Source of the DNA: an uncultured Hyphomicrobiales bacterium
GTDB lineage: Bacteria; Pseudomonadota; Alphaproteobacteria; Rhizobiales; TMED25
Assembly (NCBI GenBank): GCA_905181735.1
Contig: CAJIYR010000001.1
Span: forward strand, 124,001 to 188,000
DNA length: 64,000 nucleotides
Direction: 5' to 3'
Of the stretch, positions 1 through 64,000 are shown piece by piece; position 1 is the stretch's first letter, and each line of letters opens with the position of its first letter. A model generated the notes under the pieces. It ran no database searches. It was given only the letters and a program-made list of their open reading frames with translations, and was not told the DNA's origin. The position numbers and the translations under genes are program-made.

Positions 1-1008
1 AAAAATATATTAATAATTTGTAATTTACTTCAGATCATGGTTGCTGGGTTTTTTTTATATTACACAGTATCTGGATTTGATAAAATATCAATTTTTCCTA
101 TATACCTACTATTAGTCATCCATGGAGCTGCAAGGGCTTTTTATGAACCAAATATTTTTGCAATATTACCCAATATTGTTAAACCAGAAATGTTTCCAAG
201 GTCAGTTACTTACGTAAATTTTTTTAATGAATTTGGATCATTAATAGGCCCCATTGTCGCCGGTGTTCTGATAGCTATTATTGGTGGATGGGTTTATTTA
301 ATTGCCTTATTAAGTTTTTTAATTGCAACAATCAGTGCTTTTTTACTGCCTGTAATAAATAATAGAGACACAAATATAAAAAGAATTACATTAAAAATAC
401 TTCTAAGCGGCTTTGTTTATGTTTGGAAAACTAAAATCATTTTAGGAACTATGACCATAGATTTACTCGCGGTTTTATTTAGCACTATTATGGGAATGCT
501 TCCAATTTTTGCGAGCGATATTCTTGAAATTGGTCCTGAGGGGCTAGGATTATTGCGAGCAACACCTTCAATGGGCGGAATTTTAGCGGCCTTACTTTTA
601 ACCCAATTACCGCAAATAAAAAATGCAGGAAAAATGTTGATCTATTCAACAATCGTTTTTGGAGTGGCTACAGCAATTTTTGCATATTCAACAATATTAT
701 GGCTATCCTTAACTATGTTAATAGTATACGGAGCTGCAGATATGGTTAGCAAAAACATAAGACATATAATGATTCCTACTATTACACCTGACAGCATGAG
801 AGGAAGAGTTATGTCAGTACATTCTGTAACAACCGAAGCATCAGAAGAGGTGGGTGATTTTAGGGCTGGACTCACAGCTAGTTTTATCGAAACAGAGCTT
901 GCAATTTTTATTGGGGGTGTATTTACAGTAGGATTTTCAATTATTTGGTGGTTTTTATTTCCAGACCTAAAAAATATTAAAGATATAAAAGACATCAAGA
1001 AAGAATGA
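1..1008 (+). CDS. MFS transporter (EntS/MFS_3-like), truncated at left window edge
   Basis: Frame is open from base 1 through the first ATG at 37; multiple hydrophobic TM segments and MFS-like motifs (FNEFGSLIGPIVAGVLI, MRGRVMSVHS). Confidence 0.75.
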   Translation, partial: KNILIICNLLQIMVAGFFLYYTVSGFDKISIFPIYLLLVIHGAARAFYEPNIFAILPNIVKPEMFPRSVTYVNFFNEFGSLIGPIVAGVLIAIIGGWVYLIALLSFLIATISAFLLPVINNRDTNIKRITLKILLSGFVYVWKTKIILGTMTIDLLAVLFSTIMGMLPIFASDILEIGPEGLGLLRATPSMGGILAALLLTQLPQIKNAGKMLIYSTIVFGVATAIFAYSTILWLSLTMLIVYGAADMVSKNIRHIMIPTITPDSMRGRVMSVHSVTTEASEEVGDFRAGLTASFIETELAIFIGGVFTVGFSIIWWFLFPDLKNIKDIKDIKKE

Positions 1009-1014
1009 TCATTT

Positions 1015-2025
1015 TTAATTTTCTTTTTCTATTTTCAAGACTTCATTTAAAGTGATAATAAATTCTTCTTTATTTAATTTATCTAGATGAAATTGAAAGC
1101 CAACCCTGCCTAAAAGAGATTCTTTTGTAGTCTCATTTTCAAAGGTTACCCAAGCTCCTTCATCTAAATCGTTATAAAGCGATAACAATATTACGTCATC
1201 ATTATTAGTTATTATTTCAACAGTAGTGTCTAGAAGACGCTTATCTTGCAATTCATCTTTTCTAATATCGTCAAAATCTACCCATAGCAATCGCGTAACA
1301 ACACTTTGCAAACCTATAGATGTTCTTGTTTCAGCTTTTAAATCAAAATCCTGGAGCTCAATAACATTATCATTGCTAGCACTCCTTCCGAAAGTTAATG
1401 GAGTTCTTACCCCTCTTTTTACTTGCAGTTTTGTTAGATCTTCAACTTGAATATCAAACAGTCTTGTGTCTATCCAGTCAGCCAAACCATCTGAAATCTT
1501 CAAGTCGCTATGCACAAGCCAAGTTTGATTATCACCAACATCTCTAATATAAACCCCATTACGACCCTTAGCTAATACATTAGGTCTAGTTTTACCAATC
1601 ACAACAGAAAAGATTGAGTAGTTATTGGAATCAAGTAACTCCAATAAATAAGATTTTGATTCAGGTGAATCAGGGTCTTCAAGTCTCAATCTATTAAAAA
1701 GATCTGGCCTTTTTGTTTTGGCCTCTACCTTTGTCATATTTGCGATTGCTAGTAAATTATCCTTAACTTTCTTTATATTTGCTTCAAAATTATCATTTTC
1801 AGTTAACAGCCAACTGTTATCTTCTTTTTTTAAAATAGTTGATTTACCGCTTTGTCGTATTTTTATCTCACTAACATCATCTAATTTTTTTGACAAGTCT
1901 GCAAAATATAGCGCACCATAAACATCGTCTTTAACCCAACGAGATGAAATAGAACTAGTTACCCCAGATATAATTATCAAAAAAATTGCTATTATTGATA
2001 ATACACCAAAAAATCTTGGCGACAT
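1015..2025 (-). CDS. DUF4340 domain-containing protein
   Basis: 336-aa ORF, single N-terminal TM; 'WLLTENDNFEANIKKVKDNLLAIANM' resembles DUF4340; adjacent to GldG-like gene as usual. Confidence 0.7.
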   Translation of the reverse strand: MSPRFFGVLSIIAIFLIIISGVTSSISSRWVKDDVYGALYFADLSKKLDDVSEIKIRQSGKSTILKKEDNSWLLTENDNFEANIKKVKDNLLAIANMTKVEAKTKRPDLFNRLRLEDPDSPESKSYLLELLDSNNYSIFSVVIGKTRPNVLAKGRNGVYIRDVGDNQTWLVHSDLKISDGLADWIDTRLFDIQVEDLTKLQVKRGVRTPLTFGRSASNDNVIELQDFDLKAETRTSIGLQSVVTRLLWVDFDDIRKDELQDKRLLDTTVEIITNNDDVILLSLYNDLDEGAWVTFENETTKESLLGRVGFQFHLDKLNKEEFIITLNEVLKIEKEN

Positions 2026-2041
2026 TTTTACACTCCCAATC

Positions 2042-3916
2042 TTACTTTGCTTTAACAGACTTATATCTGCGTATTATAAAATATAAAAAACCGAATGAAC
2101 AAAATAATATTGGCACACCAGCGATGTTAATTACTTTTATAATTGAATTAACACGGTTTATATCTTCCCTTAAGGTCAACTTAACGTCCCGAAGTTCTTT
2201 TTGAACATCTTTAGCTTTTTGCCTAAAGTTTTTAAACAAATCTAAATCATCCGTGCCCAAAACAACCGTACCACCGGCATTACTTTCCAAGCTTCTCATT
2301 CTGTCTTCAAGAACTTTTAGTTCTCCAGCCAATAATCTTTCTTTTTCTCTAAATAATTTCTCTGACTCAAGTTCAAGCTCCTCTATTAACACAAAAGGTT
2401 TTTCAACAATACCTCGTGCCCTTAAAGATGCCAAAGAAGAAGCTCCACTAAGATTTTCCATTGCACTTACTACAAAAGCTGCATTATTTGCAAAAGGTGT
2501 TAGCAACTCTTCTCCAAAGTATTCTTTAACATTAACCCAAAACTGATCTTCTAAAAAATCAACATCGGCCACTAATATTACATTCACAAGACCGTCTTGG
2601 ATATGATTGGCATTATTGATACCAAGTTTAACTTTTTTATTTAATTCCTCATAAACAGATTCTGCGTTACCTTCAATACGAACGGCCAAATTATAATTTA
2701 CACCCGAAGGCTTAAAATCTTGCAATAATTTATTTAAATCAGGACGAGATTTAATGCTTTCTTTATCAACTTTCATTGATTGTTTGCTTGTTGTGAAAAG
2801 ATTTTTGATATCTAAATTGCTACCAGAAGAGATGTCAATAATACCTGAAGTGGTTAAATTAATAACATCTATACCACCAACGACAACGTCATCAGGATTG
2901 ATATTATCAGCGGTGAGGCCGAGTAAAACTATATAATTATTATAAACTCTTTCACCTCGATCACCAACTTGCGCAGGTCTTGCTAATTTAATATCACCCG
3001 CAACATAATCTTTAGATATCGATACTCCCCATTTTTTTAACAATAAATCAATTTTTTCATCATAACCTATACCTGCTGCAACGGTCGTGGCAGGATCTAA
3101 CGCCATAAATATCTTACCGCCACCTAATGCATACTGGTCTATGGCATAGATAGTTTCGTCAGTTAAATTTAATGGCTGAACAACAAAGAGTACGTCTATA
3201 TTATCTGGAATTTTCTCTAGTTTAGCACTATTTTCTCTGTAATCTATAAGAGTTTCGATATCAAAGAATTCTCTTATTTGGCCCATCACTTTCCAAGGAG
3301 GAGTTGCTCCGCCCTGAGAATCAATTACGCCATCAATACCTAACCCCGATATAAACCCAACTACAGGTTTATTGTAGTTTGCTAGAGTAAAAATTCTTGA
3401 AGTTATATCATATTCTAAAAATTGTTCTCTATCCAAGTCTATAAACGGGATTACTTCAATATCATCAATAATATTATTTGCTATAAGACCAAAGTACCCG
3501 TACTCTCCGTGTTCATTTAGAGGAACGCCTCTAATATTGTCTGCAAGAGCTCTTTCTTCCACATCAGAATATGGTTCAGGATTATAAAAAGAAACAATAA
3601 GCTTCCCTCCTGAGATTTCCTGATATCTTTTTAATAAAGTTCTTAACCTTTCATAATACAATTTAAAAGGTGGGTAGCTTTCACCTAATTTCTGGGAATA
3701 ATAAACCTTAATTTTAATCGGCTCATCAATAGATTTTAATGTTTCGATAGTACCATCAGCAATTGTATAGAGTTTTTCTTGCGTTAAATCTATTCTCTGA
3801 GAACTTAGGTAGGTTCCTACTAAGGAATTTAAACTTATAACAATAACAATTGCACTAACTATCGAACCCCAAACATAAATTGATTTACTAAACATACTTT
3901 TCATAATCTTTGCCAA
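2042..3916 (-). CDS. GldG family ABC-type auxiliary transport protein
   Basis: 624 aa with N-terminal and C-terminal TM; 'SQRIDLTQEKLYTIADGTIETLKSIDEPIKIKVYYS' and 'LGGGKIFMALDP' typical of GldG/ABC_transp_aux. Confidence 0.85.
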   Translation of the reverse strand: MAKIMKSMFSKSIYVWGSIVSAIVIVISLNSLVGTYLSSQRIDLTQEKLYTIADGTIETLKSIDEPIKIKVYYSQKLGESYPPFKLYYERLRTLLKRYQEISGGKLIVSFYNPEPYSDVEERALADNIRGVPLNEHGEYGYFGLIANNIIDDIEVIPFIDLDREQFLEYDITSRIFTLANYNKPVVGFISGLGIDGVIDSQGGATPPWKVMGQIREFFDIETLIDYRENSAKLEKIPDNIDVLFVVQPLNLTDETIYAIDQYALGGGKIFMALDPATTVAAGIGYDEKIDLLLKKWGVSISKDYVAGDIKLARPAQVGDRGERVYNNYIVLLGLTADNINPDDVVVGGIDVINLTTSGIIDISSGSNLDIKNLFTTSKQSMKVDKESIKSRPDLNKLLQDFKPSGVNYNLAVRIEGNAESVYEELNKKVKLGINNANHIQDGLVNVILVADVDFLEDQFWVNVKEYFGEELLTPFANNAAFVVSAMENLSGASSLASLRARGIVEKPFVLIEELELESEKLFREKERLLAGELKVLEDRMRSLESNAGGTVVLGTDDLDLFKNFRQKAKDVQKELRDVKLTLREDINRVNSIIKVINIAGVPILFCSFGFLYFIIRRYKSVKAK

Positions 3917-3919
3917 TAT

Positions 3920-4654
3920 CTATTTTGCTTTTTTTAAATTTATTACAACCACATTAATAAATAACCAAAAAACTATTGTAGTAATATAAAAAACAATAGC
4001 CCTTGCATCAATTATACCTTTTGTGAATTCTTCAAAATAATCAAGAGAACTCATAGTGTCTACTGCCAATAAAATATAGCTTGGCAACCACCCTTCTAGT
4101 GCATGTGTAACTGTCTCTAGCCCACTCATTACAAATACAAAACAAGCTGCTGTACTAACTACAAATGCAATAACTTGATTTTTTGTCATAGCAGACAATG
4201 CCGACCCAATAGCTAAGAATTGACCTGCTAGCAACCAACTCCCCAAATAACTTGAAATTACGACACCGTTATCTGGATTTCCTAATATATTGATAGTAAT
4301 CCATATTGGAAAAGTTAGCGCAAGAGCAACTGCTATCATTAGCCAAGCTGCGATAAATTTTCCGATAACCGCCTCTAAAGAGGTAATGGGTAAGGTCATT
4401 AAAAGTTCTATTGATCCAGTTTTTCTCTCTTCCGCCCATAATCTCATGGAAATTGAAGGGACTAACAATACCAATAACCAAGGGTGACTCTCAAAAAAAG
4501 GTGCAAGATCTGCCTGTCCTCTTTCAATAAACGCACCCAAATAAAAAGTAAAGGCTGCCGTAAGACCGCAAAAAATAGAGATAAAAATATAAGCAAGAGG
4601 TGTGGAAAAATATGCTTTCGCCTCTCTCTTGGCAATTATAACTATATTATTCAT
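3920..4654 (-). CDS. ABC-2 type transporter permease (GldF-like)
   Basis: 244 aa polytopic; 'AKREAKAYFSTPLAYIFISIF', 'ERKTGSIELLMTLPI' motif. Confidence 0.85.
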   Translation of the reverse strand: MNNIVIIAKREAKAYFSTPLAYIFISIFCGLTAAFTFYLGAFIERGQADLAPFFESHPWLLVLLVPSISMRLWAEERKTGSIELLMTLPITSLEAVIGKFIAAWLMIAVALALTFPIWITINILGNPDNGVVISSYLGSWLLAGQFLAIGSALSAMTKNQVIAFVVSTAACFVFVMSGLETVTHALEGWLPSYILLAVDTMSSLDYFEEFTKGIIDARAIVFYITTIVFWLFINVVVINLKKAK

Positions 4655-5609
4655 TTAAAATTCCAATGTCATTTGTAGTGAGCTTTCTAAAGGCATCGTC
4701 AAGCCTTACTTGATCAACCGAAATATCATTGATAGGCAATTTATTGTCTGCAATAACTTTCGCAACATCTGTAATAATTATCATATTTTCCTTTGGCAGG
4801 ACCTTCAAATTAACATTATGTTGCGTTTCTTCATGAACTTCGATTTTGCTAATCGATGACAGTGTTAATAATAGTCTTTTTGCGCTTTCAAGATTTTCAG
4901 GTTTTAGTTTTATATTCACAGCATTATGGTTTGCTAGCTTTGCCCTCAGATCGCTTGCAGAACCATTTAATACAACATTACCTTTGTTGATAAGAAGAAC
5001 TCCAGAACACACGGCATCGACCTCTTCTAGTATATGTGTAGAAACAATAACAGCAGTATCTCTGGATATTTCAGTTATCAATTGCCTCACATGATGCTTC
5101 TGATTTGGGTCAAGTCCGTCAGTAGGCTCATCCAGAATCAATACCTTTGGCTCATGCATTATTGCTTGACAGAGTCCTACTCTTCTTTTGAATCCTTTGG
5201 AAAGAGTGTCTATTTGTTGGTTTAATACATATTTAATCTGAGCTCTATCGATTGCTTTATCTATTTTTACCTCCCTTTCTTTACCGCTTAATCTCCTCAC
5301 ATCCGCAATAAAATTTAAAAAACCAATGGTGGTCATTTCACCATACGCAGGAGCTCCTTCAGGCAAATATCCAATCAATTTTTTTGCTTCTTTTGGATTT
5401 TTATTCATTGATACACCACAAATATGAGATGTGCCCATATCTGGTGTTAAGAAACCTGTAGCCATCTTCATTGTTGTTGATTTACCGGAGCCATTGGGAC
5501 CTATAAAGCCTAGAATATCTCCTTTATTTACTGTCATGGATATACCATTCACAGCAACAATATTTCCAAAAGATTTCCTTAAATTATCTAAAACAATAAA
5601 ATTATCCAT
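4647..5609 (-). CDS. ABC transporter ATP-binding protein (GldA-like)
   Basis: Walker A GPNGSGKST, signature LSKGFKRRVGLCQAI, Walker B VLILDEPTDGLDP. Confidence 0.9.
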   Translation of the reverse strand: MDNFIVLDNLRKSFGNIVAVNGISMTVNKGDILGFIGPNGSGKSTTMKMATGFLTPDMGTSHICGVSMNKNPKEAKKLIGYLPEGAPAYGEMTTIGFLNFIADVRRLSGKEREVKIDKAIDRAQIKYVLNQQIDTLSKGFKRRVGLCQAIMHEPKVLILDEPTDGLDPNQKHHVRQLITEISRDTAVIVSTHILEEVDAVCSGVLLINKGNVVLNGSASDLRAKLANHNAVNIKLKPENLESAKRLLLTLSSISKIEVHEETQHNVNLKVLPKENMIIITDVAKVIADNKLPINDISVDQVRLDDAFRKLTTNDIGILNE

Positions 5610-5742
5610 ACTTACTTCACTTCTATTCTATTTTATTCTGTTCTGTTTATTAAGATTAACAATTTATGTATTTATATCATTAAGATATCATGAATAACTG
5701 CTATATAACATAAAATACAATATTTAAAATATTAGATTTGGC

Positions 5743-6537
5743 TCAATACCCTTTAAAGATAGGTTTTCTTTTTTGCATAAAAGCTTCCCTACCTTCCTTA
5801 TAATCTTCACTGTCAAAACACTCTTTTACCATGGCGTCTAATTTTATAAGATTTCTTTCCGGATCTTCTTTGCTAATCTGAGCAATCGTTTCTTTTGCTG
5901 TCATTATGGTAAGCGGAGCATTTTCAGATATTTTTTGAGCTAACTCTATTGTTGCGTCTTCAAGATCTTTATTTTTAACAACCTTATTAACCAATCCAAT
6001 TTCTAAAGCTTTTAGCGCATCAAACTTATCGCCTGTAAATAAAATTTGCTTCGCGTAAGCAGGTCCAACTAAATCATAAAGATGTTTCAAATTTTCATAA
6101 TTATAAGCCAATCCCAGCTTTGCTGCAGGTATAGCAAATTGCGAATCTTCAGAGGCTATACGTATGTCAGCAGCAATTGCAGTAGCAACACCTCCACCAA
6201 CACAAAAACCTTCTATCATTGCAATAATTGGTTTCCTGAAATTTTCCATAGCTACAGTTGCTTTTGCAGATGCTTCAGCATAGATTTTTTCAGCATCGTG
6301 GTTATTACGATTATTTTTAAATTCTGAAATATCTGCACCTGATATAAAAGCTTTTCCTCCGTTTCCTCTCAACACAAGAACTCTTACCTCAGGGTCGGAA
6401 TCAAACTCATCAAATGCAACTGCCATTGCCTCTCTCATGCTAAGGGACATTGCATTTCTTTTTTCAGGATTATTAATAATTAACCAACCAATTCCATTTT
6501 CTTTTTTAGCAATAATTTTATCTGTCTCTAATATCAT
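5743..6537 (-). CDS. enoyl-CoA hydratase/isomerase family protein
   Basis: Crotonase signatures 'GGKAFISGADISEF' and 'AMIEGFCVGGGVATAIAADIRIAS'. Confidence 0.9.
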   Translation of the reverse strand: MILETDKIIAKKENGIGWLIINNPEKRNAMSLSMREAMAVAFDEFDSDPEVRVLVLRGNGGKAFISGADISEFKNNRNNHDAEKIYAEASAKATVAMENFRKPIIAMIEGFCVGGGVATAIAADIRIASEDSQFAIPAAKLGLAYNYENLKHLYDLVGPAYAKQILFTGDKFDALKALEIGLVNKVVKNKDLEDATIELAQKISENAPLTIMTAKETIAQISKEDPERNLIKLDAMVKECFDSEDYKEGREAFMQKRKPIFKGY

Positions 6538-6557
6538 TAAATTAACCCCTATCCTAT

Positions 6558-7775
6558 CTACGCTATAGCATTATTTATTTTTAATTTATCAATTTCATCA
6601 CTGTTGTAACCAAACTCCTTTAAAACCTCCTCAAGATGTTCTCCAAGTTCTGGAGCCGGATACCTAAAAGTCTTTGGTTGGTCTGCATTGGATAAATTTA
6701 TGGGCTGACCAACAACGCTTAAATCTCCTAAGCGTTTATGTTTAACTTTATGTGTCATGTCTAAGTGTTGAACTTGAGGATCATCAAAAACTTGAGCAAT
6801 ATTGTTCACTGGTCCACATGGAACTCCAACTTTATTTAATTTCTCAATCCAGTAATCAGCTTTATTTTTGATAATTATTTTACTTATCTCGTCATTTAAA
6901 ATATCACGATTTTTTAGCCTAGATTCATCATCTTTGTAACTACTGTTATCCAAAAGATGCTGAGCATCTACGGAATTACAAAATCTAGAAAATAACTTAT
7001 CTCCAACAGCGGATATATTAATGCTTTTATCAGACGCCTTGAAACATCCTTGTGGAATCCCTGTTGGGTGGTTATTACCTGCTTGTAATGGAATTTCACC
7101 TTTTTGCAACCATCTTGATGCTTGAAAATCTAGCATAAAGATAGCGGATTCTAACAATGATGTGTGGACCCATTGACCTTGACCCGTGTTTTCTCTGTTC
7201 AAAAGAGCTAGCAATAAACCTTGAGCTAAAAACATTCCAGCACACAAGTCATTTATAGGTATACCAACTCTAACGGGTCCTGTTTCAGGAACTCCAGTAA
7301 TAGACATTAACCCACCCATTCCTTGGGCGATTTGATCCAAACCAGGTCTATCTTTATAAGGTCCATCCTGACCAAACCCAGATATACTTCCGTATATAAT
7401 ATTCGGGTTAATTTTTTTTATTGTATCATAATCAATCTTAAGTCGATGCTTTACATCCGCTCTGTAATTTTCAATAATTACATCAACCTTTGAAGCAAGG
7501 CTCATAAATAGCTTGTAGCCCTCTGGATTCTTAAGGTCTATTGTTATACTTCTTTTATTGCGTTGCAAATTTTGAAAATCGAACCCATCTCTATGACCGG
7601 TTATATTTCCACCCTTTTGACCAGGTCTATTTGGAGGGCTAACCTGAATAACATCAGCACCCCAATCAGCCATAACCCTTGCAGCAGTTGGACCTGCTCT
7701 TGCTATAGTTAAATCTAAAACTTTATATTTTGATAGTGGTAAGGTATTTTCTGTCAATGTAGCTCTCCCATACAT
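6558..7775 (-). CDS. CaiB/BaiF family CoA-transferase
   Basis: 'VLDLTIARAGPTAARVMADWGADVIQVSPP', 'NKRSITIDLKNPEG', 'GFGQDGPYKDRPGLDQIAQGMGG'. Confidence 0.9.
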   Translation of the reverse strand: MYGRATLTENTLPLSKYKVLDLTIARAGPTAARVMADWGADVIQVSPPNRPGQKGGNITGHRDGFDFQNLQRNKRSITIDLKNPEGYKLFMSLASKVDVIIENYRADVKHRLKIDYDTIKKINPNIIYGSISGFGQDGPYKDRPGLDQIAQGMGGLMSITGVPETGPVRVGIPINDLCAGMFLAQGLLLALLNRENTGQGQWVHTSLLESAIFMLDFQASRWLQKGEIPLQAGNNHPTGIPQGCFKASDKSINISAVGDKLFSRFCNSVDAQHLLDNSSYKDDESRLKNRDILNDEISKIIIKNKADYWIEKLNKVGVPCGPVNNIAQVFDDPQVQHLDMTHKVKHKRLGDLSVVGQPINLSNADQPKTFRYPAPELGEHLEEVLKEFGYNSDEIDKLKINNAIA

Positions 7776-8135
7776 AAATAAAACTGATTATAAAGATATT
7801 CAATATAATTACAGTTCTTTATATCTTTTATAGTATTACCAGTAAAGAGATTAGAAATACAAAAAATAAAATATACTATAAAAATATGACCAAAATATGA
7901 CCAAAATCTAGACTTTTGATTAGATTTTAATCGAATATATAAAATAAAATAAATAAAAAAATATTTTTTTACATAACATATATTCTTTATATATTTAATT
8001 TTAATAATTATATATAATTGATTAAACCATTGTATTTAATAGAAAAAATTATTTATACATTTTCAAATAATTTTAATTTAATTAAAAATGTACACATATT
8101 TATCTTCTAATAGTTACCAATAGGTTAAAAAATAA

Positions 8136-8163
8136 TTGACAGTTCCTTTTGAATGTTTAATAA
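8136..8163 (+). promoter_or_regulatory. candidate sigma70 promoter of the solute-binding protein gene
   Basis: TTGACA (8136-8141), 16-nt spacer, TAATAA (8158-8163); CDS follows at 8256 with GGGAGG Shine-Dalgarno. Confidence 0.5.
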
Positions 8164-8255
8164 ATTACTTCTGGCATAATTTCTAATGATGGAAATTCTG
8201 TCAAACACTTTAGTGTAAGTTTTTTAAATTTTAACCCTTAGGGAGGATATTAAAT

Positions 8256-9320
8256 ATGAAATCCACTACAAAACTTGTGCTTGGCGCTGCATTCGGCGGA
8301 CTAGCATTATCTGTAGTTTCTGGAACACCTGCGAGTGCTCTTGTTGACCTTAACGTTATTACAGCGAACAATGGCTCATGCTCAATTTATGCACAGCACG
8401 TTGCTCGTCTTACAGGCTTAAATGAGCTTAATGGCGTTGACGTAGAGTTACTTAACTCAGAAACTACTATACCTTACGTTGCATTCCTAGATACAGGCGA
8501 TGCAGAGTATGTTATGCTTGATTCAGCTCAAGTACTACAAATGGCTAACGCTGGCCAACCAGGTTCAGTTATCTATGAAGCATATAACTTTGCTTCAGAA
8601 GGTATCGTTGTTCCTGCAGATAGCCCAATTAAAGGCCTAGGAGATCTTCCAGGTACTACAATTGGTTTAGCATCTGACCGTGACCAAATTACTACAATGA
8701 TTGCTCTTGACTCAGTTGGTTTACCAGCAGATTCAATAACAACTGTTGTTGTTGGTGACGCGGGTCCAGTTATGGTTAACGCATTAACTTCTGGTAAAAT
8801 CGATGGTTTTGCTGGTGGTTCATCTGACCGTGCTAACATACAAGCTGGTGGCGTTGCGATCCGTAACATTACACCAATGGCTGTGTCTGAAAACCCAGGT
8901 AACTCATTCGCTATGTGGAACTCACGTATGGACGAATTAGATACACCTACTAAAGGTTTCCTACGTGCATGGGCAATGGCTCAACACATGGGTGTTCTAG
9001 ATACTAAATTTGTTATCAGTGTTTGTGCTGTAGCTACACCAGAATTGTTTGAAAACATGAAAACTGGTTCTGGCTTAATTAACTCAGCTGCCTATATTTA
9101 TCAGCTTCGTCGTACTAATAAATACGGTGAGCCTCGTAATTGGGTTTGGTCAAAAATTCAAGGTCCATATGTTGGCCTAGGTGAAATTGACGGCTACATT
9201 GATCCAACAACATTTACTGATCATCGTTTCATCGATGCAGCAAGTGATTGGGAAACATTTGAAGTTATAGAAGTTATCGATGCTTGGAAGGCTGCAAATC
9301 CTGACAAAGTATTAGACTAA
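8256..9320 (+). CDS. periplasmic solute-binding protein (NMT1/TAXI-like)
   Basis: Signal peptide MKSTTKLVLGAAFGGLALSVVSGTPASA; 'LPGTTIGLASDRDQITTMIALDSVGLPADSITTVVVGDAGPVMVNALTSGKIDGFAGG' fits an NMT1/TAXI-type binding fold. Confidence 0.7.
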   Translation: MKSTTKLVLGAAFGGLALSVVSGTPASALVDLNVITANNGSCSIYAQHVARLTGLNELNGVDVELLNSETTIPYVAFLDTGDAEYVMLDSAQVLQMANAGQPGSVIYEAYNFASEGIVVPADSPIKGLGDLPGTTIGLASDRDQITTMIALDSVGLPADSITTVVVGDAGPVMVNALTSGKIDGFAGGSSDRANIQAGGVAIRNITPMAVSENPGNSFAMWNSRMDELDTPTKGFLRAWAMAQHMGVLDTKFVISVCAVATPELFENMKTGSGLINSAAYIYQLRRTNKYGEPRNWVWSKIQGPYVGLGEIDGYIDPTTFTDHRFIDAASDWETFEVIEVIDAWKAANPDKVLD

Positions 9321-9342
9321 TCTCTACATACTTTTAGTTTAG

Positions 9343-9379
9343 AAAAACCCGGTAGTTATTTAGCTACCGGGTTTTTTTT
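9343..9379 (+). terminator. Rho-independent terminator
   Basis: AAACCCGGTAG-ttattta-GCTACCGGGTTT followed by T-tract, right after the solute-binding protein stop. Confidence 0.95.
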
Positions 9380-9421
9380 ATCTAATTTCAATATAATTAA
9401 TATATATATTTAAGAAAAACT

Positions 9422-10552
9422 ATGACACAAAATAATAAGAATATAGGCCTTGCTATAATAGGTTGTGGAAGAGTTGGGAGAATGCGCGGAAAGATAGCAA
9501 GTGAATTTCCAGGTATATCTTGGATTGGTCTTTGTGATACGAATAAAGAAATTGGAGAAAAATTAAAAGAAGATATTTCAGCTGACTATTTTACTACAGA
9601 TTATTCAGATTTAATCAATAGACCAGAAGTTGATGCGGTAATTATTGCGACATCAACCTGGAGCCATTACGAACCTACGTTGATCGCTATAAATAATAAA
9701 CAAAAATTGTTTATAGAAAAGCCAATGGCAACTGATGCAATTCAATCCTTGGAGTTATTAAAATTAATACAAGACAATGGTATTGACGCTTGCCTTGGTT
9801 ACACTCAAAGATTCCGTAGACGATTCATGGTGGTAAGGGAGCGTGTAAAAACAGGGCAAATAGGAGAGATTAGCTGTGCGTTTACAAGAGCTTTTATGAA
9901 TTCTATGGCTCCTCTTAATGAAACGCGATTAACTCAAGATAGAAGATTTTTAACACCAATGGTTGTCTCGGGCACTCATAGTCTGGATATGGCATTATGG
10001 ATAATGAATGATACGCCAGTTTCAGTTTACGCAAAATCATCTGATAAAATTTTATTTGATGCGGGAACGAAAGATGCGACATGTGGAATTTTTACACTAG
10101 CTAGCGGAGCAATTTGGAGTATGAATATATCATGGGCTTTACCTAAAATATGGCCAGGAGCAAGTTATGGACTAGAAATGGGATTTGTTGGCACTAGAGG
10201 TGTTATTGATATTGAAGATACCCATAGAGACGTTATAATTGCAAGTGAATACGATCAAGGAAAAATATATAGACCAGCAGGAAGAGAAGATGAAGTTACA
10301 AGAAATGTAGATTTTCTGACAAGCTTTCCACCCGGAGATATATACAACGGAGAATTATGGGGTCCAATGAAAGAAGAAACGTTTTCATGGCTTCAAAGAA
10401 TATGCTTAGATAAAGCGACACCCCATGCTTCAGCTGAAGATGGTCATAGGAATTTAATGCTAACAATGGCGATGGATCTATCGGCAAAATTAGGGAAAGA
10501 GATTAGCTTGCCTATAAGTGCCGACGACCTAATGAGCGGATTAAACGAATAA
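9422..10552 (+). CDS. Gfo/Idh/MocA family oxidoreductase
   Basis: N-terminal Rossmann GCGRVGRMRG; 'KLFIEKPMATDAIQSLELLKL' and 'SGTHSLDMALWIMN' motifs. Confidence 0.9.
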   Translation: MTQNNKNIGLAIIGCGRVGRMRGKIASEFPGISWIGLCDTNKEIGEKLKEDISADYFTTDYSDLINRPEVDAVIIATSTWSHYEPTLIAINNKQKLFIEKPMATDAIQSLELLKLIQDNGIDACLGYTQRFRRRFMVVRERVKTGQIGEISCAFTRAFMNSMAPLNETRLTQDRRFLTPMVVSGTHSLDMALWIMNDTPVSVYAKSSDKILFDAGTKDATCGIFTLASGAIWSMNISWALPKIWPGASYGLEMGFVGTRGVIDIEDTHRDVIIASEYDQGKIYRPAGREDEVTRNVDFLTSFPPGDIYNGELWGPMKEETFSWLQRICLDKATPHASAEDGHRNLMLTMAMDLSAKLGKEISLPISADDLMSGLNE

Positions 10553-10582
10553 TTACACAGTAAACATAAAAGGAGAAATAAT

Positions 10583-11590
10583 ATGAAAATAGCAATTATT
10601 GGTACGGGTGCTAATGGCAGTTGTATCGCTGCAGATCTAACGAATGCTGGTTTGGATGTAACTTTAATAGATCAGTGGCCAGAACATGTAAAAAAAATGC
10701 AAACTGATGGGCTTAAGATTACCATGCCAAACGAAATTCTTGAAACAAAAGTTAAAGCTATAAATCTATGCAATGTATGTACATTAAACTACAAATTTGA
10801 TTATATTTTTATAATTGTAAAAGCATATGACACACGATGGGTGTGTTCATTAATAGAACCCTATCTAACAGAAAATGGCCTAGCTGTTGGATTACAGAAC
10901 GGAATGACAGCAAAAGACATTGAAAGTATAGTAGGCGAAAAGAGAACCCTTGGAGCAGTAGTAGAGTTATCATCAGAAATATTTATACCAGGAGAAGTTA
11001 AAAGAAATACAATACCAAGCGGTACCTGGTTTGGTATTGGTAGCATGTCAGATCTTACAAGAGGAAGGGAATCAGAAATTACTGAAATTTTAAAATTTTC
11101 TGGAAAAGTTTCAATAACTGAAAATATACTATCTGCAAAGTGGATGAAACTTATTGTAAATGCAATGACGATGGGGCCAAGGTCACTAGTAGGGCTAAAG
11201 GCAATGGAGGCAATGGAACTAGAAGGGATGAGAGACTTAGCCTTAAAATGCGGAGAAGAAGCCTTAAATGTTGGGCAAAAACTTGGTTATACAGTTGAAC
11301 CAATATTTGGATTAAAGAGAGAAGATATAGAGGGATCAAATAGATTATTAGAGACTTTGTTAGACAAAATAGTTAAAGATGTTGGTCCGCATGCAAAGGA
11401 TGCCGTTCTTCATGACCATCTTAAGGGAAGATATAGTGAGGTCGATTTAATTAACGGCTTAGTAGCTGAGGAAGGTCTTAGATTAAAAGTTAATTGCCCA
11501 GCAAATAAATTGGTTGCTGATCTTACAAATAGAATTAAGAGCGGAGAATTAAAACCAAACCCTGGTAATATGGAGTATTTGAAAGCCTAA
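10583..11590 (+). CDS. ketopantoate reductase / ApbA-PanE family protein
   Basis: 'KIAIIGTGANGSCIAADLTNAGLDVTLIDQW', 'LQNGMTAKDIESIVGEKRTLGAVVE'. Confidence 0.85.
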   Translation: MKIAIIGTGANGSCIAADLTNAGLDVTLIDQWPEHVKKMQTDGLKITMPNEILETKVKAINLCNVCTLNYKFDYIFIIVKAYDTRWVCSLIEPYLTENGLAVGLQNGMTAKDIESIVGEKRTLGAVVELSSEIFIPGEVKRNTIPSGTWFGIGSMSDLTRGRESEITEILKFSGKVSITENILSAKWMKLIVNAMTMGPRSLVGLKAMEAMELEGMRDLALKCGEEALNVGQKLGYTVEPIFGLKREDIEGSNRLLETLLDKIVKDVGPHAKDAVLHDHLKGRYSEVDLINGLVAEEGLRLKVNCPANKLVADLTNRIKSGELKPNPGNMEYLKA

Positions 11591-11595
11591 TAAAG

Positions 11596-12798
11596 TTAAG
11601 GCTTTTCAATAATCATTGATATTCCTTGACCAACCCCGACACACATTGTGCATAATGCGTTATTGTAAGATTTCTCTGAAACCTCAATCGCTGCACTAAG
11701 AGCAATCCTGGCGCCAGACATTCCAAGAGGGTGACCAAGTGCTATTGCACCACCATTTGGATTTACCTTATCTGAATCAGATTCTACGCCAAGTAGCCGC
11801 AAACAAGCTAATGACTGAGCTGCAAAAGCTTCGTTTAACTCAATTAAATCTACATCACAGATGTTCATATTCAATCTCTTTAGAAGTTTATTTGTTGATG
11901 ATACAGGTCCTATGCCCATAACACGAGGGTCAACACCTCCTGTAGCTCCTCCAGATATTCTAGCAAGAGGGTTTAATGAAAAGTCCTTAACAGCTTGTTC
12001 TGATGCAATTATTAATGCAGCAGCTCCATCGTTTACACCAGAAGCATTACCCGCAGTAATTGATCCACCTTTTTTAAAAGGCGTAGGCAAAGAAGAGAGT
12101 TTATCAAGGGTAGTCTCTCTCGGGTGTTCGTCGTTAGAAAATATGATATCTTCACCCTTTCTTTGTGGAATAATTACTGGGGTTATTTCAAGTTTAAAGC
12201 GTCCATTTTTTTGAGCGATACTCGCTTTTTCTTGACTTCTTAATGCATATTTATCTTGATCTATACGTGATATATTAAACTCTTCCGCAACGTTTTCAGC
12301 AGTCTCAGGCATTGATTCGGTTCCGTACATTGCTTGTAGCTTTGCGTTAACAAATCTCCATCCAATTGTTGTGTCCTCAATATTGTTAACCCTACTAAAA
12401 GCAGATTGAGCCTTTGGCATAACAAATGGAGCCCTGGTCATGCTTTCAACGCCACCTGCAATAATTAAATCTGATTGACCTGCAATTATTGATCTTGATG
12501 CTATTAGTATCGCATCGAGTCCAGACCCGCATAATCTATTAACAGTATTACCCGTAACGGTGGACGGCAAACCTGACAAAAGAACAGCCATTCTTGAAAC
12601 ATTTCTGTTGTCCTCGCCAGCTTGATTTGCGCAGCCAAGCATTACATCGTCAATTTTTTCTGGATCAATATTTTTATTCTTAAGCATTAATTCTCTTATT
12701 ACATGCGCAGCCAAATCATCTGGCCTTACGGTCGACAGAGCCCCACCAAATCTTCCAATAGGAGTTCTTGTACCCCCGCATATATAAGCATATGTCAT
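11596..12798 (-). CDS. thiolase family protein (acetyl-CoA acyltransferase, PcaF-like)
   Basis: 'NRLCGSGLDAI' active-site Cys, 'NPNGGAIALGHPLGMSGAR', 'CVGVGQGIS'. Confidence 0.9.
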   Translation of the reverse strand: MTYAYICGGTRTPIGRFGGALSTVRPDDLAAHVIRELMLKNKNIDPEKIDDVMLGCANQAGEDNRNVSRMAVLLSGLPSTVTGNTVNRLCGSGLDAILIASRSIIAGQSDLIIAGGVESMTRAPFVMPKAQSAFSRVNNIEDTTIGWRFVNAKLQAMYGTESMPETAENVAEEFNISRIDQDKYALRSQEKASIAQKNGRFKLEITPVIIPQRKGEDIIFSNDEHPRETTLDKLSSLPTPFKKGGSITAGNASGVNDGAAALIIASEQAVKDFSLNPLARISGGATGGVDPRVMGIGPVSSTNKLLKRLNMNICDVDLIELNEAFAAQSLACLRLLGVESDSDKVNPNGGAIALGHPLGMSGARIALSAAIEVSEKSYNNALCTMCVGVGQGISMIIEKP

Positions 12799-12840
12799 CC
12801 CATAATTCCTTCTTTACTATTAATTTACTTAAACGTAACT

Positions 12841-13566
12841 TTACCTTGATTTCTGACCAAATAAAATCTTTTGAGCTTCTTTATCCTTAGATAAATCGTG
12901 CCTTTTTTCTTTACCTAAGCTAATTCCTCTTTGGACCGCAGGACGACTCAACATTAATTCAGACCATTCCTTTAAATTAGGAAAATCATCTAGGTTTTGA
13001 CCTTTACGCTCAGGATTTAATATCCATCCAATACAAGCCATATCTGCTATAGAATATTCACCAGCAATATATTCTCGATCCACTAATCTTTTATTCATAA
13101 CACCGTAAAGTCTATTAACTTCATTGGTGTAACGTTCTACTGCATAATCTAGTGTATTTGAAGCATAATTTCTAAAATGATGAGCTTGGCCGCCCATTGG
13201 ACCCAATCCTCCAACCTGCCAAAAAAGCCATTGGTCAACTTCTACTCTTTTTCTTTCATCAGAAGGATAAAATTCACCAGTTTTTCTTCCCATATATTGC
13301 AATATTGCTCCAGATTCAAATACCGATATACTAGTGCTATCCAGTCCTTCCGGATCTATAATTGCTGGCATTCTGTTATTTGGAGATATTTTTAAAAAGC
13401 TTTCAGTAAATTGCTCTCCTTTCCCTATATTCACATAATTTAAATTATAAGGGTATCCTGTTTCTTCTAAATAAATACTAATTTTAAATCCATTTGAAGT
13501 AGGCCAATAATATAATTCTATAGGTTTTTTATCTGAATAATCGGTCATAATACATTTGTCTTTCAT
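12841..13566 (-). CDS. glutathione S-transferase family protein (YghU/YfcG-like)
   Basis: 'NNRMPAIIDPEG', 'VFESGAILQYMGRKTG', 'SIADMACIGWI'. Confidence 0.85.
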   Translation of the reverse strand: MKDKCIMTDYSDKKPIELYYWPTSNGFKISIYLEETGYPYNLNYVNIGKGEQFTESFLKISPNNRMPAIIDPEGLDSTSISVFESGAILQYMGRKTGEFYPSDERKRVEVDQWLFWQVGGLGPMGGQAHHFRNYASNTLDYAVERYTNEVNRLYGVMNKRLVDREYIAGEYSIADMACIGWILNPERKGQNLDDFPNLKEWSELMLSRPAVQRGISLGKEKRHDLSKDKEAQKILFGQKSR

Positions 13567-13660
13567 TTATATTATTAATAATTATATTATACATTATTAA
13601 TAATTAATGTTAATCATTTTTAAATTCAGAAATTGATATATTATAAAGATTAGAGATTAG

Positions 13661-14542
13661 ATGAAATCAATAGATTGGCTTAGACTAATATTTCTCTCTC
13701 TTCTGTGGGGAGGTTCTTATATATGGACTGAACTGGCTCTAGAAACCACATCCCCTGTATCAATTGTATTCATCAGAATATCTGTTGCAGCTATTTGCCT
13801 TGTAATATTCTGTTTGATAACAAAAATTAAATTAAATTTAAACAGAGACTTAATAATAATATTTTTTGTTATGGGCCTATTGAATAATATTATACCTTTC
13901 AATTTAATTGCCTGGGGGCAAACTCAAGCAACCGCTAGTGTTAGCTCTATATTAAACGCAACAACTCCGCTTTTTACCGTTATTGTCGCGCATTACTGGC
14001 CAAATGGTGAAAAAGCTACCGTATCAAGAATTAGTGGCGTTTTAATAGGTATAATTGGCGTTACAGTATTAATAGGGTTAAATATGAGCGATGTCAGTAA
14101 TTCTATATTAGGTCAATCAGCCATATTGGCAGCGGCAATTTCGTATGCATTTTCTGCGTTAGTAGGGAAAAAATTGAGATCCATAAATCCAATTTTAGCT
14201 GCAGCGGGCATGTTAACTGCTTCAAGTATATTTTTTCTACCGATTGTTTTAATGATTGAAAATCCTTTCCTTATTGAAATAAACCAACAAACTATAATTT
14301 CATTGCTTGGACTGTCAATTCTTTCAACTGCTATTGCGTATATAATTTTTTATAAATTAATTGCTAGCATTGGTTCTAACGTTATGCTTGTAACGCTCCT
14401 AATGCCTATCAGCGCCATATTAATGGCAATCATATTTTTAAATGAAGAACTACAATATCAACATATATTGGGATTGATACTAGTTTTAATAGGACTTTTA
14501 CTAGTTGACGGCAGGATTCTAAAAATTTTTAAATCATCCTAA
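13661..14542 (+). CDS. EamA/DMT family transporter
   Basis: 10-TM-like hydrophobic profile; '[13 protein letters not shown]', second EamA repeat. Confidence 0.85.
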
Positions 14543-16015
14543 GTTTAACTTATCTTTCAGGATTGTATTTACAGTAGCTGGATTAGCTTTCCCATTAGTC
14601 TCTTTCATTATTTGACCAACGAACCATCCAATTAATTTCGGCTTCTCTAATAATTCAGAAACTTTATCAGGGTTTTCTAAGATAACCTTATTAACCACAG
14701 CTTCAATTGAATCTATATCTGTTATTTGACTTAAGCCGTTTTCTTCTACTATCTTCTTTGGCATCTCTTTTGTATCTAACATAATTTCAAATACATCTTT
14801 AGCCAACCTTCCGGATAATGTTTTATCGCTAATAAGATCTATCAGCTCACCTAAAGATTCAACCGTAATTGGTGAATTTGCAATATCAAGATTTAATCTG
14901 TTTAGAGCAGCAAACAATTCACCTGTAATCCAATTTACAACTAATTTAATATCTCTTCCCTTAGCAACGCCTTCAAAAAACTCAGAAGAAACTCTGTCTG
15001 CAACTAGTATACTTGCGTCGTAAGGAGTCAAACCATAGTCATTTATAAAACGTGCTTTCTTTTGATCTGGTAATTCAGGTAATTCAATTGCTATTTTTTT
15101 TATGAAATCATCATCTAAATATAAAGGCAGAAGATCTGGATCTGGAAAATATCTATAATCATGAGCCTCTTCCTTGCTTCTCATAGCTCTAGTCTCTCCT
15201 ACAGCAGAATCAAATAAACGGGTCTCTTGACTTATTACACCACCCTCTTCTAAAATTTCAATTTGTCGCCCTGCCTCATAGTCAATAGCTTGTCCAACAA
15301 ATCTTATTGAATTTACATTCTTTATTTCACATCTTGTACCCAAAGCATCGCCAGGTTTTCTAACAGAAACATTGACGTCTGCACGCAAAGAACCTTGTTC
15401 CATATTTCCATCACACGTCCCAAGATAACGAAGAATGGTTCTTAATTTTGTAATAAAAGCCTTAGCTTCTTCTGCGCTCCTAAGATCTGGCTTTGTAACA
15501 ATTTCCATTAACGCAACACCTGATCTATTTAAATCAATATAAGAGTAATCTTGACTTAGATCATGAATTGATTTTCCAGCATCTTGCTCCAAATGAAGCC
15601 TTTCTATATTAACTACAATTGATTCTTTGTCCTTAAAATCCACAGTCACTAACCCTTCTCCAACAATTGGGTATTTGAATTGTGAAATCTGATATCCTTG
15701 AGGTAAATCAGGATAAAAATAATTCTTCCTATCAAATACAGAGGTGTTATTAATTTTTGCTTGTAACCCCAAACCTGTTTTTACCGCCTGTCTGACGCAC
15801 TCTTCGTTAATCACAGGGAGCATACCTGGCATAGCAGCGTCAACAAGGCTTACTTGTGACGTTGGTTTGGATCCAAATAATGTTGAAGATCCTGAAAATA
15901 ACTTAGAATTTGAAACAATCTGAGCATGGATTTCCAATCCAATGATTATTTCCCATGAATCTGTTCCGCTTTGCACTAGATGCCTTACTTCATTTGTAGT
16001 TATTATTTCTGACAT
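14534..16015 (-). CDS. gatB: Asp-tRNA(Asn)/Glu-tRNA(Gln) amidotransferase subunit GatB
   Basis: '[12 protein letters not shown]', '[18 protein letters not shown]', '[12 protein letters not shown]'. Confidence 0.97.
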
Positions 16016-16043
16016 ATTTCATCCGTTAATTAACATTAGTAGT

Positions 16044-17525
16044 CTATTTCTCAATCCACCATTGAGTAGGATTTGAAAATGTTCCTCTGCAATCTTCGAT
16101 AACAGAAGCTAATGAGAAAAGATTGTCCTCACCAAACCGCTTTCCAATTAATTGCAGACCCATCGGCAAACCGTCTTTGTCAAAACCACTTGGAATAGAT
16201 ATAGCAGGCAAACCTGCCATGTTCACAGGTACAGTAAGCATATCATTTAAATACATTGTCACTGGATCATCAAACTTTTTCCCAACATTAAAAGCTGTGG
16301 TTGGAGTTGTTGGCGTCAGTATTGCGTCGACGATATTAAATGCGTTATCAAAATCATTTGAGATAAGTTTTCGTATCTTTTGAGCTTTCAAATAATATGC
16401 ATCATAATAACCCGCAGAGAGAACATAAGTTCCCATCAAAATACGTCTTCTTACTTCTTCGCCAAAACCGTCGGACCGTGAGTCCGAATACATTTGATCT
16501 AAATCTTTACGGTGAACCCTCTCTCCATATCTAACGCCATCATATCTAGCAAGATTAGAAGAAGCTTCGGCAGGAGCAATTATATAATAGGCCGGCAAAG
16601 CATACTTTGTGTGAGGAAGGGAAATATCAATTATTTCTGCTCCCTCGCTTTTTAACCAGTTTATACCATCCACCCAATTATTTTCTATATCAGAATCTAA
16701 ACCCTTTATTTTATATTCTTTTGGAATACCAATTCTTTTACCTTTTATATTTTTATTGATATTCGTTTCATAATTTGGAACAGGTAAATCTATACTTGTA
16801 GAATCTTTTGAATCAAAACCAGCCATGCTTCTAAGCATAATTGCTGAATCAACAACTGTTTTTGTAATTGGCCCCGCTTGATCTAATGAAGATGCAAATG
16901 CAACAACTCCCCACCTTGAACATCTACCATAAGTAGCTTTTATACCTACAGTACCCGTAAAAGAAGCAGGCTGACGAATAGATCCTCCAGTATCAGTAGC
17001 GGTAGTTGCGGCACTTAGAGAACCAGAAACAGCAACAGCTGATCCACCTGAAGAACCTCCAGGAACCAACGGCGTATCCTCATTTTTTCTCTTCCAAGGA
17101 TTAATTGATGGACCAAAATAGCTAGTTTCATTCGACGAACCCATAGCAAATTCATCGTTATTTAATTTACCCAACATCACACAACCATCACTCCACAAAT
17201 TATTAGTTATTGTTGATTCATATGTTGGAATAAAATTTTTTAATATCTTACTACCGGCTGTTGTTTTTATATTTTTCGTACAATATAAATCTTTTATGGA
17301 TATAGGTATTCCTTCTAGATCACGAGATTCATTTCTTGATATTCTTTTATCGCTCTCTTTAGCCATAAATATTGCTTTATCAGAAGTAACGGTAATAAAG
17401 GCATTTAATTCTTTAGCTTTATCTATTTCGCCAAGATAAGATTCTGTTATCTCTAAAGCTGTAAATGATTTATTTTGAAGGCCGTCTCTAATTTGCTTCA
17501 AATTTAGATTTTTAATATCTATCAT
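16044..17525 (-). CDS. gatA: Asp-tRNA(Asn)/Glu-tRNA(Gln) amidotransferase subunit GatA
   Basis: Amidase signature '[13 protein letters not shown]...[13 protein letters not shown]'. Confidence 0.97.
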
Positions 17526-17530
17526 AATGG

Positions 17531-17818
17531 TTACTCAATCACCTTAGGTACAAGAAAAAAACCATCCTCAGTCATTGGTGCATTTAATAAAATATCGTCT
17601 ACTATATTTCCATCGCTAACAACATCTTTTCTTAAATACAATGTATTATTAACACTGCTTGTCATAGGAAGAATTTCAGTAGTGTCTATTTCATTTAGTT
17701 GTTCGACCCACTTGATAATAGAATTAAGCTCAGCACTTAATTTAGTGATTTCATTTTCTGATATTGTAATACGAGAAAGAGTAGCTATTTTTTTTACTAT
17801 CTTTTCATCTATGGGCAT
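17531..17818 (-). CDS. gatC: Asp-tRNA(Asn)/Glu-tRNA(Gln) amidotransferase subunit GatC
   Basis: 95 aa, '[37 protein letters not shown]'; directly upstream of gatA. Confidence 0.95.
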
Positions 17819-17973
17819 AATATTCTCATTTTGTTTGCTACCGACTAATGTTAAATAATTTTAAATTAATAAAGACAAAATATCATTAAACGGCTTAGAG
17901 TGCTTTTAATAAAACTTACAATATAAATTGTATATAATATTATCGTATAAAATTAAACGTAAAATTAAAAAAA

Positions 17974-18447
17974 ATGATAATTGAAGCTATAGAAGAAGCA
18001 AAAATGCATTTAAAACCCTATAACAGGGTAATTGGATTGGACTTAGGGTCAAAAACCATAGGTATAGCTTTATCTGATCAATCGATGACCATAGCGAGTC
18101 CATTAAAGGTAATTAAAAGGTCTAAATTCTCTCAAAATTTGATTGAATTACAAGAGATAATAAATGAATTTAACATTTGTGGAATTGTTTTAGGGTGGCC
18201 GCTAAACATGAATTCAACAGAAGGTCCCAGAACCCAGGCAACAAGAGCATTTGCAAGAAATCTAGAGAAATCAATCATAGTGCCAATTATTTTTTGGGAC
18301 GAAAGACTTTCTACAGTTGCGGCTGAGAAAGTACTTATTGAGGCTGATGTCAGTAGAAAAAGAAGGCAATTGCTGATAGATAAGATGGCTGCAACATATA
18401 TATTGCAAGGAGCACTTGATAGACTGAACTATTTTCAAAAAAAATAA
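17974..18447 (+). CDS. ruvX: Holliday junction resolvase-like RuvX/YqgF
   Basis: 'VIGLDLGSKTIGIALSD', 'WDERLSTVAAEKVL', 'DKMAATYILQGALD'. Confidence 0.95.
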   Translation: MIIEAIEEAKMHLKPYNRVIGLDLGSKTIGIALSDQSMTIASPLKVIKRSKFSQNLIELQEIINEFNICGIVLGWPLNMNSTEGPRTQATRAFARNLEKSIIVPIIFWDERLSTVAAEKVLIEADVSRKRRQLLIDKMAATYILQGALDRLNYFQKK

Positions 18448-18448
18448 C

Positions 18449-19423
18449 TTATAAGTCTACCGGGAAATTATGTTCTCTGCTTTTTTCCATAATCATTAAA
18501 TTTTCAAGTCCATCTTTATAAGTCGATTTTGGCTCTGTATTGCGGCTAATGGAATCAATAAAATCATTAACCTCTTCAAAAAAAGAATCACATGGATTTA
18601 TATCGACTTTTTTACCATTTCTAAAAATTATTTCATCTGTAACAATTCCAAAAACATTCTCTCCTACAATGCTATCTGTTTCAGAGTATATCTCAATCCT
18701 ATTAGCTCTTGGTAAAATTGCAGCAGCAGTTATTTCTGCGAGTAATTTATCCTTGTATTCAAAAATAATATTACTGATTTCATCATTTGGCCCTCCATAT
18801 AATGGTGAGTCACAACTTGCGCATATAGAAGAAGGATTTCCAAAATACCATCTCCATATATCTATCATATGCGTTCCTGTGGCGCTTAAAGCCCAAAAAG
18901 CTGATTGTTGTCCCACAGCTCTCCAACCATTGGGATCATTTTGAGGCGTTGTAACAAAAGCTCTAGCGTATCTGATCTGTCCAATTTCATTGTTTTTTAT
19001 GATATTTTTTATATATTTTAGACCTGCATTAAATCTGTTATTAAAACCCATTGCAAAAATAATTTTAGATTTTTCAATCTCTGCAATCATTTTCAGGCAA
19101 CTATTTACTGATGTTGACATAGGTTTTTCACACAATACATGTTTTCCGGAACGACAAGCTTTTATAACCTGCGATTCGTGCATCGCGTCAGGGGTACAAA
19201 TTATAACAGCGTCTACCAAAGGGTCATTTAATAAAAGATCAATGTCAGTATACACGGAATCTATATTATGTTTTTTCGCAAACTCCTTACCTCTAAGTCT
19301 ATCTCTACTTAAAACAGAGGCAATCTTCACGCCATTGATCTTAGAGATAGCCGGTATAAATCCAACTTCAGCTATTCTTCCAGTGCCAATTATTGCAATA
19401 CCAATAGACATAATATTATTCAT
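18449..19423 (-). CDS. Gfo/Idh/MocA family oxidoreductase
   Basis: 'IGTGRIAEVGFIPAI', 'GKHVLCEKPMSTSVNSCLKMI'. Confidence 0.88.
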   Translation of the reverse strand: MNNIMSIGIAIIGTGRIAEVGFIPAISKINGVKIASVLSRDRLRGKEFAKKHNIDSVYTDIDLLLNDPLVDAVIICTPDAMHESQVIKACRSGKHVLCEKPMSTSVNSCLKMIAEIEKSKIIFAMGFNNRFNAGLKYIKNIIKNNEIGQIRYARAFVTTPQNDPNGWRAVGQQSAFWALSATGTHMIDIWRWYFGNPSSICASCDSPLYGGPNDEISNIIFEYKDKLLAEITAAAILPRANRIEIYSETDSIVGENVFGIVTDEIIFRNGKKVDINPCDSFFEEVNDFIDSISRNTEPKSTYKDGLENLMIMEKSREHNFPVDL

Positions 19424-19545
19424 TCTCCCTAAAAGAATTTAGTTAATTAATTAAAAAATTATATAATATAAATATATATAAGGAAAATAAAATAAAATAA
19501 AAATGTTGCAGAATTTTCTTAGGATGGTTATAAAATATATTTTTA

Positions 19546-20502
19546 ATGGAAAGTACATTAAAAATAGAATCTATAAAATTTAATTCTCGGCATTTACTTG
19601 GCGTTGAGAATCTCTCATTAGATGAAATTCATTATCTCCTAAAATTATCTGAAAAATGGCTTGAGGTTGGCAGAAAGTCTAAGAAAAAACATGATACTCT
19701 TAGAGGTCTAACTCAAATAAATCTATTCTTCGAACCATCTACTCGAACGCAGAGCTCGTTTGAACTAGCTGGAAAAAGATTAGGTGCAGATGTCATTAAT
19801 ATGTCAATAAGTCAATCTTCTGTCACAAAAGGTGAAACTTTAATTGATACTGCAATTACATTAAATGCCATGAAGCCAGATATACTTGTTATCAGGCATG
19901 CTGCTGCAGGTGCTGCAGAATTATTATCACAAAAAGTTGACTGCTCAGTTATTAACGCAGGTGACGGATCTCATGAACATCCCACACAAGCTCTTCTTGA
20001 CGCATTAACCATTAAAAGAAATAAAGGAAAAGTAGAAGGTCTAAAAATATCAATTTGCGGTGATATTCTCCATAGTCGAGTTGCAAGATCAAACTTACTT
20101 CTTCTCTCGAAATTAGGTGCTGAGGTGAGCTTGGTCGCCCCATTAACGCTTCTTTCGGATTATATGTCATCTTATGGGGCAAAAATATATACAACCATGG
20201 AAGAAGGAATTAAGGGTGCTGACGTTATAATGATGCTTAGATTACAGAACGAGAGAATGAGTGGATGTTATTTACCTTCTGCAAGGGAATATTTTAAATA
20301 CTTTGGGCTCACAAAAGAGAAGCTATCAAATGCCAATAAAAATGCCATTGTTATGCACCCTGGCCCTATGAATAGAGGAGTTGAAATTGACAGTGAGGTT
20401 GCTGACAACTCACAAAGTGTAATAATAGATCAAGTTGAAAATGGGGTGGCCGTCAGAATGGCGGTCTTAGAGGCCTTAACCTTATCAAACAACAAGGATT
20501 GA
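19546..20502 (+). CDS. pyrB: aspartate carbamoyltransferase catalytic subunit
   Basis: '[26 protein letters not shown]', '[12 protein letters not shown]', '[11 protein letters not shown]'. Confidence 0.97.
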
Positions 20503-20506
20503 AATT

Positions 20507-21811
20507 ATGGATAAAAGATATTCTAATATTGTTTTTCATAATGCTAGGTTGATAGATCCCCTAACAAACCTTGATAAAATGGGAAGCTTGCTCGTTACAG
20601 ATGGTACAATAAAAGACATAATAATTGGTGAGTTATATCCAAAAACAGATGATGAAACCAAGATCATTGACTGCAAAGGAAATGTCCTTTCCCCAGGTTT
20701 AATTGATATGTGGGTATTTGCTGGAGAACCTGGTTATGAACATATCGAAACTCTGGAAGGAGTTAGCAATGCTGCTGCATCAGGTGGAATAACAACATTA
20801 GTTTGTAGGCCTGATACTAATCCAATAATTGATGATGTTGCGTTAGTTGATTATATAGAAAGACGAGCAAAAGAAAAATCTCTTGTAAATATCCATCCAA
20901 TCGCCGCTCTAACAAAAGGTTTCAAAGGCATTGAAATGACAGAGATAGGATTGTTATCGGAAGCTGGTGCTCTTGCCTTTTCAGACGGGTATAACGAAAT
21001 AACAAATGCAAGGGTTATGAGAAATGCTCTTACCTACGCAAGAAATTTTGACGCCTTAATTATGCAACACAATCAGAATAAAGATTTATCCGATCATGGC
21101 GTTATGAATGAAGGGAGAGTGTCTCTAAGATTAGGCTTACCTGGATCGCCTGCTGCTTCGGAAATAATATCACTTGAGCGGGACCTTAGGTTGTTAGAAC
21201 TAACAAAATCGAGATACCATGCTCTATCGATTTCGACAAGCGGCTCTTTGGACGTAATAATGAGAGCTAAAGAATTGCAACTTGACGTAACAACTGGAAT
21301 TTCGATTAACAATTTAATGTTAAATGAAAACGATATAGGGGCTTACAGAACCTTCCATAAACTGAGACCACCTCTCAGAACGGAAGATGATAGGATTTCT
21401 ATGGTTGAAGCGCTATCTAAGAACGACCTTTTAGATGTTATTATTTCAAGCCACGATCCTCAAGATACTGAGACTAAAAGAAGACCATTTATCGAAGCCG
21501 GTTACGGAGCTGTTGGCCTTGAAACTTTGTTACCGGCAGCATTATCAATTTACCAAGAAAACCTCATATCCCTGCCGAAGCTATTGGAAAAAATGACAAT
21601 CAACCCAGCAAAGATACTAAAACTAGAAACAGGCAGGATAGCAAAAGGTTATCCAGCTGATATTATATTATTTAACCCCGATACTCCGTGGATTGTAATA
21701 GCTGAAAATCTTATTTCTAAATGTAGAAATACAGCATTTGAGAAAAAGAAAATGCAGGGTAAGGTTGTTATGACTATGGTTAATGGTAAAATAATATACG
21801 AAGCTAAATAA
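20507..21811 (+). CDS. pyrC: dihydroorotase / PyrC-like, downstream of pyrB
   Basis: 'LSPGLIDMWVFAGEPGYEHIETLEGVSNAAASGGITTLVCRPDTNPIID'; the usual metal-binding DxHxH is replaced by DMWVF, so it may be non-catalytic. Confidence 0.85.
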   Translation: MDKRYSNIVFHNARLIDPLTNLDKMGSLLVTDGTIKDIIIGELYPKTDDETKIIDCKGNVLSPGLIDMWVFAGEPGYEHIETLEGVSNAAASGGITTLVCRPDTNPIIDDVALVDYIERRAKEKSLVNIHPIAALTKGFKGIEMTEIGLLSEAGALAFSDGYNEITNARVMRNALTYARNFDALIMQHNQNKDLSDHGVMNEGRVSLRLGLPGSPAASEIISLERDLRLLELTKSRYHALSISTSGSLDVIMRAKELQLDVTTGISINNLMLNENDIGAYRTFHKLRPPLRTEDDRISMVEALSKNDLLDVIISSHDPQDTETKRRPFIEAGYGAVGLETLLPAALSIYQENLISLPKLLEKMTINPAKILKLETGRIAKGYPADIILFNPDTPWIVIAENLISKCRNTAFEKKKMQGKVVMTMVNGKIIYEAK

Positions 21812-21816
21812 ATTTT

Positions 21817-22455
21817 ATGTTTGAAAATCTCTTAAACCAAATACTCAATTTACATACTTTATATATTTTTTTATTTTGTTATTTATTGGGATCAATACCA
21901 TTTGGCTTAATATTAACGAAAATTTTTTTTAACATCGATATTAGATCAATAGGCTCAGGTAACACTGGCGCTACAAATGTTTTAAGAACCGGAAATCGAT
22001 CTTTAGCTATAATTACATTGATTTTAGATGCAGGAAAAGGTTCTGCTTCTGCATTAATTGGCCTAATATACTTACCTGATTTTGCAATATTTCTTGGTTT
22101 TTTAGCTTTTACTGGCCATTTGTTTCCAATTTTGTTAAAATTTAAAGGAGGAAAAGGAGTTGCTACATTCCTAGGGATATTTATTGTACTGAGCCCCTAT
22201 TCTGCAATAATTTTTATAGCACTATGGATTACTGTCTTTAAGACCTACAGATACTCTTCTCTTTCCAGTATACTTGCATCTTTAAGTATTCCTCTCAGCA
22301 TCGTCCTAATGCACTTATACAAATTATACTCTTATAAAGAAATTTATGTTTTTATGATATTTTCTATATTCATGGCCATAATTTTAATATATAGGCATTA
22401 TGATAATATAATTAGATTGCTAAACAAAAAAGAAAATAAATTTAACAAACAATAG
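21817..22455 (+). CDS. plsY: glycerol-3-phosphate acyltransferase PlsY
   Basis: 'YLLGSIPFGLIL', 'IGSGNTGATNVLRTGN', 'FKGGKGVATFLG'. Confidence 0.95.
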   Translation: MFENLLNQILNLHTLYIFLFCYLLGSIPFGLILTKIFFNIDIRSIGSGNTGATNVLRTGNRSLAIITLILDAGKGSASALIGLIYLPDFAIFLGFLAFTGHLFPILLKFKGGKGVATFLGIFIVLSPYSAIIFIALWITVFKTYRYSSLSSILASLSIPLSIVLMHLYKLYSYKEIYVFMIFSIFMAIILIYRHYDNIIRLLNKKENKFNKQ

Positions 22456-22472
22456 AATTTAAAAGTAAAAAA

Positions 22473-24965
22473 ATGATATTAGTAATAGTTGAATCACCCG
22501 CTAAAGCCAAGACGATAAGCAAATATCTTGGATCAAAATATAAGGTTATAGCCTCTGTTGGTCACGTTCGTGATCTACCTTCCAAGAATGATTCTGTTGT
22601 GCCTACAAATGAATTTGAAATGAAATGGAAAACCGATCCAAAGAAAACAAAAACAATTAATGAAATAAATGAAAACTTAAAAAATGCAGAAAAATTAGTT
22701 TTAGCAACCGATCCGGACCGCGAGGGTGAGGCTATTTCATGGCATATTCTTGAAATCTTAAAAAAGAAAAAATCTCTAAAAGATAAGCCCGTAGAACGTG
22801 TTGTTTTTAATGCCGTTACAAAGGATTCTGTCTTAAACGCAATGAAAGCTCCGAGGGGAATAGATATTAATCTCGTTGAAGCGTACAAAACAAGATTATC
22901 CTTAGATTATTTAGTTGGTTTCACCTTATCTCCTGTCTTATGGAGAAAATTACCAGGAACTAAATCAGCGGGGAGAGTGCAATCAGTTGCACTAAAATTA
23001 ATCTGTGAACGCGAAATGGAAATTGATATTTTCAAAAAAGAAGAATATTGGACGATTGAAGCCTTTTTAAAAAATAAAAAATCTAAAAATTATATTAAAT
23101 CAGTTCTAATATCTAGAGACCAAAAAAAACTTGAGAAGTTTGATGTAAAAAATAAGGAAGATGCTGAAAACATAACCAACACTCTAGTTGGCAAAGATTT
23201 TACTGTGCATGATATAAAAAAGAAAAAGGTCAAAAGGTACCCTAAGCCACCATTCACAACTTCTACACTTCAACAAGAAGCTTCACGTAAATTAGGGTTT
23301 AGCGCAACAAGAACAATGGAGATAGCTCAACGATTATATGAAGGCGTCAGTGGAACAGAAGGTCTTATAACTTATATGAGGACAGATGGCGTTCAAATAG
23401 ATGTAAATGAAGTATCTAATATAAGAAAAGAAATCGAAGGCAGCTTCGGCAATGAATATATTCCTGAGAAAATTAATATATACAAAACAAAAGCAAAAAA
23501 TGCTCAAGAAGCACATGAGGCTATAAGGCCTACGGTAATAAATCGAAGCCCAGAATCTGTAAGGCAATACCTTGATTTAGATCAGTACAAGTTATATGAA
23601 CTTATTTGGAAAAAAACATTAGCAAGTCAAATGCAAAATGCTGACATCGAGCGAACTACTGTAGATATAGAGATTATCGGTAATGATAAAATTAAAAATA
23701 TTTTTCGTTTAAGCGGTCAAGTTATATTATTCAATGGTTTTCTATCCGTTTATGATGAGAATATAGAAAGCGATGAAGACAGCGACGAAAATATCTTACC
23801 AATTTTTAAAAAAGATGAAATCTTAGACTCTAAAGAAATTTTAAGTATTCAACATTATACTGAGCCCCCTGCAAGATATAGTGAAGCTAGTATAATTAAG
23901 AATATGGAAGAAATAGGTATAGGACGACCATCCACCTATGCGAGCATTATATCAAAATTGATTGCAAGAAATTACATGACAATTGATAAAAAAAGAATCA
24001 TACCAGAAAGCAATGGTAGACTTGTTACAGCCTTTCTTGAAAGCTTCTTCAATAAATATGTAGAATATGACTTTACGGCAGAATTAGAAGAAAAGTTAGA
24101 TTTAATTTCAAATGGTGATTATACAAGATTAGAATTACTTAATGAATTCTGGAATGGATTAGAATCTGACGTCAAAGAGATAGCGGATGTAAGAATAACT
24201 GCTGTATTAGATAAATTAAATGATAAATTAGAACCTTATATATTCCCAGCAGACAAACAAAACCCAAGAGCTTGCCCTGCCTGCGGTAATGGTGAACTTG
24301 GTTTAAGAACCTCTAAGAACGGAGCTTTTGTAGGTTGCAGCAATTACCCAGAATGCAAACACTTACGACCATTGTCAAATAAAGACGGTGATGAAGGATT
24401 GGAAAATAAAATTATCGGAATAGATCCAGGTACCGGTAAAGAGGTAACCTTAGAAAAAGGAAGATATGGGCTATATTTAGAATTAAAAAGCGAAGATGAA
24501 GAAAAGAAACCTAAAAGAGCAAGTTTACCAAAAAATGAAGATATCGATAACATTACAATTGAGAGAGCTTTGTTATTATTATCTTTACCAAGAACAGTTG
24601 GAATAAATCCCGATACAGGGAATCCAATTTTAGCAGCCATCGGAAAATATGGGCCTTATGTTCAAACAAATAGAACTTTTGCATCGCTAGCTACTGTAGA
24701 TGATGTTTTTTCTGTTGGTCTAAACCATGCGATCACCTTATTGGCTGAAAAAGAAAAAAAGGGGAGAAAAAATGAAATTAAAAACCTTGGAGAGCATCCT
24801 ATTAGCAAATCTACTATAACAGTAATGACAGGGAAATATGGCCCTTACATAAAAATTGATAAAACTAATGTAACAATTCCTAAAAGTATAGAACCTGAAT
24901 TAATTACATTAGAAGAAGCATTGAAATTGATAGAAGAAAAAAAAGCAACAAAAAAGAAAAAATAA
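22473..24965 (+). CDS. topA: DNA topoisomerase I
   Basis: 'VIVESPAKAKTISKYLG', 'LATDPDREGEAISWH', active-site 'TYMRTDG', C-terminal zinc finger 'CPACGNGELGLRTSKNGAFVGCSNYPECKH'. Confidence 0.98.
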   Translation: MILVIVESPAKAKTISKYLGSKYKVIASVGHVRDLPSKNDSVVPTNEFEMKWKTDPKKTKTINEINENLKNAEKLVLATDPDREGEAISWHILEILKKKKSLKDKPVERVVFNAVTKDSVLNAMKAPRGIDINLVEAYKTRLSLDYLVGFTLSPVLWRKLPGTKSAGRVQSVALKLICEREMEIDIFKKEEYWTIEAFLKNKKSKNYIKSVLISRDQKKLEKFDVKNKEDAENITNTLVGKDFTVHDIKKKKVKRYPKPPFTTSTLQQEASRKLGFSATRTMEIAQRLYEGVSGTEGLITYMRTDGVQIDVNEVSNIRKEIEGSFGNEYIPEKINIYKTKAKNAQEAHEAIRPTVINRSPESVRQYLDLDQYKLYELIWKKTLASQMQNADIERTTVDIEIIGNDKIKNIFRLSGQVILFNGFLSVYDENIESDEDSDENILPIFKKDEILDSKEILSIQHYTEPPARYSEASIIKNMEEIGIGRPSTYASIISKLIARNYMTIDKKRIIPESNGRLVTAFLESFFNKYVEYDFTAELEEKLDLISNGDYTRLELLNEFWNGLESDVKEIADVRITAVLDKLNDKLEPYIFPADKQNPRACPACGNGELGLRTSKNGAFVGCSNYPECKHLRPLSNKDGDEGLENKIIGIDPGTGKEVTLEKGRYGLYLELKSEDEEKKPKRASLPKNEDIDNITIERALLLLSLPRTVGINPDTGNPILAAIGKYGPYVQTNRTFASLATVDDVFSVGLNHAITLLAEKEKKGRKNEIKNLGEHPISKSTITVMTGKYGPYIKIDKTNVTIPKSIEPELITLEEALKLIEEKKATKKKK

Positions 24966-24969
24966 CCAA

Positions 24970-25644
24970 ATGAATATTGATGTTGCACCAAAAAAATCAG
25001 CAAGCCTTATAATAATAAGAAAAAGCTTTAATTCAATAGAAATTCTTATGGGAAAACGTAATGCTTTCCATAAATTTATGCCCAATAAGATAGTATTTCC
25101 TGGCGGAAAATTGGATGAAATTGATATCAAGATAAGTAATAAAATAAAAAAATTACCAGAATTCAAAGAATTACTTTCGTTTGACGTTCAATTAAACAAG
25201 CACCTAGCTCATTGTTTTTGCGCACTGAGAGAAGCCTACGAAGAGACCGGAGTCATAATAGGTTGTGAAAATTATAATTTTCTTAGAGATGATGCAAATA
25301 AATTAACAAAACTATCAGATTACCCTAGTGTTAATAAAATTAAATTAATAGCCAGGGCAATAACCCCACCTCACTCTAAGATACGTTTTGATAATAAATT
25401 TTTTCTTGTAAATTCAAAGCATATAACAAATTATAGCTCTATTAACTCTAATGAATTATTGGGTATCGACTGGTATGATTTAGATAAAGCGATGAAACTC
25501 GATATTCCACCTATTACAAAAAGGATATTAAAATTACTTAAAATTAATATTAAAATATCAGAAGAAGATAACTACAAAGATATAAGTATCCCATTGTATT
25601 ATACCAGTAAAAATAAAAAAAAAGTAAAATGGTTAAAGCGTTAG
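24970..25644 (+). CDS. NUDIX hydrolase
   Basis: 'PGGKLDE...CALREAYEETGVIIG' Nudix box. Confidence 0.85.
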   Translation: MNIDVAPKKSASLIIIRKSFNSIEILMGKRNAFHKFMPNKIVFPGGKLDEIDIKISNKIKKLPEFKELLSFDVQLNKHLAHCFCALREAYEETGVIIGCENYNFLRDDANKLTKLSDYPSVNKIKLIARAITPPHSKIRFDNKFFLVNSKHITNYSSINSNELLGIDWYDLDKAMKLDIPPITKRILKLLKINIKISEEDNYKDISIPLYYTSKNKKKVKWLKR

Positions 25645-25708
25645 CTTGACATATATAGGCAATCTACTTTATTACATATAGTTAGTTAAATTAAATTTGG
25701 ATATCAAA

Positions 25709-25876
25709 ATGGCTAAAGCAGCAAGCATTAAAATTAAATTAGAAAGTACCGCAGGAACTGGATACTTTTATGTAACAAAAAAGAATTCAAGAACATTGAC
25801 TGAAAAGTTTGTCGTAAAAAAATATGATCCAGTTGCAAGAAAGCACGTTGAATTCAAAGAAACAAAAATTAAATAA
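25709..25876 (+). CDS. rpmG: 50S ribosomal protein L33
   Basis: My translation (not in ORF track): [55 protein letters not shown]. Confidence 0.95.
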
Positions 25877-25895
25877 TTTTCTTTAACTCATTACC

Positions 25896-26076
25896 TTCAA
25901 TTCATAATTGAAAAGCTGGTTGGTTGCATGCAATCTTCTTATGGAGGAGGCCATGTACAATTACAAACAACCAACCCTAAACCCCACGGACCCAGGAGAT
26001 GCGGCGGACCTGAGCAACTCCGTAGGGAAACTCATAAAAACAGAAGTTGGTTATTAATTTATAAAAATTATAAATT
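25896..26076. other. unassigned structured element: candidate small ORF (25953..26057, +, MYNYKQPTLNPTDPGDAADLSNSVGKLIKTEVGY) and/or structured sRNA
   Basis: Perfect stem GGTTGGTTG(25918-25926)/CAACCAACC(25968-25976); CCCACGGA(25983-25990)/TCCGTAGGG(26019-26027, one bulge) with inner CAGG/CCTG; flanking IRs TTCAATT/AATTGAA and AATTTATAA/TTATAAATT; GC-richer than surroundings. Confidence 0.5.
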
Positions 26077-26147
26077 TCTAAGTGCAATATAATACATAAG
26101 GTTTAAAATAAAAACTTTTTATTTAATTAAATATAAAATCCTTAATT

Positions 26148-26522
26148 CTAAACCAAATATTCATTAACTTTATCTAAGAAAGGTTGCATTGATATAGGTT
26201 TTGACATGTAACCTTCACACCCTAGGGCAAGAATTTTATCTTTATCTTCCTGAAGAGCAAAAGCAGTTATTGCTATAATAGGGATATGAGATAAGCTGCT
26301 ATCTTCTTTAACCCATTTTATAATATCAAGGCCAGATATTTTTGGTAATTGTATATCCATAAGTATTAAATTTGGCATATTAACTTGTATGAGATTTAAC
26401 GCAGCAAGAGGATCCAAGCATTGTATGACTTCGCAATCTATAGTAATTAGAAGATCGTTAAATAATTTCATATTAAGTTCGTTGTCTTCAACAATAAGAA
26501 CTTTTCTATTTTTTATAGACAT
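26148..26522 (-). CDS. divK: single-domain response regulator, DivK-like
   Basis: 124-aa receiver only: 'KVLIVEDNELNMKLFNDLL', phospho-Asp 'PNLILMDIQLPKISGLD', 'PIIAITAFALQEDKDKILALGCEGYMSKPIS'. Confidence 0.85.
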   Translation of the reverse strand: MSIKNRKVLIVEDNELNMKLFNDLLITIDCEVIQCLDPLAALNLIQVNMPNLILMDIQLPKISGLDIIKWVKEDSSLSHIPIIAITAFALQEDKDKILALGCEGYMSKPISMQPFLDKVNEYLV

Positions 26523-26573
26523 CTAATTTTCATTTAATTTAACTTAACATTTCATCTAATTGGTTATCTAGAC

Positions 26574-26621
26574 TTGTAACATTATACAAATATATATTTA
26601 GATATTTGTATAATGTTACAA
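26574..26621. repeat. perfect 20-bp inverted repeat, 8-nt spacer
   Basis: TTGTAACATTATACAAATAT-atatttag-ATATTTGTATAATGTTACAA, between divergent divK and ridA-like genes. Confidence 0.95.
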
Positions 26622-26703
26622 ACAACTATAAAATCTATTTTAAAATACCTATAAAATAATTAATATTTAATAAAATTACCAACAGCAAAGAAAAGAAAAA
26701 TTT

Positions 26704-27186
26704 ATGCCAAGCAGAATAGCAAAAAATTTAGAAGCAAATAAAATTATATTACCTGTTTCTCAGAAATCTATCGGTCTTTATAGTCCCTATAGAATATCAG
26801 GAAATTTATTGTTTATATCAGGGCAACTACCAATTGAAGATGGAAAGATAATGAATAAAAAAATACCTCACAAAACTGAGGAACTAGAAATTATTTCACT
26901 TAAATCTGCAGCAAAACTATGCATGCTAAACGTTATATCTCAAGCAAACCATGCATTAGAATTAAATCTAGACAGAGTTGTTTCAATACCGAAAGTAAAT
27001 ATTTATCTAGCATTAGATCAAAATTCTAACTTTGAGAAACATGCTGATATAGCAAATGTAGCCTCTCAGTTACTAAAAGATGTATTTGAAGACAAAGGGT
27101 TGCATTCAAGGTCAACTATAGGTTGTTGTTCCCTACCCCTTAACGCTTCAGTTGAAATAGATGCTATAATTGAAATTTTATCCTAA
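26704..27186 (+). CDS. RidA/YjgF family protein
   Basis: 'YSPYRISGNLLFISGQLPIEDGKI' and 'LKDVFEDKGLHSRSTIGCCSLPLNASVEIDAI'. Confidence 0.88.
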   Translation: MPSRIAKNLEANKIILPVSQKSIGLYSPYRISGNLLFISGQLPIEDGKIMNKKIPHKTEELEIISLKSAAKLCMLNVISQANHALELNLDRVVSIPKVNIYLALDQNSNFEKHADIANVASQLLKDVFEDKGLHSRSTIGCCSLPLNASVEIDAIIEILS

Positions 27187-27218
27187 AGAAATTTTCAAAA
27201 CAATTAAGGAAAAAAAAT

Positions 27219-28361
27219 ATTACAAGTAATAAAATTACAATAGAAGAAAGCGCTTCTAATATAGGGATCCATGAGTGGAATAAATTAAAAATTGAAAATC
27301 CATTCATGTCATATGAATTCATAAGTTCTTTGGAAATATCAGGTTGTGTATCAGAGAATACAGGTTGGAATGCTCAACACGTAACAATGAAGGATGATGA
27401 AAATAAAATTCTAGGAATTATACCTTCTTACATAAAAGAACATTCATATGGTGAATATGTGTTTGATCAATCGTGGGCTGAGTTCTACGATAAACTTGGT
27501 CTAAATTATTATCCTAAATTACAGTCTTGCATACCATTTACCCCTGTTACAAGCCGTAAACTATTATTAAGCGAGGGTATTGATGATGTAAATGCAAATA
27601 CATTGGCCGCTTCAATAAAAGATATTGTAAATGACAAGGGTTTATCGAGTGCTCATTTAACATTCTGTACAAAAGATGAGGTGGATATTTTGCAAAGACA
27701 TAATTTCTTGCAGAGAACAAGCCAACAATTTAGGTGGGAAAATAATAATTATCAAACATTTGATAATTTTCTAGAAAATTTGACCTCTAGAAAAAGAAAA
27801 ATGATACGAAAAGAAAGAAAATATGTCGAAAGTAGTGATATTAAAATAGAAATAATCTCAGGAAAAGATATTACAGACGAGCATCTTGATGCATTCTACC
27901 GCTTCTATAAAGACACTTGCAGAAGAAAATGGGGGCACGCTTATTTAAACAGAGAATTCTTTGGTTTAATTGCAGAAAAAATGCCTGATAAAATGATACT
28001 AATATTAGCTCGTTTTGGACTTAACTATATTGCATCAAGTTTACATATAATTGGCGAAGACAGGCTCTATGGAAGATACTGGGGGGGAGAGACGCATGAT
28101 AGTTTTCTTCATTTTGAACTATGTTTCTATCAAGCTATTGAATATGCAATATGTAATAAGTTACAATATATTGAAGCCGGGGCTGGTGGATACCATAAAA
28201 TATCAAGAGGTTATGTGCCTATTTTAACTTATTCAGCTCATTATATGAATATTCCTGAGATACATTCTGTTGTTAAAGATTATTTGACAAAAGAATGCGA
28301 GCTAAATAATTCAAATCTTAAAGAATTAGAAAATAATTTACCCTACAAGAAAATATTATAA
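27219..28361 (+). CDS. GNAT/FemAB-like family protein (COG3146/DUF482 type); proposed ATT start
   Basis: ORF track starts at ATG 27306, but the in-frame upstream translation ITSNKITIEESASNIGIHEWNKLKIENPF-MSYEF looks like the family N-terminus; AAGGA (27206-27210) lies 8 nt before ATT 27219. Confidence 0.75.
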   Translation: MTSNKITIEESASNIGIHEWNKLKIENPFMSYEFISSLEISGCVSENTGWNAQHVTMKDDENKILGIIPSYIKEHSYGEYVFDQSWAEFYDKLGLNYYPKLQSCIPFTPVTSRKLLLSEGIDDVNANTLAASIKDIVNDKGLSSAHLTFCTKDEVDILQRHNFLQRTSQQFRWENNNYQTFDNFLENLTSRKRKMIRKERKYVESSDIKIEIISGKDITDEHLDAFYRFYKDTCRRKWGHAYLNREFFGLIAEKMPDKMILILARFGLNYIASSLHIIGEDRLYGRYWGGETHDSFLHFELCFYQAIEYAICNKLQYIEAGAGGYHKISRGYVPILTYSAHYMNIPEIHSVVKDYLTKECELNNSNLKELENNLPYKKIL

Positions 28362-28370
28362 GGACAAATA

Positions 28371-28781
28371 ATGAAAAAATACGATGAAAAAAATATTTTT
28401 TTAAAAATTATTAAAAATGAAATACCTTGTATTAAAGTTTACGAAGACAGCTCTGTCCTCGCAATCATGGACGCATTCCCAACAGCGCCAGGACATATTC
28501 TTGTATTACCAAAGGACCAATCAAGGAATATTATTGATATAAATACCGAAGATCTAAAAAAACTTATGTTAGCCGTGCAGAAAATCGCACAAGCTCAAAA
28601 GATAGCTTTTAAAGCTGATGGAATAAAAATTCAACATAATTGCGAAGAAGCTGGAGGTCAGGTTATATTCCATACACATGTTCACATTATACCTTTTTAC
28701 AAAGAAGAAAATGAAAACCTCATGGCCAAAACAGATGCAGGACAACAGGCAGAAATTTTAAAAAAATACCTTAAAAATTAA
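28371..28781 (+). CDS. HIT family protein
   Basis: 'ILVLPKDQSRNI', HIT motif 'HTHVHIIPF'. Confidence 0.92.
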   Translation: MKKYDEKNIFLKIIKNEIPCIKVYEDSSVLAIMDAFPTAPGHILVLPKDQSRNIIDINTEDLKKLMLAVQKIAQAQKIAFKADGIKIQHNCEEAGGQVIFHTHVHIIPFYKEENENLMAKTDAGQQAEILKKYLKN

Positions 28782-28789
28782 TTTTTATA

Positions 28790-31144
28790 TTAATTAGTTT
28801 TTATTTTTTCTGTTTTTCTTAAAGAGTTTTTCTTATCAGAAGAGTTTTTCTTATCTTGCGATTCTCTTTTTGTAACCTCTTTCTGATCTGAAATTTTAAC
28901 AAATACTTCTGAATTTGATTTTCCAGTAACTTTCAAGCATACCTCAACATTTCCACCTTTTTTTAACTTTCCAAACAGCAGATGGTCTGCAAGCGGTTTC
29001 TTTATATGTTTATCTATTAATCTTGCTAAAGGCCTTGCTCCATAACTAGAATCGCAACCATTCAACGCAAACCAATCGTGAGCTTCTTGCTTGAGTGTTA
29101 TCGTAACACCTTTTTTTTCTAATTGATTTTCAAGGTTTATAATGAATTTATCTACAACACGTCTCATAACATCAATAGATAACTTATTAAATGATATTAC
29201 AGAGTCTAAACGATTACGAAATTCAGGTGTAAACAGTTTTTTAATCGCTTCATTCTCATCATTTAACTCATTTAATTGTGAGGAAAAACCAATTTTCTCT
29301 CGTGTTAAGTCTTCCGCACCCGCATTGGTCGTCATTATCAAAACAACATTTCTAAAATCAATTTTCTTCCCATTGTGATCGGTTAAAGTTCCGTAATCCA
29401 TTACTTGTAGTAATATATTAAATAAATCAAAATGCGCCTTCTCAATCTCATCAAGCAAGAGGACGCAGTAAGGTGACTTATCTATTCCATCAGTTAATAA
29501 TCCACCTTGATCATAGCCAACGTATCCTGGTGGTGCTCCAATAAGCCTTGAGACGGTATGTCTTTCCATATACTCAGACATATCAAATCTTAGAAGTTCA
29601 ACACCTAAAATATCCGCCAATTGTTTTGCTAGTTCTGTTTTACCAACACCAGTGGGTCCGGAGAACAAATATGACCCTATAGGTTTTTGTTCATCCCTTA
29701 AACCAGATCTGGATAGCTTAATAGAAGATGCCAACATCTTTATGGCATTGTCTTGTCCAAAAACTTGCTGCTTTAAGTTAGATTCAAGGTTCTTAAGTAA
29801 ATTGTTATCACTTCTAGATATAGTTCTTGATGGTATTCTAGCCATTACAGCTAAAGTCTTTTCAATCTCTTTTATACCGATTTTTTTAACTCTTTTATTC
29901 TTGGGCAAAATCATTTGACTTGCACCCGTTTCATCAATTACATCAATCGCTTTATCTGGAAGTCTTTTTTCATGCATATATTTAGATGATAACTCAACAG
30001 CTGTTTCAATAGATTCATCACTAAAATTTATATTGTAAAAATCTTCAAAATACGGCTTAAGGCCCATTAATATTTCTATACTATCTTTTTGGCTTGGCTC
30101 TTCGATATCAATTTTTTGAAATCTTCTTACAAGCGCACGGTCCTTTTCGAAGTACTGGTTATATTCTTTGTAAGTAGTAGAGCCTATGCAACTTAATGCT
30201 CCTGACTGAAGTGCAGGCTTCAATAAATTTGCAGCGTCCATTGTACTGCCAGATGTAGAGCCAGATCCTATAATTGTATGTATCTCATCTATAAATAGAA
30301 TTGACTTATCAATAGATTCAATCTCTTGAACAACATCTTTAAGCCTCTCTTCAAAATCTCCCCTGTATCGAGTTCCTGCTAATAAACGTCCCAGATCTAA
30401 TTGGTATATTTGAGTTCCCAGCAAAGATTCAGAAACTTCTTTTCTAACAATTTTTAAAGCTAGCCCTTCTATAATAGCAGTCTTTCCAACACCAGGGTCC
30501 CCTACAAGTAGCGGGTTATTTTTTCTCCTTCTGCACAAAATTTGGCTAATCCTAACTATCTCAGAATCCCTTGCAATAACTGGATCAATTTTACCTTCTG
30601 TTGCTTTCTGGTTAAGGCTTGTACAATATTTTAGTATAGCGGAGGATTTGCTCTCACTATCTGAATACTCTCCTAGATCTATTTCTGAATCATCATCTTT
30701 TGTAGGGTTTTTAGACAGACCATGACTGAGATAACTAACGGCATCATAGCGAGTCATATTTTGTTGATGCAAAAAATAAGCAGCATAGCTTTCGCTTTCT
30801 GCAAATATAGCTATCAATATATTTGCACCGGTCACCTCATCCTTACTTGCAGACTGCACATGTATAACAGCCCTTTGCACAACCCTTTGAAAGCTTGTAG
30901 TTGGCTTAGGGTCTTCTAATTCTTCCATTACTAAATCATGAAGATCATTATCTATATAATCTGTTAAAGTTAGGATCAATACGTTAATGTCAACTGAACA
31001 AGCTTTCATAAGCTCCTTGCTGTCACTATCGCTCGTTAATGCTAACAAGAGATGTTCAAGTGTTGCGTATTCATGTTTTTTTTCTTTTGCAATCGAGAGG
31101 GCTTTATGAAGTGCTGTCTCTAAACCTTTTGAGAATGTTGGCAT
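28790..31144 (-). CDS. clpA: ATP-dependent Clp protease ATP-binding subunit ClpA
   Basis: N-terminal Clp repeats; two Walker A motifs GDPGVGKTA and GPTGVGKTE; clpS upstream. Confidence 0.97.
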   Translation of the reverse strand: MPTFSKGLETALHKALSIAKEKKHEYATLEHLLLALTSDSDSKELMKACSVDINVLILTLTDYIDNDLHDLVMEELEDPKPTTSFQRVVQRAVIHVQSASKDEVTGANILIAIFAESESYAAYFLHQQNMTRYDAVSYLSHGLSKNPTKDDDSEIDLGEYSDSESKSSAILKYCTSLNQKATEGKIDPVIARDSEIVRISQILCRRRKNNPLLVGDPGVGKTAIIEGLALKIVRKEVSESLLGTQIYQLDLGRLLAGTRYRGDFEERLKDVVQEIESIDKSILFIDEIHTIIGSGSTSGSTMDAANLLKPALQSGALSCIGSTTYKEYNQYFEKDRALVRRFQKIDIEEPSQKDSIEILMGLKPYFEDFYNINFSDESIETAVELSSKYMHEKRLPDKAIDVIDETGASQMILPKNKRVKKIGIKEIEKTLAVMARIPSRTISRSDNNLLKNLESNLKQQVFGQDNAIKMLASSIKLSRSGLRDEQKPIGSYLFSGPTGVGKTELAKQLADILGVELLRFDMSEYMERHTVSRLIGAPPGYVGYDQGGLLTDGIDKSPYCVLLLDEIEKAHFDLFNILLQVMDYGTLTDHNGKKIDFRNVVLIMTTNAGAEDLTREKIGFSSQLNELNDENEAIKKLFTPEFRNRLDSVISFNKLSIDVMRRVVDKFIINLENQLEKKGVTITLKQEAHDWFALNGCDSSYGARPLARLIDKHIKKPLADHLLFGKLKKGGNVEVCLKVTGKSNSEVFVKISDQKEVTKRESQDKKNSSDKKNSLRKTEKIKTN

Positions 31145-31153
31145 TTATATTTC

Positions 31154-31486
31154 CTAACCTTTTTCCATTTTACATTGCAAGGGGTGATTATGCTTAATAG
31201 AATAAGCCATAACTTGCGTTACTTTAGTCTCTGCAACATCAAAAGAATAAAACCCACATAACCCAAGACCTTTTTGGTGAATATGAAGCATTATCTTCAT
31301 CGCTTCTTCTTCACTTTTAGAAAAGAATACGATCAGCACTTCGACAACAAATTCCATTGGAGTGTAATCATCGTTCAAAAGAACCACTTTATACTTACTA
31401 GGTTTTTTTGTTTTCTTCTTTGAAGAAACAAGTTCATTAGTATCTGTATTTATATCACTTCTAGAATCATTTATATTTTTACTCAT
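31154..31486 (-). CDS. clpS: ATP-dependent Clp protease adaptor ClpS
   Basis: '[21 protein letters not shown]', '[24 protein letters not shown]'. Confidence 0.97.
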
Positions 31487-31645
31487 GATATATACTTGGT
31501 TACAAAATTTTATAAATCAAATAATTAAAAAAAAAAATACTAATAATTCTGTGGAGTAAGAGTTCATCTTAACTAAAATGTAACTCATTATATTTAAACG
31601 TATAATTATAAATTATATAATCTACAAATTGTACAATCTGCAAAT

Positions 31646-32632
31646 ATGAAAATATTAAATAAAATAAATCTTATGACTCTAAAAATATTGCTATTAGTTA
31701 CTGTATTTGCATTTACCAATCTTAGCTGCACTAACAATTCATTTTCAGCTACCAATAGCAATTATTCATCGCTTGTAATGGATGCAAAAACTGGAGAAAT
31801 AATACATCACGTAAACGGATATAAAAAAAGATACCCCGCGTCTTTAACAAAAATGATGACTTTGTATATATTGTTTGAGGAAATAAAAAAAGGTTCAATA
31901 AAAAAAACTGATTTAATATATTTTTCAAGAAACGCATCAAACAAACAACCTTCAAAATTAGGCATTCCTTCTGGAGGATCAATATCAGTAGATACCGCTA
32001 TAAAATCATTAGCAATAAAATCAGCAAATGATGTAGCTACTGCAGTAGCAGAACATATCTCTAAAACAGAAGTGCTATTCTCAAATAAAATGAGTGTGAC
32101 TGCAAAAAAACTGGGAATGCAAAATACGGTTTTCAAGAATGCTTCAGGATTACCTAATAGTAAACAAGTAACAACTCCTTACGATATGGTAATATTAGGG
32201 TTAAGGATTAAAAATGACTTTCCTAACGAGTATTATGTATTCGGATTAAAGTCCTTCTCATACAATAACAAAAAATATAACAGTCATAATAAATTGCTAT
32301 TTAGTTATGAGGGAGCCAATGGCATCAAGACCGGTTTTACTAACGCATCAGGTTTTAATGTTGTTACTTCAATAGAAAAAGATAATAAACATGCTATAGC
32401 AGTTGTTATGGGCGGAAGTACAGGAACAGTTAGAGATTATAATATGACCAAGGTTTTAAATAAATCATTTCAAAAATTATCAAAGGCAATGAATTTACCA
32501 ATAAAAAACCCCTATAAAAATAGTAATACAAACTCTCTTCCAGAAATTAAAATAAGATTAAACAATACTTCTTACTTTGATCAAATGAAATTAAAAGTTA
32601 ACAGGATAATAAACTTAGTTCCGTATAATTAA
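31646..32632 (+). CDS. D-alanyl-D-alanine carboxypeptidase family (peptidase S11)
   Basis: SxxK 'PASLTKMMTLYILF', SxN 'KSANDVATAVAEH', KTG 'IKTGFTNASGFNVV'; no PBP5 C-terminal domain. Confidence 0.93.
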   Translation: MKILNKINLMTLKILLLVTVFAFTNLSCTNNSFSATNSNYSSLVMDAKTGEIIHHVNGYKKRYPASLTKMMTLYILFEEIKKGSIKKTDLIYFSRNASNKQPSKLGIPSGGSISVDTAIKSLAIKSANDVATAVAEHISKTEVLFSNKMSVTAKKLGMQNTVFKNASGLPNSKQVTTPYDMVILGLRIKNDFPNEYYVFGLKSFSYNNKKYNSHNKLLFSYEGANGIKTGFTNASGFNVVTSIEKDNKHAIAVVMGGSTGTVRDYNMTKVLNKSFQKLSKAMNLPIKNPYKNSNTNSLPEIKIRLNNTSYFDQMKLKVNRIINLVPYN

Positions 32633-32660
32633 AAAAATACACTAACATGAATATGGTATT

Positions 32661-33011
32661 TCATTTATTCCTAAACTTATTCATCAACAAATCATGTGCA
32701 GCATTGACTTTTACAGCAAGGTAATTACTACCCCCATTATCGGGATGAATTTTTTTCATCAACTTTCGATAAGCTAACTCAATCTCATCAGCACTTGAAT
32801 CAACCCTTACTCCAAGTATTTCTGCCGCCTCATCTAATGTATAGACAGAGCTGTTGCTCTTTTTTTGTGTATTTTTTGTCTTATTATTTTTTATAAAAAA
32901 AGAGATATTTCGGATCAAAAATGGTAAAAAATAAAATAACGAGCCAAGTACTTTGATTTTTGTAAGAAATAGTAACAAGGGAATAATAATTAAAACAAAT
33001 AAATAGATCAT
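32661..33011 (-). CDS. membrane-anchored J-domain protein
   Basis: N-terminal TM plus 'EAAEILGVRVDSSADEIELAYRKLMKKIHPDNGGSNYLAVKVNAAHDLL' (HPD). Confidence 0.88.
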   Translation of the reverse strand: MIYLFVLIIIPLLLFLTKIKVLGSLFYFLPFLIRNISFFIKNNKTKNTQKKSNSSVYTLDEAAEILGVRVDSSADEIELAYRKLMKKIHPDNGGSNYLAVKVNAAHDLLMNKFRNK

Positions 33012-33051
33012 TTAAACCTTACATTCTTGAACATAGGATACTTCCTATTCC

Positions 33052-33495
33052 TTATAACAAGCTTAATCTATCAAGCTCTTCTAATACAGTATTGTTAATA
33101 TCTTGCTTTGCGTAAAGACATATATCATCCGGTGCTTCATTTTGCTTTAGGTATCTCCATCCCTGGAATGGTCTTTTTGGTATTTTCTGTGTTAAAAATA
33201 TCTTATCTGACAGACCTATGACACAAACCTTTTTCTGGTCTTGTGATTCTAAATTAAAGGAACCAATTATTTTTTGCCTAAGTGAAATCTTGCCAGCAAC
33301 AACCCAATATAATGAACCAGTATCTGAATCAATAATTTCATTGATCATCTTAGGAGTATTTCTTGTTTTAAAACACCTATTATATAAATGATTTTCTTGA
33401 GATAATAGGTGAGCGTTTAAAGTTTGCCTGTCTATAAGCTCATCAATAGCTTTAATGCCAACTGCTAATTTTATAATATTTAAAGATTCGGACAT
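33052..33495 (-). CDS. DUF1489 family protein
   Basis: 'LAVGIKAIDELIDRQ', 'RNTPKMINEIIDSDTGSLYWVVAGKISLRQKI', 'PFQGWRYLK'. Confidence 0.8.
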   Translation of the reverse strand: MSESLNIIKLAVGIKAIDELIDRQTLNAHLLSQENHLYNRCFKTRNTPKMINEIIDSDTGSLYWVVAGKISLRQKIIGSFNLESQDQKKVCVIGLSDKIFLTQKIPKRPFQGWRYLKQNEAPDDICLYAKQDINNTVLEELDRLSLL

Positions 33496-33647
33496 TTTTG
33501 TTTTACAAATTATTGTTATCTAAATTCTACAGTAAAAATAAGTTACCATAATACATATTTGAAGTTTAATGGATTAAATGACATATGTAAATAATATCAA
33601 TGACAATGTGTGTTAGGATTAACACAAGCAGACTATCACATAAAAAA

Positions 33648-33734
33648 TGGTGCGGTCGAGAAGACTCGAACTTCCAAGGAGTTGCCTCCACAGCGACCTC
33701 AACGCTGCGCGTCTACCAATTCCGCCACGACCGC
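33648..33734 (-). tRNA. tRNA-Leu (anticodon GAG), CCA encoded
   Basis: Reverse complement GCGGTCGTGGCGGAATTGGTAGACGCGCAGCGTTGAGGTCGCTG...GTTCGAGTCTTCTCGACCGCACCA; acceptor GCGGTCG/CGACCGC, anticodon stem CAGCG/CGCTG with loop TTGAGGT, long variable arm. Confidence 0.97.
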
Positions 33735-33834
33735 ATAACATTAAAACAATTATATTAAATAATACAATTAATGCTAATATATATAATATTATCTTATAGT
33801 AAATCAGTTTAATAATTACAAAAGCAATTATCAG

Positions 33835-34515
33835 ATGAAAAAAATTATTGAGTGGGCTAGTAGCGCAAATCTTATAGATTATGAAGTTGCCTGTAATATT
33901 ATGGAAGAAAGGGTTAATAATATAATTAATAAGGATGCGAACGAATTAATTTGGCTAGTAGAGCATCCTTCAATATATACAGCTGGAACAAGTTCTAAGG
34001 ATAAAGACTTGATTGAGAAAGGCAGGTTCCCTGTTTACAAGACAGGAAGAGGTGGTCAATACACCTACCACGGCCCCGGTCAAAGAGTCATTTATTTTAT
34101 GCTAAATCTAGAAAATCATGAAAAAAATATAAGAAAATTTATAGATAAACTAGAACTATTAATAATAAATACCCTTCGTGATATTGGTGTAGAAAGCTTT
34201 ACGAGAAAAGATAGAATTGGTATTTGGGTTTACAATGAAAATAAAGAAGAGGAAAAAATAGCAGCTATAGGGTTAAGAGTAAAAAAATGGATAAGCTACC
34301 ATGGTATATCTATTAACATATCACCAAATATTAGTCATTTTACCAGCATTGTACCATGCGGGATTTCTGGTTACGGAGTGACGAGTTTGCATGATTTAGG
34401 AAAAGAAATATCTATGAGTAATTTTGACGACTATTTGTACAAAAACTTTCTAGATATATTTGCAGCAAAAAACCAAACCATCGAAATAATTACCGAATCT
34501 AAATCTTATGAATAA
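33835..34515 (+). CDS. lipB: lipoyl(octanoyl) transferase LipB
   Basis: 'GRGGQYTYHGPGQRVIYFM', 'IAAIGLRVKKWISYHGISINI', 'IVPCGISGYGVTS'. Confidence 0.96.
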   Translation: MKKIIEWASSANLIDYEVACNIMEERVNNIINKDANELIWLVEHPSIYTAGTSSKDKDLIEKGRFPVYKTGRGGQYTYHGPGQRVIYFMLNLENHEKNIRKFIDKLELLIINTLRDIGVESFTRKDRIGIWVYNENKEEEKIAAIGLRVKKWISYHGISINISPNISHFTSIVPCGISGYGVTSLHDLGKEISMSNFDDYLYKNFLDIFAAKNQTIEIITESKSYE

Positions 34516-35212
34516 GTTCCATATAAGTTAAAAAGTCTTTTTTTAATAATGTTTGTCGTTTAATCTTTTCGTCATCTTTTCCCCATTTCTCTTCCTGCCA
34601 AGTATCATCGATATTTGCAATTTCCCAAGATTTTTCTGGATTGATATAATTATCTTTGCATGCCAATGTTATTAGACATGACCCTAGAATTTTTGTGCAG
34701 TTATGTATTAAAATATTCTCAATATCAGAGTAATTATTTAAAATCTTAGTTATACCAGAAATACTACTCTCTGGTTGCAAAACATATTGAATGCTATCTG
34801 TTTTGTTAAATTTATAACCATTAATTTTATAATGATAATCGACTATATGGTCCCAGTTTTCTCTCTGTCTTAAGTTCAATTCTTTTGGATGGCTAGCTCT
34901 ATATAAAATCAGATCAGCCTTAAGAGTATATATTATATTGCTAATAATTTCTTCCAATTCAGATTTATTAATATCTGTTACAGTAAAACTAACTCTTGTA
35001 ATCGGCATATTATTGTAATCTACGAACTTCTCCTGCGATTCCCATTCAACTAGTATTCTCTTAGCACAATACAGAGAAGGCGAGACTAATATATTTTTCT
35101 TTGGTGTAAGAATTTCCCTTCCATCTAATAAAATTGTATATTGTCCATGCGTGTTCTTAATAGAAACGTCTTTGTAGAACCTCTTGATATTACCAGCCAA
35201 ACCAAACCTCAT
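34499..35212 (-). CDS. ATP12 family chaperone protein
   Basis: 'YTILLDGREILTPKKNILVSP', 'EWESQEKFVDYNNMPITRVSFTVTD', 'DLILYRASHP'. Confidence 0.9.
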   Translation of the reverse strand: MRFGLAGNIKRFYKDVSIKNTHGQYTILLDGREILTPKKNILVSPSLYCAKRILVEWESQEKFVDYNNMPITRVSFTVTDINKSELEEIISNIIYTLKADLILYRASHPKELNLRQRENWDHIVDYHYKINGYKFNKTDSIQYVLQPESSISGITKILNNYSDIENILIHNCTKILGSCLITLACKDNYINPEKSWEIANIDDTWQEEKWGKDDEKIKRQTLLKKDFLTYMELIHKI

Positions 35213-35217
35213 TGTTA

Positions 35218-36180
35218 TTAAAATATATCTTCTGGTATATAATCATCATAACTCAAACCTAAATATTTAATGGTAGAAACAAAATGCTTTGGAATTGGTG
35301 CATCTATAGTCAAAATTTTTCCTGACAGACTAGGTATTAGAATACATTTAGCATGTAAATGCATAAGATTATCTAACTCACTTGGAACAGAATAGTCACT
35401 AAGCGAGTATTTTTCATCACCTAAAATAGGATTATTAATAGAAGATAGATGAACTCTTAATTGATGCTTCCTACCAGTAATAGGTTGCAAATGTAACAAT
35501 GAAAATGATTTTCCTGCAAAGTCTATGACCTTATACTTTGTAATAGCATGTTGTGTTTTATGTTTATCTCCAGGTTCGTTATATTTCTTGGACCTCTCGT
35601 TAACCGGCAAATCAATCTTACCCATGCTATTATCAGGAACACCAAATACAATTGCCCAATATATCTTTTTAACAGATCTATCTTTAAAGCAATTTGCATA
35701 AAAATTAGCTGATTTTCTATTTTTAGCTACAATTAATACTCCTGTGGTATTTTTATCCAATCTGTGGACTAACTTATACCTATCTTTACCCTCCTTGTCC
35801 CAAGTTGACAGTAATCTATCTACATGATTATCAATTCCTTGACCCCCTTGTGTCGCCAAACCATAAGGCTTATTTAAAACCATGATATTACTATCTTCAT
35901 AGATAACTAATGATTTTATAAAATTCTTTTGATTATCAGGGATTGATCTAACCAGAGATACGGGATTTATATATTCCTCATGCGGGGGTATTCTTATTTT
36001 TTGACCCGTCAAAAGCCTAGCGTTTGCCTTTATACGAGAACCGTCTACCCTAACTTGCCCAGATCGAATGAGCTTTTGTGCGTGGACATAGTTTATATCT
36101 TTTAAGTTTTCAGAAATCCACCTATCAACCCGCAGACCTTCGTCCTTTGAGCTAACATAAAAAAACTCAACCTCTTTCAT
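35218..36180 (-). CDS. RluA/RluC family pseudouridine synthase
   Basis: S4 domain plus 'KLVHRLDKNTTGVLIVAKN' and 'LQPITGRKHQLRVHL'. Confidence 0.93.
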   Translation of the reverse strand: MKEVEFFYVSSKDEGLRVDRWISENLKDINYVHAQKLIRSGQVRVDGSRIKANARLLTGQKIRIPPHEEYINPVSLVRSIPDNQKNFIKSLVIYEDSNIMVLNKPYGLATQGGQGIDNHVDRLLSTWDKEGKDRYKLVHRLDKNTTGVLIVAKNRKSANFYANCFKDRSVKKIYWAIVFGVPDNSMGKIDLPVNERSKKYNEPGDKHKTQHAITKYKVIDFAGKSFSLLHLQPITGRKHQLRVHLSSINNPILGDEKYSLSDYSVPSELDNLMHLHAKCILIPSLSGKILTIDAPIPKHFVSTIKYLGLSYDDYIPEDIF

Positions 36181-36557
36181 AAGATAAAACTTTTCATAAT
36201 ATACATAGCTAAAATTAAAGAGCCGATTGATAATAAGACTGATAAACTTATATAAAGGTAAGATGAAAGGTACTCACCGCGTCCAAATAACGATACTGCA
36301 TCTAATGAAAATGTGGAAAATGTTGTAAAGCTACCTAAAAAGCCAACGACTAGCAATAACTTTAATTCATGAGAAAAATTGATTTTTTGTGAAAAAGACT
36401 CAACTAAAGCACCCATTAAAAAAGATCCCAAAACATTAACCAAGAGAGTACTCCAAGGAAAAGAGGAGCTAACAATTTTTATCATGAAAATATTTATTGC
36501 ATATCTACTAACGGCACCTAAAAAACCACCAAAACCAACTATTAGTAAACTTTTCAT
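36177..36557 (-). CDS. crcB: fluoride efflux transporter CrcB
   Basis: 'GGFLGAVSRYAINIF', 'PWSTLLVNVLGSFLMG', 'GFLGSFTTFSTFSLD'; start set to MKSLL rather than upstream ATG at 36584. Confidence 0.92.
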   Translation of the reverse strand: MKSLLIVGFGGFLGAVSRYAINIFMIKIVSSSFPWSTLLVNVLGSFLMGALVESFSQKINFSHELKLLLVVGFLGSFTTFSTFSLDAVSLFGRGEYLSSYLYISLSVLLSIGSLILAMYIMKSFIL

Positions 36558-36612
36558 TATCTTTAATCCTTGAAATATATACAAAGTTAAAGATCTAATA
36601 AAAGTTAAAGAA

Positions 36613-37059
36613 CTATGCTATAGCGTTCATATTGCTTTCGTCTTCAGCTTCAACTTTCTTTACTTGCACTGGACCTGAATCTTTACCTTTAGCGCTAACA
36701 TCTCTATCTACAAACTCTATGACTGCCATTGGAGCCGAATCACCAAATCTAAAACCAGCCTTAATAATCCTTGTATATCCACCATTTCTATCGATATATC
36801 TCGGCCCAAGTGTATCGAATAACTTGGTTACAACAGTTCTATCACCTTGTAATTTAGAAACAGCCAATCTTCTTGCATGCAAGCTTTCTTTTCTTGATAG
36901 AGTAATAAGCTTCTCAACAATCGGCCTTAATTCTTTGGCCTTAGGCAATGTAGTTACAATTTGCTCATGCTTAAGTAAAGCCACAGCCATATTTGCAAAC
37001 ATTGCCTTCCTATGACTTGCCGTTCTATTTAATTTACGTCCTGCTTTTCTATGACGCAT
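36613..37059 (-). CDS. rplQ: 50S ribosomal protein L17
   Basis: '[37 protein letters not shown]'. Confidence 0.98.
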
Positions 37060-37108
37060 TTAACTTCTCCTAATGTGTTTGTATTATTATATATGCTATA
37101 TCTAAAAA

Positions 37109-38125
37109 TTAAAAATGCTCTTCGTATCTTTTTGCTAATTCGTCTATATTTTCTGGTGGCCAATTTGGTATATGCATACCTAAATGAAGCCCCATTTGAG
37201 CGAGAACTTCTTTTATCTCATTCAATGACTTGCGTCCAAAATTAGGTGTTCTTAACATCTCTGATTCTGATTTTAAGATCAGATCACCTATATAAACAAT
37301 ATTATCATTTTTAAGACAATTTGCAGACCTAACAGATAATTCCAATTCATCTACTTTTTTCAACAACGATGGGTTGAAGGTTAATTCTGGAGTTTTATCT
37401 TCAACAACAACCGCAACAGGTTCTTCAAAATTAACAAAAATATCTAGCTGATCTTGTAATACGCGTGCTGAAAAAGCTACAGCGTCTTCAGGACGAACTG
37501 AGCCATCTGTTTCAACTATTAGGGTTAGTTTATCGTAATCTAACACTTGCCCTTCTCGAGTATTTTCTACATTATATGACACTCTTTTAACAGGAGAAAA
37601 CAAACTGTCTATAGGAATTAGACCAATTGGCTCATCCTCACCTCTATTCTTCTCTGCAGAAACATAGCCTTTACCTGTTTTTGCAATAAATTCCATATGA
37701 ATATCAGTGCCTTTATCAAGAGTGCAAATTACTATTTCTGGATTTAAAACTTCTATATCAGCCGATGTTTCTATATCAGCAGCTGTAACAACGCACGGCC
37801 CTGACTTGCTAAGTGTCATTTTTACAGAATTTTCAGTATGAACATTTACTGCAATATCTTTTATGTTTAATATTATATCAGTAACATCTTCTCTAACACC
37901 AGCAATAGATGAAAACTCATGCAAAACCCCGTCAATTTTAACTGATGTAATGGCGCTACCTTGAAGAGATGACAAGAGAACCCTTCTTAATGCATTGCCC
38001 AACGTTAAGGCGAAACCTCGCTCCAATGGTTCTGCAACTAAGTAAACCGTATTTTCATTGCTTTGGTCATCTTTAATTTCAAGCTTATTTGGCTTAATTA
38101 ATTCCTGCCAGTTTTTTTCAATCAC
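37109..38125 (-). CDS. rpoA: DNA-directed RNA polymerase subunit alpha
   Basis: '[29 protein letters not shown]', C-terminal '[27 protein letters not shown]'. Confidence 0.98.
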
Positions 38126-38220
38126 TTGTTACCTCTTGTATTTATTATCTACCAATAAATTAATGGTATAATTTTAAGTAAAAATATTTATTATTAAATA
38201 TCGTACAAACTTTTAAACTT

Positions 38221-38610
38221 TTAAACTCTACGCCTTTTTGGAGGACGACATCCATTGTGTGGAATTGGAGTTACATCTTTTATGGATGTAACAGTAAAAC
38301 CTGTTGTTTGTAATGCTCTTAAAGCAGATTCTCTTCCGGATCCTGGACCCTTGACAAGCACTTCAACCGTTAGCATTCCATGTTCCATTGCTTTCTTTGC
38401 AGCATCTTCAGCAGCAACCTGAGCAGCATATGGAGTTGATTTACGTGATCCTTTAAATCCCATGCCACCTGCTGATGACCAAGATATTGCGTTTCCTTGC
38501 GCATCAGTAATTGTAACCATAGTATTGTTATATGTTGCATTTACATGTGCAACACCGGATGTAATATTTTTACGTTCTTTTTTACGAACTTTAGTTTTAT
38601 CTTTAGCCAT
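38221..38610 (-). CDS. rpsK: 30S ribosomal protein S11
   Basis: '[18 protein letters not shown]...[11 protein letters not shown]'. Confidence 0.98.
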
Positions 38611-38631
38611 ATTTATTCTTTCAAAATTATC

Positions 38632-39009
38632 TTATTTCTTTTTGCCTGCAATAGCTTTAGCTGGCCCTTTTCTAGTTCTTGCATTCGTGCTAGTTCTTTG
38701 ACCTCTTACTGGCAAGCCTCTTCTATGTCTTAAACCCTTATAACAACCTAAATCCATCATACCCTTTATGTTCATAGAAACCTGACGTCTCAAATCACCT
38801 TCAACAATATAGTCAGCATCAATAGCTTCACGAATTTGAATAACTTCCGAATCAGACAACTGATTCACTCTTTTTGTATTCTCAATATTTACTTTATTAC
38901 ATATTTCTACAGCCTTAGAGGGACCAATTCCATGAATACTCCTCAAAGCTATTAAAACACGTTTATTAGTTGGTATATTTACACCTGCAATACGAGCCAC
39001 TAAACACAC
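38632..39009 (-). CDS. rpsM: 30S ribosomal protein S13
   Basis: '[26 protein letters not shown]'; start may be the internal GTG (residue 4). Confidence 0.97.
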
Positions 39010-39136
39010 TCCTCTTTCAATTAACTACAAAAAAAATAAGACCGAATAACGATCGTCTAATTTAATATTTAAATATATATTACATTAACTATTATCATTA
39101 ACATAAATTGTAAAGAACTTCTGTAAATTAATATTA

Positions 39137-39718
39137 TTAATTTAACCTTTTATTTAAAATACTAATAATATTTTCACTAACTTTATTAATTTCCATCATA
39201 CCGTCTACTGAAAAAAAATTAGAATGCTTCTTATAGTAATCGATTAATGGACTTGTTTGTTTGCGATAAACAGACAATCTTTTCTTTAAAGCATCTTTGT
39301 TATCATCATCTCTTGTATTACCAGAATTTTCTGCAGCTCTAGTTTCAATCCGACTTAATAAAATATTCTCATCCACTGCTAATTCAATAACAAGATCTAA
39401 CTTCATTTCATAGCTAGATAGAACTTTCAGCAACTCATCGGCTTGCAATATAGTTCTTGGGAATCCATCAAATATGATTCCTTTCTCATTCTTATTATTA
39501 GCAATTTTTTGAGAAATTATTTCTAAAATCAATTCATCCGCCACAAGATCTCCTTTTGCAATAATATCCTTAACCTTTAAACCAATACTAGTTTTAGCGT
39601 CAACAGCTTCACGTAAAATATCTCCAGTAGAAAATTGAACAAAATCAAATAAATCCGTTATCATTGAAGATTGGGTACCTTTACCAGCTCCTGGCGGACC
39701 TAATATAATAATATTCAT
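39137..39718 (-). CDS. adk: adenylate kinase
   Basis: 'NIIILGPPGAGKGTQ', 'GIIFDGFPRTILQA'; overlaps secY stop region. Confidence 0.97.
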   Translation of the reverse strand: MNIIILGPPGAGKGTQSSMITDLFDFVQFSTGDILREAVDAKTSIGLKVKDIIAKGDLVADELILEIISQKIANNKNEKGIIFDGFPRTILQADELLKVLSSYEMKLDLVIELAVDENILLSRIETRAAENSGNTRDDDNKDALKKRLSVYRKQTSPLIDYYKKHSNFFSVDGMMEINKVSENIISILNKRLN

Positions 39719-41046
39719 CTAGTTCTTCCGCTTAAGCGTGATTTTTTTATCAACCCTTCGTATTGATGGGCCAAAAGATGACTTTGAACCTGTGAAACTA
39801 AATCTATTGTAACATTAACGATAATTAACAATGATGTTCCACCAAAATAAAATGGCACAGCTGCATAAGACATAAGTATTTCAGGCAGAATGCACACGGC
39901 AGCCAAATATAAAGCCCCTATACATGTCACTCTAGTTAAGACATAATCTATGTACTCTGCAGTTTTTTCACCAGGTCGTATTCCAGGTATAAAGCCACCT
40001 TGTTTTTTTAAATTATCAGCAGTGTCTGTTGGATTAAATACTATAGCAGTATAGAAAAAAGCAAAAAAGACTATACCTCCGATATACAAACTAAGGTACA
40101 GAGGTTGTCCTCTCCCAAGCAATGCTGTTACCGTACCCAGCCAATCTGGCCCCTGCCCCGTACTAAAATTAGCTACAGTCATCGGCAACAGAAGTAAAGA
40201 AGAAGCAAATATTGGAGGTATAACGCCTGCAGTATTTAATTTAAGCGGAAGATGAGAGCTATCTCCACCAACCATTTTATTCCCCTGTTGTCTTTTTGGA
40301 TATTGCACAACCAATCTTCTTTGAGCTCTTTCAATAAAAACAATAAAAGCAATCACGGCTATTGCAAGTATAAAAATAGCAAGAATTAACCAAGTTGATA
40401 TAGCCCCTTGCCTTCCTAACTCTAGCGTATTAACGATTGCTGACGGGAGCTCTGCAACGATACCGGAGAAAATGATCAATGATATACCATTACCAATTCC
40501 CCTTGCTGTTACTTGCTCTCCAATCCACATCAAGAACATAACACCGCCAACAAGAGTAATTACAGCAGAAATTTTGAAGTACATACCAGGATTATCAACA
40601 ATATTACCTGCGCCTTCTAGACCAACTGATATTCCGTATGCCTGTAAAGCTGCTAAAAATACAGTTCCATACCTTGTGTACTGATTTATTTGCTTCCTTC
40701 CACGTTCACCTTCTTTTTTTAATTGTTCAAGATGGGGGGAAACAGCTACCATCAATTGCATGATAATAGCAGCCGATATATATGGCATAATATTTAAAGC
40801 GAAAATAGCCATTCTACCAACAGCTCCGCCAGCAAACATGTCAAACATGCCTATTATACCGCTTTGATTCTGTTGAAATAGCTGCGCTAGTGCGTCTGTG
40901 TTTATACCAGGCAATGGAATATAGGTACCTAGCCTGTATATTAACAATATACCTAATGTAAATAATATTCTTTGCTTTAGGTCTTTAGCCTTAGCGAACG
41001 TTGAAAAATTTAGATTAGAAGCCAATTGTTCGGCGGCTGAAACCAT
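39715..41046 (-). CDS. secY: preprotein translocase subunit SecY
   Basis: 'RILFTLGILLIYRLGTYIPLPGI', 'FEYTAIVFNP'-type and 'IPGIRPG' motifs. Confidence 0.98.
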   Translation of the reverse strand: MVSAAEQLASNLNFSTFAKAKDLKQRILFTLGILLIYRLGTYIPLPGINTDALAQLFQQNQSGIIGMFDMFAGGAVGRMAIFALNIMPYISAAIIMQLMVAVSPHLEQLKKEGERGRKQINQYTRYGTVFLAALQAYGISVGLEGAGNIVDNPGMYFKISAVITLVGGVMFLMWIGEQVTARGIGNGISLIIFSGIVAELPSAIVNTLELGRQGAISTWLILAIFILAIAVIAFIVFIERAQRRLVVQYPKRQQGNKMVGGDSSHLPLKLNTAGVIPPIFASSLLLLPMTVANFSTGQGPDWLGTVTALLGRGQPLYLSLYIGGIVFFAFFYTAIVFNPTDTADNLKKQGGFIPGIRPGEKTAEYIDYVLTRVTCIGALYLAAVCILPEILMSYAAVPFYFGGTSLLIIVNVTIDLVSQVQSHLLAHQYEGLIKKSRLSGRTR

Positions 41047-41098
41047 TTAATATCCCCTAATAATATAACAAAGAACTATAATTCATTTTTACAGTTGA

Positions 41099-41596
41099 TT
41101 ATTTTTTATTATCAATTGTATCTGAACTCAGAGCAGAAGAACCTAACAATTGAATCTTACTGCCACACTTTTCAATTATCTCGATAGCTTTTTTTGATGC
41201 TCCAGTAACTTCAAAATTAACTTTAACCTTTAATTCACCCCTACCTAATAAACGTATGCCGTTCTTTTCTTTAGTAATCACACCGGCTTGTAGCAAATTT
41301 TCAGAATTAATCGGTTTTGTAATATCTATTTTTCCGCTATCAATGAAATCTTGGATTCTATCTAAATTTATAGCGTTATATTCTTTTCTAAATATGTTAA
41401 CAAATCCACGCTTTGGTAATCTTCTATGTAAAGGCATTTGACCGCCTTCAAATCCTTTTATAGCTACACCAGAACGAGATTTTTGACCTTTTACTCCTCT
41501 GCCAGCTGTTTTACCTTTTCCTGATCCAATACCCCTACCAACACGTTTTTTTGTAGGTCTTGATCCTGGGTTATCTGCTAATTCATTAAGTTTCAT
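41099..41596 (-). CDS. rplO: 50S ribosomal protein L15
   Basis: 'MKLNELADNPGSRPTKKRVGRGIGSGKGKTAGRGVKGQKSRSG'; start trimmed to conserved MKLNEL. Confidence 0.96.
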   Translation of the reverse strand: MKLNELADNPGSRPTKKRVGRGIGSGKGKTAGRGVKGQKSRSGVAIKGFEGGQMPLHRRLPKRGFVNIFRKEYNAINLDRIQDFIDSGKIDITKPINSENLLQAGVITKEKNGIRLLGRGELKVKVNFEVTGASKKAIEIIEKCGSKIQLLGSSALSSDTIDNKK

Positions 41597-41616
41597 TGCC
41601 AACCTCAAATTTTATC

Positions 41617-41811
41617 TTATTTTTCTTCAACTATTTTTACAAGATGCTGAATTTTTCTTATCATTCCTCTAGTAGACAAATTGTCTTCTAAAGTTCTCCT
41701 AGATCTTATACCCTTCAAACCTAGACCAATTAGTGTTGCCTTTTGGTCCGCCGGTCTTCTAATTGGGCTACCAGTTTGTTCTACGGTTATCATTAATTTT
41801 TCTTTAGACAT
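41617..41811 (-). CDS. rpmD: 50S ribosomal protein L30
   Basis: '[27 protein letters not shown]'. Confidence 0.96.
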
Positions 41812-41815
41812 GTTA

Positions 41816-42373
41816 TTAACCTACTTTATCAATTTCTGTTGATCCGTCCCGTCTTCGAGATACGATATCACTAACCTTTAAACCTCTTCTTGCAGCAACA
41901 GTTCTTGGGCTTTGTTCTTTTGACAATGCGTCAAACGTTGCTCTTACCATATTATATGGGTTAGATGTTCCTTGAGATTTTGTTACAACGTCCTGAACAC
42001 CTAATGTTTCAAAAACAGCTCTCATTGGACCTCCAGCGATAATACCTGTTCCAGAAGGCGCAGCTCGTAAAATTACTTTACCAGCTCCGTGCGTACCTTG
42101 AACATCATGATGTAATGTACGACCTTCTCTTAACGGAACTCTTATTATAGAACGTTTTGCATCGTCTGTTGCTTTTTTAATTGCCTCAGGAACCTCTTTG
42201 GCTTTACCATGTCCGAATCCAACTCTCCCCTTTTGATCACCTATAACCACTAAAGCAGCAAACCCGAATCTTCTTCCACCTTTAACAACCTTAGCAACAC
42301 GGTTAATGTGTACTAATCTGTCAATAAATTCACTATCTTTTTCATCTTTTGATTTTACCGGACTACGAGCCAT
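41816..42373 (-). CDS. rpsE: 30S ribosomal protein S5
   Basis: '[45 protein letters not shown]'. Confidence 0.98.
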
Positions 42374-42384
42374 ATTTTTTCCTT

Positions 42385-42741
42385 TTAAAATTCTAAGCCG
42401 CTATTACGCGCGGCCTCTGCTAAAGCTTTAACGCGACCATGAAATAAATATGGCCCTCTATCGAATACTACTTTTTCAACTCCAGCTTTTTTACCTCTTT
42501 CGGCTATAAGCTTTCCAATATTTTCAGCTGCAGTTTTATCGGAACCTTTTTCAGACTTTAAATCTTTTTCTAATGTTGAAGCAGATGCCAATGTAATACC
42601 ATTTTTATCGTCAATTATTTGAGCGTATATATTTTTAGAAGACCTAAACACGCTAAGTCTACACTTATCGCCAGATCTTCTTTTAACAGCTCTACGAACT
42701 CTTAATTTTCTCTTCAACTCTGTTTTAAATCTTCCACTCAT
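42385..42741 (-). CDS. rplR: 50S ribosomal protein L18
   Basis: '[45 protein letters not shown]'; track start 42864 is over-extended into rplF. Confidence 0.95.
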
Positions 42742-42751
42742 ATCAATGCCT

Positions 42752-43285
42752 TTATTTTTTCTTACCTTCTTTACGGAATACAAATTCACCTTGGTATCGA
42801 ACCCCTTTTCCTTTATAAGGTTCCGGAGGCCTGTATCTTCTAATTTCAGCAGCAGTTTGACCAACTATTTGTTTGTCAATACCTTCTACAGTAATTTCTG
42901 TTGGGCGAGTACAGTTAATTGTTACTTCTTTGGGTATTTTATAATTTACATCATGACTAAACCCAAGTGCTAACTTTAATGTATTCCCTTCAACGGAAGC
43001 ACGATAACCAACACCCTGAATTTCTAGTGTTTTTTTGTACCCGTCAGATACACCAACGATTAAATTGCTAACGAGAGTTCTTGTTAAACCCCACATAGAA
43101 CGACTACGTTTACCTAAATCTTTTGGTATAATATGTATCTCGTTATCATTAATTTTTAAATTAACATCATCAACCAATTGAGCGCTGAGAGTGCCCTTTG
43201 GTCCAACAACACTAAGCACACTGCCTTCCAAAGTAGCATTTACGCCACTTGGTATTGTAATTTGTTTTTTTCCAATTCTTGACAT
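42752..43285 (-). CDS. rplF: 50S ribosomal protein L6
   Basis: '[34 protein letters not shown]'; track start 43360 is over-extended into rpsH. Confidence 0.96.
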
Positions 43286-43310
43286 TAATAAAATTCCTAA
43301 ATTTATAACT

Positions 43311-43706
43311 TTAAAATACCTTACAAAGTATCTCACCACCAACGTTTTCTTCTCTAGCACTCACATCAGACATAACGCCTTTTGATGTTGATAATATCGA
43401 AATTCCTAAACCGTTAAAAACACGCGGAAGTTCATTTACTGACGAATAAACTCTTCTCCCAGGTTTTGAAACTTTTTCTATATTCTTAATAACAGGTGTA
43501 CCTTCATGATACTTAAGCTCTATTTCAAATACAGGAAAATCACCCTCTTGTTCAACTCTAGCATACCCTCTAATATAACCTTCTGATTCCAATACGTCTA
43601 AAACTCTTTGACGTAATTTGGAAGCTGGAGTTACAACACTAGATTTATTACGCATTAAAGCGTTTCTAATACGTGTTAGCATATCTGCTAATGGATCTGT
43701 CATCAT
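43311..43706 (-). CDS. rpsH: 30S ribosomal protein S8
   Basis: '[31 protein letters not shown]'. Confidence 0.97.
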
Positions 43707-43718
43707 AATATAATTACC

Positions 43719-44024
43719 TTACCAACTTGATTTTACCATTCCTGGAATTTGACCTTGCGCAGTTAAATCACGCAAAGCAATTCTAGAAATACCTAATTTC
43801 CTATAAAAACCTCTCGGCCTTCCTGATACAACACAACGATTCCTTACTCTATTCGCAGCTGAATTTCTTGGAAGCTTAGCCAATTTAAGTCTGGCTGAGA
43901 ATCTTTCTTCCATTGATAATGACTTATCAGAAGCCATATTCTTTAACGTATTTCTTTTAGATGCGTATTTTGCAACTAGTAAGGTACGTTTTTTATTTCT
44001 TTCTACTGAGCTAACTTTAGCCAT
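43719..44024 (-). CDS. rpsN: 30S ribosomal protein S14
   Basis: '[41 protein letters not shown]'. Confidence 0.98.
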
Positions 44025-44048
44025 TATTCACCTCTATAATTTAAAAAA

Positions 44049-44606
44049 TCATTTCCTAAAAGGAAAATTTAGTTCTCTAAGCAATGCCTTAGCTTCATCA
44101 TCAGTCCTTGCTGTAGTGCATATTATAACATCCATGCCTCTGATAGATTCAACTTTATCATAATTAATTTCAGGAAAAATGATATGCTCCTTAATACCTA
44201 GTGCATAGTTACCATTACCATCAAAGCTCTTAGCATTCAGACCCCTAAAATCCCTTACCCTCGGCAAAGCAATTGTAATCAATCTGTCTATAAATTCGTA
44301 CATTCTTACTTTTCTTAACGTTACTTTTGTTCCAACAGCCATGCCTTCACGTAACTTGAAATTAGCTATAGATTTCTTTGCTTTAGTAACAACCGGCTTC
44401 TGACCAGCAATAGCTTCCAACTCTTCAATAGCCAAATTAATTTTTTTTGAATCAGCTGCTGCTTCACCAACGCCCATATTTATAACAATTTTATCAAGAC
44501 GAGGAACCTGCATTGAATTGGTATACTTAAATTCTTCCGTTAGTTTACCGATGATCGTTGAATCGTAAAGCTCTTTCATACGAGGCATGTATATTTTTTT
44601 AACCAT
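44049..44606 (-). CDS. rplE: 50S ribosomal protein L5
   Basis: '[19 protein letters not shown]', '[34 protein letters not shown]'; start set to ATG overlapping the rplX stop. Confidence 0.95.
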
Positions 44607-44916
44607 CGATAACCTCTCCTGATTTTTTTGCATATCTTACTTTTTTGCCATCATCTAAGAATTTAAAACCAATTCTAGTAGGTTTTAAAGTTTCAGAGTC
44701 AACGATTGCTACATTTGATACGTGTATACTTAATTCTTTCTGTTTGATACCAGCCTCTTCAGTAGCTGATTGCTTTTGATGTCTTTTTACTAAATTAACA
44801 CCTTGAACAAGTACACGTTCTCTGTCTGGGATTACAAGTAAAACTTCACCAGTCTTACCCTTATCTTTTCCAGCTAGGATAGTAACTTTATCGCCTTTTT
44901 TAATTCTTGCTGCCAT
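44599..44916 (-). CDS. rplX: 50S ribosomal protein L24
   Basis: '[22 protein letters not shown]'. Confidence 0.97.
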
Positions 44917-45285
44917 TTATAATACCTCTGGAGCCAATGAAACTATTTTCATATGGCTTTTAGCTCTTAGTTCTCTTGTAACAGGACCAAATATTCTTGT
45001 ACCAATCGGATCGCCTTGTGCATTAATTAATACTGCAGCATTCCCATCAAATCTAATCACAGTTCCGTCATTACGTTGAATATCTTTCGCTGTACGCACT
45101 ACTACAGCTTTCATAACATCGCCTTTTTTTACCTTACCTCTTGGAATTGCTTCTTTAATAGTTACCACTATAATATCACCAACTCCAGCGTACTTGCGTT
45201 TAGAACCACCCAATACCTTAATGCATTGAACCCGTTTAGCTCCAGAATTGTCCGCTACCTCTAAATTTGTTTGCATTTGTATCAT
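44917..45285 (-). CDS. rplN: 50S ribosomal protein L14
   Basis: '[28 protein letters not shown]'. Confidence 0.98.
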
Positions 45286-45309
45286 TATTTATCTCTTCTA
45301 TGATTTGTA

Positions 45310-45549
45310 TTAATTTGATGTATTTTCTAGAACAACCCATCTTTTCAATTTAGAAAGAGGTTTGCATTCTTCAATTTTAACATTATCGCCCACTTTATAT
45401 TGATTACCTTCATCATGTGCATGGTATCTCTTTGATCGTCTGACAGTTTTTTTCAAAAGAGGATCCATAAATCTTCTTTCTACTTTGACTACGATAGTTT
45501 TGTCAGACTTATCTGTTAAAACTACACCTGTTAATATTCTTTTTGGCAT
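45310..45549 (-). CDS. rpsQ: 30S ribosomal protein S17
   Basis: '[29 protein letters not shown]'. Confidence 0.97.
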
Positions 45550-45554
45550 CTACA

Positions 45555-45758
45555 TTAAGCTCCTATAACAGAATTCTTTTTATTATGTTGAACAGTTTTA
45601 ATTTGAGCTATCGTTCTTCTTACAAACCTAACCCTAGAAGTATTATCTAATTGGCCGGAAGCAACTTGAAATCTCAGATTTAATTGTTCACGTTTAAATT
45701 TAACTAACTCTTGATCCAGCTGATCTTTAGTCATGTCTTTTATTTCTTGAATCTTCAT
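45555..45758 (-). CDS. rpmC: 50S ribosomal protein L29
   Basis: 'KIQEIKDMTKDQLDQELVKFKREQLNLRFQVASGQLDN'. Confidence 0.96.
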   Translation of the reverse strand: MKIQEIKDMTKDQLDQELVKFKREQLNLRFQVASGQLDNTSRVRFVRRTIAQIKTVQHNKKNSVIGA

Positions 45759-45769
45759 ATCAGTTCCTA

Positions 45770-46189
45770 TTATCCATTGTCGCCAGGTCTAACTATAATC
45801 TTGCATTTAACTGGTAACTTTGCTGCAGCAAGTTCAAAAGCTTGTCTAGCAACAACTCCAGAAACACCATCAATTTCAAATAAAACTCTACCCGGTTTTA
45901 CTTTTGCAGCCCAAAATTCTACAGAACCCTTACCTTTACCCATCCTAACTTCAGTAGGCTTTTTTGTAACAGGTACATCTGGAAAAATACGGATCCAAAC
46001 TCTACCAGCTCTTTTCATATGTCTTGTCATTGCACGCCTGGCAGCCTCTATTTGTCTTGCTGTTACACGTGATGGCTCAAGTGATTTTAATCCGTAAGTA
46101 CCAAAGTTTAAGAGAGATCCACCCTTAGCAACGCCTTTAATTCGACCTTTGTGTTGCTTTCTAAATTTTGTTCTTTTTGGTTGCAGCAT
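45770..46189 (-). CDS. rplP: 50S ribosomal protein L16
   Basis: '[39 protein letters not shown]'. Confidence 0.98.
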
Positions 46190-46200
46190 CTTTTTATCCC

Positions 46201-46911
46201 TTAATTTCCTCGATCACGTCTAGCGCTAGGCCTGTTACCTTCTGGCGATTCTGTCGCCCTTCTTTCATGAGCCATAGGATCATGCTCCATAATCTCACCT
46301 TTAGATATCCAGACTTTAATACCGATAGTCCCATATGTAGTATGAGCAGTTGCCACACCATAATCTATGTCCGCACGCAATGTTTGAAGCGGAACCCTTC
46401 CTTCACGGTACCATTCAGTACGTGCTATTTCTGCTCCGCCTAGACGACCACCACAATTAATTCTAATTCCTTGTGCGCCTAACCTTATTGCAGATTGAAC
46501 TGATCTTTTCATTGCACGCCTAAATGCAATTCTTCTCTCCAATTGTTGAGCTATATTTTCTGCAACTAGCGTTGCTTCAATTTCAGGTTTTCTAACTTCA
46601 ACAATGTTTATAGAAACTTCACTTGCAGTTAATTTTTGTACTTTGTTTTTAACTACCTCAATATCAGCACCCTTTTTACCTATTAATATACCCGGTCTCG
46701 CTGAATGAATTGTAACCCTGCATTTTTTATGCGGCCTCTCTATTACAACTTTTGAAATTGCAGCGGTTGGATGCATTTTAATTACAGCTTGTCTTATCAA
46801 GCGATCTTCTTGTAATAATTTAGGAAATTCATTCTTGTTAGCAAACCAACGAGAATCCCAGGTTCTATTTACGCCAAGCCTAAAAGATACCGGTGAAACT
46901 TTCTGTCCCAT
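46201..46911 (-). CDS. rpsC: 30S ribosomal protein S3
   Basis: '[24 protein letters not shown]', '[24 protein letters not shown]'. Confidence 0.98.
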
Positions 46912-47306
46912 TATTGGACCTCCTCAGTTATATCATTTTGTTCAGTTTTATCATTTTCTTTAACAACAATTGTAAGTTGGCTGAATGGTTTTTGTATTTT
47001 TCCGACCCTACCACGTGCTCTTGCTCTCCAACGCTTTAAAACAATATTCTTACCAACATATGCTTCTGAAACAAATAACTCATCTACATCTAATTCATGG
47101 TTATTTTCCGCATTTGCAATAGCTGATTGTAATGTTTTCATAACATCTAATGCTATTCTTTTCCTAGAGAACTTAAGTTCATTGATTGCCTTTTCTACTT
47201 TTTTTCCTCTGATAGTTTCGGCAACAAGATTAAGCTTCTGAGGGCTAACTCTTATCATTTTAGTAATTGCTTTTGCCTGTCCTTCAACAGCGATCTTTTT
47301 TGTCAT
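46911..47306 (-). CDS. rplV: 50S ribosomal protein L22
   Basis: '[51 protein letters not shown]'. Confidence 0.97.
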
Positions 47307-47307
47307 G

Positions 47308-47586
47308 TTATTTCCTCTTAGCTTTCTTATCAGCTAGATGTCCGTAGTATGTTCTTGTAGGTGAGAATTCACCGAATTTACGTCCTACCATATCTTCAGT
47401 AACCATTACAGGGATATGTTTATGACCATTATGTACACCAAAAGTTAATCCAACAAATTGTGGAAGTATAGTTGATCTTCTGGACCAAATTTTAATTACA
47501 TCATTACGACCAGAAGCACGACTATTTTCAGCTTTTTTTAACATATATCCGTCAACAAACGGACCTTTCCAAACAGATCTTGTCAT
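47308..47586 (-). CDS. rpsS: 30S ribosomal protein S19
   Basis: '[20 protein letters not shown]'. Confidence 0.98.
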
Positions 47587-47589
47587 GAA

Positions 47590-48429
47590 TTACTTCCTTT
47601 TCTTCCGTAAATGTCTACTACGTACTATCAGACGATCAGTAACTTTATTTGACCTTGTACGCTTACCTTTAGTTGGTTTACCCCAAGGAGTTACCGGATG
47701 ACGACCACCTGAAGTCTTACCTTCACCACCACCGTGCGGATGATCAACTGGGTTCATAGCTACACCACGAACTGAAGGACGCTTTCCTAACCATCTTGAT
47801 CTTCCTGCTTTTGCTAACTTTATATTCTTGTTATCCGGATTTGAAACGGCACCAACTGTTGCCATACATTCCGAACGAGTCATTCTTGTTTCACCTGAAT
47901 TTAATCTCAATATAGCGTAACCTTGATCTCTTCCAACAAGCTGTACATATGTACCAGCTGATCTTGCAATTTGACCGCCTTTACCAACTTTTAATTCTAC
48001 ATTATGTATTATTGTTCCTATTGGCATTGATGAAAGTGGCATTGCATTACCAGGTTTAATATCAACATTGTTACCAGAGATAACGGTATCTCCAACAGAT
48101 AACCTTTGTGGAGCAATAATATAATTTAAAGTTCCATCTTCGTATTTAATTAGAGCTATAAAAGCAGATCTATTAGGATCATACTCAATCCTCTCAACTA
48201 TAGCCGGTATATCAAAGTTACGTCTTTTAAAATCAATCTCTCTATACAAACGCTTATGACCACCACCTCTTCGGCGAGCGGTAACTCTACCATTATTATT
48301 TCTACCACCAGTTTTTGTTAAACCAACTGTAAGGGTTTTAACTGGTTTACCTGACCATAACTGATCTCTTGCAACTAATACAAGTCCTCTTTGACTGGGT
48401 GTATTCGGTTTATACTTTTTTAATGCCAT
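47590..48429 (-). CDS. rplB: 50S ribosomal protein L2
   Basis: '[35 protein letters not shown]'. Confidence 0.98.
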
Positions 48430-48433
48430 GTTC

Positions 48434-48745
48434 TTAACTCAATCCTGTAGTGAAATCTATGGTTTGACCTTCTGCCAACCTTACAAAAGCTCTTTTGGTA
48501 TCACTTCTTTTACCAACCTTACCTTTAAATGTTTTTACTTTACCTTTTCTTACTAACGTATTAACGGAAAGCACTTTAACTTCAAATAAAGATTCGATTG
48601 CTTGTTTTATTTCAAACTTTGTTGCTGTGATAGCAACGTTAAATATAACTTGATCACTTTCTGATACAATGGTAGCTTTTTCTGTTATCACTGGATTACG
48701 GATAACATCATATAAATCAACTTCCTTCATTGAAACGTCCTTCAA
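48434..48745 (-). CDS. rplW: 50S ribosomal protein L23
   Basis: '[47 protein letters not shown]'. Confidence 0.97.
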
Positions 48746-49346
48746 TTTTTTCTAATGCAGCTTTGGTAATAATTAACTTATCACGCCTAAGTATGTCATA
48801 AACATTAATACCCTCTACTGACAATACATCTATTTGTGGAATATTTTGTGCAGCTAAGTAAAAATTATCCTGAATGTCATTAACATCAATAATTAGAGCA
48901 GATTTTATAGACATTTTTGAAAAAATACCAACTAACATAGAAGTTTTAGGCATTTTTAATTTTGCTTCATCTAATATAATTAAGCTATCATCTTTCAGTT
49001 TAGCTGACAATGCATGTCTTAAGGCTAAACTTCTAAATTTTTTAGTTAATTTTATAGAATGATCTCTTGGATGAGGACCGAATGCTCTACCACCACCACG
49101 AAATTGAGGTACTTTCTTTGAACCGTGACGTGCACTACCTGTACCTTTTTGATTGTACATTTTTTTAGTAGTAGCATTAATTTCGCTTCTATTTTTAACT
49201 TTATGTGTTCCCGCTCTTCTTTTAGCTAATTGATATACAACCATTCTATGAAGAATATCTTTTCTAGGAATTAATCCAAATATACTCTCACCAAGCTCAA
49301 CAGAACCTGATACCTTTGATGTTAGATCTATAACAGAAGTTTTCAT
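48717..49346 (-). CDS. rplD: 50S ribosomal protein L4
   Basis: '[47 protein letters not shown]'. Confidence 0.98.
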
Positions 49347-50126
49347 CTATTTATCCTCCTTAACAACAGCGGCTTCAACAACGTTTTCTTCTACAGCAGC
49401 TTCAACCACATTTTTATCTACAGAATCAGTAATTATTTCTGGACCATCATGGGTCTTAAAGCTTCCAGGAAGAGGTGCATTATCTGGTACCTTATTGAGT
49501 TTTACGGCATCACGTACTGTAACCCATCCACTTTTAGGACCAGGTATAGATCCTTTTATAAGCAATAATCCTCTATCTAAATCGACAGCGTGTAATTCTA
49601 AATTTTGAGTGGTAACTCTTGCAGCACCCATATGTCCAGCCATTTTCTTACCTTTAAAAACCCTACCAGGATCTTGACACTGACCAGTTGAACCATGACT
49701 CCTGTGACTAACAGATACACCATGAGATGCTCTTAAACCTCTAAAATTATGTCTTTTCATTGCACCAGCAAAACCTTTACCAATACTAGTGGCAGAAACA
49801 TCAACTTTTTGCCCTGGTGTGAAATGATCTGCTTTAAAAAACAAACCAATGTCAGCAAAATTATCTGCATCAACCCTAAACTCGGTCAATTTTCTTTTTG
49901 GTATAATTTTAGTCTTTGCAAAATGACCTCTCATAGGTTTTGTAACATTCTTTATTTTAATGTCACCGGCACCAACTTGAATAGCATTGTAACCATCATT
50001 CTCTATTGTTTTATGGCTAACAATTTGGCATTTTTCTAATGACAAAACAGTTACAGGTACATGCACACCTTTATCAGTGAACACTCTCATCATCCCTAAT
50101 TTTTCTGCTATCAGTCCCGTACGCAT
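49347..50126 (-). CDS. rplC: 50S ribosomal protein L3, with acidic C-terminal tail
   Basis: '[20 protein letters not shown]', '[50 protein letters not shown]'. Confidence 0.98.
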
Positions 50127-50137
50127 CTTTATTCTTT

Positions 50138-50446
50138 CTATAATTTTATTTCAACATCAACACCAGATGATAAATCTAGCTTCATTAATGCGTCAACTGT
50201 TTGAGGAGTCGGATCCACTATATCAAGTAATCTTTTATGTGTTCTAATTTCAAATTGTTCTCTGCTTTTTTTATCAATATGCGGACCGCGTAAAACAGTG
50301 TACTTTTCAATTCTTCTAGGCAATGGGATAGGTCCTCTAACACTTGCACCTGTCCTTTTAGCAGTATTAACAATTTCAGCTGTGGAGCTATCAAGCAATC
50401 TATGATCGTAGGCCTTAAGTCTAATCCTAATATTTTGACCAATCAT
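50138..50446 (-). CDS. rpsJ: 30S ribosomal protein S10
   Basis: '[52 protein letters not shown]'. Confidence 0.98.
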
Positions 50447-50505
50447 TAAATAACCCCTTCAAATTTATTATTAAAAAACAACATCTATACTAACCTTTTA
50501 TAACT

Positions 50506-52581
50506 TTAAGCGTACTTTGCTATAACTTCTTGTGAAACAGCTTCCGGTACCTGTTGGTAGTGATCAAACTGCATTGTAAATTGTGCTCTGCCTTGGCTCA
50601 TTGATCTTAAATGACTAACATAACCAAACATATTTGCTAATGGAACCATTGCTTTGATTACAGTTGCGTTACCTCGTGCTTCTGTTCCTGATATTTGACC
50701 TCTTCTAGAATTAAGATCTCCAATGACATCACCCATATAGTCTTCCGGTGTCACAACCTCTACGTCCATAATTGGTTCTAATAATTTTGGTGAAGCAGTT
50801 TGCGCTGCTTCTCTAAACGCTGCTCTACCCGCAATTTCGAATGCCATTACAGAAGAATCAACGTCATGATAAGCGCCATCATTCAACACGACATCAATAT
50901 CAAGCAAAGGGAATCCAGCTAGTATACCATTGTCAAGAACGGAAGCTATACCTTTTTCCACACCAGGTATATATTCTTTCGGAATTGAACCACCAACGAT
51001 CTTATTTGTAAAAACAAATCCTGTACCTGGTTCACCAGGAGAAACTGTCATCTTAACTCTAGCAAATTGACCTGAACCACCTGATTGCTTTTTATGAGTA
51101 TAATCAACATCGGAAGCCCTTGTGATAGTCTCACGATAAGCAACTTGCGGGGCACCTATGTTTGCCTCAACTTTAAATTCTCTTTTCATTCGATCTACAA
51201 TTATATCTAAATGTAACTCACCCATGCCTTTAATAATAGTTTGCCCTGACTCATCATCTGAAGAAACTCTAAAAGAAGGATCCTCTTGAGCAAGCCTTGA
51301 TAAAGCTGCACCCATTTTCTCTTGGTCAGCTTTAGTTTTTGGTTCAACGGCAATTTCAATAACAGGTTCTGGGAAAATCATTCTTTCTAATATTACTGGG
51401 TTAGATGTGTCGCATAAAGTGTCGCCTGTTGTTGACAGCTTAAGTCCAGCTATCGCAACAATATCTCCAGCATACGCTTCTTTAATATCTTCTCTTGAAT
51501 TTGAGTGCATAAGCAGCATTCTACCTATTCTCTCTTTTTTATTTTTAATAGAATTCAATAACTGGCTACCGCTTTCAACTTTTCCTGCATATACCCTACA
51601 GAAAGTTAACGACCCTACGAATGGATCATTCATAACTTTAAATGCAAGTAGAGCGGCAGGTTGATCGTCAGCTGGAAGTACATTAATATCTTCCTCTGTT
51701 TTGAAGTCTATGGCTTTTATAGCAGGAACATCAAGTGGGGACGGCAGGTAATCAACAACTGCATCTAACAGTGGCTGAACACCCTTATTTTTAAACGCAG
51801 AACCACAAAAGACAGGGAAGAATGTAACTTCACACGTACCTTTTCTTACCAACGATTTCAAGGTCTCATCATTGATATCCTCACCATCGAGATATCTTTC
51901 CATTACGGATTCATCTAACTCAACCACAGTCTCTACTAATTGTTTTCTATAATCTTCTGCAGCTTCTTGTAAATCTGAAGGTATTTCCTCATCGTGAAAA
52001 TTTGCTCCTAGAGCATCGTCATCCCAGACAATAGCTTTCATTCTAATAAGATCAATTACACCTTTTAATTCTGTTTCTGCACCTATTGGCAGTTGCATTA
52101 CAAGAGACTTGGCTCCGAGACGCTCTTTTACCATCTCAACTGACCTATAGAAATCAGCACCTGTTTTATCCATCTTGTTTACAAATATCATTCTAGGAAC
52201 ATTATACTTGTCAGCCTGTCTCCAAACAGTTTCTGTTTGCGGCTCAACGCCAGCGTTCGCATCTAACAATGCTATCGCACCATCTAAAACACGTAAAGAT
52301 CTTTCAACTTCAATTGTAAAATCAACGTGTCCTGGGGTATCGATAATATTAATACGCTTACCATTCCAGTATGTCGTTGTTGCCGCAGATGTTATGGTGA
52401 TACCGCGTTCTTGTTCTTGCTCCATCCAATCCATAGTCGCAGCGCCGTCATGAACTTCACCAATTTTGTGACTCTTTCCAGTATAATAAAGTATACGTTC
52501 AGTAGTTGTGGTTTTTCCGGCATCAATATGTGCCATAATACCAATATTTCTATAATCTTGTATTTCTGTATCTCTTGACAT
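50506..52581 (-). CDS. fusA: elongation factor G
   Basis: '[25 protein letters not shown]', '[23 protein letters not shown]'; start set to [10 protein letters not shown] since the track start 52656 overlaps rpsG. Confidence 0.97.
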
Positions 52582-52597
52582 CTTTGATCCTACTAAA

Positions 52598-53080
<483 letters not shown>

Positions 53081-53461
53081 TTATTTTGGTCTCTTGGCGC
53101 CGTATTTAGAACGCCTTTGTTTTCTATCTGACACACCTTGCGTATCAAGCACACCTCTAATTATATGATATCTAACTCCTGGTAAATCCTTAACACGACC
53201 ACCCCTAATTAAAACAACAGAATGCTCTTGAAGATTATGTCCTTCTCCAGGTATGTAGCTTGTAACTTCAAATCCGTTAGAAAGCCTAACTCTTGCAACT
53301 TTACGTAATGCTGAGTTTGGCTTTTTAGGTGTAGTTGTATACACCCTTGTGCAAACACCTCTTTTTTGAGGGCAGGCTTCCATAGCGGGAACCTTATTTC
53401 TTTTTATTTGAGGTTTCCTAGGTTTTCTTAATAACTGATTTATTGTAGGCATATTTGCCAT
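53081..53461 (-). CDS. rpsL: 30S ribosomal protein S12
   Basis: '[15 protein letters not shown]...[31 protein letters not shown]'. Confidence 0.98.
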
Positions 53462-53594
53462 TCCCTTTTTACAAAAACTTTTTTACATAACCATAACTTT
53501 AAGTTATGTAATTTTTTTATTCTTAAAATAATTAATTATAATTTTCTTAGTAGCGTTTAGTAATTTCTACAGCCTACCAATCAAAGATTTTTTG

Positions 53595-53623
53595 ACAATA
53601 CTGTTACCATAAGCCCTAGTCAA
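53595..53623 (-). promoter_or_regulatory. candidate sigma70 promoter for the str operon (rpsL-rpsG-fusA...)
   Basis: On minus strand TTGACT-N17-TATTGT in the 237-bp rpoC/rpsL gap. Confidence 0.5.
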
Positions 53624-53698
53624 GTCTTAATAATAATAAAATATTTATACATGTAAATATTGATTATATTCAGTATTTTATTACAACAACCCTTGGTA

Positions 53699-56600
53699 TT
53701 AGGTATTTGCTTCGGTAACACTTGCCTCTATAGTATCATTCTCAGTTCCTACTTCTTCTTTTGATTCTATTTCTTCTTTTGATTCTAGAAGTATTTTACT
53801 TTCACTTCTTTCTTTCATTATCAGCTCATCCCTATGGGTTGAAACTTGCCTCAATAAGTTTATAGCACTTCCTGTTCCAGCTGGAATTAACCTTCCAACA
53901 ATAACATTCTCTTTCAACCCTTCCAAAGTATCGGACTTACCATTCATTGCGGCTTCTGTAAGAACTCTAGTTGTTTCTTGGAATGACGCAGCGGATATGA
54001 AGCTCCTTGTTTGTAGCGCTGCCTTTGTAATACCAAGTAAAATTGGTTTTACTGTTATTCCCTTACTTTTCTTAGAAGACAATTTTTCTATAATTTGGTT
54101 GTATTCTATTTTATCAATTTGCTCACCAGGAAGAAGACCGGAATCACCTGGATCAACTATTTCAACCTTTTTAAGCATTTGACTTACTATAACTTCAATA
54201 TGCTTGTCACTAATTGTAACCCCCTGCAATCTATAAACATCTTGAACCTCCCTAACAAGGTAAGCTGCAAGCTCTTCTACACCCTTAATTGCAAGTATAT
54301 CATGAGGCGCTGGATTGCCGTCTAGAATATATTCACCTTTTTCAATCATATCTCCATCCTGAACATCAAGATGTAAATTTTTTGGTATCATATATTCAAA
54401 TGGTTCTATAGTAATATCTTCTGGAATAATCTTAATTCTAATCTTATTCTTAAAATCTCTTCCAAATTCTATTTTTCCGTCAGCCTCAGCAATAATAGCA
54501 TGATCTTTTGGGCGCCTTGCTTCAAATAATTCGGCAACCCTTGGAAGCCCACCTGTTATATCTTTTGTTTTTGCGCTCTCTGTTGGTATACGAGCTATAA
54601 CATCACCTGCATTAACTTTACTACCATTTTCAAGAGACAAAATTACATTTGGTGCAAACGAATATCTAGCATCAACACCTCTATCCAATTTTATAATTTT
54701 ACCGTTTTTATCGTTAATAATACCGGATGGCTTTAAATCAGCGCCCCTTGGAGAGCTTCTCCAATCTAATATCACTCTTTGCGTAATATGTGTTGATTCA
54801 TCAAGTTTTTCATCAACAGAAAGACCTTCTACCAGATCTTCGAATTGTACAATTCCAGTCGCTTCTGAGATAATCGGTCTTGTGTAAGGATCCCAAACGG
54901 CTATTCTTTGTCCACGCTTAACCATATCTCCATCATCAACACTTAGATGAGCTCCATATGGAACTTTATATATAGACTTTTCATTATTATTTTCGTCTAT
55001 AATTACTATTGAAGAATTTCTTCCCATAACAACAAGTCTCTTCGAAGAATCCTTAGCTACATTACGATTTCTTATCAGAACCTTACCTTCGAAAGCACTT
55101 TCAACAAAAGATTGGTCTACAACCTGGGCTGTTCCACCAATATGAAAAGTTCTCATAGTTAATTGCGTTCCTGGCTCTCCTATAGATTGAGCTGCAACAA
55201 CACCAACAGCTTCACCCACATTAACAGGCGTTCCACGAGCCAAATCTCTACCGTAACAATTTGCACAAGCTCCTATTTTTGATTCACAAGTCAAAACAGA
55301 TCTAACCTTCATTGTTTCAATGCCAGCTTCTCCGCATTCTATAGCCTTCTGCTCATTTATAATTTCAGAATGTTTTAAGATTAATTTTCCAGTCTTAGGA
55401 TTAACAATATCCTCACATGCACATCTACCAAGTAATCTTTTACTTAAATGAACAACAACGTCTCCACCGTCCATTACATGTGTCAATGTTATGCCTTTAT
55501 TAGTGCCACAATCTTTCTCTGTTATAATGCAATCTTGTGCAACGTCCACTAAACGTCGAGTGAGATAACCAGAGTTAGCTGTTTTTAGCGCCGTATCGGC
55601 AAGGCCTTTTCTTGCTCCATGTGTAGAGTTAAAGTATTCAAGAACTGACAATCCTTCTTTGAAATTTGAAATTATAGGTGTTTCTATGATTTCTCCAGAC
55701 GGCTTAGCCATCAACCCCCTCATCCCAGCTAATTGCTTCATTTGAGCCGGTGACCCTCTTGCACCTGAATGTGACATCATATAGACAGAATTTATATCTT
55801 TCTGTCTTTTTGTAACGCTATCGTATTCAACTACTTGAATCCTAGACATCATTTCGTCAGCAACTTTATCTGTACATTTGGCCCAAGCATCAACCACCTT
55901 ATTATACTTCTCACCTTTAGTTATTAGCCCGTCTATATATTGGCTTTCGTATTCTTTAACCAATACATTTGTCTCGTCTATTAATTTAAGCTTTGTATCT
56001 GGAATAACCATATCATCTTTACCAAATGATATTCCTGCTTTACATCCATGATGGAAGCCAAGAGCCATTATTCTATCGCAAAAAATGACAGTATCTTTTT
56101 GACCGCAATGTCTGTAAACTTCATCAATCATTTTGGAGATATCTTTTTTAGTCATAATCTTGTTGACCAAGCCATAATCGATAGCATTATTTTTAGGCAA
56201 TAATTCACCCATTATCAACCTACCAGGAGAAGTATCATATATCTTTTTGACTGTATTACCTTCTTCATCCACAGTCGTAAATCTACCCTTGATTTTTGCA
56301 TGCAATGTAGTTGTTCCATTGTAAATTGCATGATGCAATTCATCAATGTTACCGAACAACATACCCTCACCAGGTTCGTTTTCTTTTATAAGAGAAAGGT
56401 AATAAAGACCCAATACCATATCTTGACTTGGAACAATAATCGGAGTGCCATCTGCCGGATGTAATATATTGTTAGTTGACATCATTAATACTCTTGCCTC
56501 AAGCTGAGCTTCAAGAGAGAGAGGTACATGAACAGCCATTTGGTCCCCATCGAAATCAGCGTTAAAAGCAGAGCAAACCAATGGATGCAATTGTATTGCC

Positions 56601-57943
56601 TTTCCTTCAACCAGTATAGGTTCAAATGCTTGAATTCCTAATCTATGTAAAGTTGGCGCCCTATTCAATAGAACGGGATGTTCTCTGATAACTTCTTCCA
56701 AAATATCCCAAACTTCTGGCTTTTCTTTCTCAACCAATTTCTTAGCCTGCTTAACTGTGGTAGCAAGCCCTTTGGCATCTAGTTTTGAATATATAAAAGG
56801 TTTAAATAGCTCTAATGCCATTCTTTTTGGCAATCCACACTGATGTAATTTTAAAGTAGGACCCGTAACAATCACGGATCTACCAGAATAATCTACCCTT
56901 TTTCCTAATAAATTTTGCCTGAATCGACCTTGCTTACCTTTAAGCATATCTGACAATGATTTTAGAGGTCTCTTGTTTGCTCCTGTAATAATTCTACCTC
57001 TTCTTCCGTTGTCAAATAAGGCATCAACAGATTCCTGAAGCATTCTTTTCTCATTGCGAATAATAATATCCGGAGCTTTCAACTCCAGGAGTCTTTTTAA
57101 TCTATTATTCCTATTAATAACTCTTCTGTATAAGTCATTTAAATCAGATGTTGCAAACCTTCCTCCATCCAATGGAACCAAAGGTCTTAACTCAGGGGGA
57201 ATAACGGGTATTATTGTCATGATCATCCATTCTGGACGATTTCCTGAATTTATAAACGCCTCCACAACCTTTAGTCTCTTTGCTAATTTAATAGGCTTTA
57301 ATTCTGAAGTTGACTCAGCTATCTCTATCCTTAGGTCGTCAGCTGTTTTAACAAGATCCATTCCAGCCAATAAATCTCTAATTGCCTCTGCACCAATTCC
57401 AACGGTAAAGCTATCATCACCATATTCATCTTGGTATTCCAATAACTCTTCTTCAGTTAATAGTTGCAATTCCTTTAGAGAGGTCAAGCCAGGTTCCATA
57501 ACAATGAAATTTTCAAAGTAAAGAACTCTCTCTAAATCTTTTAACTTCATGTCTAGTAACAAACCGATTCTAGAAGGAAGTGATTTCAAGAACCATATAT
57601 GAGCAACAGGTGAAGCAAGCTCAATATGGCCCATTCTATCTCTACGTACTTTTGATAGAGTTACCTCAACACCGCATTTCTCACAGATTACACCTCTATA
57701 TTTCATACGTTTATATTTACCACACAAGCATTCATAATCTTTGATAGGTCCAAAAATACGAGAGCAAAATAAACCATCTCTCTCAGGCTTGAATGTTCTA
57801 TAATTAATTGTTTCCGGTTTCTTGATTTCACCGAATGACCATGCAAGAATTTTCTCAGGTGGAGCTATGGATATTTTTATTTGATCAAATGCCTGCGATT
57901 GCGGGGAACTTGGATTAAAAACACTCATTACCTCTTGGTCCAT
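53699..57943 (-). CDS. rpoC: DNA-directed RNA polymerase subunit beta'
   Basis: Zn-binding '[23 protein letters not shown]', catalytic '[12 protein letters not shown]'. Confidence 0.99.
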
Positions 57944-58030
57944 ACTTTTATCCTTCTATATTTGCAAACATATTGTTTGCTGGAATCGTATTACAAATTA
58001 TACTTATGATTAAAACGATCGTCCTAATCA

Positions 58031-61000
58031 TTATTTATCGGCTCTTAACTCAGGTAATCTCTTACCGCTTGAATCAAGTAACTTATCTGATTTAAGTTCA
58101 ATATTTAATCCTAGGGATCTTATCTCTTTTATCAGAACATTAAACGATTCAGGAATGCCAGCTTCAAACGCATCGTCACCCCTGACAATTGATTCATAAA
58201 CTTTTGTTCTTCCTGCAACATCATCGGATTTAACAGTAAGCATTTCTTGAAGGGTATAAGCGGCTCCATAAGCTTCCAGAGCCCAAACCTCCATTTCACC
58301 AAATCTTTGACCGCCAAATTGAGCTTTTCCACCAAGTGGTTGTTGTGTAACTAAACTGTAAGGACCAATGGACCTTGCATGAATTTTATCGTCAACAAGA
58401 TGGTGAAGTTTTAAGATATATTTATAACCTACAGTAACATTTCTATCAAAAGCTTCTCCTGTACGTCCATCATACAAAGTTACTTGGCCAGTTTTATCTA
58501 AGCCCGCTTTTTCCAATAAAATATTAATATCACTCTCATGTGCTCCATCAAAAACAGGAGTTGCAATTGGAACCCCCTTTTTTAAATTTTCACCCAATTC
58601 AAGCAATTGATTCGTCTCAAGTGAATTAACAACATCATTTTCATCGCCGTAAACTTCCTTAAGTTGGTTACGTAATACAGATTCGTTTTCACCTTTTCTA
58701 ACGGCAACAACTGCATCACCAATCAATTTACCTAGACCACGACAAGCCCAACCAAGATGCGTCTCCAATATCTGACCAACATTCATTCGACTAGGAACAC
58801 CTAGAGGATTAAGCACTACATCTACTGGAGTTCCGTCTTCTAAATAAGGCAGGTCCTCTTGAGGCATAATCCTTGAAACAACACCTTTATTTCCGTGCCT
58901 ACCAGCCATCTTATCGCCTGATTGAAGTTTTCTCTTTATAGCAACGAATACCTTAACCATCTTCATTACGCCAGGCAAAAGGTCATCACCACGTTGTAAT
59001 TTTTCAACCTTATCAATGAACTTTTCTTGAAGAAGATCCTTTGAGCTTTCATACTGACTTTTTATTGCCTCAATTTCTAGCATAATTTTATCATTTTTAA
59101 GCGTTAAATCCCACCACTCTTTACGAGACATATTGTTCAGGAAATCTTCGGTTATCTTAATTGTTTTCTTAGAGTCATCGCCAACTAATAATTCTTTTCC
59201 AATCATGGTGTTCATTAATTTTGCGTAAACATTTCTATCTAGAATAGTTACTTCGTCATCTTTATCTTTTGAAAGCTTTTCAATCTCTTCGCGTTCTATT
59301 GCCATCGCACGTTCATCTTTTTCTACACCGTGCCTATTAAATACCCTTACCTCTACGACGGTTCCGCTAACACCAGGAGGTAATCTTAGGGATGAATCTC
59401 TAACATCAGAAGCTTTTTCTCCGAATATGGCTCTTAATAATTTTTCTTCTGGAGTCATTGGGCTCTCACCTTTTGGTGTAATTTTTCCGACTAAAATATC
59501 ACCCGGATGAGCCTCTGCTCCAATATAAATTATTCCGGCTTCGTCAAGATTTCTTAACGCCTCTTCACCAACATTTGGAATATCACGAGTTACATCTTCG
59601 GGTCCAAGTTTGGTATCTCTAGCCATAACTTCGAACTCTTCAATATGAATTGATGTAAATACATCGTCTCTTACAATTCTTTCTGATATAAGAATAGAAT
59701 CCTCGTAGTTATAACCATTCCATGGCATATAAGCCACGAGAACATTCTTCCCAAGAGCTAAGTCACCTAAATCTGTTGATGGCCCGTCAGCAATAATATC
59801 ACCGCTATCAACAAATTCACCAGCTTTAACTAAAGGTTTCTGATTAATGCATGTATTTTGATTTGATCGTTGAAATTTACTTAGATTATAGATGTCAACG
59901 GCTGATTTAGAAGCATCTTTTTCATCTAATGCTCTAATAACTATTCTACTAGCATCCACTTGATCAACAACACCTGACCTTCTAGCTGATACAGCTGCAC
60001 CAGAATCGCGGGCAACAACTGATTCCATACCAGTTCCAACAAATGGAGCTTCTGCTTTTAATAATGGCACAGCTTGCCTTTGCATGTTTGATCCCATTAA
60101 CGCTCTGTTTGCGTCATCATTTTCAAGGAAAGGAATCAATGCCGCAGCAACAGAAACTAGTTGCTTAGGGGAAACATCCATAAAATCAACTTTTTCACCT
60201 GGAAGGAGTTGAACATCTCCAGATACCCGGCAATTAATTAATTCATCGGTAAACATAGAGGAAGAATTTAGCTGCGCATTAGCCTGCGCAATAACATATT
60301 TTCCTTCTTCTATTGCCGAAAGGTAAACAACTTCATCTGATACTTTTGAATTTAATACACGTCTGTATGGACTTTCAATAAATCCGTACTTATTAACACG
60401 AGCAAATGTTGCAAGAGAATTAATAAGACCAATATTAGGGCCCTCAGGTGTTTCAATAGGACATATTCTACCGTAATGCGTTGGATGAACATCGCGAACT
60501 TCAAATCCAGCTCTTTCTCTTGTTAGACCACCTGGCCCTAAAGCTGAAACTCTTCGTATGTGAGTGATAACTGATAATGGGTTTGTTTGATCCATGAATT
60601 GCGAAAGTTGAGAAGACCCAAAAAATTCTCTAATTGCAGCAGTAATTGGTTTTGCGTTTATAAGATCATGAGGCATAACAGTATCTACATCTACAGATGT
60701 TAATCTTTCTTTTATTGCCCTTTCCATACGCAAGAGACCAATACGATATTGATTCTCCATCAACTCTCCTACAGATCTAACTCTTCTATTTCCCAAATGG
60801 TCGATATCATCTATTTCACCCTTACCGTCCCTCAAATCAACTAAGTGTTTTACAACAGCAAGGATATCTTCTCTTCTAAGAGTTCCATGTGTATCTTCAA
60901 CATCCAGATCTAATCGCATATTTAATTTTACACGACCAACTGCAGATAAATCGTACCTGTCGGCGTCGAAGAAAAGACTTTTAAACAAAGATTCCGCAGT

Positions 61001-62161
61001 CTCTACTGTTGGCGGTTCGCCTGGACGCATAACCCTATATATATCAAGCAATGCTTGATCTTTATTTTCATTTTTATCAGCAGCAAGTGTATTCCTAATA
61101 AATGCACCAACATTTACATGGTCAATATCGAGTACAGATAAATCTTTAATATCTTTTAATGCTAATAGATCAAGGAATTCTTGAGTTATTTCGTCACCAG
61201 CTTCGCCGTAAACAAGGCCCGTTTCCATATTAACAATATCTTCTGATAAATATTGACCGATTAGATCTTCGTCGTTATATAGAACTTCAGTTAAACCTGA
61301 TTCAATTAACTTAGAAGCTAATCTAGGTGTAAGTTTCTTACCGGATTCAACTGCAACTTCACCAGTCTTAGCATTTATAAGATCTTTAGGTAACTTTATC
61401 CCCTTAAATCTATCTAAATTAAACTCTGTAACCCAACCAGACTTATTCTTTTTAAAGAAGAACTTATTATAAAAATAATCTAAAATATCTTCAGTGTCTA
61501 AACCCAAAGAATATAGTATTGTTGATACTGGGATTTTACGTTTTCTATCTATCCTAGAGAAGACAAGGTCTTTTGCATCAAATTCGAAATCTAACCAAGA
61601 TCCTCTGTATGGGATAATTCTTGCTGCATACAATATTTTTCCACTTGAATGAGATTTACCTTTATCATGATCAAAGAAAACACCGGGGCTTCTATGCATT
61701 TGACTAACAACAACTCTCTCGGTACCATTTACAATGAATGTACCGTTACCTGTCATTAACGGCATATCACCCATATACACCCATTGGTCTTTGATAGTCT
61801 GGACGGATTTCGCACCTGTTTCTTCATCTGTTTCGTAAACAATTAATCTTAAGTATGCTTTAACCGGGGCTGAATATGTCATCCCCCTTTGTTGACACTC
61901 GTCTGTATCGTATTTAGGTGCATCAAAATCGTATTTAAGAAATTCTAATACAGAATTTTCACTAAAGTCAGAGATAGGGAAAATAGACGAAAACACTGCT
62001 TGTATTCCGTCATTTATCCTTCCTTCATCCGGCTCTTTAGCTTGCAAAAAATGCTCGTATGAAATTCTTTGAACTTCAATAAGATTTGGCATTTCCGCGA
62101 CCTCACGGATTTTACCAAAATATTTACGAATTCGTTTACGACCTACATAAGATTGTGCCAT
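58031..62161 (-). CDS. rpoB: DNA-directed RNA polymerase subunit beta
   Basis: '[67 protein letters not shown]'. Confidence 0.99.
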
Positions 62162-62180
62162 TTGGCCCTCATTTTGATAT

Positions 62181-62215
62181 TAAATAAAAAATTTTAAACT
62201 AAGTTTGCGTTTAAA
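62181..62215 (-). terminator. weak hairpin + U-tract in rplL-rpoB gap (candidate attenuator)
   Basis: Minus strand TTTAAAC-gcaaactta-GTTTAAA followed by ATTTTTTATTTA. Confidence 0.4.
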
Positions 62216-62275
62216 TTTAATCTTTCTACATCATCTATCTTGTAATATAGCTAGAATTAAGTCTAAAACTGCTCT

Positions 62276-62647
62276 CTATTTAATTTCACAAGTCGCTCCG
62301 GCTCCTTCAAGTTGTTCTTTAATTTTATTAGCGTCATCTTTTGTTACGCCTTCTTTAACAACTGCAGGAGCTGCTTCAACAAGATCTTTAGCTTCTTTTA
62401 AGCCTAATCCAGTGATGGCTCTCACTTCTTTAATCACGTTTATCTTTTTATCACCCATTGATGCTAAAATAACATTAAATTCAGTTTGTTCTTCAGTAGG
62501 CTCTGAAGATGAAACAGCTGCTGCTGCTGCTGCCACTGGTGCAGCGGCTGAAACGCCCCACTTTTCTTCCAATAACTTTGATAACTCAGATGCTTCTAAT
62601 ACTGTTAGACTTGATAAACTTTCTACTATTTTTGCTAAATCTGCCAT
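62276..62647 (-). CDS. rplL: 50S ribosomal protein L7/L12
   Basis: '[46 protein letters not shown]'. Confidence 0.98.
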
Positions 62648-62695
62648 TTTAAATTTTCCTTTATTAAATTTTAAACTTATTGAGTTTGGTTATTA

Positions 62696-63214
62696 TTATG
62701 CTGCTTGATTTTTATCAGAATACGCGTTGATAACTCGAGCTACTTGAGATCCTGGTGCATTTACAATCCGTGCGATTGATGCTGCTGGCGAAGTTATGAG
62801 ACCGATTATCGTTCCTCTTAACTCATCTAGAGATGGTAAATTAGCTAATGATTTAATCTCATTAGGATTTAACATCGTTCCAGACATTGAAGCGCCCAAA
62901 ACAACAAATTTTTCGTTATCTTTGGCGAATTTTACAGCTGCTTTTGGAGCAGATATTGGATTATCTGAATAAGCTATTACAGTTGGACCTTTTAGAAATT
63001 CATCCAAGCCAGATACAGGGGTCTCTTTAAGAGCAATCTTTGTAAGTCTGTTTTTAGTTACCTTAACAACAGCACCAACTTCTCTCATACCATTTCTTAA
63101 CTCATTCATATCAGCAACTGTTAATCCTGAATTCTGCGCAATTAGTACGACAGATGCGGTATTTAAAGTTTTGTGAAGTTCTGATACAAACTCTTGTTTT
63201 CTAACCTTATCCAC
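62696..63214 (-). CDS. rplJ: 50S ribosomal protein L10
   Basis: 'MDKVRKQEFVSELHKTLNTASVVLIAQNSGLTVADMNELR'. Confidence 0.97.
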   Translation of the reverse strand: MDKVRKQEFVSELHKTLNTASVVLIAQNSGLTVADMNELRNGMREVGAVVKVTKNRLTKIALKETPVSGLDEFLKGPTVIAYSDNPISAPKAAVKFAKDNEKFVVLGASMSGTMLNPNEIKSLANLPSLDELRGTIIGLITSPAASIARIVNAPGSQVARVINAYSDKNQAA

Positions 63215-63297
63215 AGCGTTCTCCTTATATTATGACTTTAAAAAAATTATAAAGCCACGTTCATATTTCAGTACAAAATAAATTGTACGGATATAAC

Positions 63298-63411
63298 CCT
63301 GCCCGCTAGTAATAATAACTAACTCGTAAGTCAAAATTCTAATGCATTAACACTAGAAAAACCGTCTCATATAGGATGTTTAAGCATAAAGCACCTATAA
63401 TCTCGGACAGG
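63298..63411 (-). promoter_or_regulatory. ribosomal protein L10 leader (autoregulatory RNA)
   Basis: Minus strand closing helix CCTGTCCG/CGGGCAGG; 'ATAGGTGCTTTATGCTTAAACATCCTATATGAGACGG' resembles the known L10 leader core; directly upstream of rplJ. Confidence 0.75.
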
Positions 63412-63467
63412 TAAACATAAATACTAGTTATTTATGCCATTTATCTGGAAATGTAAAGACCAGATAA

Positions 63468-64000
63468 TTATACTGCCGCAAAAATTGTGGCAGGATCTAT
63501 TTTAACACCAGTTCCCATTGTAGAAGATAGTGTAACTTTTTTAATATACGTTCCTTTAGTCCCACTCGGCTTTGAACTTTGCAAAGCGCTAGTGAGGGCT
63601 TGAATATTTGTAATTAAAGCCTTTTCAGTAAAGCTAGCTTTACCAATACCTACTTGGATAATACCAGCTTTTTCAACTCTATACTCTATGGCTCCACCTT
63701 TTGCAGCTTTTACTGCAGCAGCAATATCATTTGTTACTGTACCAACTTTTGGATTTGGCATTAAGCCGCGAGGACCTAAAACTTTACCTAATTGACCAAC
63801 AACAGACATTAAATCAGGTGTTGATATAACTCTATCGAAGTTCATTTCACCGTTTAGTATACTTGCAGACAAATCTTCATCACCAACAATGTCAGCTCCT
63901 GCGTCTTTAGCTTCTTTAGCTTTATCGCCTTTTGCAAAAACAGCAACCCTAACTTCTCTTCCGGTTCCTTCTGGTAATTGACATACTCCTCTTACCATTT
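63468..64000 (-). CDS. rplA: 50S ribosomal protein L1, truncated at right window edge
   Basis: '[49 protein letters not shown]'. Confidence 0.97.

Follow-up and report, generated by a model that had tools for sequence, protein, structure and literature searches.

EcpR1 in rhizobia and in a marine lineage

What kind of element lies between the rpmG and divK genes of this marine bacterium? The closest described system is EcpR1, an sRNA described from rhizobia, where it slows the cell cycle during stress, and that, as EcpR1/SmelC291 of Sinorhizobium meliloti, corresponds to the Rfam family RF02500, Atu_C6 (PMC4414408, PMC3927594). The S. meliloti RNA consists of two stem-loops. The loop of SL1, UCCGCCGCAUCU, is strongly conserved; the stem of SL2 varies, and its loop carries a UCCUCG motif (PMC4414408). 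Its gene is placed between the divK-pleD operon and rpmG, and its SL1 loop pairs with the gcrA and dnaA mRNAs, which are repressed as a result (PMC4414408). For the putative EcpR1 of Methylosinus sporium 5, a transcript has been mapped (PMC12403871); the RNA described below is predicted from sequence.

Within the 64,000-nucleotide stretch of DNA analysed here (the window), we find an element that is almost certainly ecpR1, the gene of the trans-acting sRNA EcpR1, encoding a two-hairpin RNA on the minus strand of the divK/rpmG interval in marine Rhizobiales of the OCS116/TMED25 family. The kind of sRNA is already known; new is its member in a streamlined marine lineage, and a literature search on OCS116 and small RNA retrieved no report of EcpR1 in OCS116. 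With S. meliloti EcpR1, the element shares a full-length covariance-model match, an identical SL1 loop and the two-hairpin fold, as well as its orientation at a locus with divK on one side and rpmG on the other. The host, in contrast, has an A+T-rich, streamlined marine genome of 1.39 Mb. A cell-cycle and stress sRNA studied in plant symbionts has thus survived, at an unchanged locus and with a letter-identical pairing loop, the streamlining of an A+T-rich marine genome.

Family assignment and genomic locus

While the initial annotation had recognised no named family, a cmscan search against all Rfam yielded a single full-length match, to RF02500 (Atu_C6/EcpR1), running end to end along the minus strand from 26030 to 25913. 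No other Rfam family reached its gathering threshold on this stretch, and admitting E-values up to 1 added only chance-level matches to snoR23 and RsmY. The core of the sRNA gene and its two neighbours are as follows.

25913..26030, minus strand: ecpR1 sRNA core (RF02500 model positions 1-113; cmscan 73.5 bits, gathering score 60 bits)
26148..26522, minus strand: divK-like single-domain response regulator, the 5′ neighbour, co-oriented with the sRNA (Pfam Response_reg, 2.7e-22)
25709..25876, plus strand: rpmG (ribosomal protein L33), the convergent 3′ neighbour (Pfam Ribosomal_L33, 1.7e-15)

Elsewhere in the window (38968-39074, minus strand), Rfam Alpha_RBS (RF00140) matched at the start of rpsM (S13) with a score of 39.6 against a cut-off of 38. 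Most letters that match in this alignment belong to the beginning of the rpsM reading frame, and the stem contains mismatches and is rich in A+T; by its sequence, this is probably not a true alpha-operon pseudoknot.

The element is conserved in close relatives: RF02500 was detected in 13 of the 14 genomes of the OCS116/TMED25 family, the lone genome without a match being 73% complete. The family model was also found in 17 of 27 genomes from other families of the order, and in only 7 of 289 genomes drawn evenly across the class. An exact search with the family's SL1 sequence matched 12 named records, comprising OCS116 cluster single cells and metagenome-assembled genomes (MAGs), Rhizobiales bacterium TMED25, and Rhodobiaceae/Hyphomicrobiales MAGs. 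The genome of the window is accordingly assigned to this family of marine Rhizobiales. One family member (L027, genome G004), the only one in which the inner stem of SL1 has changed (G-U for A-U), scores 56.7 bits and falls under the Rfam cut-off. Its locus and sequence nonetheless clearly identify it as EcpR1, so that the Rfam threshold is slightly too strict for this lineage.

In all 13 family loci, ecpR1 has divK on its 5′ side and rpmG on its 3′ side. Unlike in S. meliloti, divK adjoins ecpR1 directly, without pleD. Might the element then be a divK 3′ UTR element or attenuator instead of a free sRNA? It does follow divK on the same strand, roughly 118 nt beyond the stop codon, and S. meliloti ecpR1 likewise comes after the divK-pleD operon. 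We nevertheless deem this unlikely, given that northern blots in S. meliloti revealed an independent transcription unit (PMC4414408) and that an A+T-rich, TATAAT-like stretch occurs 5′ of SL1 in most family members. Past SL2, on the other side of the RNA, no obvious U-rich intrinsic terminator was seen in most of the family, which counts against the ecpR1 assignment.

On the far side of divK, where this gene and a YjgF/RidA-like gene diverge, there is a near-perfect inverted repeat of 18-20 bp (26574-26619; GTAACATTATACAAATAT ... ATATTTGTATAATGTTAC). The sister species (L110) retains the palindrome, both arms having changed in a compensatory manner (GTATTATTATACAAATAT / ATATTTGTATAATAATAC). 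The repeat is a candidate operator or leader hairpin.

Conserved fold and exposed loops

The initial annotation had described four hairpins in a segment GC-richer than its flanks, and both observations hold. Inverted repeats are found at 25896-25912 (H1), 25918-25926/25968-25976 (H2), 25982-25990/26019-26027 (H3, with inner CAGG/CCTG arms at 25993-25996/26009-26012) and 26056-26076 (H4), and local GC content peaks at 0.44-0.50 across 25900-26049, compared to roughly 0.12-0.31 alongside. Folding of these repeats on the minus strand is not due to chance: the folding energy amounts to -55.8 kcal/mol (z = -3.5), with 1 of 200 shuffled sequences as good, whereas the plus-strand fold is unremarkable (z = -1.2). 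Judging from the aligned relatives, the conserved element comprises H2 and H3 only; H1 and H4 were considered as parts of it and excluded, since outside the sister species H1 is degraded and H4 lost.

Covariation supports the fold. Across an alignment of 24 sequences, drawn from the family and from other Rhizobiales, compensatory changes on both sides affect 12 of the 21 base pairs, and 97.5% of alignment cells are paired; none of 500 shuffles equalled this, and structures slid along the alignment gave at most three pairs changed on both sides. The two hairpins and their loops are:

25982..26027, minus strand: SL1 hairpin (H3), outer stem plus inner CAGG/CCUG stem (fold and covariation)
25997..26008, minus strand: SL1 loop UCCGCCGCAUCU, the same letters as the loop by which S. 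meliloti EcpR1 pairs with mRNAs (PMC4414408)
25918..25976, minus strand: SL2 hairpin (H2), covarying stem
25941..25954, minus strand: SL2 tip AUGG-CCUCCU-CCAU, an anti-Shine-Dalgarno-like hexaloop on a mini-stem (predicted unpaired in 13/13)

No letter of the SL1 loop differs among the 13 family members, and the loop is predicted to be unpaired (26008-25997; mean unpaired probability 0.99). That it was kept letter for letter through genome streamlining points to strong selection acting on it. The initial annotation had treated this inner loop of H3, with its second CUCCU, as secondary, but it is the main functional loop of the EcpR1 family.

In SL2, 6 of 8 stem pairs have changed on both sides. 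A variable second stem-loop with a UCCUCG-like loop is present, its loop reading CCUCCUCC in place of CCUCCUCG. At the tip, however, the marine RNA carries GGCCUCCUCC on a mini-stem, as opposed to UCCUCG in S. meliloti. The final letter of the motif is C, not G, in 13/13 family members, which allows AUGG/CCAU or UUGG/CCAA to close a CCUCCU hexaloop; the outermost pair of this mini-stem is A-U in four members and U-A in nine. The apical CCUCCU loop noticed initially is fully conserved and unpaired in the predicted folds of all 13, while the SL2 motif is partly paired in those of other Rhizobiales.

CCUCCU in unpaired loops, similar to the anti-Shine-Dalgarno sequence of 16S rRNA, also occurs in alpha-r14/'cuckoo' sRNAs, the type to which the initial annotation had likened the element. 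The hexaloop exposed in every family member would suit such an RNA, acting solely via its CCUCCU. Yet RF02500 alone exceeds its Rfam gathering score, the most conserved stretch of the element is the SL1 loop rather than CCUCCU alone, and fold and locus match EcpR1 and differ from those of the cuckoo type, so that we regard this as a very improbable account.

The assignment as ecpR1 also agrees with the strand on which the structure pairs best. Of the 503 alignment cells, 491 pair when the minus strand is read, 61 of them as G-U, compared to 431 for the plus strand; the RNA is therefore encoded on the minus strand, as one of the two initial readings had it. The other reading, a small plus-strand protein of 34 codons with its start hidden in a hairpin, can be dismissed with near certainty, as can a 49-codon version starting at TTG. 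The window and its sister species do share an open frame in which GGAGGAGG closely precedes an ATG (ending 2 nt before it, not 5 nt as first proposed), but start, ribosome site and frame are confined to that pair within the family: the other 11 members lack a start codon, and a stop closes their frame a short way upstream. The changes keep minus-strand G-U pairing, not codons. Conservation of SL1 alone explains why relatives retain part of the amino-acid string NPTDPGDAADLSNS; the frame is a by-product of the strand antisense to this conserved hairpin.

Putative targets and mechanism

By analogy with S. meliloti, the marine EcpR1 would be transcribed, induced by stress and engaged in mRNA repression. 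Most likely, it would expose the invariant, GC-rich SL1 loop to mRNAs, with the SL2 loop CCUCCU perhaps exposed as well. Pairing with the translation-start regions or leaders of mRNAs may then lead to their repression, and this, in turn, to slower growth or a slower cell cycle under stress.

Are gcrA and dnaA, both of which are present, among these mRNAs? In the gcrA leaders of six other Rhizobiales, pairing with the SL1 loop averaged -16.2 kcal/mol compared to -12.9 kcal/mol for shuffled loops (0/60 as good), and near-perfect complementary sites such as GUGCGGCGGACC occur there. In 12 family genomes, by contrast, there was no excess complementarity for gcrA (-9.9 versus -10.0 kcal/mol for shuffled loops) and no clear excess for dnaA (-10.9 versus -10.5 kcal/mol) by a test that uses simple energies without accessibility and guessed leader lengths, and that weak short-seed sites would escape. 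Pairing of dnaA was somewhat better in the two genomes of the window's genus (-13.3 kcal/mol each). Against a background of 65 window genes, dnaA fell within the lowest 8-22% and gcrA within 22-45%, depending on loop length, both unremarkable. Likewise, complements of the SL1 and SL2 loops (GRTGYGGYGGR and GGRGGRGGYYR, wobble allowed) were no more frequent in 11 family genomes than the reversed-pattern control; the sole complement site to recur in most of them was ecpR1 itself, and one internal coding match recurs in two near-identical genomes.

The strong SL1-complementary site in the gcrA leaders of other Rhizobiales thus appears not to be evident in the gcrA or dnaA of the family, setting the lineage apart from S. 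meliloti, and these comparisons lend no apparent support to gcrA and dnaA as continuing EcpR1 targets. With no excess complementarity to either gene, the mechanism known from S. meliloti may not hold here for each individual target; with an identical SL1 loop in 13/13 members but no evident sites, the mode of action given here for EcpR1 is one carried over by homology. Tentatively, EcpR1 might have been rewired in OCS116/TMED25, a possibility to which we assign a minor share: the gcrA and dnaA sites would have been lost from A+T-rich leaders, the SL1 loop kept for other partners (short-seed mRNAs or a protein), and the SL2 tip fixed as an anti-Shine-Dalgarno hexaloop competing for ribosome-binding sites. 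A frozen sRNA loop whose known target sites are not visible offers a clean comparative case for target turnover.

As a minor observation on dnaA itself, the gene in the window's genome (locus L064) apparently starts with GTG, overlapping the end of the upstream frame (...LPWIQQ*), where other family members have an ATG.
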